From NCBI RefSeq assembly GCF_005497185.1, contig NZ_RJTN01000006.1:1-64000 (forward strand): a stretch of 64,000 nt of DNA, in the 5' to 3' direction. The number at the start of each line of letters is the position of its first letter. The first letter of the stretch is position 1. The notes below the pieces were generated by a model. That model was not told where the DNA came from. It ran no database searches and saw only the letters and a program-made list of their open reading frames with translations. A program made the translations under genes and the position numbers. The stretch is from Pectobacterium polonicum. Lineage in GTDB: Bacteria > Pseudomonadota > Gammaproteobacteria > Enterobacterales > Enterobacteriaceae. Positions 1 to 64,000 of this stretch are shown here, one piece after another.

Positions 1-22
1 ACGGTTGGAATGAAACAGAATT

Positions 23-142
23 TGCCTGGCGGCGATAGCGCGGTGGTCCCACCTGACCCCATGCCGAACTCAGAAGTGAAACGCCGTAGCGCCGATGGTA
101 GTGTGGGGCTTCCCCATGTGAGAGTAGGGAACTGCCAGGCAT
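23..142 (+). rRNA. rrf: 5S ribosomal RNA
   Basis: A 120-nt stretch matches the enterobacterial 5S rRNA almost base for base. It starts TGCCTGGCGG and ends ACTGCCAGGCAT, so the two ends pair into helix I. The internal CCACCTGACCCCATGCCGAA segment is the conserved loop B/helix III region. Bases 1-22 are the end of the spacer after a 23S gene lying outside the window. It is therefore the distal gene of an rRNA operon; neighbouring yhdZ matches the place of rrnD in E. coli. Confidence 0.97.
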
Positions 143-153
143 CAAATAAGTGG

Positions 154-184
154 AAAGCCTCTGTCGCAAGACAGGGGCTTTTTG
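154..184 (+). terminator. rRNA operon intrinsic terminator
   Basis: The stem AAAGCCTCTGTC / GACAGGGGCTTT with a GCAA tetraloop is followed by a short T run. It starts 11 nt after the 5S gene, the usual place and shape for an rrn terminator. Confidence 0.9.
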
Positions 185-317
185 CTATGGGACATTTTTG
201 TTTTTATCTGCAATAGATTTTCGGGCTGTGTATTTATTTAGGTGTATTAGGTAGATAGCCGTAGCAAATACGGGATAGAGGGGCAGTTTTAGTGTGCAGA
301 AACCTTTCTACCTTATG

Positions 318-405
318 CTGCTCGCGTTAGTTATGAATTAACGCGAGCAGTGAGATCCCTCATCATGGTGATGATGAGGGAAAGCCTGCATAAGCACGCA
401 GGCAG
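318..405. repeat. three consecutive hairpins after yhdZ
   Basis: Three separate inverted repeats lie in 88 bp between the 5S terminator and the yhdZ stop. They are 318-329/339-350 (12 bp, perfect), 357-366/371-380 (10 bp, perfect, GGTG loop) and 384-389/398-403 (GCCTGC/GCAGGC). None has a U run on the minus-strand transcript. They may act as 3'-end stabilisers or Rho-linked stops for the yhdWXYZ message rather than as intrinsic terminators. Confidence 0.6.
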
Positions 406-416
406 GATGCTTAGGA

Positions 417-1178
417 TTAGTGCAGGATTTGTGAAAGGAATGCCTGCGTGCGCTCTGAACGAGGGCTTGAGAAGAAGATGTCCGGCGGGGCTTGTTCCAC
501 GATCTCTCCTTGATCCATAAAGATCACCCGGTCAGCGACGGTTTTCGCGAACCCCATTTCGTGCGTTACACACAGCATCGTCATCCCATCCTGAGCCAGC
601 CCCAGCATAGTATCTAACACTTCTTTCACCATCTCAGGGTCCAGAGCGGACGTCGGTTCGTCGAACAGCATAATCTTGGGCTTCATGCACAGCGAACGCG
701 CGATGGCCACGCGCTGTTGCTGACCTCCAGATAGCTGTCCTGGAAATTTATGCGCATGTGCGGCAATACGCACACGTTCCAGATAGTGCATTGCCAGCTC
801 TTCCGCTTCTTTTTTCGGTGTGTGGCGCACCCAGCATGGTGCCAGCGTGCAGTTCTGCAATACGGTTAAGTGCGGGAACAAATTGAAGTGCTGAAAAACC
901 ATGCCGACTTCAGTACGAATTTTTTCGATGTTGCGCAAATCATTATTTAATTCAATCCCATCAACAACAATTCGCCCTTGCTGATGCTCTTCGAGATGAT
1001 TAATACAGCGTATGGTGGTTGATTTTCCTGAACCGGAAGGGCCGCACAGCACAATGCGCTCGCCTTGCCTGACCTGTAAATTGATGTCTTTGAGCACGTG
1101 AAATTGCCCGTACCACTTATTCACATTTTCTAAGGTAATCATGTGATCGGTTGATGGAGTGAATGCAGTCTGATTCAT
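417..1178 (-). CDS. yhdZ: general amino-acid ABC transporter ATP-binding protein YhdZ
   Basis: This 253-aa ATPase energises uptake of polar amino acids through the YhdX/YhdY inner-membrane channel. Walker A is GPSGSGKST (about residues 46-54), the ABC signature is [15 protein letters not shown] and Walker B is [14 protein letters not shown], followed by the VTHEMGFA H-loop. The family is that of GlnQ/AapP. The ATG is preceded by GAGG at good spacing and lies 8 nt after the yhdY stop, so the gene is last in a yhdWXYZ operon. Substrate specificity is known only by analogy to AapJQMP (broad L-amino acids). Confidence 0.93.
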
Positions 1179-1186
1179 GGATGGCC

Positions 1187-2281
1187 TCAGTGTGACTTGT
1201 GTCCGGTGTTAAAACGATTTTCCAGATGTTGGCTATAGCGCGACATGCTGAAACAGAAAATCCAATAAACCATGGCGGCAAAAACATAACCTTCTGTCGA
1301 CATACCCAGCCAGGTGGGGTCGACGGTTGCCTGCTGGATACTGCTGAAGAGATCGAAAAGGCCGATGATGATCACCAGACTGGTGTCTTTAAAGAGAGAA
1401 ATAATGGTATTCACCAGACCTGGGATAACCATTTTTAGAGCTTGCGGGAGGATGACCAGCCCCTGCATGCGCCAATAGCCTAAGCCCAGGGATTCAGCGG
1501 CTTCATACTGTCCTTTAGGGAGCGCCTGCAAGCCACCTCGGACTACCTCGGCGACATAGGCTGACTGGAATAAGATAACACCGACTAGCGCCCTGAGCAG
1601 TTTGTCGATCGTGGTGCCTTCCGTTAAAAACAGCGGCAGCATCACGGATGACATAAAAAGCACGGTGATGAGCGGTACGCCACGCCAAAATTCGATGAAC
1701 ACGACGGAAAGCATACGGACGATCGGCAGGGTGGAACGGCGGCCTAACGCGAGCAAGATGCCAAGCGGCAACGCACCGGCGATACCCACAGCGGCGATGA
1801 TCAGCGTCAACGTTAAGCCGCCCCACTGATAGGTTTCAACTCTACTGAGCCCGCCAAAACCACCGTAAAGTAACCACCAGGCGACGAGCGGATAAACCAC
1901 CGTCCAGACGGCAATATAACGTCCGCGATAGGGGATACTTTTCAGGAACATCGGCAGGATACTCAGCAACCCGATAGCGAGTGCAAAGTTGATGCGCCAG
2001 ACTTCCTCTGCCGGATACAGCCCATACATGAAATGACCAAATCTGGCATGAATGAAGACCCAACAAGCGCCATCACGCGTACAGTCATTACGGGTTGTGC
2101 CAATCCAGTTAGCCTGAAAGATCGCCCAATTAAGCAGCGGCGGTATGGCAACCCACAATAGCCAGAGGCAAAACAGCGTTAACAGGCTATTGCTGATACT
2201 TGAGAAGAGATTACGTCGTGCCCACTGTATCGTTCTGAAAAGAGGGGACTGACGCTCTTGCGTATAATGCTTCATCGTCAT
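1187..2281 (-). CDS. yhdY: general amino-acid ABC transporter permease YhdY
   Basis: A 364-aa inner-membrane permease, the AapM/YhdY partner of the amino-acid importer. The N-terminal third has several hydrophobic segments with a periplasmic loop containing two Cys ([10 protein letters not shown]). The C-terminal half is the binding-protein-dependent transport domain, with the EAA loop [20 protein letters not shown] that docks the ATPase. The first ATG was chosen because GAGG sits 5 nt upstream; a second in-frame ATG two codons later has poorer spacing. It closely resembles E. coli YhdY along its full length. Confidence 0.93.
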
Positions 2282-2290
2282 GACGTCCTC

Positions 2291-3469
2291 TTAGCGTTCG
2301 ACTAACGCGATCTTGCGGTTATACAGATTCATCAGCAGCGAGATCAGCAGGCTGATAATGAGGTAGACCGACATGGTAATGGCGATTGTTTCAATGGCCT
2401 GGCCGGTCTGATTCAACACGGTTCCCGCGAATAGTGACACCATATCGGGGTAGCCAATTGCAGCCGCCAACGATGAGTTTTTCACGATGTTGAGATACTG
2501 GCTGGTCAGGGGCGGAATGATGACGCGCAGTGCTTGTGGAAGGATCACTTTGCGTAATGTAACGGGATTCGGTAAGCCGAGAGAACGTGCTGCCTCGTGC
2601 TGACCGTGTGAAACTGATTGGATACCTGAACGAATAATCTCGGCAATAAACGATGACGTGTAGACCGAAAGCGCAACGGTTAACGCCGCCAACTCGGGGA
2701 TCAGCACCATACCGCCGCGGAAGTTAAACCCTTTTAATTCCGGCATATCCCAGTGAAAAGCGGGGCCGAAAATCAAATGACTGAGTGCGCACAGCACAAG
2801 AAACAGGCCTAACGTCAGCGGCCAGGTTCTACGTGGCTGGCCAGTTAACGCGTGATAGCGTCGGTTGCGCCGAAAGACGACCCATGCCACAACTGCTACG
2901 ATCAACAGAGAAAGGAAAAATGCCGCCGCACCGGGCCCCAATTCAGGTGAGGGCAGATAAAAACCCCGATTACTGAGGAACGCGACATCAAACGCGCTGA
3001 TTGACTGGCGCGGCCCCGGCAGATTCCGCAATACGGCAAAGTACCAGAAGAAAATCTGCAATAACGGCGGAATGTTACGGAATATCTCAATGTAAATGTT
3101 GGATATTTTCCGTAATAGCCAGTTGTCGGACAGCCGAGCGAGACCAACAGTGAAGCCGAGAATCGACGCAAACACGATACACAACGCCGAAACCAGCAGC
3201 GTGTTGAATAACCCAACAAGAAAAACGCGGGCGTAGGTGTCACCTTGTTGATAGTCAATCAGGTGCTGGACGATGCCAAAGCCAGCGCTTTTATTCAGGA
3301 AATCGAAGCCAGAGGTGATGCCTCTTTGCGACAGATTGGTCACGGTGTTGTGCAACAGGTAGGCTGCGACAGCCAATACCGCGATAACAACGACAATTTG
3401 ATACAGCCAGGCGCGCACCGCTGGATTAGTCAGTGATAAATCACCTTTTACGGTTGGGCGTTGTAGCAT
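2291..3469 (-). CDS. yhdX: general amino-acid ABC transporter permease YhdX
   Basis: A 392-aa permease, the AapQ/YhdX half of the channel. The frame is open 36 codons further upstream, but the start MLQRPTVKGDLSLTN at 3469 matches the family N-terminus and has CGAGG about 8 nt upstream. Multiple membrane segments are visible, and the EAA motif reads HEAARSLGLPNPVTLRKVILP near the C-terminus. The gene ends 9 nt before yhdY. It is separated from yhdW by 65 nt containing a strong stem-loop, which may set the ratio of binding protein to permease. Confidence 0.93.
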   Translation of the reverse strand: MLQRPTVKGDLSLTNPAVRAWLYQIVVVIAVLAVAAYLLHNTVTNLSQRGITSGFDFLNKSAGFGIVQHLIDYQQGDTYARVFLVGLFNTLLVSALCIVFASILGFTVGLARLSDNWLLRKISNIYIEIFRNIPPLLQIFFWYFAVLRNLPGPRQSISAFDVAFLSNRGFYLPSPELGPGAAAFFLSLLIVAVVAWVVFRRNRRYHALTGQPRRTWPLTLGLFLVLCALSHLIFGPAFHWDMPELKGFNFRGGMVLIPELAALTVALSVYTSSFIAEIIRSGIQSVSHGQHEAARSLGLPNPVTLRKVILPQALRVIIPPLTSQYLNIVKNSSLAAAIGYPDMVSLFAGTVLNQTGQAIETIAITMSVYLIISLLISLLMNLYNRKIALVER

Positions 3470-3496
3470 GCTGGAACCTCGATACGGGGTACTGAG

Positions 3497-3530
3497 GGGC
3501 GCAGCCATACACTGCGCCCGGTTTTTTCTG
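3497..3530. other. intercistronic stem-loop between yhdW and yhdX
   Basis: GGGCGCAG (3497-3504) pairs with CTGCGCCC (3512-3519) around a 7-nt loop. On the minus-strand operon transcript no U run follows. This fits a 3' stabiliser that keeps yhdW mRNA more abundant than the permease message. The T run (3521-3527) is on the plus side, so the element would terminate antisense transcription. Confidence 0.6.
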
Positions 3531-3534
3531 ATAA

Positions 3535-4560
3535 TTAACGTACCGCTGGCGCGTACTGGATCCCGCCTTTGTTCCACAATTCGTTCAGGCCGCGCTTAAT
3601 TTTCAGCTCGCTGCCCATACCGACATTACGTTCAAAGATTTCGCCGTAGTTGCCGACCTGTTTGATGATTTTGAATGCCCAATCGTTCGGTAATTTGAGA
3701 TCTTTACCGTAGCTGCCTTCATGACCAAGCAGGTGAGACATATCTGGCGTGGTAGGTTTTGCCGCCAGTTGGTCGACGTTTTTCGAGGTCACACCCATCT
3801 CTTCGGCATTCAGCATGGCGAACAGCGTCCAGCGTACAATTGCGAACCACTCCTCATCACCACGGCGTACCACTGGACCCAGCGGCTCTTTGGAAATCAC
3901 TTCTGGCAGGACAATAAATTCAGCAGGTTTGCTCAGCTTGATACGCAGTGCGTACAGCTGTGACTGGTCTGATGCCAGCGTATCGCAGCGGCCAGACTCC
4001 AGCGCTTTGGCGCTTTCATCAGAGCGGTCGAATGTGACGGGGGTGTACTGCATTTTATGGGTTTTGAAATAGTCAGCGACGTTCAGCTCGGTATCAGTAC
4101 CTGCCTGAATACAGACGGTTGCACCGTCCAGCTCTTTGGCGCTGGTTAAGCCCGCTTTGTTATGCGTCAGGAAGCCAATGCCGTCGTAGTAGGTGACGCC
4201 GGTAAATAGCATTCCCATGCCGCCGTCGCGGGAAGACGTCCAGGTGGTGTTGCGTGACAGCACGTCAACTTCGCCGGATTGCAGCGCAGTGAAGCGCTCT
4301 TTCGCCGTCAGCGGCGTGTATTTGACTTTATTGGCATCGCCGAATACGGCCGCGGCAAGGCCGCGACACACGTCAACATCAATACCGGAGTATTTGCCAC
4401 TGGCATCCGCATAGGAAAAGCCGGGCAAGCCATCGCTGATACCACACTGCACAAATCCTTTCTTCTGAATGGCGTCCAGCGTTGCACCTGCATGGGCTTG
4501 GTTGATGGCGGCAAAGAGTGACGCGCCAGCAACCAGAGTAGAAATCACTATTCTTTTCAT
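3535..4560 (-). CDS. yhdW: general amino-acid ABC transporter periplasmic binding protein YhdW
   Basis: A 341-aa periplasmic solute-binding protein, the length of E. coli YhdW. The start MKRIVISTLVAGASLFAAIN at 4560 gives a clean Sec signal peptide ending AHA-GATLDA, and AGGA lies 5 nt upstream; 37 further upstream codons are open but lack a signal peptide. The SBP_bac_3 fold shows in GFSYADASGKYSGIDVDVCR and KERFTALQSGEVDVLSRN. Four Cys fit the AapJ-type subfamily. It is first in the yhdWXYZ operon and captures amino acids for YhdX/Y. Confidence 0.94.
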   Translation of the reverse strand: MKRIVISTLVAGASLFAAINQAHAGATLDAIQKKGFVQCGISDGLPGFSYADASGKYSGIDVDVCRGLAAAVFGDANKVKYTPLTAKERFTALQSGEVDVLSRNTTWTSSRDGGMGMLFTGVTYYDGIGFLTHNKAGLTSAKELDGATVCIQAGTDTELNVADYFKTHKMQYTPVTFDRSDESAKALESGRCDTLASDQSQLYALRIKLSKPAEFIVLPEVISKEPLGPVVRRGDEEWFAIVRWTLFAMLNAEEMGVTSKNVDQLAAKPTTPDMSHLLGHEGSYGKDLKLPNDWAFKIIKQVGNYGEIFERNVGMGSELKIKRGLNELWNKGGIQYAPAVR

Positions 4561-4926
4561 AATCATCCTAGCGTCTAGAGTTATTTGCTGTTTTTGAAGT
4601 ACACAATAAGGTGCACCATACCTGTCTGTCGGGATGCCGACGTGAGCAGAGCGAAGCAAATAAAATGCCAATTTTCTATTTGCTTGATAATGAAGACGAA
4701 AGGAAAGGCTTATTGATCTAAGTGGGTAATTCTAAATGGGTATGTGCGCACCGTGACAAATGCAAAGAGGGCAGTGCGCCCTTTTTTGGTGCGTCAGAAT
4801 AGAGAGTGGGGCATCTTCAGCCCGTGCGCATATTTTCAGGTGTGGGATTAACAGTTAAGCAGGGAGAAATGAGGAGCGTGGTAGCGTCATCAGCCCAGCG
4901 GATTGCATGGGCTGATGCAGGAGGCG
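4561..4926. other. yhdW upstream region with two hairpins
   Basis: This 366-bp gap must hold the yhdW promoter, which I could not place with confidence. A perfect 10-bp stem CATCAGCCCA/TGGGCTGATG (4888-4917) lies just past the stop of the upstream permease gene and may protect that 3' end. A second hairpin (about 4765-4787: AAAGAGGGC / GCCCTTTTTT) has its T run on the plus strand and a weaker CTCTTT tail on the minus strand. It is the best candidate terminator for the 4927-6573 unit. Confidence 0.5.
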
Positions 4927-5592
4927 TTACTGTGTGATGTGGCGCTGATAATACTTTTCGAGCTTAACCTGTAGCTGGCTTAGCACCGTGCTGAACATCA
5001 GGTAAATCAGTGCAGCCTCAACATACAGAATCAAGGGTTCATAGGTAACCGAAACAATGCGCTGAGCGGATAAAAACATCTCTGGCACGGTGATGACGGC
5101 AGCCAGCGATGTATCCTTGATTAAGGAAATAAACGTATTGGAGAGCGGCGGCAGCGATACGAAAACGGATTGCGGGAAGATGACCCAACGAATCGCCTGC
5201 CTTCCGTTCATACCGAGAGAATAGGCGGCATTCCATTGGCCCTTCGGGACTGACAATATTGCTCCACGGACGATCTCCGAGCTATAGGCACCCACGCTGA
5301 TAGTGAAACCAATAAGGGCAGCCGGAAAGGCATCCAGAGTAATCCCCGCGCTGGGCAGCCCATAAAAAATCAGGAAAAGCTGAACCAATAATGGCGTTCC
5401 ACGAATAACCCAAACGTAGAAATCACCCAGCCATTTCAGCGGCTTTGGGCCATAAAGGCGAACCAGCGCGATGATAATGCCGAGAGCTAAGCCAAAGATG
5501 AAAGACAGGATAGCCAGAGGGACGGTAAATTTCAGTCCCGCAGACAGCAGGCTCCAGAAGGAGTCTGCCATGAGTTGTAGCCAAGGCGGCAT
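4927..5592 (-). CDS. polar amino-acid/cystine ABC transporter permease, TcyL-like
   Basis: A 221-aa inner-membrane permease of the HisM/GlnP type, close to the cystine permease TcyL (YecS). It has about five hydrophobic segments. The start of the BPD-transport domain is LKFTVPLAILSFIFGLALGI, and the ATPase-docking EAA-like loop is WNAAYSLGMNGRQAIRWVIFP. GGAG precedes the ATG. The binding-protein gene lies upstream, separated by a palindromic repeat. No ATPase gene accompanies the pair, so the ATPase must be encoded elsewhere or shared. Confidence 0.85.
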   Translation of the reverse strand: MPPWLQLMADSFWSLLSAGLKFTVPLAILSFIFGLALGIIIALVRLYGPKPLKWLGDFYVWVIRGTPLLVQLFLIFYGLPSAGITLDAFPAALIGFTISVGAYSSEIVRGAILSVPKGQWNAAYSLGMNGRQAIRWVIFPQSVFVSLPPLSNTFISLIKDTSLAAVITVPEMFLSAQRIVSVTYEPLILYVEAALIYLMFSTVLSQLQVKLEKYYQRHITQ

Positions 5593-5637
5593 GAAAACGA
5601 GCTCCGATAAGATATGCTCTAATTACAGCGCGCGCTG

Positions 5638-5762
5638 ATACCCGTCATACTTCAAGCTGCTTGTGCGTTGGCTGCCCTTACTCACCTCAGTCACTTACTT
5701 GAGTAAGCTCCTGAGGACTCGCGCGGTTGCCGCCTGCACGCAACTCGAATTATTTAGGGTAT
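5638..5762. repeat. MITE-like palindromic repeat, copy 1
   Basis: A 125-bp element with ATACCC/GGGTAT ends. Its left 23 nt and the reverse complement of its right 23 nt agree at most positions (ATACCC...TTCAAGCTGC against GCAACTCGAATTATTTAGGG). The same end sequences recur at 29202-29333. It lies between two genes of one transport unit and would fold in the mRNA. Confidence 0.75.
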
Positions 5763-5805
5763 ATAACAACCCTGTTTATAACAACGCGCTCTGGTAACAG
5801 TGCGA

Positions 5806-6573
5806 TTATTGAGAAACATCCTCCCCGAAGTATCGCACAGATATCGTTTTATAGGTGCCGTCTGCTTTGATTTCATCCAGAGCTTTATTCAATGCTTCCA
5901 CCAGTGGAGCCTGATCTTTACGTACCAGAATCGCGGAAGGCTCACCGTCTTTTGAGGTTGCCGCAATCTTCACGTTGGCATCCGGCTTCTGCTTTTTGAA
6001 ATCCAGGAATGACAGATTATCGTTCAACGTGGCATCGGCACGGCCGCTGAGAACCAGATCCAGCGACTGGTTAAAACCATCCGTTGGTACAATTTCCGCA
6101 CCGTAGCTGGTGGCTTGCTTAGAGTAATTACTGGTCAGGCTCTGGGCAGATTTTTTGCCTTTCAGATCGCTGAAATCTTTGATGGTGGTGTTATCGCCAC
6201 GGACAACCAGCACCGCTTTGGAATCAATATAAGGCTTTGAGAAATCATACTTAGCCTGACGCTCTTTGGTTACGCCAACCTGATTGATGACTGCATCGTA
6301 GCGCTTGGCATCAATACCGGCGATTAAACCGTCCCAACGTCCTTCAATGAACTGGGCTTTCACGCCAAGCTTTTCCGCCACTGCACGGCCAATATCCACA
6401 TCGAAGCCAACCAACTGACCTGATTTATCATGATAGGTGTAAGGCGCGTAGGTGCCTTCTGTGCCGATCTTGATAACCCCTGCGGACTTGATGGCGCTAA
6501 GGTCATCGGCATGAGCGAATACGCTGGTAGCAAGCAGGGCGCTGGTCAGTAAAGCAAAACGTATTTTTTTCAT
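5806..6573 (-). CDS. polar amino-acid/cystine ABC transporter periplasmic binding protein
   Basis: A 255-aa periplasmic binding protein of the SBP_bac_3 family. The Sec signal peptide (MKKIRFALLTSALLATSVFA, cleavage near AHA-DD) is followed by GTEGTYAPYTYHDKSGQLVGFDVDI. The ligand-site segments KYDFSKPYIDS and GRADATLNDN are typical of cystine and polar amino-acid binders such as TcyJ (FliY). It forms a transport unit with the permease at 4927-5592. Substrate is inferred; cystine is the leading guess but the protein itself has no Cys. Confidence 0.87.
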   Translation of the reverse strand: MKKIRFALLTSALLATSVFAHADDLSAIKSAGVIKIGTEGTYAPYTYHDKSGQLVGFDVDIGRAVAEKLGVKAQFIEGRWDGLIAGIDAKRYDAVINQVGVTKERQAKYDFSKPYIDSKAVLVVRGDNTTIKDFSDLKGKKSAQSLTSNYSKQATSYGAEIVPTDGFNQSLDLVLSGRADATLNDNLSFLDFKKQKPDANVKIAATSKDGEPSAILVRKDQAPLVEALNKALDEIKADGTYKTISVRYFGEDVSQ

Positions 6574-6859
6574 TATGAATTCCTGTGAGTAGTGTGCAGT
6601 GATGCGCTTATAACTTTTGCTGATAACGAATCTACGCTACAAGACATCTGTTTATAAATCACGTTGTGTGATGATTTATATCAGAAGTGAATATAGTGCA
6701 TGTGTTGAGAATATAGTGCGCTTGTCAGGTTTTAACCATCTTGAGCAAAAGAACGATAGAAAGAGTCTATTGCGCCGTAAATGTTACCCAACTGTCACAA
6801 TGGGCTTCTATCCTCAAAAGGACATCATTGCTTTTGCCACTACCCAGCAGGAGACAACA

Positions 6860-8005
6860 ATGAAGATTCGTATCGCCAGCTATAACGTTGAGAACCTGTT
6901 CCATCGTACCGCGATTCTCAACCTCCCCGATTCGCAGCAGATCGATGCCTTATTGGAACAGGTCAGGCAGCTTCAGCACCTTCTCGAGCAACCCCAATAC
7001 GATGATGACCTGAAAGATCAGGTGTTCCGCCTTTCTATCGTGCTGCGCCCCTATATTGATATTCGCACCGATGCGGGCACGTTGGGGCGATGGAAAAAGG
7101 AGGACGCCGGTACCGGATTTAGGATCAATAAAAGCTGCCGCGGCTGTGGGGATTGGATCGGAGAAATCGTGTTCAAATCTCAGGAATTCAGTAGCCAACA
7201 GCGTAAGAATACGGGCAAGGTTATTACTCTGCTTAACGCCGATATCCTGTGCGCCGTTGAAGTTGAAAACATGGACGTCTTACGTGATTTCAACAGTCAG
7301 GTGCTGGGGAAAAAGAAGTTTAACCAGTTCGTGATGATCGACAGTCCGAATGATCCACGCGGTATTGATGTTGCCTGCCTGACGCGTTATCGGATTGCTC
7401 AGCTCCGCACGCATATTTTTGATGCCGGAAAACAGTTTGACCCCGTCTTTAGCCGCGATTGCCTTGAGGTCACGCTGGATGCTGGCCTCAAACAGCCGAT
7501 TTATATCCTGTGTAACCATTTCAAAAGCCAGAGCGGTCAAACGGAAGAAGAGCGGCAGCGCGGGGCGCAGAAGCGACGTGACCAATCCGAACGTGTCGCA
7601 GATATTGTCCAACAGACTTACGATCTCAAGAAGGACTACGTGGTCATTCTCGGTGATTTGAACGAGGATTCGTCAAACCCCTGGCAAAGTCTGGCTCCGC
7701 TGTTTTCCCTGTCGGACTTACACCCGGTTATCGACCCTGAACGCCCAGAAAAAGAGCGTTATACCTACTATTTCTCCGGGGGAAAGAAGGGTGCACGGTT
7801 AAATCAGCTGGACTATATTTTCCTGTCTGCGCCTCTGCATCAGGCGGTGGTGACGTGGGGCGTCGAACGTCGGGGTATTTATAATATCGACAAGATTGCC
7901 GCCAAAGAGGGCGCTGAACCGGTGACGCCGCTACCCGAAGTAACATCATGGGACACCGCTGCATCCGACCATGCCGCACTCTGGGTGGAAGTGGACATTA
8001 CCTGA
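6860..8005 (+). CDS. endonuclease/exonuclease/phosphatase family protein
   Basis: A 381-aa protein of the metal-dependent EEP (DNase I-like) superfamily. Motifs appear in order: RIASYNVENLF (Asn of the first strand), CAVEVENMD (metal-binding Glu), ILCNHFKS (catalytic His), VILGDLNEDS (Asp/Asn) and AASDHAALWVEV (final Asp-His). No signal peptide is seen, so it is probably cytoplasmic. The start at 6860 has AGGAG 6 nt upstream and begins directly with the fold's first strand; 81 further upstream codons are open but look non-coding. Substrate (DNA, RNA or a phosphodiester) cannot be told. It is divergent from the binding-protein gene. Confidence 0.85.
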   Translation: MKIRIASYNVENLFHRTAILNLPDSQQIDALLEQVRQLQHLLEQPQYDDDLKDQVFRLSIVLRPYIDIRTDAGTLGRWKKEDAGTGFRINKSCRGCGDWIGEIVFKSQEFSSQQRKNTGKVITLLNADILCAVEVENMDVLRDFNSQVLGKKKFNQFVMIDSPNDPRGIDVACLTRYRIAQLRTHIFDAGKQFDPVFSRDCLEVTLDAGLKQPIYILCNHFKSQSGQTEEERQRGAQKRRDQSERVADIVQQTYDLKKDYVVILGDLNEDSSNPWQSLAPLFSLSDLHPVIDPERPEKERYTYYFSGGKKGARLNQLDYIFLSAPLHQAVVTWGVERRGIYNIDKIAAKEGAEPVTPLPEVTSWDTAASDHAALWVEVDIT

Positions 8006-8014
8006 TGGCCTCTT

Positions 8015-8057
8015 TACGGCTATGATTGCGTAATAAAAGAGAGCAATTATAGCCGTA
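8015..8057. promoter_or_regulatory. 15-bp inverted repeat before the ASCH gene
   Basis: TACGGCTATGATTGC (8015-8029) and GCAATTATAGCCGTA (8043-8057) are reverse complements with one mismatch, around a 13-nt centre. There is no T run. It begins 9 nt after the EEP gene and ends 16 nt before the next start codon. It could be an operator or a 5'-leader hairpin. Confidence 0.5.
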
Positions 8058-8073
8058 TAAACCGAGGAAGATG

Positions 8074-8475
8074 ATGAGCAAACAAGGATTGGCAAAGTAC
8101 CCAGACGCGCTGCGCTGGTCGTTTGGCGACAGTCCGGAGCTGGCGGATGAGCTGCTGCAACTGGTGCGGGAAGGGCATAAAACGGCAACCTGTAGCTCGT
8201 ATCACGCGTTCAAAAATGAGGAAACACCGCAGGTCGGTGATTACAACATCGTTCTGGACGGTGCTGGGCAGCCTTCCTGCGTAATTTGGACACGCTCGTT
8301 AACGCTGGTGCGCTACTGTGATGTTACCGCTGAGATGGCAGCCAAAGAAGGCGAAGGCGACAAAAGCCTGGCTTTCTGGCGGCAAGGCCATCAGACGTTT
8401 TTCGAACGAGAAGGTACGTTTGCCCCGGATATGCTGTTGGTGTTTGAAGAGTTCGAGCTGATTGAGGTGTTTTGA
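8074..8475 (+). CDS. ASCH domain-containing protein
   Basis: A 133-aa ASCH-domain protein (PUA-like beta-barrel that binds RNA or nucleosides). Diagnostic segments are WSFGDSPELADELLQLV, GHKTATCSSYHAF (the GxKxxT-type motif) and the C-terminal FAPDMLLVFEEFELIEVF. Some ASCH proteins are amidohydrolases of N4-acetylcytidine, but no function is shown here. Two adjacent ATGs exist (8071 and 8074); the second is better spaced from GAGGA. It is the last gene before the accessory island. Confidence 0.85.
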   Translation: MSKQGLAKYPDALRWSFGDSPELADELLQLVREGHKTATCSSYHAFKNEETPQVGDYNIVLDGAGQPSCVIWTRSLTLVRYCDVTAEMAAKEGEGDKSLAFWRQGHQTFFEREGTFAPDMLLVFEEFELIEVF

Positions 8476-8729
8476 TTCTGGATTAGCCGCTGATAAAACC
8501 CGGCTGTCAAATTTAGCAATGTGCAACTACATTTGGCAGTCGGCATGATTGAATTATTAGGAAGTCGGTTGCAAATGAATTGGCCGAGTCACCTAACGTA
8601 CAGAACAAGGGCGGAAAAATTCTTCAGCGGCTTTGCGTCCTATATCTTTTAAAACCCGAAAGCACTTAACGCTTTAATAGTCGTCGTAGCTTTTCTGCAT
8701 CTGGTTCTGAAGGTACAACGTTAATTCAA
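8476..8729. other. left edge of the accessory island, no intact gene
   Basis: No intact coding region is recognised. On the minus strand a short open stretch (8666-8725) reads INVVPSEPDAEKLRRLLKR then a stop. It looks like the C-terminus of a lost protein lying directly downstream of the RES gene. No tRNA fragment or clear attachment repeat was found. Confidence 0.4.
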
Positions 8730-9497
8730 TTAGTTATAATAATTTTCTATTTTTTTAAAATCAAAGTTGATTTTAATGGGTTCGTAGATAGAGCAATTGA
8801 TTATATCTGCAGATTCCAAGTCAAAAAGACATATATTATGGCCTTCAGCCAAAGCACTCTTATAGGCAATGCCATCGTATCCTTTTGATTTTATGAACTC
8901 TGAGATTATCTGAGTGGGGGCATATTCTGATTTCAAATCAGAAGTTTTTGTTGGTTTAGAAAAAGCGTTGTCGATATCTGACCAAACAGCCTTAGTGATC
9001 TCTTCTTGCGTTGGTTCTTGAGAATAAATATGAAGATTAATTTTCCCCTGTTCGACTGAAAAATCGAGCACTCTTAGATCTCTTGTCAACCTTAGTTGAG
9101 CTACTGATAAAATTGCTCCGAGCCAAGGACGCACCTCAGACATTGCGGTTTCTTTATCTGTGGCAACATACAAGCACGGGATTCCTTTTGAGTTAGCTCG
9201 CCCTTCCGCAGCACTATCTACTAGAGGCTTCATTCGAGCTTTCGGGAACGGAATTGGAAGGTCATCAATATATATATCCTCGCCAGTATTAGGATCGTTT
9301 TGATAATAAGACCTCCAATCGTGCCCATTCTGGGCACGCCAAAAAATAGAGCCTTTTTTTAAAAACCTTTCACGATTTCCGCAGGTATCAACAATGGAAT
9401 TGAGAAAGTCGTTAGATTCTTTGTCTAGTATGTAACGTTGCTTATTATCTACTGAGTATTTAAAATCCCAATAACTACGCCACGATTTAAAATTCAT
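8730..9497 (-). CDS. RES-domain protein (predicted NAD+ phosphorylase)
   Basis: A 255-aa protein with the RES fold used by toxins that degrade NAD+. The three family residues can be placed: Arg in FWRAQNG, Glu in YVATDKETAMSEVRPW and Ser in APTQIISEFIKSKGYDGIAYKSAL, followed by the usual GxNxCLF strand. It is longer than Xre/COG5654-paired RES toxins (about 150-160 aa), with an added N-terminal region of about 60 aa. The ATG at 9497 has AGG 6 nt upstream; an in-frame TTG lies seven codons earlier. No Xre/Xre-MbcA antitoxin is adjacent, so it may be a defence effector or a stand-alone toxin. The DNA is AT-rich compared with its neighbours, which suggests transfer. Confidence 0.78.
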   Translation of the reverse strand: MNFKSWRSYWDFKYSVDNKQRYILDKESNDFLNSIVDTCGNRERFLKKGSIFWRAQNGHDWRSYYQNDPNTGEDIYIDDLPIPFPKARMKPLVDSAAEGRANSKGIPCLYVATDKETAMSEVRPWLGAILSVAQLRLTRDLRVLDFSVEQGKINLHIYSQEPTQEEITKAVWSDIDNAFSKPTKTSDLKSEYAPTQIISEFIKSKGYDGIAYKSALAEGHNICLFDLESADIINCSIYEPIKINFDFKKIENYYN

Positions 9498-9826
9498 CTT
9501 TAACCTATTTAAATTCAAGGTAAATATCCATTTTTATTTTTCACTAAAAAAATAATGTAGATATCTCAGAGGTATTAATGTACAAATGTCATTGTAATCA
9601 ATGAGCTACGCTAATGAACCGATATTTATAACAGGATATTGCTGAGGCTTATCAATAATTATAACTATGGAAAGCATACAATTATTGGCGATACTTGTCT
9701 GGAAAAATAACCCGACAATTAATATTTTGAGTTTGATCAACCGAGGTAAAATATTCGTTTCTAGCATGAACTGACCACCAGACCAAACAACAGTTAGTAC
9801 ACTTTAATCTACCCCTATAACAACGG
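9498..9826. other. AT-rich spacer in accessory island
   Basis: About 330 bp of AT-rich sequence with no recognisable gene. It must carry the RES gene promoter. One overlapping minus-strand reading frame of 78 codons is Cys/Trp-rich and resembles no known family. Confidence 0.4.
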
Positions 9827-10012
9827 TCAATCTGTGGATTCATCTTTAGGCTGTTTGCGCTGGCGGCGTTTGATCTCACCTTGCATGGCCGAAACGATAA
9901 ATTGCCCCGTGCTTTCATCCGGCTCTTTTACTTTTTCCATTGCTTCAGCAACATCATGTGGAACTCTCGCCTCAAGCTTTCTTGATTTTGCGTTTACTGC
10001 TTTCGTTGCCAT
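9827..10012 (-). CDS. YlcI/YnfO-like small ribbon-helix-helix protein
   Basis: A 61-aa basic protein. KSRKLEARVPHDVAEAMEKV has the beta-strand plus amphipathic helix pattern of ribbon-helix-helix DNA binders and matches the YlcI/YnfO (DUF3950) prophage family as I recall it. The ATG at 10012 follows AGGA at 6-nt spacing; 17 further upstream codons are open but non-typical. Genes of this family occur in lambdoid and cryptic prophages. It is divergent from the Icd-like unit, so it may repress it; that is inference. Confidence 0.65.
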   Translation of the reverse strand: MATKAVNAKSRKLEARVPHDVAEAMEKVKEPDESTGQFIVSAMQGEIKRRQRKQPKDESTD

Positions 10013-10072
10013 GACTATTCCTAATGCTGGTTGGTGGCAGACAGTATACACAATAAAGCACAAAAAATAGCG

Positions 10073-10101
10073 TTGACGTGGCTGACACTTAATTTTATAG
10101 T
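10073..10101 (+). promoter_or_regulatory. promoter of the P4-like remnant
   Basis: TTGACG (10073-10078), a 17-bp spacer and TATAGT (10096-10101) form a good sigma-70 promoter pointing at the Icd-like gene about 100 bp downstream. Confidence 0.65.
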
Positions 10102-10110
10102 GGCTGACAC
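10078..10110. repeat. pair of 11-bp direct repeats over the promoter
   Basis: GTGGCTGACAC occurs at 10078-10088 and 10100-10110, exactly 22 bp apart (two helical turns). One copy is in the promoter spacer and one runs downstream from the -10. That is the layout of a cooperative repressor operator. Confidence 0.6.
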
Positions 10111-10141
10111 CTTGAGTGATTCAAGGTTAAAAATAGCGAAG

Positions 10142-10170
10142 CCCGCAGGTGCTACCAACACCTACGAGCC
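10142..10170 (+). ncRNA. possible P4-type immunity (CI-like) RNA hairpin
   Basis: GCAGGTG (10145-10151) pairs with CACCTAC (10159-10165), with one mismatch, in the leader ahead of the Icd-like gene. In P4-type elements a short untranslated immunity RNA is encoded in this position. The match is by position and shape only. Confidence 0.35.
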
Positions 10171-10200
10171 TCTAACCACAATGTTATTGGAGCTAACACT

Positions 10201-10389
10201 ATGGCTGATATCCAGTCTACCCAAACTCGCCCCGAATTTCAGTATCGCTTTCTTGCTTTGGGAACATCTTCCCAGCGTGTCGTTCATATTATCGCTACGA
10301 CCGAACGTCAGGCGCGGGAACATTCCCCTGATGGTCATGTCATGGTCTTCGCAGGCCGCCTGCCCATTCAGGAGGTGCACCATGTTTGA
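10201..10389 (+). CDS. Icd-like host cell division inhibitor family protein (P4-type remnant)
   Basis: A 62-aa protein resembling the P4-satellite Icd-like family. FQYRFLALGTSSQRVVHIIATTERQARE and HVMVFAGRLPIQEVHHV are the family's usual two blocks. In P4, icd overlaps the early region and blocks septation of the host; this copy may or may not be active. GGAG lies 8 nt before the ATG. Its stop overlaps the next gene by 8 nt. Confidence 0.7.
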   Translation: MADIQSTQTRPEFQYRFLALGTSSQRVVHIIATTERQAREHSPDGHVMVFAGRLPIQEVHHV

Positions 10390-10573
10390 TAACACGCCGT
10401 TAGAACCCGAAGAAGCGCTCGATCAGTGTCGTGCGCTGGCTTACGCTATTGTTGAATTGGACAACCCAGAGTCGAAAGAGATTTTAACGTTCGTGTTAGC
10501 AGAGCGGTTAGACAACCTGCACCGACTCTTTCATGCGTCGGAAACGGATCAACAAGAGGGTATGAGTCATTAA
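10382..10573 (+). CDS. small P4-like early protein, function unknown
   Basis: A 63-aa acidic helical protein (PLEPEEALDQCRALAYAIVE, then a leucine-rich helix). I do not recognise a function. Similar small genes directly follow icd-like genes in P4-type elements. An AGGAGG Shine-Dalgarno lies 7 nt before the ATG, inside the upstream gene, so the two are translationally coupled. After its stop the element breaks off within about 70 bp against the fis terminator. Confidence 0.6.
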   Translation: MFDNTPLEPEEALDQCRALAYAIVELDNPESKEILTFVLAERLDNLHRLFHASETDQQEGMSH

Positions 10574-10652
10574 CAACGAATTCCCCATCTCTCAGATTCC
10601 ACCGCTCAGCATGTCCACGCTAAAGCTGTTGCAGCCTAAATAAAAGGCAAAG

Positions 10653-10690
10653 AAAAAGGCGCTTAACCAAGAGGTAAAGCGCCTTTTTTC
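10653..10690 (-). terminator. fis terminator
   Basis: AAAAAGGCGCTT (10653-10664) pairs with AAGCGCCTTTTT (10677-10688). On the minus strand the stem is followed by CCTTTTTCTT. It has T runs on both sides and should stop transcription from either direction. Confidence 0.85.
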
Positions 10691-10710
10691 AAATGCTTAA
10701 CTGATTAGTA

Positions 10711-11007
10711 TCAGTTCATGCCGTATTTTTTCAATTTCTTACGCAGAGTACCGCGGTTGATGCCCATCATCAGGGCGGCGCGGGTTTGGTTACCGCGGGT
10801 GTATTGCATCACCATGTCCAACAGTGGCTGTTCAACTTCAGCCAATACCAGCTCATACAGGTCACTTACATCCTGACCGTTCAATTGAGCAAAATAGTTC
10901 TTCAGTGCCTGTTTAACCGAGTCGCGCAGGGGTTTTTGGGTTACCTGAGCCTGAGAGTTTACAGTGGAAACGGTCAGTACGTCAGAATTCACGCGTTGTT
11001 CGAACAT
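10711..11007 (-). CDS. fis: DNA-binding protein Fis
   Basis: A 98-aa nucleoid protein that bends DNA, activates rRNA promoters and controls its own operon. The C-terminal helix-turn-helix [20 protein letters not shown] and the N-terminal [20 protein letters not shown] region appear identical to E. coli Fis as remembered. It lies 23 nt after dusB, is cotranscribed with it, and is followed by a strong terminator. Confidence 0.98.
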
Positions 11008-11030
11008 AGTTCTGTCAGCTCTTTTTCTGT

Positions 11031-11996
11031 TTACGCAAGATTTTCAAAATATGCCTTCAACGCCTCCAGCTGCTCGCTGGCATCCTCAATGGCGTTGAAT
11101 GTGCGCCTAAACTGGTCGTTTGGGGCATGCTCCTGGAGATACCAGGATACGTGCTTACGAGCGATACGAAATCCCTTGCCTGGACCATAAAAGTCGTGCA
11201 ATTCCCGTATGTGCTCGATCAACAAGCGCTTAACCTCTGCCAATGGCATCGGTGCCAGCAACTCCCCTGTGTCCAGATAATGCTGGATTTCCCGAAAGAT
11301 CCAGGGTCTTCCCTGAGCGGCTCGTCCTATCATCAGGGCGTCAGCCCCAGTGTAGTCAAGAACCGCTCTGGCTTTATGCGGGTCTGTAATGTCGCCATTC
11401 GCAATAATAGGAATGGAAACGGCCTGCTTAACTGCCCGAATGCTGTCGTATTCGGCGAAACCATTGAACAAGCACGCACGCGTGCGTCCGTGAATGGTTA
11501 ACGCCTGAATCCCACAGTCTTCAGCCAATTTGGCAATTTCTACACAGTTGCGGTGCTCTGGTGCCCAACCGGTTCGGATTTTCAGTGTCACCGGTACGTC
11601 TACCGCTTTCACTACCGTAGAGAGGATTTGTTTGACCAAATCCGGATACTGCAACAATGCAGATCCTGCCATCTTGCGGTTCACCTTCTTCGCGGGGCAG
11701 CCCATATTGATGTCGATGATCTGTGCGCCGGAATCAGCGTTGATTCTCGCTGCCGCCGCCATCTCATCGGGGTCACAACCGGCAATCTGCACGGCTCTGA
11801 TACCCGGTTCATCGCTATGTACCATTCGCAAACGCGACTTGTCTGAACGCCACACTTCCGGGTTGGAAGAAAGCATTTCAGACACGGTCATTCCAGCGCC
11901 CATCGCATGACAGAGTGCTCTAAATGGGCGATCGCTAATACCAGCCATTGGGGCTGCTATCAAGCGATTACTAAGCTGAAATTGTCCAATGTGCAT
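11031..11996 (-). CDS. dusB: tRNA-dihydrouridine synthase B
   Basis: A 321-aa flavoprotein that reduces uridine to dihydrouridine in the tRNA D-loop. The N-terminal TIM barrel binds [18 protein letters not shown] at the start, then [20 protein letters not shown] with the catalytic Cys, and [17 protein letters not shown]. The C-terminal helical tRNA-binding domain follows. The start [12 protein letters not shown] at 11996 gives the E. coli length; ten upstream codons are open but overlap the leader. It is first in the dusB-fis operon. Confidence 0.96.
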
Positions 11997-12034
11997 AGAC
12001 AAAAATTGACCATACTGTGCCTGCAAGGGCGCGT

Positions 12035-12063
12035 ATATTACGCATTTTTTACGTCAGATGAAA
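12035..12063 (-). promoter_or_regulatory. dusB-fis promoter
   Basis: On the minus strand, TTTCAT (12058-12063), a 17-bp spacer and TAATAT (12035-12040) are followed by a GC-rich start region. This is the stringently and growth-rate controlled fis promoter. The segment matches the E. coli one almost base for base from memory. Confidence 0.9.
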
Positions 12064-12078
12064 GGCCAAACTTTGACC
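12064..12078 (-). promoter_or_regulatory. Fis binding site at the fis promoter
   Basis: GGTCAAAGTTTGGCC fits the Fis consensus G-N-T-Y-A-A-W-W-W-T-T-R-A-N-C closely and abuts the -35. In E. coli this position (site II) mediates autorepression. Confidence 0.8.
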
Positions 12079-12312
12079 AATTTACGGCTATCGATCAATG
12101 AAAATGCACTTCATAAAGTTGTATAAAAATATTATTCATATTTAACAGTTAGTTATATTTTTGTGTCGATTTTTTGTTCTAGGAAATAATCATCTGTTTA
12201 CAGAATTTTATCTGCAAGCGCGGTCATTTTTAGTGGAGATACAGCAGGCTATCAATGCTTTATCAGTGAAATACGTTGGTTAATGCGGCAAAAAAGGGTA
12301 CCGATTTACCTG

Positions 12313-12342
12313 AGGCTGGCCGACAGACCGTCTGACCAGCCT
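12313..12342 (-). terminator. hairpin after the carbonic anhydrase gene
   Basis: AGGCTGG (12313-12319) pairs with CCAGCCT (12336-12342), 11 nt past the stop codon. The U-rich tract on the minus strand comes only about 15 nt later, so termination efficiency is uncertain. The rest of the gap up to dusB (12079-12312) is AT-rich and otherwise unassigned. Confidence 0.5.
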
Positions 12343-12353
12343 TGCGAAGTGGC

Positions 12354-13088
12354 TTAATGGATGATGATTCGGCCATTAAGCGGCTGTGTAGGCCGGTTAT
12401 TAGCGTGATGCATGACCGAGCGGAACTGGTTTATTTGTTCAGCAGAGGCGGTGACGGGGTGATCCAGCACGAGCCAGCGAATGCCTTCCGAACACGGTGG
12501 CGTGGTGAGCGACCCACTAAACCGATAGTAGTTTAATGACGTCGGTAACAGGCTCTGAATCGCGATTGGCGTGCGCACGTCCTCTGCCTGATTAACCTGA
12601 GCCGGAATCTGCTGCCATGTCGTGGCTAGCGGCAGATTGGCTTCTCCTTCCTGAAACATCAGCGCGATAACGGTAAGTGCGCCAGCCGCGTCTTTATAGA
12701 CAAAATGGCCTTCTAGCGGAAACTGCTTACCATCGATTTCATTCTCGCTCGGTGCGTGAAAGTGAAACTGCTGTAAGGTGAATGTCTCGTTATCCAATAC
12801 CAGCGTATTCCCCGGGCCAACGTTAACCTGGACGGTATGCCCGTTGTTGATAATTTGCTGTGTCCCGGGCAGGAAAGCCAGCTGTAAGGGGTCGTGTTGA
12901 GCGTTCAAAGCCTGGCGGATATTGATGGGAGATTGGTTTTTACCGGTTTCACATAGCGAGAAGTCTGGAGACAGCTTTCCCCAGTGTGCGGGATCGCCAT
13001 TGCCTTCGTAGCCCCAGTGCACCGGATCGGCCGCCAAGGCGGAAGAGCAGGCGGATAGCATCAATACGATAGAGAGTTTACCTTTCAT
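12354..13088 (-). CDS. cah: alpha-class carbonic anhydrase, periplasmic
   Basis: A 244-aa zinc enzyme interconverting CO2 and bicarbonate. The Sec signal peptide (MKGKLSIVLMLSACSSALAA) directs it to the periplasm. The three zinc-binding His are in LQQFHFHAPSENE and LEGHFVYKD. GKNQSPINI and the substrate-pocket segment LTTPPCSEGIRWLV are also present. It sits between prmA and dusB, which adjoin in E. coli. No cofactor or transport partner is nearby. Confidence 0.95.
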   Translation of the reverse strand: MKGKLSIVLMLSACSSALAADPVHWGYEGNGDPAHWGKLSPDFSLCETGKNQSPINIRQALNAQHDPLQLAFLPGTQQIINNGHTVQVNVGPGNTLVLDNETFTLQQFHFHAPSENEIDGKQFPLEGHFVYKDAAGALTVIALMFQEGEANLPLATTWQQIPAQVNQAEDVRTPIAIQSLLPTSLNYYRFSGSLTTPPCSEGIRWLVLDHPVTASAEQINQFRSVMHHANNRPTQPLNGRIIIH

Positions 13089-13217
13089 TTTTCATCCCTT
13101 GAAAATAATGATATGGCATCGTTGAGCGCCGGGCGCAGGTGACGTCCAGTCGCTTGCCGAGCGGCATCATACGCCAGTTTATTGGGATCAATCGTGAGAT
13201 ATAGCAAGAAGAAAGGT

Positions 13218-13242
13218 GCCCACCGTTGCACATACGGTGGGC
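13218..13242 (-). terminator. prmA operon terminator
   Basis: GCCCACCGT (13218-13226) pairs with ACGGTGGGC (13234-13242). On the minus strand it is followed by the pyrimidine-rich ACCTTTCTTCTT. It closes the yhdT-panF-prmA unit. Confidence 0.75.
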
Positions 13243-13263
13243 GGGACTAGCGGGGTAATGTTA

Positions 13264-14151
13264 TTACGATGCGCGGCGTTGACCGGTAATGCGGCACCAC
13301 TCTTCGCGTTCAGCTACTGGATCGAGCGTGAACTTGTCTGCGTACGCTTCTGCGACGCCTTCAGCTTGCGTGGCCAGCACGCCGGACAGGCCGAGGTGAC
13401 CGCCCGCTTTTGGCAGATCGCTAATCAGCGGTGCCAGTTCGCGCAGCGGGCCAGCAAGAATGTTGGCAACGACGACATCGGCAGACAGGTTAGCAGGTTG
13501 GTCTTTCGGCAGATAAAGCTCAAGACGCTCGGAAACACCGTTGCGCTGTGCGTTGTCGCGGCTGGCCTGAATCGCCTGCGGATCGATATCAATACCGATA
13601 GCGCGTGCTGCACCCAGTTTCAAGGCGGCAATCGCCAGAATGCCGGAACCGCAGCCAAAATCGATGATGGTTTTCCCTTCCAGATCCAGCCCATCGAGCC
13701 ATTGCAGGCACAGTGCGGTTGTTGGATGGGTGCCAGTGCCGAACGCCAGACCGGGGTCGAGCATGACGTTGACGGCAGTCGGGTCAGGAATGTCACGCCA
13801 GCTTGGGCAAATCCACAGACGTTTGCCGAACTGCATCGGGTGGAAGTTATCCATCCACTCGCGTTCCCAGTCTTTGTCTTCCAACTGCTCGATCTTGTGT
13901 TTAAAACCCGCGCCCAGCAGCGGTTCTTGCTCCAGTATCGCGATAACCGCGTTCATATCGGTTTCGGCATCGTACAGCGCAATCGCGTCAGTATCGCCCC
14001 ACAGGCGGGTCTCGCCCGGCAGCGGCTCAAAGACCGGGGTATCGTGCGTATCCTGAAACGTAACGGATACCGCACCGCTTTCCATCATGACGTCACCCAG
14101 TTGTTCTGCAACCTTTCCTGAGGTGTTTATTTTCAGTTGAATCCACGGCAT
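13264..14151 (-). CDS. prmA: ribosomal protein L11 methyltransferase
   Basis: A 295-aa SAM-dependent enzyme that trimethylates ribosomal protein L11 at several sites. The N-terminal substrate-recognition domain starts [10 protein letters not shown]. The Rossmann domain carries the SAM motif [21 protein letters not shown] and [12 protein letters not shown] (the NIL/NPPY-equivalent loop). Length is as in E. coli. It follows panF by 17 nt, the conserved panF-prmA operon. Confidence 0.97.
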
Positions 14152-14168
14152 AGCAGTCTCTATTACAT

Positions 14169-15620
14169 TTAAAGTGAAGATGAAGCGGCAACCGGCGCTG
14201 GTGGATTATGACCAAAGCGGTTGCCAATAATAAACGCCATCAGGCTGAGTAACAGCGATGGCACAATCGGGTGATATCCAGCCAGCTGAAGATTGAAGCT
14301 AGCCAGTAAGGTATAGCAAATCGCCCCGGTGAACATGGCGCTAAGCGCGCCTGCGGCATTCGCGCGTTCCCAATACAGGCCCAGTACCAGCGGCCACAGG
14401 AACACCGCTTCCAGCCCGCCAAACGCCAGCAGATTCAGCCAGATGATCATATCCGGTGGCCGTAAGGAGGCCAGCAGCACCAGCAGACCCAGCAGCAGGG
14501 TGGTCATGCTGGACAGGATCTTGATGCGGCGTTCGTTATGGATCTGCTGCGGGCGCACGCTGAGATAGAGATCTTTGATGATCGTGGCGGAGGCCTGAAG
14601 TAAATGCGCATTAATGTTGGACATGATAGCGGCCATTGGTGCAGCGAGAAAGATCCCTGCGGCCAGCGGCGGTAATACGGTGACCATCAGCGCCGGTAAC
14701 ACTTGATCGGGGATCGTCAGATTTGGCATCACGGCGCGGCCAAGCGCACCAGCCAGATGCATGCCGAGCATCAGAATGCCGATGACGATGGTGCCGATGA
14801 TAATTCCACGGTGCAGCGCTTTGCTGTCACGATAAGAGATACAGCGCACTGCGGTGTTCGGCAAGCCGATGACGCCGAAGCAGACCAGCACCCAGAATGA
14901 AGCCATAAACGGCATCGACAGAATACCGTTGCTGCCCTGCGGCGACACCAGCATCGGGTCAATCTGTTGCAGTTTATCCACCGCGCTGTGCAGGCCGCCT
15001 GCGGCATAGATCACGCCGACCAGCAGGATGACGGTGCCGATCAGCATCACGATGCCCTGCATCGCATCATTAAGCACGCTGGCGCGGAAGCCGCCAAACG
15101 TGGTGTACAGCGCGATAGTGACGCCGAAAATCAGTAGGCCGATGTCATAAGGGATGTTCGCTGCGGTTTCCAGCAGACGCGCGCCACCAATGAACTGCAC
15201 GGCCATGGCGCCGATAAACGCGACCAGCAGGCTGATGCTGGCGAACCATACCAGTAGCGGGCTGTTGTAGCGCGCGTACAGCATGTCGTTCAACGTGATG
15301 GCGTTGTAACGCCGCGCCAGAATGGCGAACTTTTTCCCCAGAATCCCGAGCGACAGCAGCATGGTAGGGAGCTGAATCATCGAAAGCAGCACCCAGCCCA
15401 GCCCGTATTTATACGCCGCACCCGGCCCGCCGATAAAAGAGCTGGCGCTGACGTAAGTGCCGATGAGCGTCATCGCCAGGACAAACCCGCCCATTGAGCG
15501 GCCGCCGAGGAAATACTCGTTAAGAAAGTTACCCGCCTGACGGCGACGGTACGCATAGACCGACAGCCCGAAGACCAGCAGCAGGTAGCCAATCAGCGGC
15601 AATAAAATTTCAATTTGCAT
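14169..15620 (-). CDS. panF: sodium/pantothenate symporter
   Basis: A 483-aa inner-membrane symporter of the SSS family that imports pantothenate with Na+ for CoA synthesis. About 12-13 hydrophobic segments are seen. The SSS signature region reads [21 protein letters not shown], and the early [20 protein letters not shown] is typical. The ATG at 15620 gives the E. coli length and has GGAG 7 nt upstream; a GTG two codons earlier is possible. It overlaps the end of yhdT by 11 nt, implying coupling. Confidence 0.96.
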
Positions 15621-15852
15621 CGTCACTCTCCAGTGAGATATCGCGGAAAATAACGCGCACCATCAGCCAGCACAGCAGCGTAAACACTAGCGGCAGCAGC
15701 AGGCAGGCCATCTCAAACCAGTGTGGAAGGCCGGTGATCCCTTGTGTGTTGTCAGGCAAATAGGCGGCAAGCACCCAGGCCACTAAATAAACCAGCGTCA
15801 GGCCGAAAGCCCAGCGGGCCTCTTTGTGCGCCTGAGGAAAGCGTGTATCCAT
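15610..15852 (-). CDS. yhdT: YhdT family membrane protein (DUF997)
   Basis: An 80-aa protein with two hydrophobic segments (GLTLVYLVAWVLAAYL and MACLLLPLVFTLLCWLMVRV), matching E. coli YhdT in length and ends. The start at 15852 follows GGAG; 11 upstream codons are open. It is always found before panF and is thought to be a small companion subunit, by analogy to the small subunits of some SSS symporters. That role is not proven. Confidence 0.92.
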   Translation of the reverse strand: MDTRFPQAHKEARWAFGLTLVYLVAWVLAAYLPDNTQGITGLPHWFEMACLLLPLVFTLLCWLMVRVIFRDISLESDDAN

Positions 15853-16211
15853 GTTCTTCTCCACCGTAAATGGGAGGATTGGCATCGTTATGAACGTCGT
15901 GATGACGAAAGCGGGAATTTTACGGCATGTGGGCCAATTGACTAGTAAGAATTGCGCTATCAGCGTAAAAGCCAGCCGTGGGGTTATCCCGATCGTGTAA
16001 GGAGCGAGATACCGGGGCTACCATTGGGGATAAAAAGAGGGGTTAGCAGCGTGTTGCCTTACCCATGTTATTTCGGTTTTTTGAGTAAAAGATCAGAGCG
16101 GAAATAGAAGATATTTCTCCAGGAAATAATACCAAGTGAGTATGTTTATTTATTGATATTGAGGTAATTGGCTAATGATGGAAGTAGCATCGCATAATTC
16201 TCTCAGAGGAA
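15853..16211. other. divergent spacer between yhdT and the Mop gene
   Basis: Holds the minus-strand yhdT promoter and the plus-strand promoter for the Mop gene; I cannot assign either exactly. No gene or known site was recognised here. In E. coli accC would sit here directly upstream of yhdT. Confidence 0.4.
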
Positions 16212-16340
16212 AGCCTACTATGAGGCTATTATTTACCGTCTGCTATTCCAGTGCGGAATAGTGGCGGTGCGGAAGGAAAGTAATAATAGCGGCAGACGGC
16301 TGATATTGCCGAGCGACTTATGTCTCGGCGGAGGTAAATG
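16212..16340 (+). promoter_or_regulatory. structured leader upstream of the Mop gene
   Basis: Four nested or consecutive stems are visible. They are AGCCT/AGGCT (16212-16227), a long-range stem CCGTCTGC/GCAGACGG (16236-16243 with 16292-16299) enclosing CTATTCC/GGAATAG (16243-16261), and GCCGAG/CTCGGC (16308-16329). GGAGG (16330-16334) directly abuts the last stem and precedes an in-frame ATG at 16338. This has the layout of a cis-acting RNA switch. Molybdenum cofactor riboswitches are a candidate class, but I cannot match the consensus from memory. Confidence 0.5.
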
Positions 16341-16427
16341 CCAGATCTTCATCGTGTCGTCATCTCCCGCTGCCAGTGTTATTTCGTGTCTATTGTCTGT
16401 ATTAAAGATGAATCCAAAGGAGTCGTT

Positions 16428-16856
16428 ATGTCAGTTTCAGCAAGAAATCAGCTTTCGGGTGTTGTGTCTTCCATTGTTGAGGGTGCGGTAAACAATGAAG
16501 TCGCATTGACTCTGGAAAGTGGGGATAAGTTAACGACAGTTATTACACGAACCAGCTGTGATTCAATGGAATTGGCTGTCGGCAAGCCGGCCATTGCGCT
16601 GGTGAAAGCCCCTTGGGTCATTCTGGCATCGGCGGAATGTGGTTTGAATTTTTCTGCCCGCAATCAGTTTCACGGCAAAGTGAGTACCGTGGCTAAAGGT
16701 GCCGTAAACTCGACGGTGCAACTGGTTACCGCGGGTGGGTTGACGCTGACCTCAACCGTGACCAATGAAAGCCTGGAAGAGATGAACATTGATGTGGGCA
16801 GCGAATTAATCGCTCTGCTTAAGGCTTCCAGTATTATTCTGGCTACCCGCAAATAA
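16428..16856 (+). CDS. tandem Mop-domain molybdate-binding protein (molbindin)
   Basis: A 142-aa protein made of two Mop/TOBE repeats. Each begins SARNQ (SARNQLSGVV near residue 4, FSARNQFHGKV near residue 73) and ends with a VILA/IILAT strand. Such di-Mop proteins (ModG type) bind and store molybdate or tungstate in the cytoplasm. The ATG at 16428 has AAGGAG upstream. A 30-codon in-frame N-terminal extension to 16338 also has a Shine-Dalgarno but no Mop homology. It stands at the head of the plus-strand metal cluster, with its own terminator. Confidence 0.88.
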   Translation: MSVSARNQLSGVVSSIVEGAVNNEVALTLESGDKLTTVITRTSCDSMELAVGKPAIALVKAPWVILASAECGLNFSARNQFHGKVSTVAKGAVNSTVQLVTAGGLTLTSTVTNESLEEMNIDVGSELIALLKASSIILATRK

Positions 16857-16889
16857 TTGCCGATTGCTTTAGCAAATCATTGCGCTTTC

Positions 16890-16930
16890 AGCCGATAAAC
16901 TACCAACAGGTACGGGTTTATCGGCTTATT
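16890..16930 (+). terminator. terminator after the Mop gene
   Basis: AGCCGATAAAC (16890-16900) pairs perfectly with GTTTATCGGCT (16916-16926) and is followed by TATTATTG. The T run is weak but the stem is strong. It separates the Mop gene from the transport operon. Confidence 0.7.
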
Positions 16931-17038
16931 ATTGACCGTAAATAATTTCTCCCTTCTGATGTATCCCGCGTAAAACGTCTCTTATTTTGCCGTTCAAATG
17001 ACCCACGTCAGGTATCGCTGGAAATGTGATCTGGATGA

Positions 17039-17066
17039 TTGACCCTGAATTTTGTGTGTGGATAAT
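17039..17066 (+). promoter_or_regulatory. promoter of the metal-uptake operon
   Basis: TTGACC (17039-17044), a 16-bp spacer and GATAAT (17061-17066) form a plausible sigma-70 promoter 50 bp before the binding-protein gene. Confidence 0.6.
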
Positions 17067-17068
17067 AT

Positions 17069-17092
17069 CATTATATAAAAATATATATAACG
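17069..17092. promoter_or_regulatory. candidate ModE box
   Basis: CATTATAT, 8 bp, then ATATAACG: a 24-bp palindrome with the spacing of the E. coli modA ModE box (CGTTATAT-N8-ACATAACG). It differs at one base of the left arm and one of the right. It lies just downstream of the -10, over the expected transcription start, where ModE-molybdate represses modABC. Confidence 0.7.
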
Positions 17093-17116
17093 ATATTATT
17101 TAACTCTGGGATCACC

Positions 17117-18154
17117 ATGGGAATTAACAGGCGTACTTTTTTGTCGTATCTGGCGGCATTGTCTGCTTTACCTCTTTTTCCTGCTTCCTTTGCGCATGCG
17201 TTTGACCGCATTGCCGGGCGGTTTGGTCAAGTTCCCGCCCCTTCTGATATTCAGCGTGTCATCAGCGCGGGGCCACCTGCGGATTTGCTGTTGTTAGCGC
17301 TGGTTCCAGAAAAGCTGCTTGGGTTTTCATCGTTTGATTTATCGGGTGAATCGGGCGTGCTGTTTTCTGAAACTGTTCGCCGCTTGCCGCGTTTGGGACG
17401 TTTATCGGGCCGAGCCAGTACGTTATCACTGGAAAAACTGCTGACGCTGAACCCAGACATCATCATCGACTGCGGGAATGCTGATGAAACCTACCGCTCT
17501 CTGGCGCAGAGAACAGCACAGCAAACCGGTGTGCCTTACGTGCTGGTGGATGGCGGCCTTCAGGATACGCCTTCGCAGCTCCGGCAGGTGGGGCAGTTAC
17601 TGAATGTCGCAGAGCGAGCGGAGCAGCAGGCGCAGTTTGCCGAGGTGATTTTGCAGCGTGCGAATGATTACCGCACCAATACACAAGCTGAGAAGCCGCG
17701 TTTTTATTTCGCTCGCGGGGCGATGGGGCTGGAAACCGGCTTGCGTGGTTCTCTCCACACCGAAGCGGTGGAGCTATTGGGTTTTGAGAACGTCGCTACC
17801 GCAGGGGAGCTAAAAACGCTGACTCAGGTGTCGATGGAGCACATTCTGAGGTGGAATCCGGAGCTTATCATCACGCAGGATGTGCAGAGCTATCAGCACA
17901 TTACGCACTCTGAGCAATGGCAAGGCGTACACGCGGTTGCACAGCGGCGCGTTATCCTGATGTCCGGTCTGCCGTTCGGCTGGCTGGATGCGCCGCCCGG
18001 CCTTAATCGGCTGCTGGGGCTGTGCCGTTTACAAAGCCATTTTGATCCCGTCGTCGCGCAGCACCTTAAAAGCGATACCCGAACGTTTTTCCGCCTGTTT
18101 TACCATACCGATCTGAATGATGCGCAGCTTGAGTCGTTGCTGAGAGTGGTATGA
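17117..18154 (+). CDS. periplasmic binding protein of a FecCD-type ABC importer, Tat-type signal
   Basis: A 345-aa periplasmic binding protein of the siderophore/cobalamin/metal-chelate class (BtuF/FecB fold; class III). The N-terminus MGINRRTFLSYLAALSALPL carries a twin-arginine motif NRRTFL and a hydrophobic stretch, so Tat export is likely. The fold shows in RVISAGPPADLLLLALVPEKLLGFS and LEKLLTLNPDIIIDCGNADET. It overlaps the permease start by 4 nt (ATGA). A ModE-box-like site covers its promoter. The ligand could be molybdate, tungstate or a chelate of either. Iron compounds cannot be excluded from this protein alone. Confidence 0.85.
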   Translation: MGINRRTFLSYLAALSALPLFPASFAHAFDRIAGRFGQVPAPSDIQRVISAGPPADLLLLALVPEKLLGFSSFDLSGESGVLFSETVRRLPRLGRLSGRASTLSLEKLLTLNPDIIIDCGNADETYRSLAQRTAQQTGVPYVLVDGGLQDTPSQLRQVGQLLNVAERAEQQAQFAEVILQRANDYRTNTQAEKPRFYFARGAMGLETGLRGSLHTEAVELLGFENVATAGELKTLTQVSMEHILRWNPELIITQDVQSYQHITHSEQWQGVHAVAQRRVILMSGLPFGWLDAPPGLNRLLGLCRLQSHFDPVVAQHLKSDTRTFFRLFYHTDLNDAQLESLLRVV

Positions 18155-19146
18155 AAAGCCATACCATTACTCTAGTGCTGGGGGTTTTGCTGATCGGCAG
18201 TGCGCTGCTGGCGTTAACGGTGGGACACTATTCCCTTTCTGTGCAGGAAATCCTGCAAATTATCACTGCCCCGCAGGGAGCGGCGTCGATCGAGCCACGT
18301 AAAGCGACCGTGTTCTGGAATATTCGCTTGCCGCGCATGCTGGCGGCGATGCTGATTGGTGCCGGGTTGGCCGCCGCTGGCGCGGCTTATCAGGGTATGT
18401 TCCGTAATCCTCTGGTTTCCCCGGATATTCTTGGCGTCTCTGCCGGTGCTGGCGTAGGGGCGACGCTCGGGATTTTCCTCGGTTTACCGATGCTGTTTAT
18501 TCAGCTGCTGGCATTTGTCGGCGGGCTGGGGGCGGTGACGCTGGTTTGCCTGATTGCTCGTATGGCGAAGCGACACGATCCCGTCTTGGCGCTGGTGTTG
18601 GTGGGCATGGCGATCGGCGCATTAGGCGGTGCGGCGATCGCGCTGATCAAGATCCTGGCCGATCCCTATACTCAGTTACCGTCTATTACCTTCTGGTTAT
18701 TGGGCGGGCTATCCGCCACCACGGTTCAGGACTTAAAAGTCGCAGCAATATTGATTGTGATTGGGCTGGCACCGCTCATTTTACTGCGTTGGCGCATGAA
18801 CCTGTTGAGCCTGCCGGATGAAGAAGCCCGCACGCTGGGCGTGAATATTTTTTATACGCGGCTGTTATTCATCTTTGCGGCGACGTTAATTACCGCCAGC
18901 GCGGTGTCGATTGCGGGAATTATTGGGTGGATTGGGCTGGTGGTGCCACACATCTGCCGTTTGATCGTCGGAGACAATTTCAATCGGTTATTGCCTGTCT
19001 CTATTGCGGTCGGGGCACTGCTGCTGTTACTCACCGATACGCTAGCGCGTACGATCGCCGCGATTGAGCTACCGCTAGGCATTCTGACGTCATCCATTGG
19101 TGCGCCCTTCTTTCTGCTCCTGCTGTTAAGAGGGGAAAGAGCATGA
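18151..19146 (+). CDS. FecCD-family ABC transporter permease
   Basis: A 331-aa inner-membrane permease with about 9-10 hydrophobic segments. Family hallmarks are the N-terminal WNIRLPRMLAAMLIGAGLAAAGAAYQ, NPLVSPDILGVSAGAGVGA and, near the C-terminus, GIIGWIGLVVPHICRLIVGDNF. This is the BtuC/FhuB/MolB class. H. influenzae MolB belongs to the same class and takes molybdate, a precedent for a metal-oxyanion substrate. Start and stop overlap both neighbours by ATGA, so the three ABC genes are coupled. Confidence 0.9.
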   Translation: MKSHTITLVLGVLLIGSALLALTVGHYSLSVQEILQIITAPQGAASIEPRKATVFWNIRLPRMLAAMLIGAGLAAAGAAYQGMFRNPLVSPDILGVSAGAGVGATLGIFLGLPMLFIQLLAFVGGLGAVTLVCLIARMAKRHDPVLALVLVGMAIGALGGAAIALIKILADPYTQLPSITFWLLGGLSATTVQDLKVAAILIVIGLAPLILLRWRMNLLSLPDEEARTLGVNIFYTRLLFIFAATLITASAVSIAGIIGWIGLVVPHICRLIVGDNFNRLLPVSIAVGALLLLLTDTLARTIAAIELPLGILTSSIGAPFFLLLLLRGERA

Positions 19147-19901
19147 CGGATACCTGCATCGCCACGCTTCAGGCGGTGAGCGTCGGATATGGTCGAACCG
19201 TTGTGAACCGCGACATTTCGTTTTCGCTGCCATCCGGGCAGATTACCTGCTTGCTGGGCACCAATGGCAGCGGCAAAACGACCCTGATGCGCACGCTGCT
19301 GGGCTTGATTCCTGCCTTTTCCGGTCAGATACACATCGCTGAGAAACCCATTGCCGATTGGTCTGCCAGTGCGCTCGCACAGGTTGCTGCCTATGTGCCT
19401 CAGGCGCATGACTCGCCTTTTGCTTTCCGCGTGTTGGATATGGTGCTGATGGGATGCCATCCCCGTTTGTCGCTCTTTTCCACGCCGGGGAAACGTGAAG
19501 TCACGCATGCCGAAGCGGTGCTATCCCAGCTCGGGATTTTGTCGCTGAGTCAGCGCTCATACGCGATGCTGAGCGGAGGCGAGCGGCAGCGTGTACTGAT
19601 TGCTCGTGCGCTAATACAGCAGCCTTTGCTGATGGTGATGGATGAACCCGCCGCTAGTCTGGATTTTGGCAACCAGATTCGATTACTGGCACACATAAGG
19701 CAGCTCAAAGAAAGCGGGATGGCGGTGCTGATGTCCACACACCACCCCCAGCATGCGCGAGCCGTGGCGGATAACGTGGTCTTGCTGCATCCAGATGCGG
19801 GAACGGAGCAGGGAAGCCCAGACGTTCTGTTGACGCCGACGAGGCTGGCGGCGCTGTACGGCGTAAAAGAAGCCGATATTCACGCCCATTTCCGCACCTG
19901 A
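19143..19901 (+). CDS. ABC transporter ATP-binding protein, FecE/BtuD type
   Basis: A 252-aa ATPase partner of the FecCD permease. Walker A is LLGTNGSGKTTLMR, the signature is LSGGERQRVLIARAL and Walker B is LLMVMDEPAASLD, followed by MSTHHPQHA. The C-terminal tail is short, without a TOBE domain, unlike ModC. So the system belongs to the siderophore-type branch and not to the classical modABC branch. A 47-nt gap separates it from the methyltransferase gene. Confidence 0.9.
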   Translation: MTDTCIATLQAVSVGYGRTVVNRDISFSLPSGQITCLLGTNGSGKTTLMRTLLGLIPAFSGQIHIAEKPIADWSASALAQVAAYVPQAHDSPFAFRVLDMVLMGCHPRLSLFSTPGKREVTHAEAVLSQLGILSLSQRSYAMLSGGERQRVLIARALIQQPLLMVMDEPAASLDFGNQIRLLAHIRQLKESGMAVLMSTHHPQHARAVADNVVLLHPDAGTEQGSPDVLLTPTRLAALYGVKEADIHAHFRT

Positions 19902-19948
19902 TGTGCAGACAAGCAGCATCTAATAAAAAGAGAAGTCAGGAAGAGAAT

Positions 19949-20770
19949 ATGATTATCGATGAGATTGATTTTTCCGCGCTTTATCAAGCGCATATGGCGC
20001 TGGCGGCCAGAACCGCCAAGACACCTGACCACTGGGATAAGCGCGCAGAAAGCATGGCTGTAGGGTGCGCGGGGCCACGCGATCCGTATCTGGATCGGTT
20101 TATCGCCAACATGGATTTTTCGGGGGCTAAAACGCTGCTGGACGTTGGGTGCGGACCGGGATCGGTATGTCTGAATGTGGCGTCGCGGCTTGAACAGGTT
20201 TACGGCATTGATTACAGCGAGGGCATGCTGGACGTGGCACGCCGTCGGGCCGATGCGATGGGGGTAGCGAATGCGACGTTTACTCACCGTGCTTGGGAAG
20301 ACGACTGGGCGGATTTACCCGATTGCGACATTGTGGTGGCATCGCGATCGACGCTAGTCACGGATCTGGCCGCGGCGCTCTACAAGCTGAATCAGAAAGC
20401 TCGCCTTCGGGTGTACACCACCCACACGGTTTCCCCTACGTTTGTTGATCCACGGATATCGGCGGCGATTGGGCGAACCTCGACATCGTTACCGAACTAT
20501 ATCTATGCCGTAAATATCCTCTATCGCATGGGAATTCACGCCAACGTGAGCTTTATTCGCGGGCAGAATTGCCAAAGGCATGCCGAAACCTTCGAACGTT
20601 TTGCGGACGGTGTGTCCTGGTCGTTAGGCAAGCTGAATGAGGAGGAGAAACAGCGCCTGAAAATCTATTACGAGACACATCAGGATGATGATATTCCGCT
20701 CGTTTCTCCGACGCGAGATTGGGCGTTTGTCTACTGGAATGTGGTTCCGCATGCGGAGTTCGTACGATGA
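19949..20770 (+). CDS. class I SAM-dependent methyltransferase of the metal cluster
   Basis: A 273-aa cytoplasmic methyltransferase. Motif I is TLLDVGCGPGSVCLNVA (about residues 61-77), then YGIDYSEGMLDVARRRA (acidic ribose-binding Asp) and DCDIVVASRSTL. The C-terminal half, rich in Tyr/Trp, has no recognised domain. The ATG at 19949 has AGGA 7 nt upstream; 16 upstream codons are open. Its stop overlaps modD by ATGA. The substrate is unknown. Its place between an importer and ModD suggests it acts on the imported ligand or on a chelator, which is inference. Confidence 0.8.
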   Translation: MIIDEIDFSALYQAHMALAARTAKTPDHWDKRAESMAVGCAGPRDPYLDRFIANMDFSGAKTLLDVGCGPGSVCLNVASRLEQVYGIDYSEGMLDVARRRADAMGVANATFTHRAWEDDWADLPDCDIVVASRSTLVTDLAAALYKLNQKARLRVYTTHTVSPTFVDPRISAAIGRTSTSLPNYIYAVNILYRMGIHANVSFIRGQNCQRHAETFERFADGVSWSLGKLNEEEKQRLKIYYETHQDDDIPLVSPTRDWAFVYWNVVPHAEFVR

Positions 20771-21615
20771 TTTATATCCCAGATGCGTACCTTGATCAGA
20801 TCTTGCTGGAAGATATTCAGTACGGTGATGTCACCACCCGAGCGCTGAGAATCGGGCAAGGGGAAGGTGAAATCACGTTTTTCCATCGTCAGGGCGGATG
20901 CGTGAGCGGGATGCCGGTGGCGGAACGACTGCTACAGCGGCTGGGGCTGCGGGTGACGCATTGCGTTCAGGATGGCGACTGCGTGCAGCCCGGCGAGGCA
21001 ATGCTTGCCGCAACAGGAAAGGTTGCCGCGTTACATCAAGGGTGGAAGGTTACGCAGAACGTTCTGGAGTGGTGCTGCGGCGTCAGTGAATATCTGCATC
21101 AAATGAAGGCCATTTATACCCGCGAGGTTCCATACGGGCAGATTGCCTGTACGCGCAAAATTATTCCGGGTACGAAGCTGCTCTCGATCCTGGCCGTACT
21201 GGCTGGGGGCGGAATTGTGCACCGTTTGGGGTGTGCAGAAACGGTGCTGTTATTCACGAATCACCGCCGTTTTTTGCCGGATCAGGATGACTGGGTCGCC
21301 CATGTTGCCCAATTGCGCCATGCGGCACCGGAGAAAACCATCATCGTGGAAGTGGATCGTCCCGATGAGGCGATGCTCGCGCTCAGCGCCGGGCCCGATA
21401 TTCTACAGCTTGATAAGTTTACACCTGAACAGGTGATCGCCACGCTGTCTTACGCAGCTCGCCATGCGCCTGCGTGTAAGGTGTCTGCCGCGGGGGGAAT
21501 CAACCTGCAAACGGTTCAACGTTATGCCGAAACCGGCGTTTCTTTGCTGGTCACGTCTGCACCTTACCATGCGCCCTCTGCCGATATTCGTGTCGTTTTA
21601 ACGCCAACACGCTAA
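20767..21615 (+). CDS. modD: ModD, NadC-like phosphoribosyltransferase of molybdenum loci
   Basis: A 282-aa homologue of quinolinate phosphoribosyltransferase (NadC) in the ModD branch. NadC-type active-site stretches are kept: QNVLEWCCGVSEY, IACTRKIIPGTKLLSILAVL (the TRKT-PG motif), GGGIVHRLG, DILQLDKFTPEQV and VSAAGGINLQTV. ENH of NadC is TNH here. NadC makes NaMN from quinolinate and PRPP; the ModD substrate is not established. The true start is the ATG at 20767, overlapping the methyltransferase stop. ModD marks this cluster as molybdenum- or tungsten-related. Confidence 0.88.
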   Translation: MIYIPDAYLDQILLEDIQYGDVTTRALRIGQGEGEITFFHRQGGCVSGMPVAERLLQRLGLRVTHCVQDGDCVQPGEAMLAATGKVAALHQGWKVTQNVLEWCCGVSEYLHQMKAIYTREVPYGQIACTRKIIPGTKLLSILAVLAGGGIVHRLGCAETVLLFTNHRRFLPDQDDWVAHVAQLRHAAPEKTIIVEVDRPDEAMLALSAGPDILQLDKFTPEQVIATLSYAARHAPACKVSAAGGINLQTVQRYAETGVSLLVTSAPYHAPSADIRVVLTPTR

Positions 21616-21621
21616 CGCCGC

Positions 21622-21648
21622 CTTCCTGAACGCCCGGATTACAGGAAG
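21622..21648 (+). other. intercistronic hairpin between modD and the receptor gene
   Basis: CTTCCTG (21622-21628) pairs with CAGGAAG (21642-21648) with a 13-nt loop and no T run. It may attenuate or protect the upstream message. Confidence 0.4.
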
Positions 21649-21661
21649 TCGCGACATCTAT

Positions 21662-21685
21662 CGTTATATAAAAATTTATACAGCA
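21662..21685. promoter_or_regulatory. degenerate ModE-box-like site before the receptor gene
   Basis: The left arm CGTTATAT is a perfect ModE half-site. After 8 bp the right arm ATACAGCA keeps only about half the consensus. It lies 27 bp before the receptor start codon. Confidence 0.45.
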
Positions 21686-21712
21686 ATGCGTTTTTTTAAA
21701 GGGAACAATGTC

Positions 21713-23704
21713 ATGCAAATAAAGAAATTGAGTTGGTTGTTGTCCGCCAGTTTATTACCTGTCTCTGGTGCGTACGCCGCCTCTGGTGACGCGGTTGAGG
21801 CCGCGAAGGATAAAGACGTGATGACGGTGTGGAGCAGCCCAGTCGCGGCGACCAACGATATTGTGAATCAGGAGCAGATTAACCAGCTAAACCGACGCAA
21901 CGTGGCTGAAGCGCTGAATACCGTGCCGGGCGTGACGTTACAAAAATCAGGCGGGCGTAGCGAACAACAGGTAAAAGTTCGCGGCTTTGATAGTCGACAG
22001 GTGCCAGTTTTTCTCGACGGCGTGCCGATTTATGTTCCCTATGATGGGAATCTGGATCTTGGCCGTTTTCAGGCTTCCGATCTGGCGGCGGTTGAGGTGT
22101 CTAAAGGGTATACCTCGCTGCTGCAAGGCCCGAATCAAATGGGGGGCGCGATTAACCTCACGACCCTGCGGCCAAAAAAAGAGCTGGAAGCGAACGTGCG
22201 TTTGAATCAGGGCTGGGCACGCGGGCGTGACAATGCACATAACATGGATGCGTCATTTGGTGGGAAAGGCGATCTGGGGTTCTTCCAGATTAGCGGCAGC
22301 CGTCAGAAACAGCGTTTTACCGGGCTGCCTCATGGGGTTGATAACCCGACAGCCGGTAGCGAAGGCCAGCGGATGAATTCCGCGAATGATGATAAGCGCG
22401 GCATGCTCAAGGTCGGGTTCACACCGCGGGAATCCGATGAATATACGTTCACCTACATCAATCAGGAGGGGGAAAAGAATACGCCACCTTATGCGGGCAA
22501 CAGCGGTCAGTCGGCACGCTATTGGCAATGGCCGGACTACAACAAAGAAAGTTATTACTATCAGGGTACCACCAAGCTCAGTGACAGAATGACGCTGAAA
22601 AGCCGCTTCTATCATGATGAATTTGAAAATACCTTGCTGATGTATAAAACGCTGGCGGATTTCAAAAATAAGAACGGTAACTATAGCCACTATGCGGATT
22701 TCAGTAACGGTGCGGGGCTGCAATTAGGGATTGATATGCGCGAACTGGATTTGCTGTCGTTCGCCGTACACTGGAAAGATGACGTGCATCGCGAGAAAGG
22801 GGCACTGAACGCGCCGTACGATCGCTATAAGGACCGTACCTGGTCTATGGCAAGCGAATACCAGTGGAATGTGTCCGAGAAGCTGGATGCGGTATTTGGC
22901 GTGAGCTACGACTGGCGCGACAGCAAGCAGGGCATGAAGCATGAAAAGAATGGGGCGCTAACGAATTATGACCAAAACAATCAGGATGCGTTTAACTGGC
23001 AGATGATGACGAAGTATCGTTTCGATAATCGTGATGAGCTGCAATTATCGCTGTCTGAACGCAGCCGTTTCCCTACGCTAAAAGAGCGTTACACCACCTC
23101 TAAGCCGGCCAAAAATCAGGATGCGCTGGTGAATCCGAACTTAAAACCCGAGCGTGCGCAAAACCTTGAGTTGAACTATCGCGGCGGTCTGACCGAAGGC
23201 TGGGGTTACGATGCCAGCGTGTACTACAACCGGGTATCAAATGCGATTCTGTCACATAACATTACGCCGAGTTTGATCCAAAACCGTAACAGCGGTCGGG
23301 TGGATTACTACGGCCTGGATCTGGGCATTCACGGTGATGTCAAAGACTGGTTAACCGTCGGGGTTAACTATGGGCTGATTCATAGCGATGTGAAGCGCAA
23401 GGATATCGGCAATATTGTCGATTTACCGAAGCATAAGGTGTTTGCCTGGGCAACGATGACGCCTTTCGAACCGGTCAGCATTACGGTGATGGAAGAAGCA
23501 CGTAGCTGGGGATTCAATAATTCAGATAATAACGATAAAACGCGCGGATTTGCGATGACCAATGTGCGGTTGGATTATCGTCTGGGGGCTGGCTTTAGCG
23601 TGAATGCGTCGGTCAACAACCTGTTTGATACGGCTTACGCTTATCAGGAAGGCTATGTTGAGGAAGGGCGTAACTACTGGTTAGGTGTTGCTTACCAATA
23701 CTGA
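21713..23704 (+). CDS. TonB-dependent outer-membrane receptor of the metal cluster
   Basis: A 663-aa outer-membrane receptor. A Sec signal peptide (MQIKKLSWLLSASLLPVSGAYA) is followed by a probable TonB box (DVMTVWSS) and a plug domain (NVAEALNTVPGVTLQKSGGR, then VEVSKGYTSLLQGPNQMGGAINL). A 22-strand barrel follows, ending in the aromatic YWLGVAYQY. The start at 21713 follows AAAGGG. The plug and barrel resemble siderophore or cobalamin receptors, so ligand class cannot be read from the sequence. Placement behind modD with a ModE-like site argues for molybdenum- or tungsten-responsive expression. Confidence 0.88.
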   Translation: MQIKKLSWLLSASLLPVSGAYAASGDAVEAAKDKDVMTVWSSPVAATNDIVNQEQINQLNRRNVAEALNTVPGVTLQKSGGRSEQQVKVRGFDSRQVPVFLDGVPIYVPYDGNLDLGRFQASDLAAVEVSKGYTSLLQGPNQMGGAINLTTLRPKKELEANVRLNQGWARGRDNAHNMDASFGGKGDLGFFQISGSRQKQRFTGLPHGVDNPTAGSEGQRMNSANDDKRGMLKVGFTPRESDEYTFTYINQEGEKNTPPYAGNSGQSARYWQWPDYNKESYYYQGTTKLSDRMTLKSRFYHDEFENTLLMYKTLADFKNKNGNYSHYADFSNGAGLQLGIDMRELDLLSFAVHWKDDVHREKGALNAPYDRYKDRTWSMASEYQWNVSEKLDAVFGVSYDWRDSKQGMKHEKNGALTNYDQNNQDAFNWQMMTKYRFDNRDELQLSLSERSRFPTLKERYTTSKPAKNQDALVNPNLKPERAQNLELNYRGGLTEGWGYDASVYYNRVSNAILSHNITPSLIQNRNSGRVDYYGLDLGIHGDVKDWLTVGVNYGLIHSDVKRKDIGNIVDLPKHKVFAWATMTPFEPVSITVMEEARSWGFNNSDNNDKTRGFAMTNVRLDYRLGAGFSVNASVNNLFDTAYAYQEGYVEEGRNYWLGVAYQY

Positions 23705-23725
23705 TACGCGAAGGAATAAAATAAC

Positions 23726-23750
23726 AAAGGCCAGCGTAAGCTGGCCTTTT
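23726..23750. terminator. bidirectional terminator between receptor gene and accC
   Basis: AAAGGCCAGC, GTAA loop, GCTGGCCTTTT: a perfect stem with T/A runs on both sides, between convergent genes. Confidence 0.9.
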
Positions 23751-23768
23751 GACTCGATTGCGAAGCGT

Positions 23769-25112
23769 TTACTGCAAGCCGAGTTTCTTCTCCAGATAGT
23801 GGATGTTAGTGCCACCTCTCTGGAAGTTCTCATCGCTCATGATCTTCATCTGAAGTTCGATGTTGGTTTTGATGCCATCGATGATCAGTTCAGCCAGCGC
23901 GTTCTTCATACGGGAAATCGCGATTTCGCGGGTTTCGCCGTAGGTGATCAGCTTGCCGATCATGGAATCGTAATACGGCGGTACGGTATAACCGGCGTAA
24001 ATATGCGATTCCCAACGGACACCAAAGCCGCCCGGCGCGTGGAAACGCGTGATTTTACCCGGGCTTGGCAGGAAGGAGTTCGGGTCTTCCGCGTTGATAC
24101 GGCATTCTACCGCATGGCCGCGAACCTTGACGTCTTTCTGCTTGATGGACAGTGGCAGACCGGCAGCGATGCGCAGCTGCTCTTTGATCAGATCCACGCC
24201 GGTAATCATTTCGGTTACCGGATGTTCCACCTGAATACGGGTGTTCATTTCAATGAAGTAGAACTCACCGTTTTCGTACAGGAACTCGAACGTACCCGCA
24301 CCACGATAGTTGATATCAATACAGGCTTTGGCGCAGCGCTCGCCGATATTACGACGCAGTTCGTCCGTAATGCCCGGTGCTGGTGCTTCTTCCACCACTT
24401 TCTGGTGGCGACGCTGCATGGAGCAGTCACGCTCGGCCAGATAGACGGCGTGGCCCTGACCATCAGCCAGAATCTGAATTTCCACGTGACGTGGGTTTTC
24501 CAGATATTTTTCCATGTAGACCATGTCGTTGTTGAAAGCCGCTTTGGCTTCCGCACGGGTCATGTTGATGGATTGTTCCAGCTCTTTGTCGCTGCGCACG
24601 ACACGCATACCACGACCACCGCCGCCGCCAGAGGCTTTGATGATGACCGGATAGCCGATGCGTTTTGCATGAGCACGGTTAGCGTCCATGTCACCGTCTA
24701 ACGGGCCATCAGAGCCTGGTACGGTCGGAACACCCGCTTTTTTCATTGCGGTGATGGCAGACACTTTGTCGCCCATCAGGCGAATGGTTTCTGCGCGTGG
24801 GCCGATGAAGATAAAGCCGGAGCGTTCAACCTGCTCGGCAAAATCCGCATTTTCGGACAGGAAACCGTAGCCAGGGTGAATCGCGACGGCACCGGTGATT
24901 TCCGCAGCGGAAATAATCGCTGGGATGTTCAGATAGCTTTTTGTTGACGGCGCCGGGCCGATACACACGGTTTCGTCCGCCAGCAATACGTGTTTCAAAT
25001 CGCGATCCGCACTGGAGTGAACGGCGACGGTTTTGATGCCCAGCTCTTTACAGGCACGCAAAATACGCAGTGCGATCTCTCCGCGGTTAGCGATAACGAT
25101 TTTATCTAGCAT
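23769..25112 (-). CDS. accC: acetyl-CoA carboxylase, biotin carboxylase subunit
   Basis: A 447-aa ATP-grasp enzyme that carboxylates biotin on AccB, the first half-reaction of fatty-acid synthesis. [20 protein letters not shown] opens the N-domain. The Gly-rich ATP loop is [14 protein letters not shown], and [20 protein letters not shown] is the catalytic/metal stretch. Length is close to E. coli (449 aa). It follows accB by 11 nt. Downstream, where E. coli has yhdT, the metal-uptake cluster lies instead. Confidence 0.98.
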
Positions 25113-25123
25113 GATAAGCCTCG

Positions 25124-25591
25124 TTATTCGATGACAACCAGTGGCTCGTCAAATTCGACCGGCTGACCGCTTTCGAGCAGAATGGCTTTAACCACGCCCG
25201 CTTTGTCGGCTTCGATCTGGTTCATCATTTTCATGGCTTCGACGATGCACAGGGTATCGCCAACGTTGACGCGCTGACCCACTTCCACGAAAGCTTTAGC
25301 ATCCGGGCTTGGGGTGCGATAGAAGGTTCCAACCATTGGAGAACGAACGATGTGTCCACTGATGGCAGCCGGTGCGGCAGGCGCTTCCACTGGCGCTGGT
25401 GCAACGGCGGCAGCCAGAGCAGGCTGTGGCTGCATCATTGGCGTAGCGTAAGCCTGTTGCATCATCGGGTAGTTAACCGCTGCTGGGGCACGACTGATAC
25501 GTACTGATTCTTCACCTTCAGAAATTTCCAGTTCGGCGATGCCGGACTCTTCAACCAGTTCGATCAGTTTTTTGATTTTACGAATATCCAT
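25124..25591 (-). CDS. accB: acetyl-CoA carboxylase, biotin carboxyl carrier protein
   Basis: A 155-aa carrier. An N-terminal helical region ([20 protein letters not shown]) is followed by a Pro/Ala-rich linker (about residues 55-80) and a C-terminal biotinyl domain with the [16 protein letters not shown] motif, whose Lys takes biotin. It is upstream of accC. The E. coli gene is autoregulated through its product; nothing in this sequence shows that directly. Confidence 0.98.
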
Positions 25592-25615
25592 GGATGTGGT
25601 TCCGTACTCTTTTGT

Positions 25616-26068
25616 TTAATTGGAAGTTGACAGGCGTTTTACCGCCGTCTGTAAAGCATACTGATAACCATCTGCCCCCAGGCCACATATCACGCCTACC
25701 GCAACATCAGAAAGATAGGAATGATGACGAAAAGGCTCACGTGCGTGCACGTTGGACAGATGAATTTCGATAAACGGAATCGCGACCGCCAGCAAGGCAT
25801 CACGCAGCGCAACGCTGGTGTGGGTAAATGCCGCCGGGTTAATCAGAATGAAGTCTGTGTTTTCTCTGGCCTGATGGATGGTATCGATCAGGACATGTTC
25901 CGCATTGGATTGCAGATGGGAAAACTCCACGTTCAATGCCTGCGCCTGAGTTTCCAGCTCGCTGACAATGTCTGCTAACGTCGTGTTACCGTATTTGTCG
26001 GGCTCTCGGGTTCCTAGCAGATTCAGATTTGGACCGTTCAAGAGCAAAATGTGAAAATTTTCTGCCAT
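25616..26068 (-). CDS. aroQ: 3-dehydroquinate dehydratase, type II
   Basis: A 150-aa type II dehydroquinase, converting 3-dehydroquinate to 3-dehydroshikimate in aromatic amino-acid synthesis. [21 protein letters not shown] contains the catalytic Arg and Tyr; [20 protein letters not shown] has the substrate-binding and catalytic His. It is absent from E. coli K-12, which uses type I AroD. It lies 24 nt before accB, an aroQ-accB-accC order common in gamma-proteobacteria. Confidence 0.96.
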
Positions 26069-26322
26069 TGTGCTGCTATCTCCCGCGATTGACCAAGATT
26101 GCCAAAACCGTGTCGCACAAAATAGCGCGAAGCTATTCGTTTGTCACCTTTCGTGACGCAAATTGTCCGGCCCGAGAAAGTAAAGTCGTGCATTATAACC
26201 ATATCGTGGCAATTCGCAGCTAAATACTGGTCTTATCTGCGGAGATATTCCTGCACCAGACCGTGAGAAGGCGTGAATTTCACTGCGGTCCGTCACCGGC
26301 TTTTCCTGTATTGCTGCGGCGT

Positions 26323-26922
26323 TTAGCGCCACCATTGGCGAAATTTCTTATAACGTAACAGCAGCAAGATCAGCGCCGCGAGCGCATATAAAATAGGCTG
26401 CGGGGAGAGCGTTTTAACTGACCAAAGATAGTGGATAGGCGCAAGGATGGCGACTAAATAGACGAAATTATGCAGTTTTTGCCATTGCGATCCCAACTTG
26501 CGCATCATTATCTGTGGTGATGTCACCGCCAGCGCCAGCAAAATCAGCCAGCTTATGATTCCCAACGTTAGATACGGCCGGGATATCAGTTCTTTTCCCA
26601 GCAGCGCCAGATGATCCAGACCCAGCTCCAGCAGTGCATAGCTCACCAGATGTAACGTCGCCCAGAAAAAGCACCACAGCCCGAGGAGGCGTCGGCAGCG
26701 AATCAGCAGCGGCTGTTTACCGTAGCGCGCCAGTGGCGTGACCAACAGCGTCGCCAGCAGCAATTTCAGCGCCATTCGGCCGGTAAAATGCTGGATATCT
26801 TTGGCGGGGTCCGCGCTGAACCACCCTTGGTCAACTGACAATATCAGCCACAGCAGCGGCAGAAAACCAGCCAGATGGAGTAGCACTTTTAACCGGGTAA
26901 TGTGTTGTAACGTCAGTCTCAT
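26323..26922 (-). CDS. msrQ: MsrQ haem-binding membrane subunit of methionine sulfoxide reductase
   Basis: A 199-aa membrane protein with about six hydrophobic segments and several His suited to haem ligation ([48 protein letters not shown]). It passes electrons from the quinone pool or flavin to periplasmic MsrP. It lies 78 nt after msrP in the conserved msrPQ arrangement. The length fits the family. Confidence 0.94.
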
Positions 26923-27000
26923 GCTGATGTAAATTCCTATCCTGACAGGATGCTGTAGCGAGAAGTTTTGTGTTATTAGCTAGATGTTTTGTGTTGTTAA

Positions 27001-28002
27001 CTAAAAATTGTCGCGCAGATTCAGGCCGCGATACAGCGAGGCGACCTGATCGGCATAGCCGTTGAACAACAGCGTGGGTTGACGTTCAACGTTAAGTAAC
27101 CCACCTGAGCCAATGACGCGCTCTGTCGCCTGCGACCAGCGTGGGTGATCCACATGCGGGTTAACGTTGGCATAGAAGCCATACTCGTCTGGCGCCGCCA
27201 GATTCCATGTGCAGGGCGGCTTCTCACGAGTGAACCGGATATGTACGATGGATTTGATGTTCTTGAAGCCATATTTCCACGGCGTAACTAACCGGATGGG
27301 CGCACCGTTCTGCGGCGGCAACGTCTTGCCGTAGACGCCGACGGCCAGCAGTGCCAGAGGATTCATGGCTTCATCCATCCGCAGCCCTTCTACATAGGGA
27401 TAATCCAGCCCGCCGCCCATGAAGCGATCTTTTTGCCCCGGCATCTGTTCCGGGTCGTAAAGCGTCTGAAACGCCACGTAGCGGGCGTTGCTGGTGGGTT
27501 CGGCGAATTTAATCAGCTTAGCCAGCTCAAAGCCGACCCACGGAATCACCATCGACCACGCCTCGACGCAGCGAAAACGGTAGATCCGTTCTTCCAGCGG
27601 AAAGCGTTTGAGCAAATCGTCGATATCCAGCGTGAGAGGCTTGGCGACGTCACCATCTATCTTAACGGTCCAGCCTTCGGTTTTTAACCCGCCCGCATTG
27701 GCCGCCGGATCGGCTTTGTCCAATCCGAATTCATAGAAGTTGTTATAGCCCGTAACTTTATCTTCCGGCGTGAGCGGCAGATCGAGCTTCCAGTCGGCGG
27801 GTTGGCTAAACGTGAGTGGTTTACCCGGTGGCGCTTTGGGTTTATCGCCGCCTTTAAACCAGGCCAGCAGGTCAGCCTGTGCTGAAAACGGCAGTGAGAG
27901 CGCCGCAGCGGAAATACCCAGCGCTTTTAATACGCGTCGACGCTGATAAAAGAGGGATTCCGGGGTAACGTCGGCTTCCGTGAATTTGCGATGTTTGTGC
28001 AT
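27001..28002 (-). CDS. msrP: MsrP periplasmic molybdopterin methionine sulfoxide reductase
   Basis: A 333-aa catalytic subunit that repairs oxidised Met residues in periplasmic proteins. A Tat signal is clear ([20 protein letters not shown], cleavage near AQA). The Mo-ligating Cys lies in [38 protein letters not shown] is the SUOX/YedY-fold cofactor region. It needs Mo-molybdopterin, so it is a local consumer of molybdenum, about 3.3 kb from the metal-uptake cluster. Confidence 0.96.
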
Positions 28003-28133
28003 GTGAACTCCCGCCAGTCATTATTATTGTTGACGCAAAGTGGCGTTTTTAATGCTTACCGTTCACTTAGTTATAGATGACTTGCGGTAGAAACTGCGAC
28101 AGGAGAGAGGAAATACTTTTTTGCAGGGTGTAA

Positions 28134-28154
28134 CAGCCACCATAAAGGTGGCTG
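28134..28154 (-). terminator. hairpin downstream of acuI
   Basis: CAGCCACC, loop ATAAA, GGTGGCTG: a perfect 8-bp stem 20 nt past the acuI stop. No strong U run on the minus strand, so its efficiency is uncertain. Confidence 0.5.
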
Positions 28155-28173
28155 GGGACATCAACGAACGGTG

Positions 28174-29151
28174 TTAGCTGATTTTCACCAGCGTACGGCC
28201 AGTGACTTTGTTTTCCAGCAGGGCAGCGGCAACGGCAGGGACGTCTTCCAACCCGATTTCCTGCGTCACCTGTTGATAGAACGACTCAGGCAGGATGGCA
28301 GCCAGACGCTCCCACGCTTGCTGACGGCGCGCCAGCGGTGCCATCACGGAATCTACGCCTTGCAGGCGAACATTACGTAAAATAAATGGCATCACGGTCG
28401 TTGGCAGCGCGATACCGCCAGCCAGACCGCATGCGGCGACTGTCGCGTTGTAATCCATCTGTGCCAGCAACGTCGCCAGCACGTTATCGCCGACGGTATC
28501 CACCGCGCCAGCCCAATGTTGTTTTTCCAACGGGCGAGGCGTTCCGCTGAATTCGCTGCGATCCAGCACCTGTTTGGCACCCAGTTTTTTCAGATAATCG
28601 GTATTATCAGCACGGCCGCTGACGGCGGTAACCTGATAGCCTAGCTCTGCAAGCAGGGCGACTGCTGTGCTGCCGACGCCGCCGCTGGCGCCCGTCACAA
28701 TGATGTCGCCGCTTTCCGGGGTGATGCCGCCATCTTCCAGCGCCATCACGCACAGCATCGCAGTAAAGCCTGCGGTGCCAAGAATCATAGCCTTACGCGC
28801 ATCCAGCGACGCGGGCAGAGGGACCAACCAATCGCTCTTCACTCGCGCCTGTTGTGCCAGGCCGCCCCAATGGTTTTCACCTACACCCCAACCGGTCAGG
28901 ATAACGGGCTGGCCGACGGCAAACCGATCGCTGTCACTGTGACGCACGGTTCCGACAAAATCGATCCCTGGAACCATCGGGAAGTTACGAATAATTTTGC
29001 CTTTGCCCGTAATGGCAAGCGCATCTTTATAATTAATGCTGGACCAACTGATATCGACCGTCACGTCCCCGGCGGGAAGCTGCTCTGCGTCAATCTCGCG
29101 AATCTGAGCGTGGGTCAGTCCGTCTGACTGTTCAAGAACTAAAGCCTGCAT
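28174..29151 (-). CDS. acuI: acrylyl-CoA reductase AcuI (YhdH), NADPH-dependent
   Basis: A 325-aa medium-chain dehydrogenase/reductase that reduces toxic acrylyl-CoA to propionyl-CoA. The GroES-like N-terminus (MQALVLEQSDGLTHAQIREID) is followed by VPGIDFVGTV and the NADPH-binding DIIVTGASGGVGSTAVALLAELGY. It has no zinc-ligand Cys set, as expected for the quinone-oxidoreductase-like branch. It adjoins csrD divergently, as yhdH does in E. coli. Confidence 0.95.
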   Translation of the reverse strand: MQALVLEQSDGLTHAQIREIDAEQLPAGDVTVDISWSSINYKDALAITGKGKIIRNFPMVPGIDFVGTVRHSDSDRFAVGQPVILTGWGVGENHWGGLAQQARVKSDWLVPLPASLDARKAMILGTAGFTAMLCVMALEDGGITPESGDIIVTGASGGVGSTAVALLAELGYQVTAVSGRADNTDYLKKLGAKQVLDRSEFSGTPRPLEKQHWAGAVDTVGDNVLATLLAQMDYNATVAACGLAGGIALPTTVMPFILRNVRLQGVDSVMAPLARRQQAWERLAAILPESFYQQVTQEIGLEDVPAVAAALLENKVTGRTLVKIS

Positions 29152-29201
29152 GGGCTATCTCCTGTGGCAGGATTAAAATGGGGAAGTCATTAACGACTAT
29201 C

Positions 29202-29333
29202 ATACCCGTCATTCTTCAAGCTGCTGTATGTTAGCGTTTCTCACCGAAGGCCAGCCGTTGGCTGGTCAAATTCGTTCCAGACGAATTTGTCCCTCGCTCG
29301 CTGCCTTCCTGCAACTCGAATTATTTAGGGTAT
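29202..29333. repeat. MITE-like palindromic repeat, copy 2
   Basis: A 132-bp element with ATACCCGTCAT...TTCAAGCTG at the left and CAACTCGAATTATTTAGGG at the right, sharing its ends with the copy at 5638-5762. The interior differs and forms two hairpins (GCCAGCCGTTGGCTGGT and AAATTCGTTCCAGACGAATTT). It lies in the acuI-csrD divergent spacer. Confidence 0.75.
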
Positions 29334-29444
29334 AGTTATTACAGGTACTATTTGTTAATAAAGGTACTATGTTGCTTGCCTATGCGAACTGATAAAAAAC
29401 AACAAACTCGCAGAAATAACAATTATTTGGAATAGGACGCAGGG

Positions 29445-31382
29445 ATGGGATTTACGACCAGATTCTCGATACTCGTGGTATTGCTGACAGCGCTCGCCAT
29501 TTTTCTTATGCTTTTCAGTAGCATATTTAGCCTCTGTTACTATAGCCAGTCGCGAACGGAACAACAGCTGCGTGAGGTCACGGCCAGCATCGATCAGGCG
29601 TTGTTAGTGCAATCGCCTGAAAATATCCAGTATTGGCTGCCGGGAATGATGAAGACGGCAGGCATTGTGGCGTTGGATATTCAGGATAACGATTCGACGC
29701 TCTATTCAATACAGCTGCCTGAGGCCAGTTGGGAACGCACGCATCTCTATCATGAGGTCGAATTCCCGCTGATGCATCATTTGAACATGACGATCGCCTT
29801 AAAATATGTCGACCCACTGATTGGTTTACCGCGCTTTGTGGTGTCTACGCTGTCGGTTTTGCTGGCAGCTGGCGTGATGCTCCTGATGCTGTACTTCTCT
29901 CTTCGCTGGCTGCGCCGTCAGGCTGCCGGACAGGAAGAGTTGGAAAAGCGTGCACAGCGTATTCTCAAAGGCGAACGTGAATCAGTGATGCAAGGGTCGG
30001 TGCGTGAATGGCCCGTCAATACCAGCGGGGCACTCGATCAACTGTTGTCCGATTTAGTGGAAGCGCGTGAGGAACGCGGGCGGGTCGATACCTTAATCCG
30101 TGCCTTTGCCGCACAGGATGCCGAAACCGGACTGAATAATCGTCTGTTTTTTGACAACCAACTGACCACGCAGTTGGAAGATGGTGAAGAAGTGGGGACA
30201 CACGGTATTGTGATGATGATCCGTGTGCCAGATTTTGAAACGTTGCAGGAAACGCATGGTGATAACAATCTCCTTCAGGAATACCGTTTCACGCTGGTCA
30301 ACCTGCTGTCGACGTTTGTCATGCGTTATCCTTCGGCACTGCTGGCGCGTTATTTCAGCAGCGATTTCACCGTATTACTCCCTCACAGTACGTTAAAGGA
30401 AGCCAATGCGATTGCCACGCAACTGGTGAAAGCCATCGATATTCTCCCTGCTTGTCCACTTATCGATCGGGAGGAGGTTCTTCACATTGGTATTTGTGCC
30501 TATCGCGGCGGGCAAAGCGCTGAGCAGGTCATGGAAAGCGTGGAGGACGCGACGCGTAATGCGGTATTGCAGGGCGGTAACAGCTGGTGCGTGTTTGACA
30601 GGCAGGTGCCGGATAAAGGGCGTGGCAGCGTGAAATGGCGAACCTTGCTGGAACAGACGTTGGCGCGTGGCGGGCCGCGGCTGTATCAGAAGCCTGCGGT
30701 CACCAAAGAAGGGGTTGTGCATCATCGTGAAATGATGAGCCGGATTTATGACGGAGAACAGGAACTGCTCGCCGCAGAGTACATGCCTTTGGTTCAACAG
30801 TTGGGGTTGGCGACCAGCTATGATCGGCAACTTGTGGCTCGTCTTGTTGATTTGTCGGCGAATTGGCCCGGAGAAACGCTGGCTTTACCGGTAAGTGTGG
30901 ACTCACTTTTGCAAAAACCTTTCTTGCGCTGGCTGAAAGAAGTCTTACTGCAATGTCCGAAAACGCAGCGGCAGCGCATTTTATTTGAACTTGCTGAGGC
31001 TGATGTTTGTCAATATATCGGTCGCCTGCGCCCGGTTCTCACTGTGATTCTGGGATTAGGCTGTCGCCTGGCGGTCACGCAGGCGGGTTTGACGCTGGTT
31101 AGCACGACGTATATTAAGTCGCTCCCCGTGGAGGTTATCAAGCTTCATCCTGGTTTGGTACGCAGCCTTGAGCGTCGCCCGGAAAATCAGCTTTTTGTGC
31201 AAAGTTTGACCGAGGCCTGTAAAGGCACGCAAACCCGGGTATTTGCCGCTGGTGTGCGTACCAAAGAGGAGTGGCGGATGCTGTTGGGCAAGGGGGTTTA
31301 TGGCGGGCAAGGCGATTTTTTTGCCGCATCAGTCCCCGTAACGGATGAGCTGAAAAAATATTCACCGCAGCATCGTGTTTAG
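29445..31382 (+). CDS. csrD: CsrD, RNase E regulator of CsrB/CsrC turnover
   Basis: A 645-aa inner-membrane protein that makes the sRNAs CsrB/C open to RNase E. It has an N-terminal membrane helix, a periplasmic region, a second helix (about residues 134-152), a HAMP-like segment, a degenerate GGDEF domain (RYFSSDFTVLLP in place of GGDEF) and a degenerate EAL domain (REMM where EAL is expected). Loss of both catalytic motifs is normal for CsrD. Csr controls virulence and motility in soft-rot bacteria. Confidence 0.94.
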   Translation: MGFTTRFSILVVLLTALAIFLMLFSSIFSLCYYSQSRTEQQLREVTASIDQALLVQSPENIQYWLPGMMKTAGIVALDIQDNDSTLYSIQLPEASWERTHLYHEVEFPLMHHLNMTIALKYVDPLIGLPRFVVSTLSVLLAAGVMLLMLYFSLRWLRRQAAGQEELEKRAQRILKGERESVMQGSVREWPVNTSGALDQLLSDLVEAREERGRVDTLIRAFAAQDAETGLNNRLFFDNQLTTQLEDGEEVGTHGIVMMIRVPDFETLQETHGDNNLLQEYRFTLVNLLSTFVMRYPSALLARYFSSDFTVLLPHSTLKEANAIATQLVKAIDILPACPLIDREEVLHIGICAYRGGQSAEQVMESVEDATRNAVLQGGNSWCVFDRQVPDKGRGSVKWRTLLEQTLARGGPRLYQKPAVTKEGVVHHREMMSRIYDGEQELLAAEYMPLVQQLGLATSYDRQLVARLVDLSANWPGETLALPVSVDSLLQKPFLRWLKEVLLQCPKTQRQRILFELAEADVCQYIGRLRPVLTVILGLGCRLAVTQAGLTLVSTTYIKSLPVEVIKLHPGLVRSLERRPENQLFVQSLTEACKGTQTRVFAAGVRTKEEWRMLLGKGVYGGQGDFFAASVPVTDELKKYSPQHRV

Positions 31383-32742
<1,360 letters not shown>

Positions 32743-32905
32743 TCCTGTCTGGAAAAAGGGGGGACCGGATGGATGAACGCCTGCGTTTTTCATCTCTCGT
32801 GGTTACCCCTTTTTTATTTGCCTGTAGCCCTATGGGGCGCTGCTTTGTGACGTTAAAAATCGCCAGGAGCGATTTGAGGTTGCTGTCGAGGAATACGCAA
32901 ACTTT

Positions 32906-33889
32906 ATGAAGCCGCTTTTTAGCAGGGGACCTTCCCTGCAATTACGACTTTTTCTTACTGTCGTTACCGCGATTGTCGTGATCGTTGCGGACAGTCGGCT
33001 CGGTTCGTTCGCTAAAATCAGAACGTACATGGATACTGCCGTCAGCCCATTCTATTTTCTGGCAAATGGACCGCGTCAGGCTCTGGACAACATGTCTGCC
33101 TCATTGGCAACTCGTGAGCAATTAGGCCTTGAAAATACCGCGCTGCGTCAGGAACTGTTGATGAAAAACAGTGACCTGTTGCTGCTAGGTCAGCTCAAGC
33201 AGGAAAATGCACGGCTACGAGAACTGCTGGGCTCGCCGCTGCGTCAGGATGAGCAGAAGATGGTGACGCAGGTGATGTCTGCTGGAACTGACCCTTACAG
33301 CGATCAGGTCGTGATTGATAAAGGTCAGGCGAACGGCGTGTATGAAGGGCAACCGGTCATTAGCGATAAAGGCGTGGTGGGTCAAGTTGTGGCGGTTGGC
33401 CAGTTTACCAGCCGGGTTTTATTGATTTGTGATGTTTCCCACGCGTTGCCGATTCAGGTGCTACGCAATGATATCCGCGTGATTGCCGCTGGTAATGGTT
33501 GTACCGACGATCTGCAACTGGAGCACTTGCCTAATAATACCGATATCCGAGTAGGTGACGTGTTAGTCACATCGGGTCTGGGCGGGCGTTTCCCTGAAGG
33601 GTATCCGGTTGCGGTGGTGTCATCGGTCAAAGCCGATACACAGCGAGCTTATACGATTATTCAGGCTCGCCCGACGGCAGGGTTACAGCGCCTACGCTAT
33701 CTATTACTGCTGTGGGGCGTGGAAAATAACGCCAATACGTCGCTGCCGCCAGCGGAAGTGCATCGGGTTGCCAATGAGCGCCTGATGCAGATGATGCCGC
33801 AGGTGTTACCTTCACCTGATGAAATGGGGCCGCCGCTTCCACCTGATATCGCTGCGCCCACTGCCGAGTCGCAGAGAGGTCGCCAATGA
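32906..33889 (+). CDS. mreC: rod-shape protein MreC
   Basis: A 327-aa inner-membrane protein with a periplasmic domain that links MreB to PBP2/RodA. It has one N-terminal membrane helix (about 12-32), then a coiled coil ([34 protein letters not shown]) for dimerisation, a beta-barrel domain, and a Pro-rich C-terminal tail ([19 protein letters not shown]). It overlaps mreD by ATGA. The 163-nt gap after mreB is AT/GC mixed with no clear terminator. Confidence 0.96.
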
Positions 33890-34374
33890 ACCGTTATCGC
33901 AGGCATGGCAACTGGATTATCTGGCTTTCTTTTCTGATCGCCATGGTGTTGCAGATTATGCCGTGGCCGGATGAAATCTACATGTTTCGCCCCTCTTGGC
34001 TGACGCTGTTTCTTATTTACTGGGTGATGGCATTGCCGCATCGGGTCAATGTCGGCACCGGATTTATATTGGGTCTGATTATGGACCTGATTCTTGGGTC
34101 TACACTGGGAGTACGGGCGCTGGCGTTGAGCATTATTGCTTATCTGGTGGCCTTTAAATTCCAGCTGTTCCGTAATATGGCGTTATGGCAGCAGGCATTA
34201 ATTGTCATGCTACTGTCGCTGTTGATGGATCTCACGGTGTTCTGGGCGGAATTTTTAGTTATTAATGTCTCTTTCCGACCGGAAACGCTCTGGAACAGCG
34301 TCGTGGATGGGGTACTCTGGCCGTGGCTGTTCCTGCTGATGCGTAAAATTCGTCGTCAGTTTACTGTGCAATAA
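33886..34374 (+). CDS. mreD: rod-shape protein MreD
   Basis: A 162-aa polytopic inner-membrane protein with about five or six hydrophobic segments ([21 protein letters not shown] at the start). It is an elongasome subunit binding MreC. It resembles E. coli MreD in length and ends. It is 8 nt before maf. Confidence 0.96.
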
Positions 34375-34382
34375 GGTGATTC

Positions 34383-34976
34383 ATGACCCAGCTTTATCTG
34401 GCTTCCGCTTCTCCCCGTCGCCGCGAACTGCTTGCGCAGCTCGACATCCCTTTTTCTGTGCTGAATGCGGCGGTGAAAGAACAGCGTTTACCGGAGGAAG
34501 GGGCGGACGTTTACGTCCGGCGTCTGGCGCATGAGAAAGCGGCCGCAGGCGTCGCGATTGCACCGTTAGATTTGCCGGTGCTGGGGGCAGATACCATCGT
34601 GGTGCTGAACGGTCAGGTATTGGAAAAACCGCACGACGAAACCCATGCGGCAGAGATGCTGAGTCAGCTGTCTGGGAAACAACATCAGGTGATGACTGCC
34701 GTCGCGCTGGCAGATAAAGACGATATCTTGAGTTGTCTGGTGATAACCGATGTCACCTTCCGTCCGCTTTCGCCGCAGGATATCGAGCGATACATTGCCA
34801 GCGGTGAGCCGATGGATAAAGCAGGGGCTTACGGTATTCAGGGCAAAGGTGGGTGCTTTGTCCGGTCGCTTAACGGGAGCTATTACGCAGTGGTTGGACT
34901 GCCGCTGGTAGAAACTCACGAACTATTCAGTAATTTTGCTGCGTTGCGGAGTGCAAGAGGAAAACATGACTGCTGA
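34383..34976 (+). CDS. yhdE: Maf-family dTTP/UTP pyrophosphatase (YhdE)
   Basis: A 197-aa nucleotide pyrophosphatase that removes dTTP, UTP and modified pyrimidine nucleotides. The phosphate loop is [17 protein letters not shown], with [11 protein letters not shown] (catalytic Asp) and [13 protein letters not shown] further on. It overlaps rng by 11 nt. Confidence 0.95.
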
Positions 34977-36435
34977 GTTACTGGTAAACGTTACACCGTC
35001 AGAAACGCGCGTTGCCTATATCGACGGCGGCATTCTGCAAGAAATTCATATTGAGCGTGATGCGAAGCGCGGCATTGTCGGCAACATTTATAAGGGTCGC
35101 GTGAGCCGCGTTCTGCCGGGCATGCAGGCGGCGTTTGTGGATATCGGTCTGGATAAAGCGGCATTCCTGCACGCGTCCGATATTATGCCGCACACCGAAT
35201 GTGTTGCCGGTGACGAACAGAAGAATTTTCACGTCCGTGATATCGCTGAACTGGTGCGTCAGGGACAGGATCTTATGGTGCAAGTGGTCAAAGATCCGCT
35301 GGGAACCAAAGGTGCGCGTCTGACGACCGATATCACGCTGCCGTCGCGCTATCTGGTGTTTATGCCCGGTGCCTCGCACGTTGGCGTGTCACAGCGGATT
35401 GAGAGCGAAGCGGAACGTGAGCGCTTAAAGAAAACGGTCGCTGAGTATTGCGATGATGATGGTGGTTTCATCATTCGTACCGCAGCGGAAGGCATCGGTG
35501 AAGAAGAGCTGTCACAGGATGCGGCGTTCCTGAAGCGTCTGTGGGGCAAGGTCATGGAGCGCAAAAAACGCAACCAGACCAAATGTAAACTTTACGGCGA
35601 GGTGGCGCTCGCGCAGCGAATTTTGCGTGATTTCGCCGGTGCGGCGTTGGATCGTATTCGGATTGACTCCCGACTGACGTATGAAGCGCTGCTGGAATTT
35701 ACCTCCGAATATATCCCGGAGATGACCCGCAAACTTGAACACTATGCAGGTAAACAGCCGATTTTTGACCTGTTTGATGTGGAAAATGAGATTCAGCGTT
35801 CGCTGGACAGAAAGGTTGAATTGAAGTCCGGTGGCTATTTGATCATCGACCAGACGGAAGCGATGACGACCGTTGACATCAACACGGGAGCATTCGTTGG
35901 CCACCGCAATCTGGATGAAACCATTTTCAATACCAATACGGAAGCGACGCAGGCGATCGCACGACAGCTGCGACTGCGTAACCTCGGCGGTATCATCATT
36001 ATCGATTTCATCGATATGAATAACGAAGATCACCGTCGGCGGGTGCTGCATTCACTGGAGCAGGCGCTGAGTAAAGATCGGGTCAAAACCAGTATTAACG
36101 GCTTCTCTCAACTAGGATTAGTGGAGATGACGCGCAAACGCACGCGTGAGAGTATCGAACACGTGTTGTGTCATGAATGCCCGACGTGTCATGGTCGCGG
36201 CACGGTGAAGACGGTCGAAAGCGTCTGCTATGAAATCATGCGTGAAATTGTGCGCGTCCACCACGCTTATGATACCGATCGTTTCCTGGTCTATGCCTCA
36301 CCGGCTGTCGGGGAAGCGCTAAGAAGCGAAGAATCGCACGCGCTAGCTGAGGTTGAAATTTTCGTCGGCAAACAGGTCAAAGTACAAATCGAACCCCTGT
36401 ATAGCCAGGAGCAGTTTGACGTCGTAATGATGTAA
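34966..36435 (+). CDS. rng: ribonuclease G
   Basis: A 489-aa endoribonuclease that matures the 16S rRNA 5' end and cuts some mRNAs. It has an N-terminal S1 domain (about residues 35-120), a catalytic DNase I-like region ([18 protein letters not shown] and [18 protein letters not shown] with metal-binding Asp) and a zinc-link [11 protein letters not shown]. The start [15 protein letters not shown] at 34966 follows AGAGG inside the end of yhdE and gives the E. coli length. It lacks the long C-terminal scaffold of RNase E. Confidence 0.97.
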
Positions 36436-36476
36436 ATTCGTGCGCTCGTCGTCGGCGACGAAAGAAGGAGAAATTA

Positions 36477-39400
36477 GTGAGGCGACTGCCCGGAATACTC
36501 ATCATCACGGGTGCCACGCTTGTCGTGATGGTTGCGCTGTTAGTTAGCGGCTTAAGACTGGTGCTGCCACAGCTCGATCATTTTCGGCCACAGCTGGTGG
36601 CCTGGGCGCAGTCCGCTGCTGGCGTCCCGCTAGAAATCGGCTCAATGACGGGGCGTTGGGAGTCCTTTGGCCCCACGTTGGAAATTGAAAAATTTCGCAC
36701 GTCTCTGCCGGAATCAGACTGGCAGGTTGACCGTATTACGCTGGCACTGGATGTGTGGCAGTCGCTGTTGCACGGGCGCTGGCAGTTTCGCGATCTCACA
36801 TTTCATCAATTAAAGCTCGATCTTAATAGCCAATTTAACGGGCAAAAGCAGGATAGCAAACTGATGGAGTCGGGGAAGGTCAGCGATCTTTTCCTGCGCC
36901 AGTTTGACCACTTTGACCTGCGTGATAGCCAGATTACCTTTCTTACCCCTTCCGGTTCCCGAGCGGAACTGAGTATTCCGCAACTGACCTGGTTGAACTC
37001 CGAGAAGCGCCACCGTGCGGAAGGTTTGATCAGCCTGTCGAGCTTTAATGGCCAGCATGGCGTAGTGCAGATGCGCATGGATTTGCATGATGAACGGGGG
37101 TTGCTTGGCAACGGCACGTTCTATCTGCAAGCGGACAATATCGATATGAAGCCCTGGCTCAGCCGCTGGATGAAAAGCAATACCGGGCTGGAAAGCGCTG
37201 ATTTTAGTCTGGCGGCGTGGCTCAACGTCCGTGATGGTGGCATCCACAGTGGTGATGTGCTCCTCAATCAGGGGACGGCAAGCTGGGGAGAAGGTAGCGA
37301 TGCACATCGCCTGAATGTCGATGATATGGCGCTACATATCAGCCGTCAGGAAAACGGCTGGCAGGTGGAGGTTCCTGAATTGAATCTGGCAACGGATGGT
37401 ATCGCCTGGCCGAAAGGCCGGCTCTCCGCGCTCTGGCTGCCAAAAAATGAACACATGCTGGGACCTGACCGACAAGAAGAGCTACGTATTCGAGCCAGTA
37501 ATCTGGCGCTGGAGCGGGTAAGCACGCTGCTCCCACTGTTGTCCGGTACGACGCCAGCCTTGAAAGCACATTGGGATGAACTGCAACCGAAAGGCACATT
37601 GAATGCCGTTGCCGTCGATATCCCTCTGCAACAGCCGGAGCGAAGCCGCTTTCACGCCAATTGGCAGGATGTGAGCTGGAAGCAGTGGAAACTGCTGCCG
37701 GGCGTCGATCATTTCTCCGGCTCTGCCCGCGGTAGCGCCGAGCGTGGTCAGGTCAGCATAGCGCTAAAGCAGAGCACGCTGCCCTATGTGGATATGTTCC
37801 GCGCGCCGCTGGAAATCAAGCAGGCCAGCGGCACGATAGACTGGCGTGACGACGATCAGGGTCTGGCGCTCTGGAGCCATGGGCTGGATGTGCAGGCGAA
37901 ATCACTGTGGGCTAACGGTGATTTCCGTTATGAACAGCCTACCAAGCACGAACCGAAGCTGGATATTCTGGCAGGCATCCGGCTGACCGATGCGGCGGAT
38001 GCCTGGCGCTATTATCCCGAGCTGTTTATGGGCACTGAGCTGGTGGATTATCTGAGCGGCGCGCTGAAGGGCGGCCGTGTCGATAACGCGACGCTGATCT
38101 TTGCTGGCAATCCGCAGCATTTCCCGTTTACGCACAACGAAGGCCAGTTTGAAGTCTGGGTGCCGGTGAAAGAGGCCACCTTTGAGTTTCAGCCTGGCTG
38201 GCCTGCGCTGACGCCGCTGGATATCAACCTGGATTTTGCTAACAACGGCCTGTGGATGTTTGCGCCGCAAACCTGGCTGGGTAAGGTGGCAGGAAAAAAT
38301 ATTAGCGCGGTCATTCCCGATTATGAAAAAGAGATGCTGCTCATTGATGGCGAACTGGACGGTCCGGGGCCTGAGGTGGGGAATTATTTTCATCAAACGC
38401 CGCTGAAATCCTCGCTGGGTACGGCGCTGGATGAGCTGAAAATTGGCGGGGCGGTGAAAGGCACGCTGCATCTGGATATTCCACTTGTTGGTGATGATGT
38501 CCGCGCCAGTGGCGACATCACGCTAAACAATAACAGTCTGTACATCAAACCGCTGGATACCACGATTAAGAATCTCACGGGTAAGTTCCGCTATGAAAAC
38601 GGCAACTTACGCAGTGAAACGCTACAGGCGAATTGGCTGAATCAGCCGATGGCAGTCAACTTCACAACAGAAGAACAAGCGAAGGCTTTTCTGGTGAATG
38701 TTGGCTTGCAGGGTGACTGGCAGCCTGCGCTCTTGCCCGGTTTACCGGCATCGGCAAGCAAAGCCCTGTCCGGCACGGCAGGCTGGAAGAGTACGGTGGC
38801 CGTCAACCTGCCGCATTCTGGTAAAACGACTTATGATGTTGATGTACAGGCTGATTTAAACAAAGTAAGCAGTCACTTACCTAACCCGCTAAATAAGCCA
38901 ACTGGCGAGAGTTTGCCACTGGAAGTTAAAGCCAGCGGCGACCTGAATGGTTTTGCCATGCAAGGGCGAGTGGGCAAAGATAACCGTTTCAATAGCCAAT
39001 GGCTGCTAAAAGGCGACACCGTGACGCTGGCACGGGCAAGCTGGCAAAATGCGGCAACGGCAGCGCCTGCATTGCCAGAAGATGCTGCGCTGGTGCTCGA
39101 TCTTCCGCCATTGGATGCTGAAAGCTGGCTGGGGCTTTTGCCATCTCTGCGTACCTCGACGTCAGTGGAAGGAAAAAAAGCGCGTAGTTCTCTTCGTTTT
39201 CCTGAAGCCGTGACGCTACGAACCCCTGAGCTACAGTTGCTGGGGCAACAGTGGCACGATCTGGAAATTACGCGCAAAAATACGCTTGGCGGCAGTGAAG
39301 TGCAGGCGAAAGGACGCGAAATTGACGGAACGGTTGCGATACCTAATCGCGGTATGTGGCGCAGCGACATCAATTATCTCTACTACAATCCTCAATGGAA

Positions 39401-40307
39401 AGGGAATGAAGCGACCAATCCGGTGGCTCTGGCGGAGAAAAAATCGCCGCTGAACGATCCGAGCATCAGCTTTGAAGACTGGCCGTCGCTGGCGGTGAAC
39501 TGCCGCCAGTGCTGGATTATCGGGCAGAATATGGGACGTATTCAGGGAACGCTGCTGCCAGAAAAGGAAAAATTAACGCTGACTGACGGTATCATTGATA
39601 CAGGTAAGGCTCGCCTGACGGTCAACGGCACCTGGCAGGAAAACGCAGAAGGGGTACGGACCGCGCTAAAAGGCCGTCTGACGGGGGAGAGTCTGGAGCA
39701 GAATGCTAACTGGTTTGGTGTCGATTCGCCGCTGAAGGCCGGTTCTTTCGATGTGGATTACGATCTGTATTGGCGTGGTACGCCTTGGGCGCCGGATGTT
39801 GCCAGCCTGAGTGGGATATTGCACACACGCATTGGCAAAGGTGAAATTGCCGAAGTCGGTGCCGGTCAGGCAGGACAACTGCTGCGTTTATTGAGCTTCG
39901 ATGCGCTGATGCGTAAGCTGCGGTTTGATTTTAGCGATACGTTTGGCCGGGGGTTTTATTTCGACTCGATTCGTAGCACCGCGTGGATTAAAGACGGCGT
40001 GCTGCATACTGATGATATGCTGATCGACGGGCTGGAGGCGGATATCGCGATGAAAGGCGATCTCGACCTCGCTAAGCGACAGGTCAATATGGAAGCGGTT
40101 ATTGCCCCGGAAATTTCTGCGACGGTGGGTGTGGCGACCGCATTTGCCGTCAATCCGGTTATAGGGGCCGCGGTGTTTGCTGCCAGCAAAGTGCTGGCAC
40201 CTCTATGGAACAAGATTTCGCTGATTCGCTACCAGATTTCCGGTAGCCTCGATCAGCCAAAGATTCAGGAAGTGCTGCGTGAGCCGAACAAGAAGAAAGG
40301 CGAATAA
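36477..40307 (+). CDS. yhdP: AsmA-like phospholipid transport protein YhdP
   Basis: A 1276-aa envelope-spanning protein of the AsmA/TamB class. It has one N-terminal membrane helix (GILIITGATLVVMVALLVSGLRL, residues 5-27) and a very long periplasmic beta-rich groove, with a DUF3971 region then an AsmA C-terminal region (GDLDLAKRQVNMEAVIAPEISATVG). With TamB and YdbH it moves phospholipids to the outer membrane. The GTG start is preceded by AAGGAG. It sits 41 nt after rng. Confidence 0.94.
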   Translation: MRRLPGILIITGATLVVMVALLVSGLRLVLPQLDHFRPQLVAWAQSAAGVPLEIGSMTGRWESFGPTLEIEKFRTSLPESDWQVDRITLALDVWQSLLHGRWQFRDLTFHQLKLDLNSQFNGQKQDSKLMESGKVSDLFLRQFDHFDLRDSQITFLTPSGSRAELSIPQLTWLNSEKRHRAEGLISLSSFNGQHGVVQMRMDLHDERGLLGNGTFYLQADNIDMKPWLSRWMKSNTGLESADFSLAAWLNVRDGGIHSGDVLLNQGTASWGEGSDAHRLNVDDMALHISRQENGWQVEVPELNLATDGIAWPKGRLSALWLPKNEHMLGPDRQEELRIRASNLALERVSTLLPLLSGTTPALKAHWDELQPKGTLNAVAVDIPLQQPERSRFHANWQDVSWKQWKLLPGVDHFSGSARGSAERGQVSIALKQSTLPYVDMFRAPLEIKQASGTIDWRDDDQGLALWSHGLDVQAKSLWANGDFRYEQPTKHEPKLDILAGIRLTDAADAWRYYPELFMGTELVDYLSGALKGGRVDNATLIFAGNPQHFPFTHNEGQFEVWVPVKEATFEFQPGWPALTPLDINLDFANNGLWMFAPQTWLGKVAGKNISAVIPDYEKEMLLIDGELDGPGPEVGNYFHQTPLKSSLGTALDELKIGGAVKGTLHLDIPLVGDDVRASGDITLNNNSLYIKPLDTTIKNLTGKFRYENGNLRSETLQANWLNQPMAVNFTTEEQAKAFLVNVGLQGDWQPALLPGLPASASKALSGTAGWKSTVAVNLPHSGKTTYDVDVQADLNKVSSHLPNPLNKPTGESLPLEVKASGDLNGFAMQGRVGKDNRFNSQWLLKGDTVTLARASWQNAATAAPALPEDAALVLDLPPLDAESWLGLLPSLRTSTSVEGKKARSSLRFPEAVTLRTPELQLLGQQWHDLEITRKNTLGGSEVQAKGREIDGTVAIPNRGMWRSDINYLYYNPQWKGNEATNPVALAEKKSPLNDPSISFEDWPSLAVNCRQCWIIGQNMGRIQGTLLPEKEKLTLTDGIIDTGKARLTVNGTWQENAEGVRTALKGRLTGESLEQNANWFGVDSPLKAGSFDVDYDLYWRGTPWAPDVASLSGILHTRIGKGEIAEVGAGQAGQLLRLLSFDALMRKLRFDFSDTFGRGFYFDSIRSTAWIKDGVLHTDDMLIDGLEADIAMKGDLDLAKRQVNMEAVIAPEISATVGVATAFAVNPVIGAAVFAASKVLAPLWNKISLIRYQISGSLDQPKIQEVLREPNKKKGE

Positions 40308-40363
40308 TGCCGTTAGGGCAGCGCAGCGTACTCAGCCGATTATCTGATAAAGAGTGAAAAACT

Positions 40364-41809
40364 ATGAGCCTTTCGTTTGTCAGTGAGCAGTTACTCACCG
40401 CCAACAAATTGAATCTTGACGATCTCGCCGCTGTGCTGGGGTCGCTTAATGAGCGTCGACTGGACTATGCCGATCTCTATTTTCAGTCCAGTTACCATGA
40501 GTCTTGGGTTCTGGAAGATCGCATCATTAAAGACGGTTCTTACAATATCGATCAGGGCGTGGGTATCCGTGCGATTGACGGTGAAAAGACCGGGTTTGCT
40601 TATGCCGATCAGATTACGCTGAACGCATTGCACCAGAGCGCGCAGGCAGCACGCAGCATTGTGCGCGAACAGGGTACAGGCACGGCGCACACGTTGGGAG
40701 CGGTATCGCATCATGCGCTCTATCCAACGTTGAACCCGCTGGATAGCCTGACGCGTGAGGATAAAATTGCGCTGTTGCAGCGTGCCGACACGGTTGCGCG
40801 TGCCGCAGATGCGCGCGTGCAGGAAGTGTCAGCCAGCCTGACCGGCGTGTATGAGCTGGTGCTGGTGGCGGCGACGGACGGTACGCTGGCGGCGGATGTG
40901 CGTCCACTGGTACGTCTATCAATCAGCGTGCTGGTCGAAGCTGAAGGTAAACGTGAGCGCGGTAGCAGCGGCGGCGGCCTGCGTGGCGGTTATGACTATT
41001 TCTGGGAAGTGGCTGACGGCGAAGCGCGCGTCGATGCCTGGGCAAAAGAAGCCGTGCGTATGGCGCTGGTTAACCTGTCGGCGGTGGCGGCACCTGCGGG
41101 ACCAATGCCTGTGGTGCTGGGTGCTGGCTGGCCGGGCGTGCTGTTGCATGAAGCGGTAGGACACGGTCTGGAAGGCGATTTTAACCGTCGCGGTACGTCA
41201 GTGTTCAGCGGACAGATGGGGAAACTCGTTGCGTCAGAGCTGTGTACGGTGGTAGACGATGGCACGTTGAGCGGACGTCGCGGTTCGGTTTCGATGGACG
41301 ATGAAGGTGTTCCGGGGCAATACAATGTCCTGATCGAAAACGGTATTCTGAAAGGCTATATGCAGGACAAGATGAATGCTCGTCTGATGGGTGTTGCGCC
41401 AACGGGCAACGGTCGCCGCGAATCTTATGCGCATCTGCCGATGCCACGTATGACCAACACCTACATGCTGGCTGGGAAATCTACGCCGGAGGAGATTATC
41501 TCCAGCGTTGAATACGGTCTATATGCGCCAAACTTTGGCGGCGGTCAGGTTGATATCACTTCTGGCAAGTTCGTCTTCTCGACGTCTGAAGCATACCTGA
41601 TCGAAAAAGGCCGTATCACTACGCCAGTCAAAGGCGCAACGCTGATTGGTTCCGGCATTGAAGCGATGCAGCAGATCTCGATGGTCGGCAACGATCTGGC
41701 GCTGGATAAAGGCGTCGGCGTGTGCGGTAAAGAAGGGCAAAGCCTACCTGTCGGCGTGGGTCAGCCTACGCTAAAGCTGGAAAGCCTGACTGTCGGCGGC
41801 ACCGCGTAA
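40364..41809 (+). CDS. tldD: metalloprotease subunit TldD
   Basis: A 481-aa subunit that forms a heterodimer with TldE/PmbA and degrades unfolded peptides, including microcin B17 leader and CcdA. The zinc motif [11 protein letters not shown] (near residue 263) carries the catalytic residues, in the HExxxH form typical of TldD. Its partner gene pmbA lies 5 kb further on at 47189. Length is as in E. coli. Confidence 0.97.
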
Positions 41810-41837
41810 TTTGTTTTGATATCTGAGAGTCTTATAG

Positions 41838-41866
41838 AACCGCGCTTTATAGGCGCGGTTTTTTTT
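41838..41866. terminator. bidirectional terminator overlapping the aaeR 3' end
   Basis: AACCGCGC (41838-41845) and GCGCGGTT (41853-41860) are followed by a long T run on the plus strand. The downstream arm is also the last coding triplets of aaeR, so hairpin and C-terminus share sequence. Confidence 0.9.
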
Positions 41867-42791
41867 CCTCGCTATGATTCTGCCGATAGCCCTGATACGT
41901 CAGGGCGACGTTTTTGAAGTATTCCGTCATGTAGTTAATGCAGACCTGTACTTTTAGCGGCAGGTTGTCTTTGCGGGTGTAGAGCGCGTAGACCGGACGC
42001 GGGTCGGAGTGGTAGCGGTTGAACAGAATCTCGATTTCACCGCGATTGATTTCGTCCACGATCCACATGAGCGGCACGTACGCGATGCCCGCTCCGGCCT
42101 TGAGCCAGCGCACCAGCGTTTGTGGGTCGTTAGTGACAAAGCGTCCTTGTGGTGTGACGCGGGTCGAAATGCCTTCCGGGGCGATCAGCTCAAATTCGCT
42201 GTCGGGCCGCACACTGTATTCCAGCCAGGAAAAATTCACCATATCTGCCGGCTTATCCGGCGTACCGTGCTGTGCCAGATAGCGTTTCGCGGCACAGACC
42301 ACCATCGGCATCGAGCCTAAGCGTTTTGAGAACAGGCTGGAATCCTGTAGTGCACCGACGCGGATAACGATATCCAGCCCGTCGGCAATCAGGTCGGGAG
42401 CGGGAATGCCGGTGACCAGATTGACGGATAGACCGGGATATTCCTTCAGCATCGCGGCAGTCATGGTGGACAACACATTCTGCGCCATCGTGGAAGAGCT
42501 ACCGATGCGCAGCGTGCCGATCGGCGTGTTGTTGAAAGCATAAAGCTGCTCATGGACCTCATGCGCTTCATGCAGCATGCGGCGACAGCCGTGGTAGTAA
42601 ATTTTCCCCGCTTCCGTCAGCCCAATGCTGCGCGTACTGCGATTAAGCAGCTTAATCTGTAGCTCATCTTCAAGTTTGGTTACGGTTTGGCTGACGGCGG
42701 ATACGCTCATCTGCAACTGGCGGGCGGCGGCGGTAAAAGAACCAAATTCCACCACGCGGGCAAACACCGACATACTCTTTAGTCTTTCCAT
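41847..42791 (-). CDS. aaeR: LysR-family activator of the aae efflux genes
   Basis: A 314-aa LysR regulator. The N-terminal winged helix (FARVVEFGSFTAAARQLQMSVSAVSQTVTKLE) is followed by an effector domain (residues about 90-290). It is divergent from aaeXAB, as in E. coli, where AaeR responds to aromatic carboxylic acids. The C-terminal RQNHSEEKKPRL tail lies in the shared terminator. A CRP-like site lies just before its start codon. Confidence 0.92.
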   Translation of the reverse strand: MERLKSMSVFARVVEFGSFTAAARQLQMSVSAVSQTVTKLEDELQIKLLNRSTRSIGLTEAGKIYYHGCRRMLHEAHEVHEQLYAFNNTPIGTLRIGSSSTMAQNVLSTMTAAMLKEYPGLSVNLVTGIPAPDLIADGLDIVIRVGALQDSSLFSKRLGSMPMVVCAAKRYLAQHGTPDKPADMVNFSWLEYSVRPDSEFELIAPEGISTRVTPQGRFVTNDPQTLVRWLKAGAGIAYVPLMWIVDEINRGEIEILFNRYHSDPRPVYALYTRKDNLPLKVQVCINYMTEYFKNVALTYQGYRQNHSEEKKPRL

Positions 42792-43124
42792 TGTTCACTC
42801 TGGCTTAAAAGTGATTTAGATCACACTATGTAGATAAGGTGATAATAAGCATCCATAATATAGCCTATCCGGTGGTTCTGGGCAGAACAGAGCCATTCAA
42901 TGATTGTGTTTATTTACCCAATTAGAGTAATACGCTGATTTCCCATCGTTAGTCAGCCCCTGCTGACATCGCTATTCATCAGTTTAACGCTATCCCATCC
43001 GTTGGCTGCTCGCCTGCGGGATGAGGCTCTGTTGTCGGTGCTGAAAGGCCGCGCCAGACGACATAATTTACCACCCGGTAGCAACCTGCTCGCTACCGTT
43101 ATCGACTAGAAAAAGGAAAAGAGG
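42792..43124. other. aaeR-aaeX divergent regulatory region
   Basis: A 333-bp spacer. It contains a CRP-like site near the aaeR end. The rest should carry the AaeR operator and the aaeXAB promoter, which I could not fix. No gene was seen. Confidence 0.45.
42810..42825. promoter_or_regulatory. candidate CRP site
   Basis: AGTGATTTAGATCACA reads on the minus strand as TGTGA-TCTAAA-TCACT, one mismatch from the CRP core TGTGA-N6-TCACA. It lies 18 bp upstream of the aaeR start codon. Confidence 0.6.
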
Positions 43125-43328
43125 ATGAGTTCACTCCCGGTTATGGTGCTGTTCGGGCTGTCATTTCCCCCCGTATTTTTTGTCTTGCTGGTGTCGTTGA
43201 CCCTGTTCTTTGTCGTGAACCGCCTGCTGCAACCGACGGGTATCTATGACTTCGTCTGGCACCCTGCGCTGTTTAACAGCGCGCTGTTCTGCTGTCTGTT
43301 TTATTTACTGTTCCGTTACGGTCTGTGA
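43125..43328 (+). CDS. aaeX: AaeX small membrane protein
   Basis: A 67-aa protein with two hydrophobic segments ([22 protein letters not shown] and [17 protein letters not shown]), matching the DUF1656 family. It is the first gene of aaeXAB and ends 7 nt before aaeA. AGGAAAAGAGG precedes the ATG. Its exact role in the pump is unknown. Confidence 0.93.
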
Positions 43329-43335
43329 GGTGTCT

Positions 43336-44301
43336 GTGAAAGCGTTCTTTTTACCCTTGTTTAGACAACAGGCCGTGCTGATCAAAAAACTGAGCCGGGT
43401 GGTCATCACGCTGGTGATTGTGCTGTGTGCGATTGTGGCAATCTTCCGTGTCTGGGCGTTCTATACCGAATCGCCCTGGACGCGTGATGCCAAATTTACG
43501 GCGGATGTGGTGGCGATCGCGCCAGATGTCAGCGGATTATTGACCGATGTTCGCGTCACGGACAATCAGCTGGTAAACAAAGGTGATGTGCTGTTTGTCA
43601 TCGACCAGCCGCGCTACCACCAGGCTGTGGCGCAGGCGGAAGCGGATGTTGCCTACTATCAGGCGCTGGTGACGGAAAAACGTCGGGAATCAGGACGCCG
43701 GGCGCGCCTGGGCATCAGTGCGATGTCACAGGAAAATATCGATCAGTCCAGTAATGCATTGGAAACCGCAACGCACCAGCTTGCTAAAGCACTGGCGGTA
43801 TTGTCACTGGCGAAACTGGAGCTGGAGCGCACCGTGGTACGCGCCCCTGCCGACGGCTGGGTCACTAACCTGCATGTGCAAAGCGGTGAGTTTATCGAAC
43901 GCGGTAATACGGCGGTGGCGCTGGTGAAAAAGGATTCGTTTTACCTGCTGGCGTACATGGAAGAGACCAAACTTGAAGGCGTTCGCCGTGGCTATCGTGC
44001 GGAAATTACTCCGCTGGGTAGCGAGAAGATATTTTACGGTACGGTGGATAGCGTGGCGGCTGGGGTCAATAACAGCAGCAACAGTGCGAACACGAAAGGC
44101 CTGGCTAACGTGGATTCCAATCTGGAGTGGGTGCGTTTGGCGCAGCGTGTGCCGGTAAAAATCCGTCTCGATCGACAAATGGGCGATCTCTATCCGGCTG
44201 GCACCACGGCGACCGTGGTGATTACCGGCGAGCAGGTCAACAACGACAAAAAACCGTCGCCGCTCATTCGCCTGCTTTATCGCCTGCGTGAGTTTGGCTA
44301 A
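43336..44301 (+). CDS. aaeA: p-hydroxybenzoic acid efflux membrane-fusion subunit
   Basis: A 321-aa membrane-fusion protein (HlyD type) with one N-terminal membrane helix, lipoyl/barrel domains ([21 protein letters not shown], later [17 protein letters not shown]) and an alpha-hairpin. The start is taken as GTG at 43336, 5 nt after GAGG; GTG at 43330 is an alternative. It works with AaeB to export aromatic acids, useful in plant tissue. Confidence 0.93.
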
Positions 44302-44312
44302 GTGAGGCGATG

Positions 44313-46301
44313 ATGAAAACCCCGTCGTTGACAGTATCCAGATTCTATACCACACCGAAGTTTGCGCGTTTTCGCTTTGCCTTCAAGCTGAGCTTCGCGA
44401 TTGTGCTGTCCCTGTTTCTGGGCTTCCACCTCCAGTTGGAAACGCCGCGCTGGTCGGTGCTGACGGCAGCGATTGTCGCCGCTGGCCCGGCGTTCGCTGC
44501 GGGCGGTGAACCGTTTTCTGGTGCGATCCGTCATCGTGGTATTCTGCGCATTATTGGTACGTTTATCGGCTGTATCGGTGCACTTATCATCATTATCGCC
44601 ACCGTTCGCGCGCCCGTCGTGATGTTGATGCTGTGCTGTATTTGGGCAGGGCTCTGCACCTGGGTTTCCTCGCTGGTTAAAGTCGAAAACGCCTATATCT
44701 TCGGGCTGGCGGGTTATACCGCGCTGATTATTATTGTATCGACGCAGGGAACGCCGCTTCTGACGCCGCAGTTTGCCGTGGAGCGCTGTAGCGAGATTGT
44801 GCTGGGCATCGTCTGTGCCATTCTGGCGGATTTACTGTTTTCGCCACGCTCGATCAAGCAGGATGTTGACCGCAGCATCGGTGAACTGCTGGTGGATCAG
44901 TATCGGCTACTGCAACTCAGTATGAGCGGGGCGGAAAAAGAAGCGATAGACGCGGCATGGCACGCGCTGGTGCGTAAAACGACCGCGCTAAACGGTATGC
45001 ACAGCAGCCTGATGCTGGAGTCTTCACGCTGGCAGAACAGCCATCGCCGCTTAACGTCGCTGCATACGCAATCGCTCACGATGATCACACAGGCGTGTGA
45101 AACCTATCTGATGTTGCAGGACGTCCCGGCTCCTGTAAAAAGTAGCCTGAAACTGGTGTTGGAGCAGCCTGTTGAGTCGCTCCGTGATGTGCATGGCCGT
45201 GTGAAAGCATTACGCCACGTGATTGCGGCGGATAGCCGCGATGTGCCGCCTACGTTGGTCAGTTGGGTTGGCGCGGCGACACGTTACCTGCTGCTGGCGA
45301 AGGGCGTACAGACCAACGGACGCATTAGTACGATAGAAGCTGACGTGCTGAACAGCGATGTGGAAATTAAAGCGCCTTCGGCTGAAACCCATCATGCCAT
45401 GATCAACGGTTTACGCACCGGAGTGGCGACGGCGCTGGGCTGCCTGTTCTGGCTCAGTACCGGCTGGACTTCCGGCAGTGTGTGTATGGTGATGATTGCG
45501 GTGGTGACGTCGCTTGCCATGCGCTTGCCGAATCCACAGATGATGGCGAAGGATTTTCTGTTTGGAACCATCTACGCGCTGCCGCTGGGTGCGCTGATGT
45601 TCATGTTTATCATGCCATCAACGCAGCAAAGTATGCTGCTGCTGTGTCTGAGTCTGGGGGCGATGGCTTTCTTCCTCGGGCTTGAGGTACAAAAGCGTCG
45701 GCTGGGTTCGCTGGGCGCATTAGCCAGTACGATCAACATTCTGGTGCTGGATAACCCGATGACGTTCCACATCAGTCAGTTTCTGGACAGCGCGATCGGC
45801 CAGATCATCGGCTGTTTTCTGGCGCTGATGGTGATCCTGCTGATCCGGGATAACACCAAGGCGCATACGGGGAGAACGCTGTTGAACCGCTTTGTGTATG
45901 GTGCGGTTTCGGCGCTGACGACCAACACCGTGCGGAGAAAAGAAAATCACCTGCCCGCGCTGTATCAACAGCTGTTCCTGCTGCTGAGCCGTTTCCCTGA
46001 CGATATTGCCAAGTATCGCCTTGCGCTGTGGCTGATCATCATGCACCAACGTTTGAGAACGCTGAATATTCCGCAAAACGCGGCGCTGTCTGCTTTTCAT
46101 CGTCAGATTCGTGCAACCGCAGAGCAGGTGATTTTGGCTCGACGCGATACTACGCGTAGCCGCTATTTTACGCAGCTGTTGGAGGAACTTGAGCGTTATC
46201 AACAGATGCTGGCAGAACAGCAGCTTCCCACGAGTGTGACTGCGCCAGTGGGGCGATTGACTGGGATTTTACGTGATTATCAGCATGCGCTGAGCAACTA
46301 A
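44313..46301 (+). CDS. aaeB: p-hydroxybenzoic acid efflux pump subunit
   Basis: A 662-aa inner-membrane pump of the aromatic acid exporter (FUSC) family. It has two six-helix membrane blocks (about residues 20-180 and 370-520) separated by a cytoplasmic domain. The second of two tandem ATGs (44313) is better spaced from GAGG. It is the last gene of aaeXAB, with the tail in 46302-46353 before convergent darP. Confidence 0.93.
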
Positions 46302-46353
46302 TTTTGATAAAGCACGGGACGAGTGAGCCATGCTCCTCATCCCGCGATGATCG

Positions 46354-46905
46354 TTAGTCTTTGGTTTCAGCCAGTTCACGCAGGTACTGAAAGATCTGGC
46401 GGGTGGCTTTTGGCGGTTTGTTTGCCGCTTTCTCTTTCTGCGCATTGCGCACCAGAGAGCGCAACTGCTGCCGGTCGGCATGTGGATATAGCGCCAGAAT
46501 CTCTGGAACCACATCGTCCCCTTCGGTAATCAGGCGGTCGCGCAGCTGTTCCAGTTTATGGAACAAGGCCACCTGCTGATTATGACGGTTGTTTAGCTTA
46601 TCCAATGCGGTTTGGATCGGTTCTGGATCGCGGGCGCGCAGCATTTTGCCAATGAGCTGTAGCTGGCGGCGACGGCCCTCTTTCTTGATCCGCTGTGCCA
46701 GCTCTACTGCTGCACGCAGATCGTCGTCCAATGGGATCTTCTCCAGAGCATTTTTGCCCAGATCAACCAGTTCCGCACCGAGATCTTTCAGCACTTCGGC
46801 ATCACGCTTTATTTCGCTTTTACTGACCCAGATAATTTCATCATCTTCGTCGTCTTCTTGATTATCCGGGACGTCATTCAGCCAGTCTTCGGGTTTTTGT
46901 TTCAT
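46354..46905 (-). CDS. darP: dual-action ribosomal maturation protein DarP (YjgA)
   Basis: A 183-aa protein that helps peptidyl-transferase-centre maturation of the 50S subunit. It begins with an acidic stretch ([24 protein letters not shown]) and has charged helical bundles ([28 protein letters not shown]). Length and ends fit E. coli YjgA. It is divergent from pmbA, as in E. coli. Confidence 0.94.
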
Positions 46906-47065
46906 GGTTGGCTCCTAAAAAGTGTCCAGGAGCAATACTTAACGGCTCCGGGATGGTGAACAGCGCGCCCACCAGAAAAAAGAGGCTGATACTAACAGGT
47001 TTGGGCTTTGTGCGAAATTGTCCGTAGATCCTGTTAGACTAGAAAGCATTATGCTACACCATTTT

Positions 47066-47122
47066 ATGCTCCTCATACTTCACGTTACCTACGTGTTGGC
47101 TGCGCGAAGTATATAGAGTATA
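47066..47122. repeat. possible fragment of the MITE-like repeat
   Basis: CTCATACTTCACGTTACCTA and CGTGTTGGCTGCGCGAAGTA resemble the left part of the repeat at 5638-5762 (CGTCATACTTCAAG, GCGTTGGCTGC). The right end is missing. It is in the 283-bp darP-pmbA divergent spacer. Confidence 0.4.
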
Positions 47123-47188
47123 CGCCCCTTTTGTGCTCGTTGCGGGGATGATGATGGTGAGCTTTCTTCCACTCATTATGGCAGAACA

Positions 47189-48529
47189 ATGACGATAACT
47201 ACTCAGGTTGCAGAGCAGCGTAAAGCGCTGGAGCTCGCGGTTGCTCAGGCGCTGGAACTGGCGCGTGCCGGTTCTGATGCGGCAGAGGTCGCGGTGTCAA
47301 AAACGACGGGCATTAGCGTCAGTACCCGTTATGGTGACGTTGAAAATGTTGAATTCAACAGCGATGGTGCGTTGGGCATTACGGTTTATCACCAACAGCG
47401 TAAAGGCAGCGCATCGTCTACCGATCTTAGCCCGGATGCGATAGCCCGTACTGTGCAGGCCGCGCTGGATATCGCGCGTTATACCTCAGTCGATCCTTTT
47501 GCTGGCCCGGCGGATCGCGATCTTCTGGCATTTGACGCGCCGGATCTGGATCTGTTCCATCCAACTGAGTTGGATGCGGATCGCGGCATTGAATTAGCCG
47601 CCCGCGCAGAGCAGGCCGCATTACAGGCTGACAAGCGTATCACTAACACTGAAGGCGGCAGCTTTAACAGTCACTACGGCGTTAAGGTATTTGGCAATAG
47701 CCATGGCTTGCTAAAAAGCTACTGCTCTAGCCGTCATTCCATGTCCAGTTGCGTGATTGCCGAAGTGAATGGCGATATGGAGCGGGATTATGCCTATACC
47801 GTTGGCCGTGCGCTGGATGATTTGCTTAGCCCGGAATGGGTGGGCGAAGAGTGCGCACGCCGGACGTTATCCCGACTGTCACCGCGTAAACTGCCCACCA
47901 TGCAGGCACCGGTGATGTTTTCTGCGGAAGTGGCGACAGGCCTGTTTGGTCACTTAGTCGGCGCCATCAGCGGCGGCAGCGTTTATCGTAAATCTACCTT
48001 TCTGCTGGATAAGCTGGGTCAGCAGATTCTGCCGGAGTGGCTGACGATTGAGGAGCTGCCGCACTTGCTAAAAGGGCTGGCTTCTACGCCGTTCGACAGC
48101 GAAGGTGTGCGGACGCAGGCGCGTGAAATTGTGAAAGCAGGCGTGTTGCAGACGTGGCTGATGACGAGCTACTCCGCACGTAAGTTGGGAATGCAGAGCA
48201 CCGGCCACGCGGGTGGTATCCACAATTGGCGGATTGCCGGACAAGGTTTAGATTTCAACGGCATGTTGAAACAGATGGGCAAAGGCCTGCTGGTGACCGA
48301 ACTGATGGGGCAAGGTGTGAGCGGTGTGACGGGGGATTATTCTCGTGGGGCATCTGGCTTCTGGGTCGAAAACGGTGAAATTCAGTATCCGGTCAGCGAG
48401 ATAACGATTGCGGGCAACCTGAAAGACATGCTGCGTAATATTGTGACGGTGGGGAACGATATCGAAACCCGAAGCAATATCCAGTGTGGTTCCGTGTTGC
48501 TGCCTGAAATGAAGATCGCAGGGGAATAA
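47189..48529 (+). CDS. pmbA: metalloprotease-complex subunit PmbA (TldE)
   Basis: A 446-aa partner of TldD. It has the same fold but no HExxxH motif, as in the family. [18 protein letters not shown] and [21 protein letters not shown] are typical stretches. It processes microcin B17 and degrades CcdA in E. coli. It is separated from tldD by the aae genes and darP. Confidence 0.96.
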
Positions 48530-48543
48530 GCCTGCTCTGTATG

Positions 48544-48582
48544 AGTAACCGTCGCCGTCGGCAGTGTCCGACGGCTGTTACT
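48544..48582. terminator. hairpin between convergent pmbA and rnk
   Basis: Inner stem GCCGTCGG/CCGACGGC (48554-48561, 48568-48575), extended by AGTAAC/GTTACT (48544-48549, 48577-48582). It is strong but lacks a long T run; it could serve either gene. Confidence 0.7.
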
Positions 48583-48593
48583 CTATCTCTGGC

Positions 48594-49004
48594 TTAGCGG
48601 TGGTACTCGCCCGCGGCTTCTGGCTGATAGAGTAGTTCTAGTACTTCAATTCGCGTTTCTTCACCGTTTGGCAGCTGCCAGGTGATAGAATTTCCCACAT
48701 GCATTCCCAATAGTGCTGCGCCCAGCGGAGCCATCACCGACAGCGGTTCTTTGCTGTCCTTCACTGCGGCTGGATAAACCAGCGTGCGGATGTGCTCTTC
48801 GTTGGTATTCAGATCGCGGAAACGCACCCGACTATTCATGGTGACGACATGTGAGGGAATCGATGCCGAAGGCAGAATTTCTGCCCGATCCAGTTCCTCA
48901 TTCAACGCCTGTGCGATATCGCTGTCCGCAAAGGCGGGCTGCTCCAATAACATATCCAGACGTTCTGCATCCAATTCACTGATTGTCAGGTTAGGTTTCG
49001 TCAT
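48594..49004 (-). CDS. rnk: regulator of nucleoside diphosphate kinase
   Basis: A 136-aa protein of the Rnk/GreA-C family. An N-terminal coiled region with [15 protein letters not shown] precedes a FKBP-like C-terminal domain ([36 protein letters not shown]). It resembles E. coli Rnk, which binds RNA polymerase in place of GreA/DksA-like factors. GGAG precedes the start. It follows the npr terminator. Confidence 0.92.
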
Positions 49005-49041
49005 ACTCCTCTCCAGTTGGTATTTTCAGATGATATAAAAA

Positions 49042-49080
49042 TAACCCCCCGCGCCCAAAGGAGCAGGGGGTATAAGAAAA
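49042..49080 (-). terminator. terminator of the rpoN-npr gene string
   Basis: ATACCCCCTGC pairs with GCGGGGGGT on the minus strand (49042-49073) and is followed by TATTTTTAT. It lies about 90 nt after npr. Confidence 0.8.
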
Positions 49081-49159
49081 TATGATATATGTGGATAGTA
49101 GGAGGTTCGGAAGGGAAAGTGAAGCACTAAGGTGTACAGATAGCCAGCTAAGGAAATCG

Positions 49160-49432
49160 CTAGTCTTCGTCGAACCCAGCTTCAAATAGCTTGATGACGG
49201 CGGCAAGCGCCTGTTCTTCATCTGGGCCAGTGGCTTCCACCTCAATGAGACGCCCTTTGGCCGAGTCCAGCATCAGCATGGCAATCACGCTGCTGGCTTC
49301 GGCTTCGGTGCCGCTGTCATTACGCAGTATCACTTCTGCATCAAAGCTCTGCACCAGCTCGAACAACTTCATCGCTGGGCGAGCGTGCATGCCCAGCTTA
49401 TTTTTGATTTCAACCGTTTGCCGGACTGTCAT
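49160..49432 (-). CDS. npr: nitrogen-PTS phosphocarrier NPr
   Basis: A 90-aa HPr-like protein. His16 in [17 protein letters not shown] is the phosphorylation site, and the Ser-46-equivalent region reads [16 protein letters not shown]. It carries phosphate from PtsP to PtsN. It is last in the rpoN-hpf-ptsN-rapZ-npr string, 31 nt after rapZ. Confidence 0.96.
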
Positions 49433-49463
49433 GGGTTACCTGGCTGTGCTGGTTTGCCGACTA

Positions 49464-50321
49464 TCACGAGGGTTTACGTTTTTCCAGCGTACGGTGGCGT
49501 GACTGTACGTTCTTACCGCGTGAGCGGAAGTAGTCTGCCAACTGTTCAGCGACGTAGACGGAACGGTGCTTACCGCCAGTACAGCCAATGGCGACGGTCA
49601 GGTAGCTACGGTTATTGGTTTCCAGCATCGGCAGCCACAGTTCGAGATAGCTACGAGTCTGGTAGATGAAGTTGTGAACTTCGGTATGCCTGTCGAGGAA
49701 GGACGCAACGGGCTTGTCCAGACCGGTCATCGGACGCAGTTTCGGGTCCCAGTGCGGGTTCGGCAGGAAACGTACGTCAAAGACGTAATCCGCATCGATA
49801 GGAATACCGTGCTTAAAGCCGAACGATTCGAACACCATCGTAAGCTCGCGTTCCCGCTTGCCGAGCAGCCGTGTACGCAGCATTTCGGCCAGTTCGTGCA
49901 CCGACATCTCTGAGGTGTCGATAATCAGATCGGCGCGCGAACGCAGCGGTTCCAGCAGGTCACTTTCTTCATCAATCGCGCTTTCCAACGACAGATTCTT
50001 GCTGGACAGTGGGTGCAGGCGGCGGGTGTCACTATAGCGACGGATCAGCGTGTTGCGATCGGCATCCAGAAACAGCAACTGAGGTGAGAAGCTTGATGGC
50101 AGTTGCTCCATGGCATGCTCGAAGATCTCTGGAGATTCCGGCATATTGCGCACGTCAATGCTGACTGCGGCAGAAATATTACGAGCCGCAAGCGTATTTG
50201 CCAGTTCTGGCAGCAGAACCACTGGTAGATTATCTACGCAGTAGAACCCCATATCTTCCAATGCGCGCAGGGCGACAGATTTTCCTGAACCTGAGCGACC
50301 GCTGACAATCATCAGTACCAT
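49464..50321 (-). CDS. rapZ: RNase adapter protein RapZ
   Basis: A 285-aa RNA-binding adapter that guides RNase E to sRNA GlmZ, controlling glucosamine-6-phosphate synthase. The Walker A is GRSGSGKS (residues 8-15), and the C-terminal basic segment [19 protein letters not shown] binds RNA. The ATG at 50321 has GAGGGGAG upstream; the frame is open seven codons earlier. Confidence 0.96.
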
Positions 50322-50475
50322 CTGACGACTCCCCTCTGGCAACGTGATGGCGAATTTTCATTGCCATGATTTTTATGATGTATCGCTAAAAAATGACGGC
50401 TTAGCGCACGGATTGCAAGTATTCTCTCGTTCTACTGCGAATAGCCCGTCATCGTGAGTATGACGATCGTCTGGT

Positions 50476-50949
50476 TTAACCCGCTTCCGTCATAATCTGG
50501 TACAGCTCTTCATCGCTTTGCGCCGCGCGTAGGCGTCGGCAAACCGTTTTATCCGCCAGTCGCTTGGCAACAAGCGATAGGGTATGCAAATGGGTTTTAC
50601 ATTGTTCCGCCGGAACCAGCAAGGCAAAAAGCAGATCAACGGCCTGATTATCAATAGCATCGAAAGCGATCGGTTGCTCTAACTGGATGAAAACACCGAT
50701 GGCACCCAGTGCATTATCGTCTTCCAGCTTACCGTGAGGAATGGCAATGCCGCCGCCGATTCCCGTGCTGCCCATCCGCTCCCGGGTCAGGATGGCATCA
50801 AAGATAATTTGCGAGGGAATGTTAAGCTGCCTGGCGGCCAGCTCGCTGATAATTTCCAATGCCCGTTTTTTACTCTGGCAATGGACGGTGCTTCGGGTGC
50901 ACTCAGGGCGTAAGACGGTGCTGAGTTGCAATACGGGATCGTGGCTCAT
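50476..50949 (-). CDS. ptsN: nitrogen-PTS enzyme IIA PtsN
   Basis: A 157-aa EIIA-Ntr that takes phosphate from NPr and regulates potassium transport and sigma-54-linked functions. The phosphorylated His lies in GGGIAIPHGKLEDDN. The family start MSHDPVLQLSTVL at 50949 was chosen; 29 upstream codons are open but cover a strong hairpin. The Shine-Dalgarno is weak, so coupling or mRNA structure may matter. Confidence 0.93.
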   Translation of the reverse strand: MSHDPVLQLSTVLRPECTRSTVHCQSKKRALEIISELAARQLNIPSQIIFDAILTRERMGSTGIGGGIAIPHGKLEDDNALGAIGVFIQLEQPIAFDAIDNQAVDLLFALLVPAEQCKTHLHTLSLVAKRLADKTVCRRLRAAQSDEELYQIMTEAG

Positions 50950-50986
50950 TTTATTTTCACTTAACGACGCTTTCACTTCTGGTGAT

Positions 50987-51013
50987 CCCGCGCCATCCGT
51001 CGGATAGCGCGGG
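50987..51013 (-). other. 12-bp hairpin between hpf and ptsN
   Basis: CCCGCGCTATCC and GGATGGCGCGGG pair (one G-U) around a GAC loop on the minus strand, ending 37 nt before the ptsN ATG. No U run follows, so it is more likely an mRNA-processing or protection element than a terminator. Confidence 0.65.
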
Positions 51014-51045
51014 TTTGTTCCTTTACCAAATGGCAAAGGAGAAAG

Positions 51046-51333
51046 TTAGTGCTGCTTGAGTTTATCTTTATGCTTATTGAGCTGTCTTGCCAGCTTATCA
51101 ATCAATAAGTCTATCGCGGCGTACATATCTGCCGCCTCGGAGGTTGCATGCAGCTCCCCACCATTAACATGGAGCGTGGCCTCGGCAATTTGCTGAACTT
51201 TTTCCACTCTCAATACCACATTGACCTGATTAATCCGGTCAAAATACTGCTCTAATTTGGCAAATTTGCCATTGACAAAATCACGCAGTGGTTCAGTGAT
51301 CTCGATGTGGTGTCCGGTAATGTTGAGCTGCAT
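51046..51333 (-). CDS. hpf: ribosome hibernation-promoting factor HPF
   Basis: A 95-aa short HPF that binds the 30S decoding site and helps form 100S ribosomes in stationary phase. MQLNITGHHIEITEPLRDFV opens it and it ends NKHKDKLKQH; the length equals E. coli HPF. Start at 51333; nine further upstream codons are open. Confidence 0.96.
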   Translation of the reverse strand: MQLNITGHHIEITEPLRDFVNGKFAKLEQYFDRINQVNVVLRVEKVQQIAEATLHVNGGELHATSEAADMYAAIDLLIDKLARQLNKHKDKLKQH

Positions 51334-51356
51334 AGTGTCTTCCTTCTCTGTTGAGA

Positions 51357-52790
51357 TCAAATCAGTTGTTTACGCTGATTTGATGGTGGGATAGATAAAG
51401 ACTCTCGGTATTTTGCGACGGTACGGCGTGCCACAATGATGCCCTGATCGGAAAGCAGCGTGGTGAGCTTGCTGTCGCTCAATGGCTTCGCAGGGTTTTC
51501 CGCCGCAATAAGCTTTTTCACTAGCGCGCGGATTGCCGTTGACGAGGCTTCTCCGCCGCTATCGGTATTAACGTGGCTGGAGAAGAAATATTTTAGCTCA
51601 AAAATGCCGCGTGGGCTGTGCAGGAACTTCTGTGTCGTCACGCGTGAGATGGTGGATTCATGCATATCCACCGCCTGGGCGATGTCTGCCAATACCATAG
51701 GCTTCATGAATTCTTCACCCTGCTCGAAGAAATCCTGCTGCTGCTCGACGATGCAGCGGGTCACCTTCAGCAGCGTATCGTTGCGACTTTCCAGACTTTT
51801 GATGAGCCAGCGCGCTTCTTGCAGATTGCTGCGGATAAACTGCCCATCGCTGTCGTTGCGCGCGCTGTTACCCAGCGCCGCATATTGCTGGTTAATCTGC
51901 AAGCGGGGAACGCTGTCGGTGTTCAGTTCAACGGACCAGACTCCCTGAATTTTACGCACCAGTACATCAGGGATCACATATTCAGATTCACCCGTGTTAA
52001 TCGACTGCCCAGGACGGGGATCGAGCGACTGGATCAACGCCAGTGCTTCTTTCAGCACCTCTTCTTTCAGGCGAGTCACGCGGATCAGGCTGCGGAAATC
52101 ATGATTGGCTAACAGATCGAGATGATCGCTGACGATCAGGCGCGCTTCGGTCAGGCGTGGCGTGTCGTCGGCGAATTGGGAAAGCTGCACCAGCAGACAA
52201 TCACGCAGGTCGCGGGCGGCGACGCCAACGGGATCGAAGCGCTGCACGCGTTTGAGTACGGCTTCAACTTCTTCCAGCGTCACGTCATCGTCACCGATGC
52301 TGTCGAGGATGTCTTCCAGCGGTACAGTCAGGTAGCCAGTGTTGTCCACTGCATCGACAATTGAGGTCGCGATGGCGGCGTCGGTATCTGAAAACGGCGT
52401 CAGTTCAACCTGCCACATCAGGTAATCCTGAAGCGTTTGCGTGGTTTCACCTTGATAAATCGGCAGTTCTTCGTCGCGATAATCGGTGCCGGTGCCCGAT
52501 GGCGTGCCCGCGGAATAAATCTCATCCCAGGTGGCATCGAGCGGTAATTCTTCCGGCATGTCCCGTTGTTCAAGGGCTTCACCGGTATCCAGTGAATCGC
52601 TGTCTGCCTTTTCGAATGACTCGATTTCGTCGTGCTGATCCGTTTGTTCGAGCAACGGATTGCTTTCCAGCGCCAGTTGAATCTCCTGTTGCAATTCAAG
52701 CGTGGACAGCTGCAACAGCCGAATTGCCTGTTGGAGCTGTGGAGTCATGGCCAGTTGCTGGCTAAGCCTGAGTTGCAAACCTTGCTTCAT
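51357..52790 (-). CDS. rpoN: RNA polymerase sigma-54 factor
   Basis: A 477-aa sigma-54. Region I at the N-terminus is Gln/Leu-rich ([20 protein letters not shown]). It is followed by an acidic region II (about 50-110), a core-binding region, a helix-turn-helix, and the RpoN box [13 protein letters not shown] near the C-terminus. It is needed for nitrogen assimilation and, in soft-rot bacteria, for the hrp genes. It is 49 nt after lptB. Confidence 0.97.
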
Positions 52791-52839
52791 AAATCGCGCT
52801 AACGTCCCATAAGTACTGCAAAAAGAAAATATTACCCTA

Positions 52840-53565
52840 TCAGAGTCGGAAGCCTTCGCCCAGATAGACGCGTTTCACCTGTTCATCGGCCAGAATATCG
52901 GTCGGTGAACCGTGGGCGATCAGGTTGCCCTGACTCACGATGTAGGCTCGTTCACAGACATCCAGCGTTTCGCGGACGTTATGATCGGTAATCAACACGC
53001 CCAGTCCGCTGTCACGCAGATGCTCAATAATTTTTTTAATATCCAGCACGGAGATCGGGTCTACGCCCGCAAACGGTTCATCCAGCAGGATAAATTTTGG
53101 GTTTGCCGCTAGCGCACGCGCAATCTCTACGCGGCGTCTTTCCCCACCGGACAGCGATTGTCCCAGACTATCGCGCAAATGAATAATATGGAATTCTTCC
53201 ATTAGCTCATTGGCTCGATCTTCCTGCTGCTCTGTCGTCAGATCTTTACGGATCTGTAACACTGCCATCAGGTTGTCATAGACGCTTAAGCGGCGAAAAA
53301 TCGAGGCTTCCTGTGGCAAATAGCCGATGCCGCGCAGCGCACGTTCGTGCAAAGGAAGCAGGCTGATGTCGTCGTCGTCAATGACGATGCGCCCTTCATC
53401 ACGCGGAACGATGCCCACCACCATGTAGAATGTTGTCGTTTTGCCAGCACCGTTCGGCCCGAGCAGGCCGACGATTTCACCAGAGTTGACGGTGAGACTG
53501 ACGTTTTCCACGACCTTACGGCCTTTGTACGCCTTAGCCAGATTTTCTGCGGTTAATGTTGCCAT
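52840..53565 (-). CDS. lptB: LPS transport ATPase LptB
   Basis: A 241-aa ATPase that powers extraction of LPS from the inner membrane with LptFG. Walker A is [15 protein letters not shown], the signature is [15 protein letters not shown] and Walker B is [13 protein letters not shown]. It starts 3 nt after lptA. Confidence 0.97.
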
Positions 53566-53568
53566 AAC

Positions 53569-54141
53569 TTATTCAGTGACCCGTGGTTGCGGTTGTTGAG
53601 AACGAGAAGGCTGGCTTTTGTTCTCTTTCTCCTGAAGCTGAGAGGGGACTAACACCGTCGTCACGCGTTTTCCTTTATCGCTGGTCGCTTCCATCTGCTG
53701 CTGTTTCACCAGATAGGTGATGCGATCGCCTTTGACATTGCTGTCCTGCTGTTCCAGGTAGGCATTGCCTGTGAGTACCAGAAAGTCTTTGGCCAGCTCG
53801 TAGCGGATTTTCTGTGCGTGACCTTTTACCGGTTTGCCGTTGTCCTGCATCTGGTAGAACGTCACAGGGTTGCCGTAACCTTCCACCACTTCACTGCCTT
53901 GCGTGCCCTGTGGACGCGTCACGACGACCTTGTCGGCTTTCACTTCAATCGTGCCTTGCTTCACGACAACATTACCGGTGAACGTCACCGTGTTGCCCTG
54001 CATGTCCAGAGATTGCTGTGCTGAATCAATGTGAATAGGTTGGTTGCTATCGCCTGTAACGGCAAAGGCGGAAACGCTGACGGCGAACAGCGAGCTGGCG
54101 ATCAGGGTGTTACGCATCAGGTTATTGGTTTTGGATTTCAT
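53569..54141 (-). CDS. lptA: LPS periplasmic bridge protein LptA
   Basis: A 190-aa periplasmic beta-jellyroll. It has a signal peptide (residues about 1-27) and repeat strands such as VTFTGNVVVKQGTIEVKADKVV. LptA monomers form the bridge carrying LPS to LptDE. It overlaps the lptC end by 20 nt. Confidence 0.95.
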   Translation of the reverse strand: MKSKTNNLMRNTLIASSLFAVSVSAFAVTGDSNQPIHIDSAQQSLDMQGNTVTFTGNVVVKQGTIEVKADKVVVTRPQGTQGSEVVEGYGNPVTFYQMQDNGKPVKGHAQKIRYELAKDFLVLTGNAYLEQQDSNVKGDRITYLVKQQQMEATSDKGKRVTTVLVPSQLQEKENKSQPSRSQQPQPRVTE

Positions 54142-54688
54142 AAGAGGTTTTTACCTTTTCGATCAACTCGGCCGTTTTATTACGCAGATTTCCGCGCATT
54201 TTCATTCCGCTTGAGGTAAAGCTGGCGCCGTACAGGGTGACTTCATCATCGGAAGCGACGTCCTGCGTGACCAGGTTCACCTGGGCATTATTCGTTGTGA
54301 TGCGCTGAAGCTGAGTGTCCTTTGTCAGGCTATTCACCTCGACGTGGCCATACAGATAGAGCATCCTGTCTTTTGTCAGCTTGGCGCGATCGGCGCGTAC
54401 TGACCAGGTTGCAATGCCTTGTTCATTGAACAGCGTGGCAACGGGGGTGGTAAACCAACTCAATTGCTCATCGTTGAAATATTCCGCTTTTTCCGAAATC
54501 AGTCTGTAGCTTAGTTTACCCGCAGGGCTGTATACCTGCGTGTTGGTCTTTTCACTGGTATAGACTGGCACAGTCGGGTCATTTGCATCCGGTGTCGATA
54601 CGGTGTCGTCATCCGCAATATTCCAGCCGATGAGGATCAATACCAATAGGGCGAGAAAAGCGGTCAGCCAACGCTTGGTCTTACTCAT
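54122..54688 (-). CDS. lptC: LPS export protein LptC
   Basis: A 188-aa bitopic inner-membrane protein. A single N-terminal helix (RWLTAFLALLVLILIGWNIA) is followed by a periplasmic jellyroll that passes LPS from LptFG to LptA. It overlaps kdsC by ATGA and lptA by 20 nt. Confidence 0.95.
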   Translation of the reverse strand: MSKTKRWLTAFLALLVLILIGWNIADDDTVSTPDANDPTVPVYTSEKTNTQVYSPAGKLSYRLISEKAEYFNDEQLSWFTTPVATLFNEQGIATWSVRADRAKLTKDRMLYLYGHVEVNSLTKDTQLQRITTNNAQVNLVTQDVASDDEVTLYGASFTSSGMKMRGNLRNKTAELIEKVKTSYEIQNQ

Positions 54689-55251
54689 ATCGACAACCCT
54701 TTGGCATGCTCCAGCTTGTCCTGCGAGAACAGAATCAAATCACACAGCTCACGCACTGCGCCACGACCACCCGCAATGCGAGTGACATAATCCGCGCGCG
54801 GTAACAGCAACGGGTGGGCGTCCGCTACGGCAACGCTCAGACCAACCTGTGCCATCACTGGCCAGTCGATCATATCGTCGCCGATATAGGCCACCTGATT
54901 TGCTGTGACCGACAGTTTATCCAACAGATCGTTGAAGGCCAAAACCTTATCCGATTGCCCTTGATAAAGGTGGTTAATGCCCAGTGTTTTACAGCGGTCT
55001 TCCAGCAATTTTGCGGAGCGCCCGGTAATGATGGCAACCTCAAGGCCAGACGTCAGCAAGCAGCGAATACCATAGCCATCACGGACGTTAAACGCTTTCA
55101 GCTCTTCGCCGTGGTTACCCATGTAAATCAGACCATCGGACATTACGCCGTCAACGTCGCAGATTAACAGGCGAACTTCACGGGCTTTATCCAGTACCTG
55201 TTGATCGACAGGCCCATAACAGGTATCGGTTTGCGCCCTGGTTTCACTCAT
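54685..55251 (-). CDS. kdsC: Kdo-8-phosphate phosphatase KdsC
   Basis: A 188-aa HAD-family phosphatase that releases Kdo for LPS core synthesis. HAD motif I is LLICDVDGVMSDG (catalytic Asp), motif II IITGRSAKL, and motif IV YIGDDMIDWPVM. It is 19 nt after kdsD. Confidence 0.96.
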   Translation of the reverse strand: MSETRAQTDTCYGPVDQQVLDKAREVRLLICDVDGVMSDGLIYMGNHGEELKAFNVRDGYGIRCLLTSGLEVAIITGRSAKLLEDRCKTLGINHLYQGQSDKVLAFNDLLDKLSVTANQVAYIGDDMIDWPVMAQVGLSVAVADAHPLLLPRADYVTRIAGGRGAVRELCDLILFSQDKLEHAKGLSI

Positions 55252-55270
55252 TCACAATTATCCTTTCTTT

Positions 55271-56344
55271 TTAAACCACGCCAGCCCGCAGCATATCGTG
55301 CATATGGACAATACCGACCAGACGATCGTTCTCTGCCACCAGCACTGAGGTGATGTGGCGCGACTGCATCAGGTTAAGTGCATCCACCGCCAGCGTTTGC
55401 GGTGCGACCCGGATGCCGCCCGCGGTCATCACATCAGCAATGCGCGCGCTGTTCAAGTCAATATTCATGTCGAAGATGCGGCGCAGGTCACCATCGGTAA
55501 AGATACCCTGAATTTTCATATCCGCTTCGCAGATTACCGTCATACCCAGATTTTTGCGCGTAATTTCCACCAGTGCATCACGCAGCGAGGCATCGTGTGG
55601 GACATGGGGAATCTCGTCGCCAGAATGCATGATATCGCTGATACGCAGTAAAAGTTTGCGGCCAAGTGCGCCACCGGGGTGAGATAGGGCGAAATCTTCG
55701 GCCGTAAAACCGCGCGCCTGTAGCAAAGCCACGGCGAGCGCATCGCCCATAACCAGTGTCGCGGTCGTACTGGTGGTGGGGGCCAAACCGAGCGGGCAGG
55801 CTTCCTGCGGAACGTGGACGCACAGATGTATATCCGCCGCTTTACCCATCGTACTTTCTGGTGCGCTGGTCATACAGATCAAGAACACTTTCTGTCGTTT
55901 CAGAACAGGGATCAGCGACAGAATTTCATGGGATTCGCCAGAGTTGGAAATCGCGATCACGATATCGTGCGGCGTTACCATGCCGAGGTCACCGTGGCTG
56001 GCTTCGCCTGGATGGACAAAAAAAGCGGGCGTACCGGTGCTGGCGAAGGTTGCGGCAATCTTGCAGCCGATGTGGCCGGACTTGCCCATTCCCATCACCA
56101 CCACTTTGCCCTGACAGTGAAAGATCTTTTTACAGGCGAGCGTAAAATTGTCATCAATATACTGATCTAATTGCGCAAGCCCATCGCGCTCGATGCTCAG
56201 TACCTGTTTGCCTGCCTGCTGGAAATCGAAGTTTGCTGGTAGTTCATGCCGCTTCTGTGGCGTGTGATCGGCTTGTGGTGCGTGATCGGATAGTGCACGG
56301 TCAGACGGCTGTTTTAGATGAGCATCTTGTTCAAACTGTGACAT
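55271..56344 (-). CDS. kdsD: arabinose-5-phosphate isomerase KdsD, N-terminally extended
   Basis: A 357-aa isomerase making arabinose 5-phosphate from ribulose 5-phosphate for Kdo. It has a SIS domain (KVVVMGMGKSGHIGCKIAATFASTGTPAFF, then SNSGESHEI) and two C-terminal CBS domains. E. coli KdsD is 328 aa; here about 29 extra residues at the N-terminus are polar and His/Pro-rich (SDHAPQADHTPQKRHELPAN). No later Met precedes the SIS domain, so the extension appears genuine. AGGA precedes the ATG. Confidence 0.93.
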   Translation of the reverse strand: MSQFEQDAHLKQPSDRALSDHAPQADHTPQKRHELPANFDFQQAGKQVLSIERDGLAQLDQYIDDNFTLACKKIFHCQGKVVVMGMGKSGHIGCKIAATFASTGTPAFFVHPGEASHGDLGMVTPHDIVIAISNSGESHEILSLIPVLKRQKVFLICMTSAPESTMGKAADIHLCVHVPQEACPLGLAPTTSTTATLVMGDALAVALLQARGFTAEDFALSHPGGALGRKLLLRISDIMHSGDEIPHVPHDASLRDALVEITRKNLGMTVICEADMKIQGIFTDGDLRRIFDMNIDLNSARIADVMTAGGIRVAPQTLAVDALNLMQSRHITSVLVAENDRLVGIVHMHDMLRAGVV

Positions 56345-56384
56345 ACCAATAGTCCTGATTATGGTGAAAAACGAAACCGCGTAA

Positions 56385-57350
56385 TTATGAAAAACAGAAC
56401 AACACCGTAAGGTAGGCGATAAACGTGCAGCATAATAATGCGCCTGCGCCCTGTCCTATATGGCGTTTTTTGCTGAGGCACAGCGCGGTTAACAACACGC
56501 TCGCCGCCAGCATGACCCAATAGTCGCGCTGAAAAACCTGAGGGTTCAGTGCGCCCGGCGAGAGCAGTGCGGGCACGCCCAGCACAATCGCAATATTAAA
56601 GATGTTCGAGCCAATCAGGTTACCCAGTGCAATATCATCTTCTTTCTTCAACGTCCCGACGATGGCGGTAGCGAGCTCAGGCAGGCTGGTGCCGATCGCC
56701 AATATGGTCAGTCCGATGGTCAATTCGCTGACATCGAAGTAGCGCGCAATGACGGTCGCATTATCCACCACCATCCGGGCGGCCATGGGTAAAATAATCA
56801 TACCGAGAATCAGCCACAGGACGGCAGCCATCTGATTGCTGTCGTCCTGCGGCAGTTCTGCCAACTGTTCACGGGTCAGGCTGTCGCCGCCTTCCCGCTG
56901 TGCCTGTTGTGCCATACGCAGTATCAACACCAGGCACAGAATCGCGGCGAAGAGTAGCATCATGCCGTCGGCGCGACTCAGGTAGCTATCATGCAGTAAA
57001 ACGCCACACAATAAAGTGACGGACAACATGAGCGGCAATTCTCGGCGCAGCAGAGTCGAATGTACCGTGAGCGGGCGAATGAGTGCCGCGCTGCCGAGGA
57101 TGAGTAAAATATTGGTGATATTGGAGCCGATAACATTGCCGACGGCCATATCGTTTTGATCGTTTAAGGCCGCAGTAACCGAAACGATCAGCTCAGGTAG
57201 TGAGGTGCCGAAGCCGACAATAGTGATGCCGATAACGAAAGGAGGTAAGCCAAGAGAACGCGCAAGCACGGCGGCACCATAGACAAGACGATCGGCACCG
57301 TAAACCAGTAATAGCAAACCAACGAACAAGAGTAGTGTTGCAAACAGCAT
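56385..57350 (-). CDS. yrbG: calcium/sodium antiporter YrbG
   Basis: A 321-aa inner-membrane exchanger of the Ca2+:cation antiporter family. There are two inverted blocks: GFGTSLPELIVSVTAALND with NVIGSNITNILLILG, then AIGTSLPELATAIVGTLKK with NLIGSNIFNIAIVLG. These are the alpha repeats that carry ion-binding Glu residues. It is first in the minus-strand yrbG-kdsD-kdsC-lpt string and divergent from mlaF. Confidence 0.94.
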   Translation of the reverse strand: MLFATLLLFVGLLLLVYGADRLVYGAAVLARSLGLPPFVIGITIVGFGTSLPELIVSVTAALNDQNDMAVGNVIGSNITNILLILGSAALIRPLTVHSTLLRRELPLMLSVTLLCGVLLHDSYLSRADGMMLLFAAILCLVLILRMAQQAQREGGDSLTREQLAELPQDDSNQMAAVLWLILGMIILPMAARMVVDNATVIARYFDVSELTIGLTILAIGTSLPELATAIVGTLKKEDDIALGNLIGSNIFNIAIVLGVPALLSPGALNPQVFQRDYWVMLAASVLLTALCLSKKRHIGQGAGALLCCTFIAYLTVLFCFS

Positions 57351-57639
57351 GCAGCGTCCTTTAATAGGATATAATCACCAGCTTGTTGTCGAATAAGTCA
57401 GTATTTCTGGACGAGTTTCGCACAAAAAGCTCTTTTCTGTGATGAGTGCTAATTCTGACGGTGCTTGGCGAAAAAGTAAAACCTGTCGCGATAAGTAAAA
57501 TCAGGTAACGGTTTACGCCGCCATTTTGGACAAGAACTTACGGTAAGTTTTTGTAAAACTCTCACTCTAATGAAAGTCAGCCGTTAGGCTGGAGTGAAAG
57601 ATGTTCTATAAGCGTACTGATTGGTAAGGAATGGAAATA

Positions 57640-58452
57640 ATGAACCATGAGGCAACTAATCTGGTCGAGATCCGTGGTCTTAGCTTTCGGCGCGGAGAGC
57701 GAGAGATTTTCACAGATATCACGCTGAATGTTCCTAAAGGCAAGGTCACTGCGATCATGGGGCCTTCCGGTATCGGTAAAACCACATTGCTGCGTTTGAT
57801 CGGCGGGCAGCTACAGCCGGACAGCGGCGAGATCTGGTTTGATGGTGAGAATATCCCGGCGCTGTCGCGCAGGGAACTGTACAGCGCGCGCAAGAAAATG
57901 AGCATGCTGTTTCAGTCCGGCGCGTTATTCACCGATTTGAACGTGTTTGATAATGTCGCCTGGCCGTTGCGCGAACATACCCAACTGCCAGAATCGTTAC
58001 TGCGTAGCATCGTCATGATGAAGCTGGAAGCCGTGGGGTTGCGTGGAGCCGCCGAGCTGATGCCTGCTGAACTTTCCGGCGGTATGGCGAGGCGCACGGC
58101 GTTAGCGAGAGCCATTGCGCTTGACCCGCAACTCATTATGTTCGACGAACCTTTTGTCGGGCAGGACCCGATCACGTTAGGAACGCTGGTGAAGTTGATC
58201 GACGAGCTGAACCATGCGTTGGGCGTGACCTGCATTGTGGTTTCTCACGATGTACCGGAGGTGATGAGCATCGCCGATTACGCCTATATCGTGGCCGACA
58301 AGCGAGTGGTGGCGGAAGGAACGGCAGATCAACTGAGGGCGAATGATGACCCGCAGGTTCGTCAGTTCCTGGATGGCATCGCCGATGGGCCAGTGCCTTT
58401 CCGTTTTCCTGCGGGTGACTATAAAGCGTCGCTGCTAGGTTCAGAGGGGTAA
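57640..58452 (+). CDS. mlaF: Mla phospholipid transport ATPase MlaF
   Basis: A 270-aa ATPase of MlaFEDB, which moves phospholipid between inner membrane and periplasm. Walker A is [13 protein letters not shown], the signature is [15 protein letters not shown] and Walker B is [18 protein letters not shown] lies 9 nt before the ATG at 57640; an ATG three codons earlier directly abuts it and is unlikely. Confidence 0.95.
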
Positions 58453-58459
58453 CGCAGCC

Positions 58460-59242
58460 ATGTTATTACGGATGTTGGCGTCGCTAGGACGCCAGGGAAT
58501 CTCTACCAGTGCCACGTTTGGGCGCGCTGGGCTGATGCTGTTTAATGCATTGGTGGGTAAACCCGAATTTAAAAAACAGTGGCCGCTGTTGGTGAAACAA
58601 CTTTACAGCGTTGGCGTGCAGTCTCTGCTGATCATCATGGTTTCTGGCCTATTTATCGGCATGGTGCTGGGGTTACAGGGCTATATCATCCTGACGACGT
58701 ACAGCGCCGAGGCTAGCTTGGGCATGATGGTGGCGCTGTCGCTGCTGCGTGAACTGGGTCCGGTGGTAACCGCGCTGCTGTTCGCCGGGCGTGCGGGTTC
58801 TGCGCTGACGGCTGAGATTGGGCTGATGAAGGCAACTGAGCAACTCTCCAGCATGGAGATGATGGCGGTTGATCCGCTGCGCCGCGTTGTCGCGCCGCGC
58901 TTCTGGGCGGGGTTAATCAGCATGCCGCTACTGGCGGTGATTTTTGTCGCGGTGGGGATCTGGGGGGGCGCGTTGGTCGGTGTGGACTGGAAAGGTATCG
59001 ACAGCGGGTTCTTTTGGTCTGCCATGCAGGGCGCGGTTGACTGGCGTCAGGATGTGTTGAACTGCGTGGTTAAAAGTATCGTATTTGCGATTACCGTGAC
59101 CTGGATTGCACTGTTTAACGGCTATGACGCGATCCCGACGTCTGAGGGGATCAGCCGTGCAACGACACGAACCGTCGTGCACTCGTCGTTAGCAGTACTG
59201 GGATTGGATTTTGTGCTGACAGCACTGATGTTTGGGAACTGA
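58460..59242 (+). CDS. mlaE: Mla permease MlaE
   Basis: A 260-aa inner-membrane permease (MlaE family) with about five hydrophobic segments. [34 protein letters not shown] is the conserved core. It works with MlaF, MlaD and MlaB. It starts 7 nt after mlaF. Confidence 0.96.
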
Positions 59243-59246
59243 GTCG

Positions 59247-59813
59247 ATGCAAACAAAGAAAACTGAAGTCTGGGTTGGTGTGTTTATGTTGATCGCGCTG
59301 GCTGCCATTCTTTTTTTATGCCTAAAAGTGGCCGATCTAAAATCTATCGGCAGTGAGCCAACGTACCGCTTGTACGCGACGTTTGACAACATTGGCGGGC
59401 TAAAAGCGCGTTCCCCGATCAGAATTGGCGGTGTGGTCATCGGTCGCGTAGCGGATATCTCTCTGGATGAGAAAACGTATCTGCCACGCGTGGCGATGGA
59501 TATTCAGCAGCGTTACGATCATATTCCCGATACCAGCTCTCTGGCTATTCGTACCTCTGGTTTGCTGGGTGAGCAGTATCTGGCATTGAACATGGGCTTT
59601 GAAGATGAAGAGATGGGCACGGCGATTCTGAAGGACGGTGGTGTGATTCAGGACACCAAGTCCGCCATGGTGCTTGAAGATCTCATCGGTCAATTCCTAT
59701 ATAAGAGCGGCAGCAATAGCGAGGATAATGCTAGTCAATCGGGTACGGCGACGGGTGCTGATCCTACGGCAACGCCTGAGCACAGCAACGAACCTGTTCC
59801 TTCACATCCATAA
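59247..59813 (+). CDS. mlaD: Mla lipid-binding MCE protein MlaD
   Basis: A 188-aa inner-membrane-anchored MCE protein forming a hexameric ring. It has one N-terminal helix (GVFMLIALAAILFLCLKV), an MCE domain (YRLYATFDNIGGLKARSPIRIGGVVIG) and a Ser/Thr-rich tail of about 30 residues, slightly longer than in E. coli. The start at 59247 lies 4 nt after mlaE. Confidence 0.95.
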   Translation: MQTKKTEVWVGVFMLIALAAILFLCLKVADLKSIGSEPTYRLYATFDNIGGLKARSPIRIGGVVIGRVADISLDEKTYLPRVAMDIQQRYDHIPDTSSLAIRTSGLLGEQYLALNMGFEDEEMGTAILKDGGVIQDTKSAMVLEDLIGQFLYKSGSNSEDNASQSGTATGADPTATPEHSNEPVPSHP

Positions 59814-59825
59814 GAGGATATCTGC

Positions 59826-60455
59826 ATGTTTAAACGTTTACTGATGGTGGCTTTACTGGTGGTCGCGCCATTAGCCAACGCGGCGGATCAAACGAACCCT
59901 TATCGTTTAATGAATGAAGCGGCGGAAAAAACCTTTGATCGTTTAAAGAATGAGCAACCTAAAATCAAGCAAAACCCTGACTATTTACGTACTGTCGTGC
60001 GTGAAGAGCTGTTGCCGTATGTACAGGTGAGGTACGCCGGTGCGCTGGTTCTTGGCCGTTACTACAAAGACGCGACACCTGTACAGCGTGATGCCTATTT
60101 CAAAGCGTTTGAAGCCTATCTGGAGCAGGCTTACGGCCAGGCTCTGGCGATGTATAACGGGCAGAGCTATCAAATCGCCCCTGAACAGCCGCTGGGCAAT
60201 GCTGATATCGTTTCCATTCGCGTCACGATTGTTGATAACGGTGGTCGTCCGCCGATACGCCTGGATTTCCAATGGCGTAAGAACAGTAAAACCGGTAACT
60301 GGCAGGCGTATGACATGATTGCTGAAGGTGTCAGCATGATCACCACTAAGCAGAATGAATGGGCGTCAATACTGCGTCAGAAAGGCGTTGATGGTCTGAC
60401 TCAACAGCTGGAATCCTCGGCGAAGCAGACAATTACGTTGGATCAGAAAAAGTAA
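59826..60455 (+). CDS. mlaC: Mla periplasmic phospholipid carrier MlaC
   Basis: A 209-aa periplasmic carrier shuttling phospholipid between MlaA-OmpF and MlaFEDB. Signal peptide [19 protein letters not shown], then the NTF2-like lipid-binding fold ([40 protein letters not shown]). It is 12 nt after mlaD. Confidence 0.95.
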
Positions 60456-60468
60456 TTTGGGTACGAAC

Positions 60469-60759
60469 ATGGCGAACGCATTGAACTGGCAGGCGCAGGA
60501 CTCCACGCTGGCATTAACGGGCGATCTCGATCGTGAAACGCTGCTACCGTTCTGGCAGCAGCGTGAATCGCTGCTAGCGGGTAAAACCACGCTGGATGTG
60601 TCAGGATTAAACCGTGTTGATTCTGCCGGGTTGGCATTGCTGATGCACGTTTATCAACAGCCGTCGTTGAGCGGAGAGATAGCGATTGTTGGTGCCAGCG
60701 ATCGGTTAAAAACGCTCATTGCGCTCTATAACCTGAATGAAATCATTCCTGTGTCTTAA
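60469..60759 (+). CDS. mlaB: Mla STAS-domain protein MlaB
   Basis: A 96-aa cytoplasmic STAS protein that binds and stabilises MlaF. The conserved loop is VSGLNRVDSAGLALLMHVYQ. The start ATG at 60469 follows a weak GGG; a TTG four codons earlier is possible. Confidence 0.92.
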   Translation: MANALNWQAQDSTLALTGDLDRETLLPFWQQRESLLAGKTTLDVSGLNRVDSAGLALLMHVYQQPSLSGEIAIVGASDRLKTLIALYNLNEIIPVS

Positions 60760-60782
60760 ACGGTAACGCTGACTACCGGATT

Positions 60783-60820
60783 CGCCCCTTTAGGCATCGT
60801 CTGAAGGGGCGTATTCTTTG
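60783..60820 (+). terminator. mla operon terminator
   Basis: CGCCCCTT (60783-60790) pairs with AAGGGGCG (60804-60811) and is followed by TATTCTTTG, 23 nt after mlaB. Confidence 0.75.
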
Positions 60821-60893
60821 TTTAAGATAGCGTCATATTCATCTAAGATACCCCCCTGTAAATCATCTCCCCCTGACATAGAAATCGAGAGCG

Positions 60894-61148
60894 ATGGAAA
60901 ATAACGAAATTAAAGACGTGCTGATGAACGCATTAGCACTGGAAGAAGCCCATGTTTCTGGTGATGGTAGCCATTTTCAGGTCATCGCGGTGGGCGGACT
61001 TTTTGCTGGAATGAGCCGAGTCAAAAAACAGCAGGCTGTTTATGCGCCGCTGATGGAGTACATCGCGGATAACCGTATTCATGCATTGTCGATCAAGGCT
61101 TATACGCCGGAAGAGTGGCAGCGCGACCGTAAACTGAACGGTTTCTAA
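60894..61148 (+). CDS. ibaG: BolA-family iron-sulfur/acid-stress protein IbaG
   Basis: An 84-aa BolA-fold protein ([41 protein letters not shown] at the end) that pairs with a monothiol glutaredoxin around an Fe-S cluster. It is placed before murA, as in E. coli (yrbA). Confidence 0.94.
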
Positions 61149-61192
61149 GCATTCCCTGTACTCGTGGGGATAAACTGCCGGTATCAGTGTGA

Positions 61193-62491
<1,299 letters not shown>

Positions 62492-62528
62492 GCGCCTCCC
62501 CGTTTTCTCCTCAAATGATCTTCGCCAG

Positions 62529-62557
62529 CCGGGTGGGTTCCCACCCGGTTTCTTGTT
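62529..62557 (+). terminator. murA terminator
   Basis: CCGGGTGG (62529-62536) pairs with CCACCCGG (62541-62548), followed by TTTCTTGTTT. It lies between convergent murA and degS. Confidence 0.85.
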
Positions 62558-62597
62558 TACCTGCTGATACTGTTTTATCAAGTAGCCTTGGATGCCG

Positions 62598-63695
62598 CTA
62601 TTGGGTAGGGAATTCCTGAATCGTCATTTGTAGCGTGATTTGTTTGTTATCGCGCTCAATCGTGACGGGAATGACGGTGCCGGGAGGTATTTCCGAAACC
62701 TGTTCCATGGTTTCGATAATCGAGCGTGCGGGCTTATTGTTGACGCTAACAATCACGTCTTCAATGCGGATACCCGCTTTATCCGCCGGGCCACCGGGAT
62801 CGATAGTCTGGACGAGAATGCCGGTCAATCGACCCTGCGTTCCGCGATTGTTGGTTAACGTGCTGTTCTCAATATTTTCGAGCTGTACACCGTTGATGCC
62901 AATATAGCCGCGAACCACACGACCATCGCGAATCAGTTTACCCATCACTTTGGTCGCCAATGCGACGGGGATCGCGAAGCTAATGCCTTCCGGCGTTTCG
63001 CCATTGCTGCTTTTATCAAAAGAAAGGGTATTAATACCAACCAGTTCACCGAGCGTGTTGACCAACGCACCGCCAGAGTTTCCGTGGTTAATTGACGCAT
63101 CGGTTTGCAGCAGGTTTTGGCGTCCTACCTGACTTCTTTGTTGGCCGTAAGTGCTGAGGCTGACGCGGCCAGTGGCGCTAATAACGCCCTGCGTGACGGT
63201 TTGCCCTAGGTTATAAGGGTTACCGATCGCCATGACGACATCGCCGACGTGCGGGATACGGTCTGGATTCATGGGAATGACGGGGAGATTGACGCCATCG
63301 ATTTGCAACACAGCCAGGTCTGTCAGGGTATCGGAGCCGATCACGCGGGCTTCGTACAACCGGCCATCTGACAGCTCGATCTGGATTTGTTGCACGTTAT
63401 TAATCACATGCTTATTGGTTAAAATGTATCCTTTTTCGTTCATGATAACGCCAGAACCCAGAGGATGAATGGCGACTTCATTGGGTTTTTCCGTATTGGC
63501 AACCCGATTATAAATATTAACCACAGCAGGAGCCGCACGGTTGACGCCCTGATGGTAGCTTACGGGCGAGCCATTAGTGTTTCTGTCATTGCTTTTCAGA
63601 AACGACGTGCCAGATCCGATAAACGGCAGTACGACCAGAATAATTCCGGCGACAAGGGCACCAAATAGTGCTGAACGTAATAATTTAGCAAGCAT
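62598..63695 (-). CDS. degS: DegS, site-1 protease of the sigma-E stress response
   Basis: A 365-aa inner-membrane-anchored serine protease that starts RseA cleavage when misfolded porins bind its PDZ domain. It has one N-terminal helix (SALFGALVAGIILVVLPFIG), then triad residues His in YILTNKHVINN, Asp in DLAVLQIDG and Ser in NHGNSGGALVN. One C-terminal PDZ domain follows (about residues 265-355). The gene follows degQ. Confidence 0.96.
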   Translation of the reverse strand: MLAKLLRSALFGALVAGIILVVLPFIGSGTSFLKSNDRNTNGSPVSYHQGVNRAAPAVVNIYNRVANTEKPNEVAIHPLGSGVIMNEKGYILTNKHVINNVQQIQIELSDGRLYEARVIGSDTLTDLAVLQIDGVNLPVIPMNPDRIPHVGDVVMAIGNPYNLGQTVTQGVISATGRVSLSTYGQQRSQVGRQNLLQTDASINHGNSGGALVNTLGELVGINTLSFDKSSNGETPEGISFAIPVALATKVMGKLIRDGRVVRGYIGINGVQLENIENSTLTNNRGTQGRLTGILVQTIDPGGPADKAGIRIEDVIVSVNNKPARSIIETMEQVSEIPPGTVIPVTIERDNKQITLQMTIQEFPTQ

Positions 63696-63746
63696 GGCCG
63701 TGAGTTACTGTGGAAAGGGAGATAAAAGGAGGATATCACGAGAAGT

Positions 63747-63779
63747 TCGGACACCGCATGACTCGGTGTCCGATTTTTT
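63747..63779 (+). terminator. strong hairpin with T run in the degQ-degS spacer
   Basis: TCGGACACCG (63747-63756) pairs with CGGTGTCCGA (63764-63773), followed by six T on the plus strand. No plus-strand gene precedes it. In the degQ-to-degS direction it lacks a U run. Confidence 0.65.
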
Positions 63780-63829
63780 ATGGCGTGCCATCCTTGGCCA
63801 CCACCCTTACGGGCCGTTGCTGATACAAC

Positions 63830-63859
63830 GTTAAAAATTTCTCCCGGAAATTTTTTAAC
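63830..63859 (-). terminator. possible degQ terminator
   Basis: GTTAAAAATTTC and GAAATTTTTTAAC pair with one bulge. On the minus strand the second arm is U-rich. It lies about 50 nt after the degQ stop. Confidence 0.5.
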
Positions 63860-63907
63860 ATCAGCGCTGTTCTGGCCAGTTAGGCTGTCGTAAAAAACGA
63901 CGAACGA

Positions 63908-64000
63908 TTAACGTAGCAGCAGATAGATTGTTTCTTCGCCTCGGACGATATTCAGCGCCAGAACGGAAGGTTTCGCTTCCAGCAGCTTACGCAGTTGCGT
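63908..64000 (-). CDS. degQ: DegQ periplasmic serine endoprotease, C-terminal fragment
   Basis: Only the last 30 codons lie in the window. Reading the minus strand gives TQLRKLLEAKPSVLALNIVR followed by GEETIYLLLR and a stop, the C-terminal strand of the second PDZ domain of DegQ. The gene continues past base 64000. degQ-degS order is as in E. coli. Confidence 0.9.
   Translation of the reverse strand, partial: TQLRKLLEAKPSVLALNIVRGEETIYLLLR

Follow-up and report, generated by a model that had tools for sequence, protein, structure and literature searches.

A candidate molybdenum or tungsten acquisition locus with a TonB-dependent receptor and predicted ModE boxes in Pectobacterium polonicum

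Introduction

Which metal enters the cell through a locus that combines a TonB-dependent receptor and a FecCD-type importer with genes related to molybdenum? The question is raised by a gene set in the Pectobacterium polonicum stretch of 64,000 nucleotides analyzed here (the window). In databases this locus is filed as iron transport, and in print it appears as an iron-uptake locus of O157; M9 medium is low in iron and in Mo, and the paper with the M9 result does not mention molybdate. No outer-membrane receptor dedicated to molybdenum turned up in the literature that we searched. According to our analysis, the locus is probably a ModE-repressed system for the acquisition of Mo (or W) that crosses both membranes.

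Gene content of the locus

All seven plus-strand genes proposed in the initial annotation were recovered by profile searches and ORF coordinates (Table 1), and the ATGA overlaps claimed for the PBP/permease, permease/ATPase, and MT/ModD gene pairs are real. The six-gene set referred to below comprises PBP, the FecCD permease, the ATPase, MT, ModD, and the TonB receptor (Mop is not counted). The signal peptide and TonB box of the receptor, as well as N-termini, were recognized by eye, and its plug and barrel by Pfam. The likely start of MT is 19949, where homologues begin, and not that of the longer ORF at 19901. In comparison with two congeneric copies, dN/dS was 0.05–0.13 for all seven genes, which indicates purifying selection on the set. 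Nitrogenase was rejected as the consumer of Mo, since a nifD match was absent from the genome itself.

Table 1. Features of the candidate locus and their positions in the window.
Feature	Position	Strand	Evidence and remarks
Mop	16428..16856	+	PF03459 twice; TIGR00638; two TOBE/molbindin domains; 142 aa
Sigma-70-like promoter TTGACC-N16-GATAAT	17039..17066	+	10/12 matches; immediately 5' of ModE box
Predicted ModE box, 19/20	17067..17094	+	22 bp 5' of PBP start
PBP (periplasmic binding protein, FecB/BtuF/MolA class)	17117..18154	+	PF01497; twin-arginine-like signal MGINRRTFLS
FecCD/BtuC-type permease	18151..19146	+	PF01032, 288.6 bits
ABC ATPase	19143..19901	+	PF00005
Class I SAM-dependent methyltransferase (MT)	19949..20770	+	PF13649
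ModD, NadC/QPRTase-like	20767..21615	+	TIGR01334 above cut-off
Predicted ModE box, 18/20	21660..21687	+	25 bp 5' of receptor start
TonB-dependent receptor	21713..23704	+	PF07715 plug, PF00593 barrel; signal peptide; TonB-box-like DVMTVWSSP

Predicted ModE boxes and the position of Mop

Both promoters of the locus carry predicted matches to the ModE box consensus, ATCGNTATATA-N6-TATATANCGAT (PMC545781), to which ModE would be expected to bind. The genome encodes a ModE of its own: an open frame of 290 aa on contig C1 contains two TOBE domains and matched a ModE of locus L023 at 38% over 274 aa. In the congeneric copies, a box was found in the gap between Mop and PBP in 7/7 (17–19/20; at 22 bp in four and at about 147–167 bp in three) and upstream of the receptor likewise in 7/7 (17–18/20, at 23–24 bp). 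In a comparison of 26 loci representing many genera, a score of at least 16/20 was reached by 17 of the 40 upstream regions, against 0 of 800 shuffles; 12 of these loci, 11 of them alphaproteobacterial, had no box at this score. Sigma-70-like sites in the region were not enriched (five, against a shuffle mean of 6.4), and the promoter listed in Table 1 is therefore positional evidence only.

These predicted boxes at both promoters, kept in orthologous loci, and the Mo genes adjoining diverged versions of the set strongly support two parts of the earlier interpretation, namely the link to Mo or W and the dedicated TonB receptor. Another part, Mop as a fixed member, did not stand. Mop itself is well defined (TIGR00638 at 137.6 bits, cut-off 55) and is probably a cytoplasmic molybdate store; it lies 5' of the first ModE box and separate from it, and the region upstream of Mop had no ModE box, the best site reaching 10/20. 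Of 25 congeneric genomes, 16 carried Mop at ≥89% identity, and half of these (8/16) were without MT and the receptor; for the remaining enterobacterial copies, the retrieved stretches gave no Mop match. Mop was thus rejected as an obligatory part of the set and is regarded as a separable neighbour.

Proposed function

We infer the direction of transport, the metal, and the nature of the ligand, which may be an organic Mo/W complex, because for a bare oxyanion a TonB receptor would seem scarcely necessary. At high cytoplasmic molybdate, Mo-ModE would occupy both predicted boxes and turn off the receptor as well as the PBP operon. Under Mo scarcity, a ligand carrying Mo or W, too bulky for porins or too dilute to enter through them, would be taken up by the TonB receptor, and the Tat-type binding protein would pass it to the FecCD/ATPase importer and thus into the cytoplasm. 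In the most speculative step, MT and ModD might, for instance, methylate or phosphoribosylate the organic part and thereby free the metal or use up the ligand.

This last step leads to a tentative extension, which we regard as possible: Mo/W metallophore uptake or salvage of organic Mo with built-in ligand chemistry. An organic Mo complex would be imported, and MT and ModD (in betaproteobacteria also DUF364, and in some alphaproteobacteria perhaps a TrmO/TsaA-like SAM enzyme replacing MT) would alter its organic part for release, trapping, or recycling, with ModD acting as a PRPP enzyme on a new acceptor. No chelator biosynthesis gene was seen within the set.

Methyltransferase and ModD

With 37 invariant columns in 13 sequences and no listed NCBIfam model at cut-off, MT is a family of its own within the class I SAM-dependent methyltransferases. 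The nearest folds of its model (pLDDT 89) were small-molecule methyltransferases, too generic for MT to be identified by fold search. ModD matched TIGR01334 at 350 bits (cut-off 178.85). Compared with the residues that we take to form the active site of QPRTase (NadC), it keeps TRK, HR, and Glu, and the Lys of LIKDNH is Phe in 13/13 ModD sequences. A paper on ExPEC (PMC7549933) was discarded as evidence on ModD; it concerns mdoD, which its strain table prints as modD, and is irrelevant.

MT and ModD could also form an independent pair of enzymes under Mo regulation that synthesizes or alters a small molecule and shares an operon with a Mo importer by chance in some lineages. We consider this rather unlikely, and it would be compatible with the function proposed above. 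In Edwardsiella anguillarum (L021), MT and ModD stand alone under an 18/20 ModE box in a genome with no receptor relative at E ≤ 1e-20, and therefore the two may not serve the importer, although this locus may be a remnant. Elsewhere, ModD occurs beside modABC in Cereibacter, beside Mop genes in Nostoc, and beside neither in Methylocella, and in a Stenotrophomonas locus (L029) the stretch contains MT and the importer but no ModD. Against such independence, the 8 of 25 congeneric genomes that carry MT are also those that carry the receptor.

Iron, haem, and cobalamin

Taken at its database names, the locus would be an iron, haem, or cobalamin importer, its ModE boxes only tying expression to anaerobic or molybdoenzyme physiology; our results make this improbable. 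Control by Fur, which the initial annotation had named as contradicting a Mo function, was scored in 13 of the 40 upstream regions, and in 12 of them the best Fur-type match was at chance level (reached by ≥5% of shuffles). This holds for PBP (13/19, reached by 12% of shuffles) and the receptor (10/19, 87%) in the window, and also for PBP in L024 (5.7%). The exception, PBP in L020 (14/19, reached by just 1.3%), favors iron. Together with the lack of a cobalamin riboswitch in the window at the Rfam gathering score, these values left control by Fur or vitamin B12 without support in the window, and we rejected it there. None of the genes of the locus matched an iron, haem, or B12 NCBIfam equivalog above cut-off; the permease had no NCBIfam equivalog and the receptor no NCBIfam model at cut-off. 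An iron function is further opposed by the occurrence of ModE boxes and of neighbouring Mo genes across independent lineages, and by the presence of ModD within the operon.

The binding protein speaks partly for iron. In a fold search its model (m9a29cabda10d, pLDDT 80) was about equally near iron/siderophore-binding proteins (4hn9, YiuA) and MolA, so that naming its ligand in this way was uninformative. The PBP profile matched 4pag and 4ovk in the PDB and, third, MolA (3psa).

Comparison with known systems

The available part of PMC4031551 describes MolABC of Haemophilus influenzae as transporting molybdate with a FecCD-type permease at low affinity and the repression of molB as dependent on molybdate; TonB and siderophores do not occur in this text on MolABC. 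MolABC (HI1470-1472) shares with the present locus the FecCD-type permease, the ATPase, and a binding protein of the MolA class, whereas the latter adds MT, ModD, and the receptor, and its PBP family has a PFGWxDxPPGxNR stretch that is absent from MolA. That the locus is a MolABC-like low-affinity or alternative importer of bare molybdate or tungstate, the receptor only speeding entry without a chelate, is quite improbable: the MolA match, the MolABC precedent, and several alphaproteobacterial loci, in which ModA/TupA-like genes accompany the ABC genes and the opened stretch shows no receptor, favor it, but the aligned C-terminal segments of PBP and MolA differ, MT and ModD stay unexplained, and oxyanions pass porins, which would make a TonB receptor under ModE control superfluous.

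The ferric-siderophore and B12 systems Fec, Fhu, and Btu share four protein classes and the overall architecture with the locus, which differs in having ModE boxes instead of Fur or B12 control, in MT and ModD, and in the absence of an equivalog match. ZnuD, under Zur, is a zinc-specific TonB system, and Azotobacter takes up Mo with catecholates; common to these and the proposed Mo/W system is the acquisition of a scarce non-iron metal via an outer-membrane receptor or a chelate, with ModE here in the place of Zur. ModABC is an ABC transporter of another type. The ModABC(D) systems of proteobacteria share control by ModE/Mop and, in Cereibacter, the neighbouring ModD, whereas in the genome of the window a separate modE and a modC-like gene lie on contig C1. 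MorABC of R. capsulatus was rejected as the same system, being ModABC-like according to the available part of PMC6925177.

Distribution and genomic neighbourhoods

All six genes recur, with their order unchanged, in Proteus, Providencia, Citrobacter, and one further genus of the family. Among complete E. coli genomes, 2094 of 5426 (~39%) carried the set at ≥80% coverage; it is present in O157:H7 Sakai and in JJ1886 (presumably ST131) and absent from K-12. Under the tentative extension above, about 39% of the searched complete E. coli genomes would carry an unrecognized second Mo route. If our interpretation is true, the view of metal competition would change in the gut and the rhizosphere, where nitrate respiration needs Mo. 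The set may have been overlooked because of its iron-transport label and its absence from K-12. Since the biology of ModE is well worked out, both promoters are open to direct genetic testing.

Betaproteobacterial versions add a TupA-like protein (no NCBIfam model matched those of L022 and L023), DUF2478, DUF364, and ModE. Mo genes adjoin relatives of the ABC genes in 8 of the 14 alphaproteobacterial records opened; none of the sought Mo genes was seen in the other six. Three receptor relatives at 32–34% (L101–L103) do not adjoin the ABC genes.

The scan for MT relatives gave at least 80 loci, 63 of which were dropped because the match covers only part of MT, mostly around the SAM-binding core; 17 were examined (L020–L035, L042). 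A further count, 2 of 247, is a lower bound, since at most four candidates were scored per genome. Excluded from the count of ModE boxes in 26 loci were seven of the 17 in which MT was the sole window gene (L027, L030–L035), L026 (MT and DUF2478, no FecCD match), the distant receptors without ABC genes (L101–L103), L113 (PBP in two pieces), the ModD-only loci (L013, L116–L118), and L016, with a distant PBP and receptor. In L016, the interval separating the two ABC gene sets contains a 15/20 site.

Gene content of the cluster

According to our analysis, the cluster, which has an outer-membrane receptor and predicted ModE boxes, most probably serves to acquire Mo/W and would represent a variant of TonB/FecCD metal-complex uptake. 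The initial annotation had already proposed this core idea, and the support for it, which includes the predicted boxes, is now much stronger. The seven genes on which it was built are real, all lie on the plus strand, and show the ATGA overlaps that were noted there.

In the window, Mop contains two TOBE domains, the periplasmic binding protein (PBP) belongs to Peripla_BP_2 and the permease to FecCD, ModD passes the TIGR01334 cut-off, and the receptor has both plug and barrel. The methyltransferase (MT), a class I SAM enzyme, met the NCBIfam cut-off in none of the best 25 of the 33 models listed. Because dN/dS was 0.05–0.13 for all seven genes (window against two congeneric copies), purifying selection acts on all of them. 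A twin-arginine-like signal (MGINRRTFLS) stands at the N-terminus of the PBP; such a signal was found in all five other enterobacterial PBPs read and was absent from 9 of the 12 alphaproteobacterial relatives read. Reading by eye, we noted a TonB-box-like DVMTVWSSP in the receptor and close variants of it in the five other intact enterobacterial receptors.

Coordinates of the cluster genes and of the predicted ModE boxes in the window (scores are matches to the ModE consensus)
Feature	Position	Remark
Mop	16428-16856	upstream neighbor
Predicted ModE box, 19/20	17067-17094	ends 22 bp before PBP start
PBP	17117-18154	
Permease	18151-19146	
ATPase	19143-19901	
MT	19949-20770	
ModD	20767-21615	
Predicted ModE box, 18/20	21660-21687	ends 25 bp before receptor start
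TonB-dependent receptor	21713-23704	

Predicted ModE boxes

Boxes were scored against the consensus as printed in PMC545781. The third-best site across the 64-kb window reached 14/20; thirty simulated 64-kb Markov sequences yielded one site at 16/20 and none higher, and a less strict ModE pattern matched twice where 0.14 matches were expected. Both boxes are present in all seven other congeneric copies read: the first between Mop and PBP (17–19/20), 22 bp from the PBP in four copies and about 147–167 bp in three, and the second 23–24 bp before the receptor (17–18/20). The last base of a sigma-70-like TTGACC-N16-GATAAT directly precedes the first predicted box, a layout that would fit repression; promoter-like matches of this type were not above chance in number. 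No box was found upstream of Mop (best score 10/20). Two sites in this genome served as controls: a palindrome of related sequence upstream of what by eye is moaA (a gene that ModE controls in E. coli), and a 16/20 box in the interval separating modE from the gene for a ModC-like ATPase.

A separate 18/20 predicted box was seen at G000:C3:54875-54902 (4376-4403 of the opened locus L128), 18 bp upstream of a minus-strand ORF of 97 aa (L128 4064-4357) that we take to be YghW/DUF2623-like. Similar palindromes recur in congeneric genomes, at the equivalent locus or elsewhere.

Among 40 upstream regions (PBP, receptor, first-gene MT and window Mop) from 26 loci, 17 scored at least 16/20, against 0/800 Markov shuffles and 11/800 random windows from the same loci; these 17 represent 14 loci, some interrelated, and the draws are not independent. 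Of the 12 loci that lack a box of this strength, 11 are alphaproteobacterial and one (L028) is betaproteobacterial; three of the 12 (L018, L109, L111) have a 14–15/20 site near the PBP. Control by Fur was compared on 13 upstreams with 300 shuffles apiece. The best Fur matches in the window's two upstreams were reached by 12% and 87% of shuffles, and those of the PBP upstreams of Providencia L020 (14/19) and Citrobacter L024 (13/19) by 1.3% and 5.7%.

Distribution in Enterobacterales

The order PBP-permease-ATPase-MT-ModD-receptor recurs in another genus of the window's family (L012), E. coli (L014), Proteus (L015), Providencia (L020) and Citrobacter (L024), each time with a predicted box of 16–19/20 upstream of the PBP. 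A second predicted box precedes the receptor in Proteus and Providencia (18 and 19/20); none was found there in L012 (12/20), L014 (9/20) or L024 (10/20). In Pluralibacter gergoviae (L042, 3812-6613) the MT is intact and PBP, permease, ATPase, ModD and receptor are present as short fragments. A 19/20 box precedes the PBP fragment and an 18/20 site is found 0.7 kb past that of the receptor; the arrangement may reflect either selective decay or a compact derivative.

The cluster was matched in 2102/5426 complete E. coli genomes (2094/5426 with at least 80% of it), and 2097 of 2105 places were chromosomal. Its site lies between treA and ymgE (JJ1886; O157 Sakai, ECs_1693-1699), where K-12 has ycgY instead. 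Among 25 genomes of the window's genus, the 8 with the receptor are the same 8 that have MT. The receptor was found at E<=1e-60 in at least 2 of 247 genomes of the order sample and ModD above its model cut-off in 3 of 398 of the phylum sample; therefore, the distribution is patchy across Enterobacterales, yet the set occupies a large share of E. coli.

In one congener (L126, G608), and in this genome only, five genes (Mop, PBP, permease, MT and receptor) are all split or shortened, which could be sequencing error or decay. Four records of 4–5 Mb listed as plasmids (NZ_OL790811 and NZ_OL790812, Proteus; NZ_CP134663 and NZ_CP141089, E. coli) are probably chromosomes.

Diverged versions in other Proteobacteria

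Diverged versions of the cluster likewise indicate Mo/W. Two MAGs, from Burkholderiaceae (L022) and Acidovorax (L023), contain receptor, TupA-like protein, DUF2478, PBP, permease, ATPase, MT, DUF364, ModD and ModE, with receptor upstream boxes of 16/20 and 18/20, respectively. Their TupA-like proteins matched no NCBIfam model; for that of L022 the first match was the uncharacterized 3muq and the second the tungstate-binding 3lr1 (E 2.6e-14). In Stenotrophomonas (L029), ModE and receptor-DUF2478-PBP-permease-ATPase-MT are arranged divergently around a 16/20 box, and the stretch has no ModD. Pseudothauera (L025) has MT, permease, ATPase, receptor, DUF364 and a weak PBP match; two sites (15/20 and 16/20) precede its MT. 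In Burkholderiales L028, receptor-MT faces PBP-permease-ATPase, with ModA- and DUF2478-like matches and no predicted ModE box. In a P. aeruginosa record (L100, CP109682), a receptor at 47%, unaccompanied by the ABC genes and with a 17/20 box, adjoins molybdopterin oxidoreductase, moaA and narGHJI.

The 425-kb CP109682 record is labelled a plasmid; it has dau as well as moaA and narGHJI beside the Mo-type receptor and may be a piece of chromosome. In Alcaligenaceae L026 (5166-10449), MT and DUF2478 without a FecCD match adjoin apparent metal ABC-3-type transporter genes (ABC-3 by eye). Distant MT relatives (32–37%) in MAGs of Desulfobulbaceae and of other groups, most of them deltaproteobacterial (L027, L030-L034), lie near mnmG-like genes (named by eye), which suggests a housekeeping paralogue.

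Fourteen alphaproteobacterial records with PBP or ABC genes were opened. Eight also have Mop, MoeA-, ModA-, TupA-like or DUF2478 genes (Rhizobium L018, Paroceanicella L019, Shinella L106 and L111, Ensifer L109, Indioceanicola L112, Ketogulonicigenium L114 and A. ramasamyi L115); the TupA-like protein of L112 scored 229.8 against a cut-off of 400. None of these genes was seen in the other six (P. ferrooxidans L016, A. brasilense L017, Bartonella L104, P. aminovorans L105, Methylobacterium L110 and Rhizobium L113), among which L016 has a distant receptor-MT-permease-ATPase-PBP set plus a DUF364 match, and in L017 msrPQ molybdoenzyme genes adjoin the ABC genes. A TrmO/TsaA-like SAM enzyme occupies an MT-like place in L018, L019, L105, L109, L112 and L114. 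This linkage may hint that a methylation step is part of the system, with a non-homologous MT replacement possible; alternatively, these are ordinary TrmO, and both of the two enzymes tested exceed the ordinary TrmO model cut-off. Four receptor relatives are distant: no sign of Mo was seen near those of L101 and L103, a DUF2478 gene lies 4.5 kb from the one in L102, and L104 has ABC genes and no Mo gene.

In the window itself, two genes resembling the molybdoenzyme pair msrP/msrQ (YedY/YedZ, named by eye; 27001-28002 and 26323-26922 (-)) lie about 3 kb downstream of the cluster.

Ligand and enzymes

That the ligand would be a chelate, which metal (Mo or W) is chosen, and what work MT and ModD perform are matters that we infer. 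A profile of 19 PBPs searched against PDB gave 4pag (no ligand named), 4ovk and MolA 3psa (E 7e-29) as the first three of 47. The PBP model (pLDDT 80) is nearest in fold to 4pag, then 2etv, 4ovk, 4hn9 and MolA, with siderophore-binding YiuA close after; therefore, the ligand cannot be read off from the fold. The PFGWxDxPPGxNR stretch, family-wide in these PBPs, is replaced in MolA, and the ligand site may thus differ from that of MolA.

ModD resembles M. tuberculosis QPRTase in keeping its TRK, HR and Glu active-site motifs, but in 13/13 ModD sequences Phe replaces the Lys of LIKDNH; it probably transfers phosphoribosyl to a different acceptor. The likeness of MT to small-molecule methyltransferases is general only. 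In Edwardsiella anguillarum (L021), MT-ModD stands alone beneath an 18/20 box, in a genome with no receptor relative at E<=1e-20 and permease relatives of at most 43%; the pair may be either a remnant or a sign of a role of its own.

In keeping with a Pectobacterium-like host, an antisense RNA known from soft-rot Enterobacteriaceae, Rfam Rev11 (476.7 bits), is present in the window at 38159-38575 (-).
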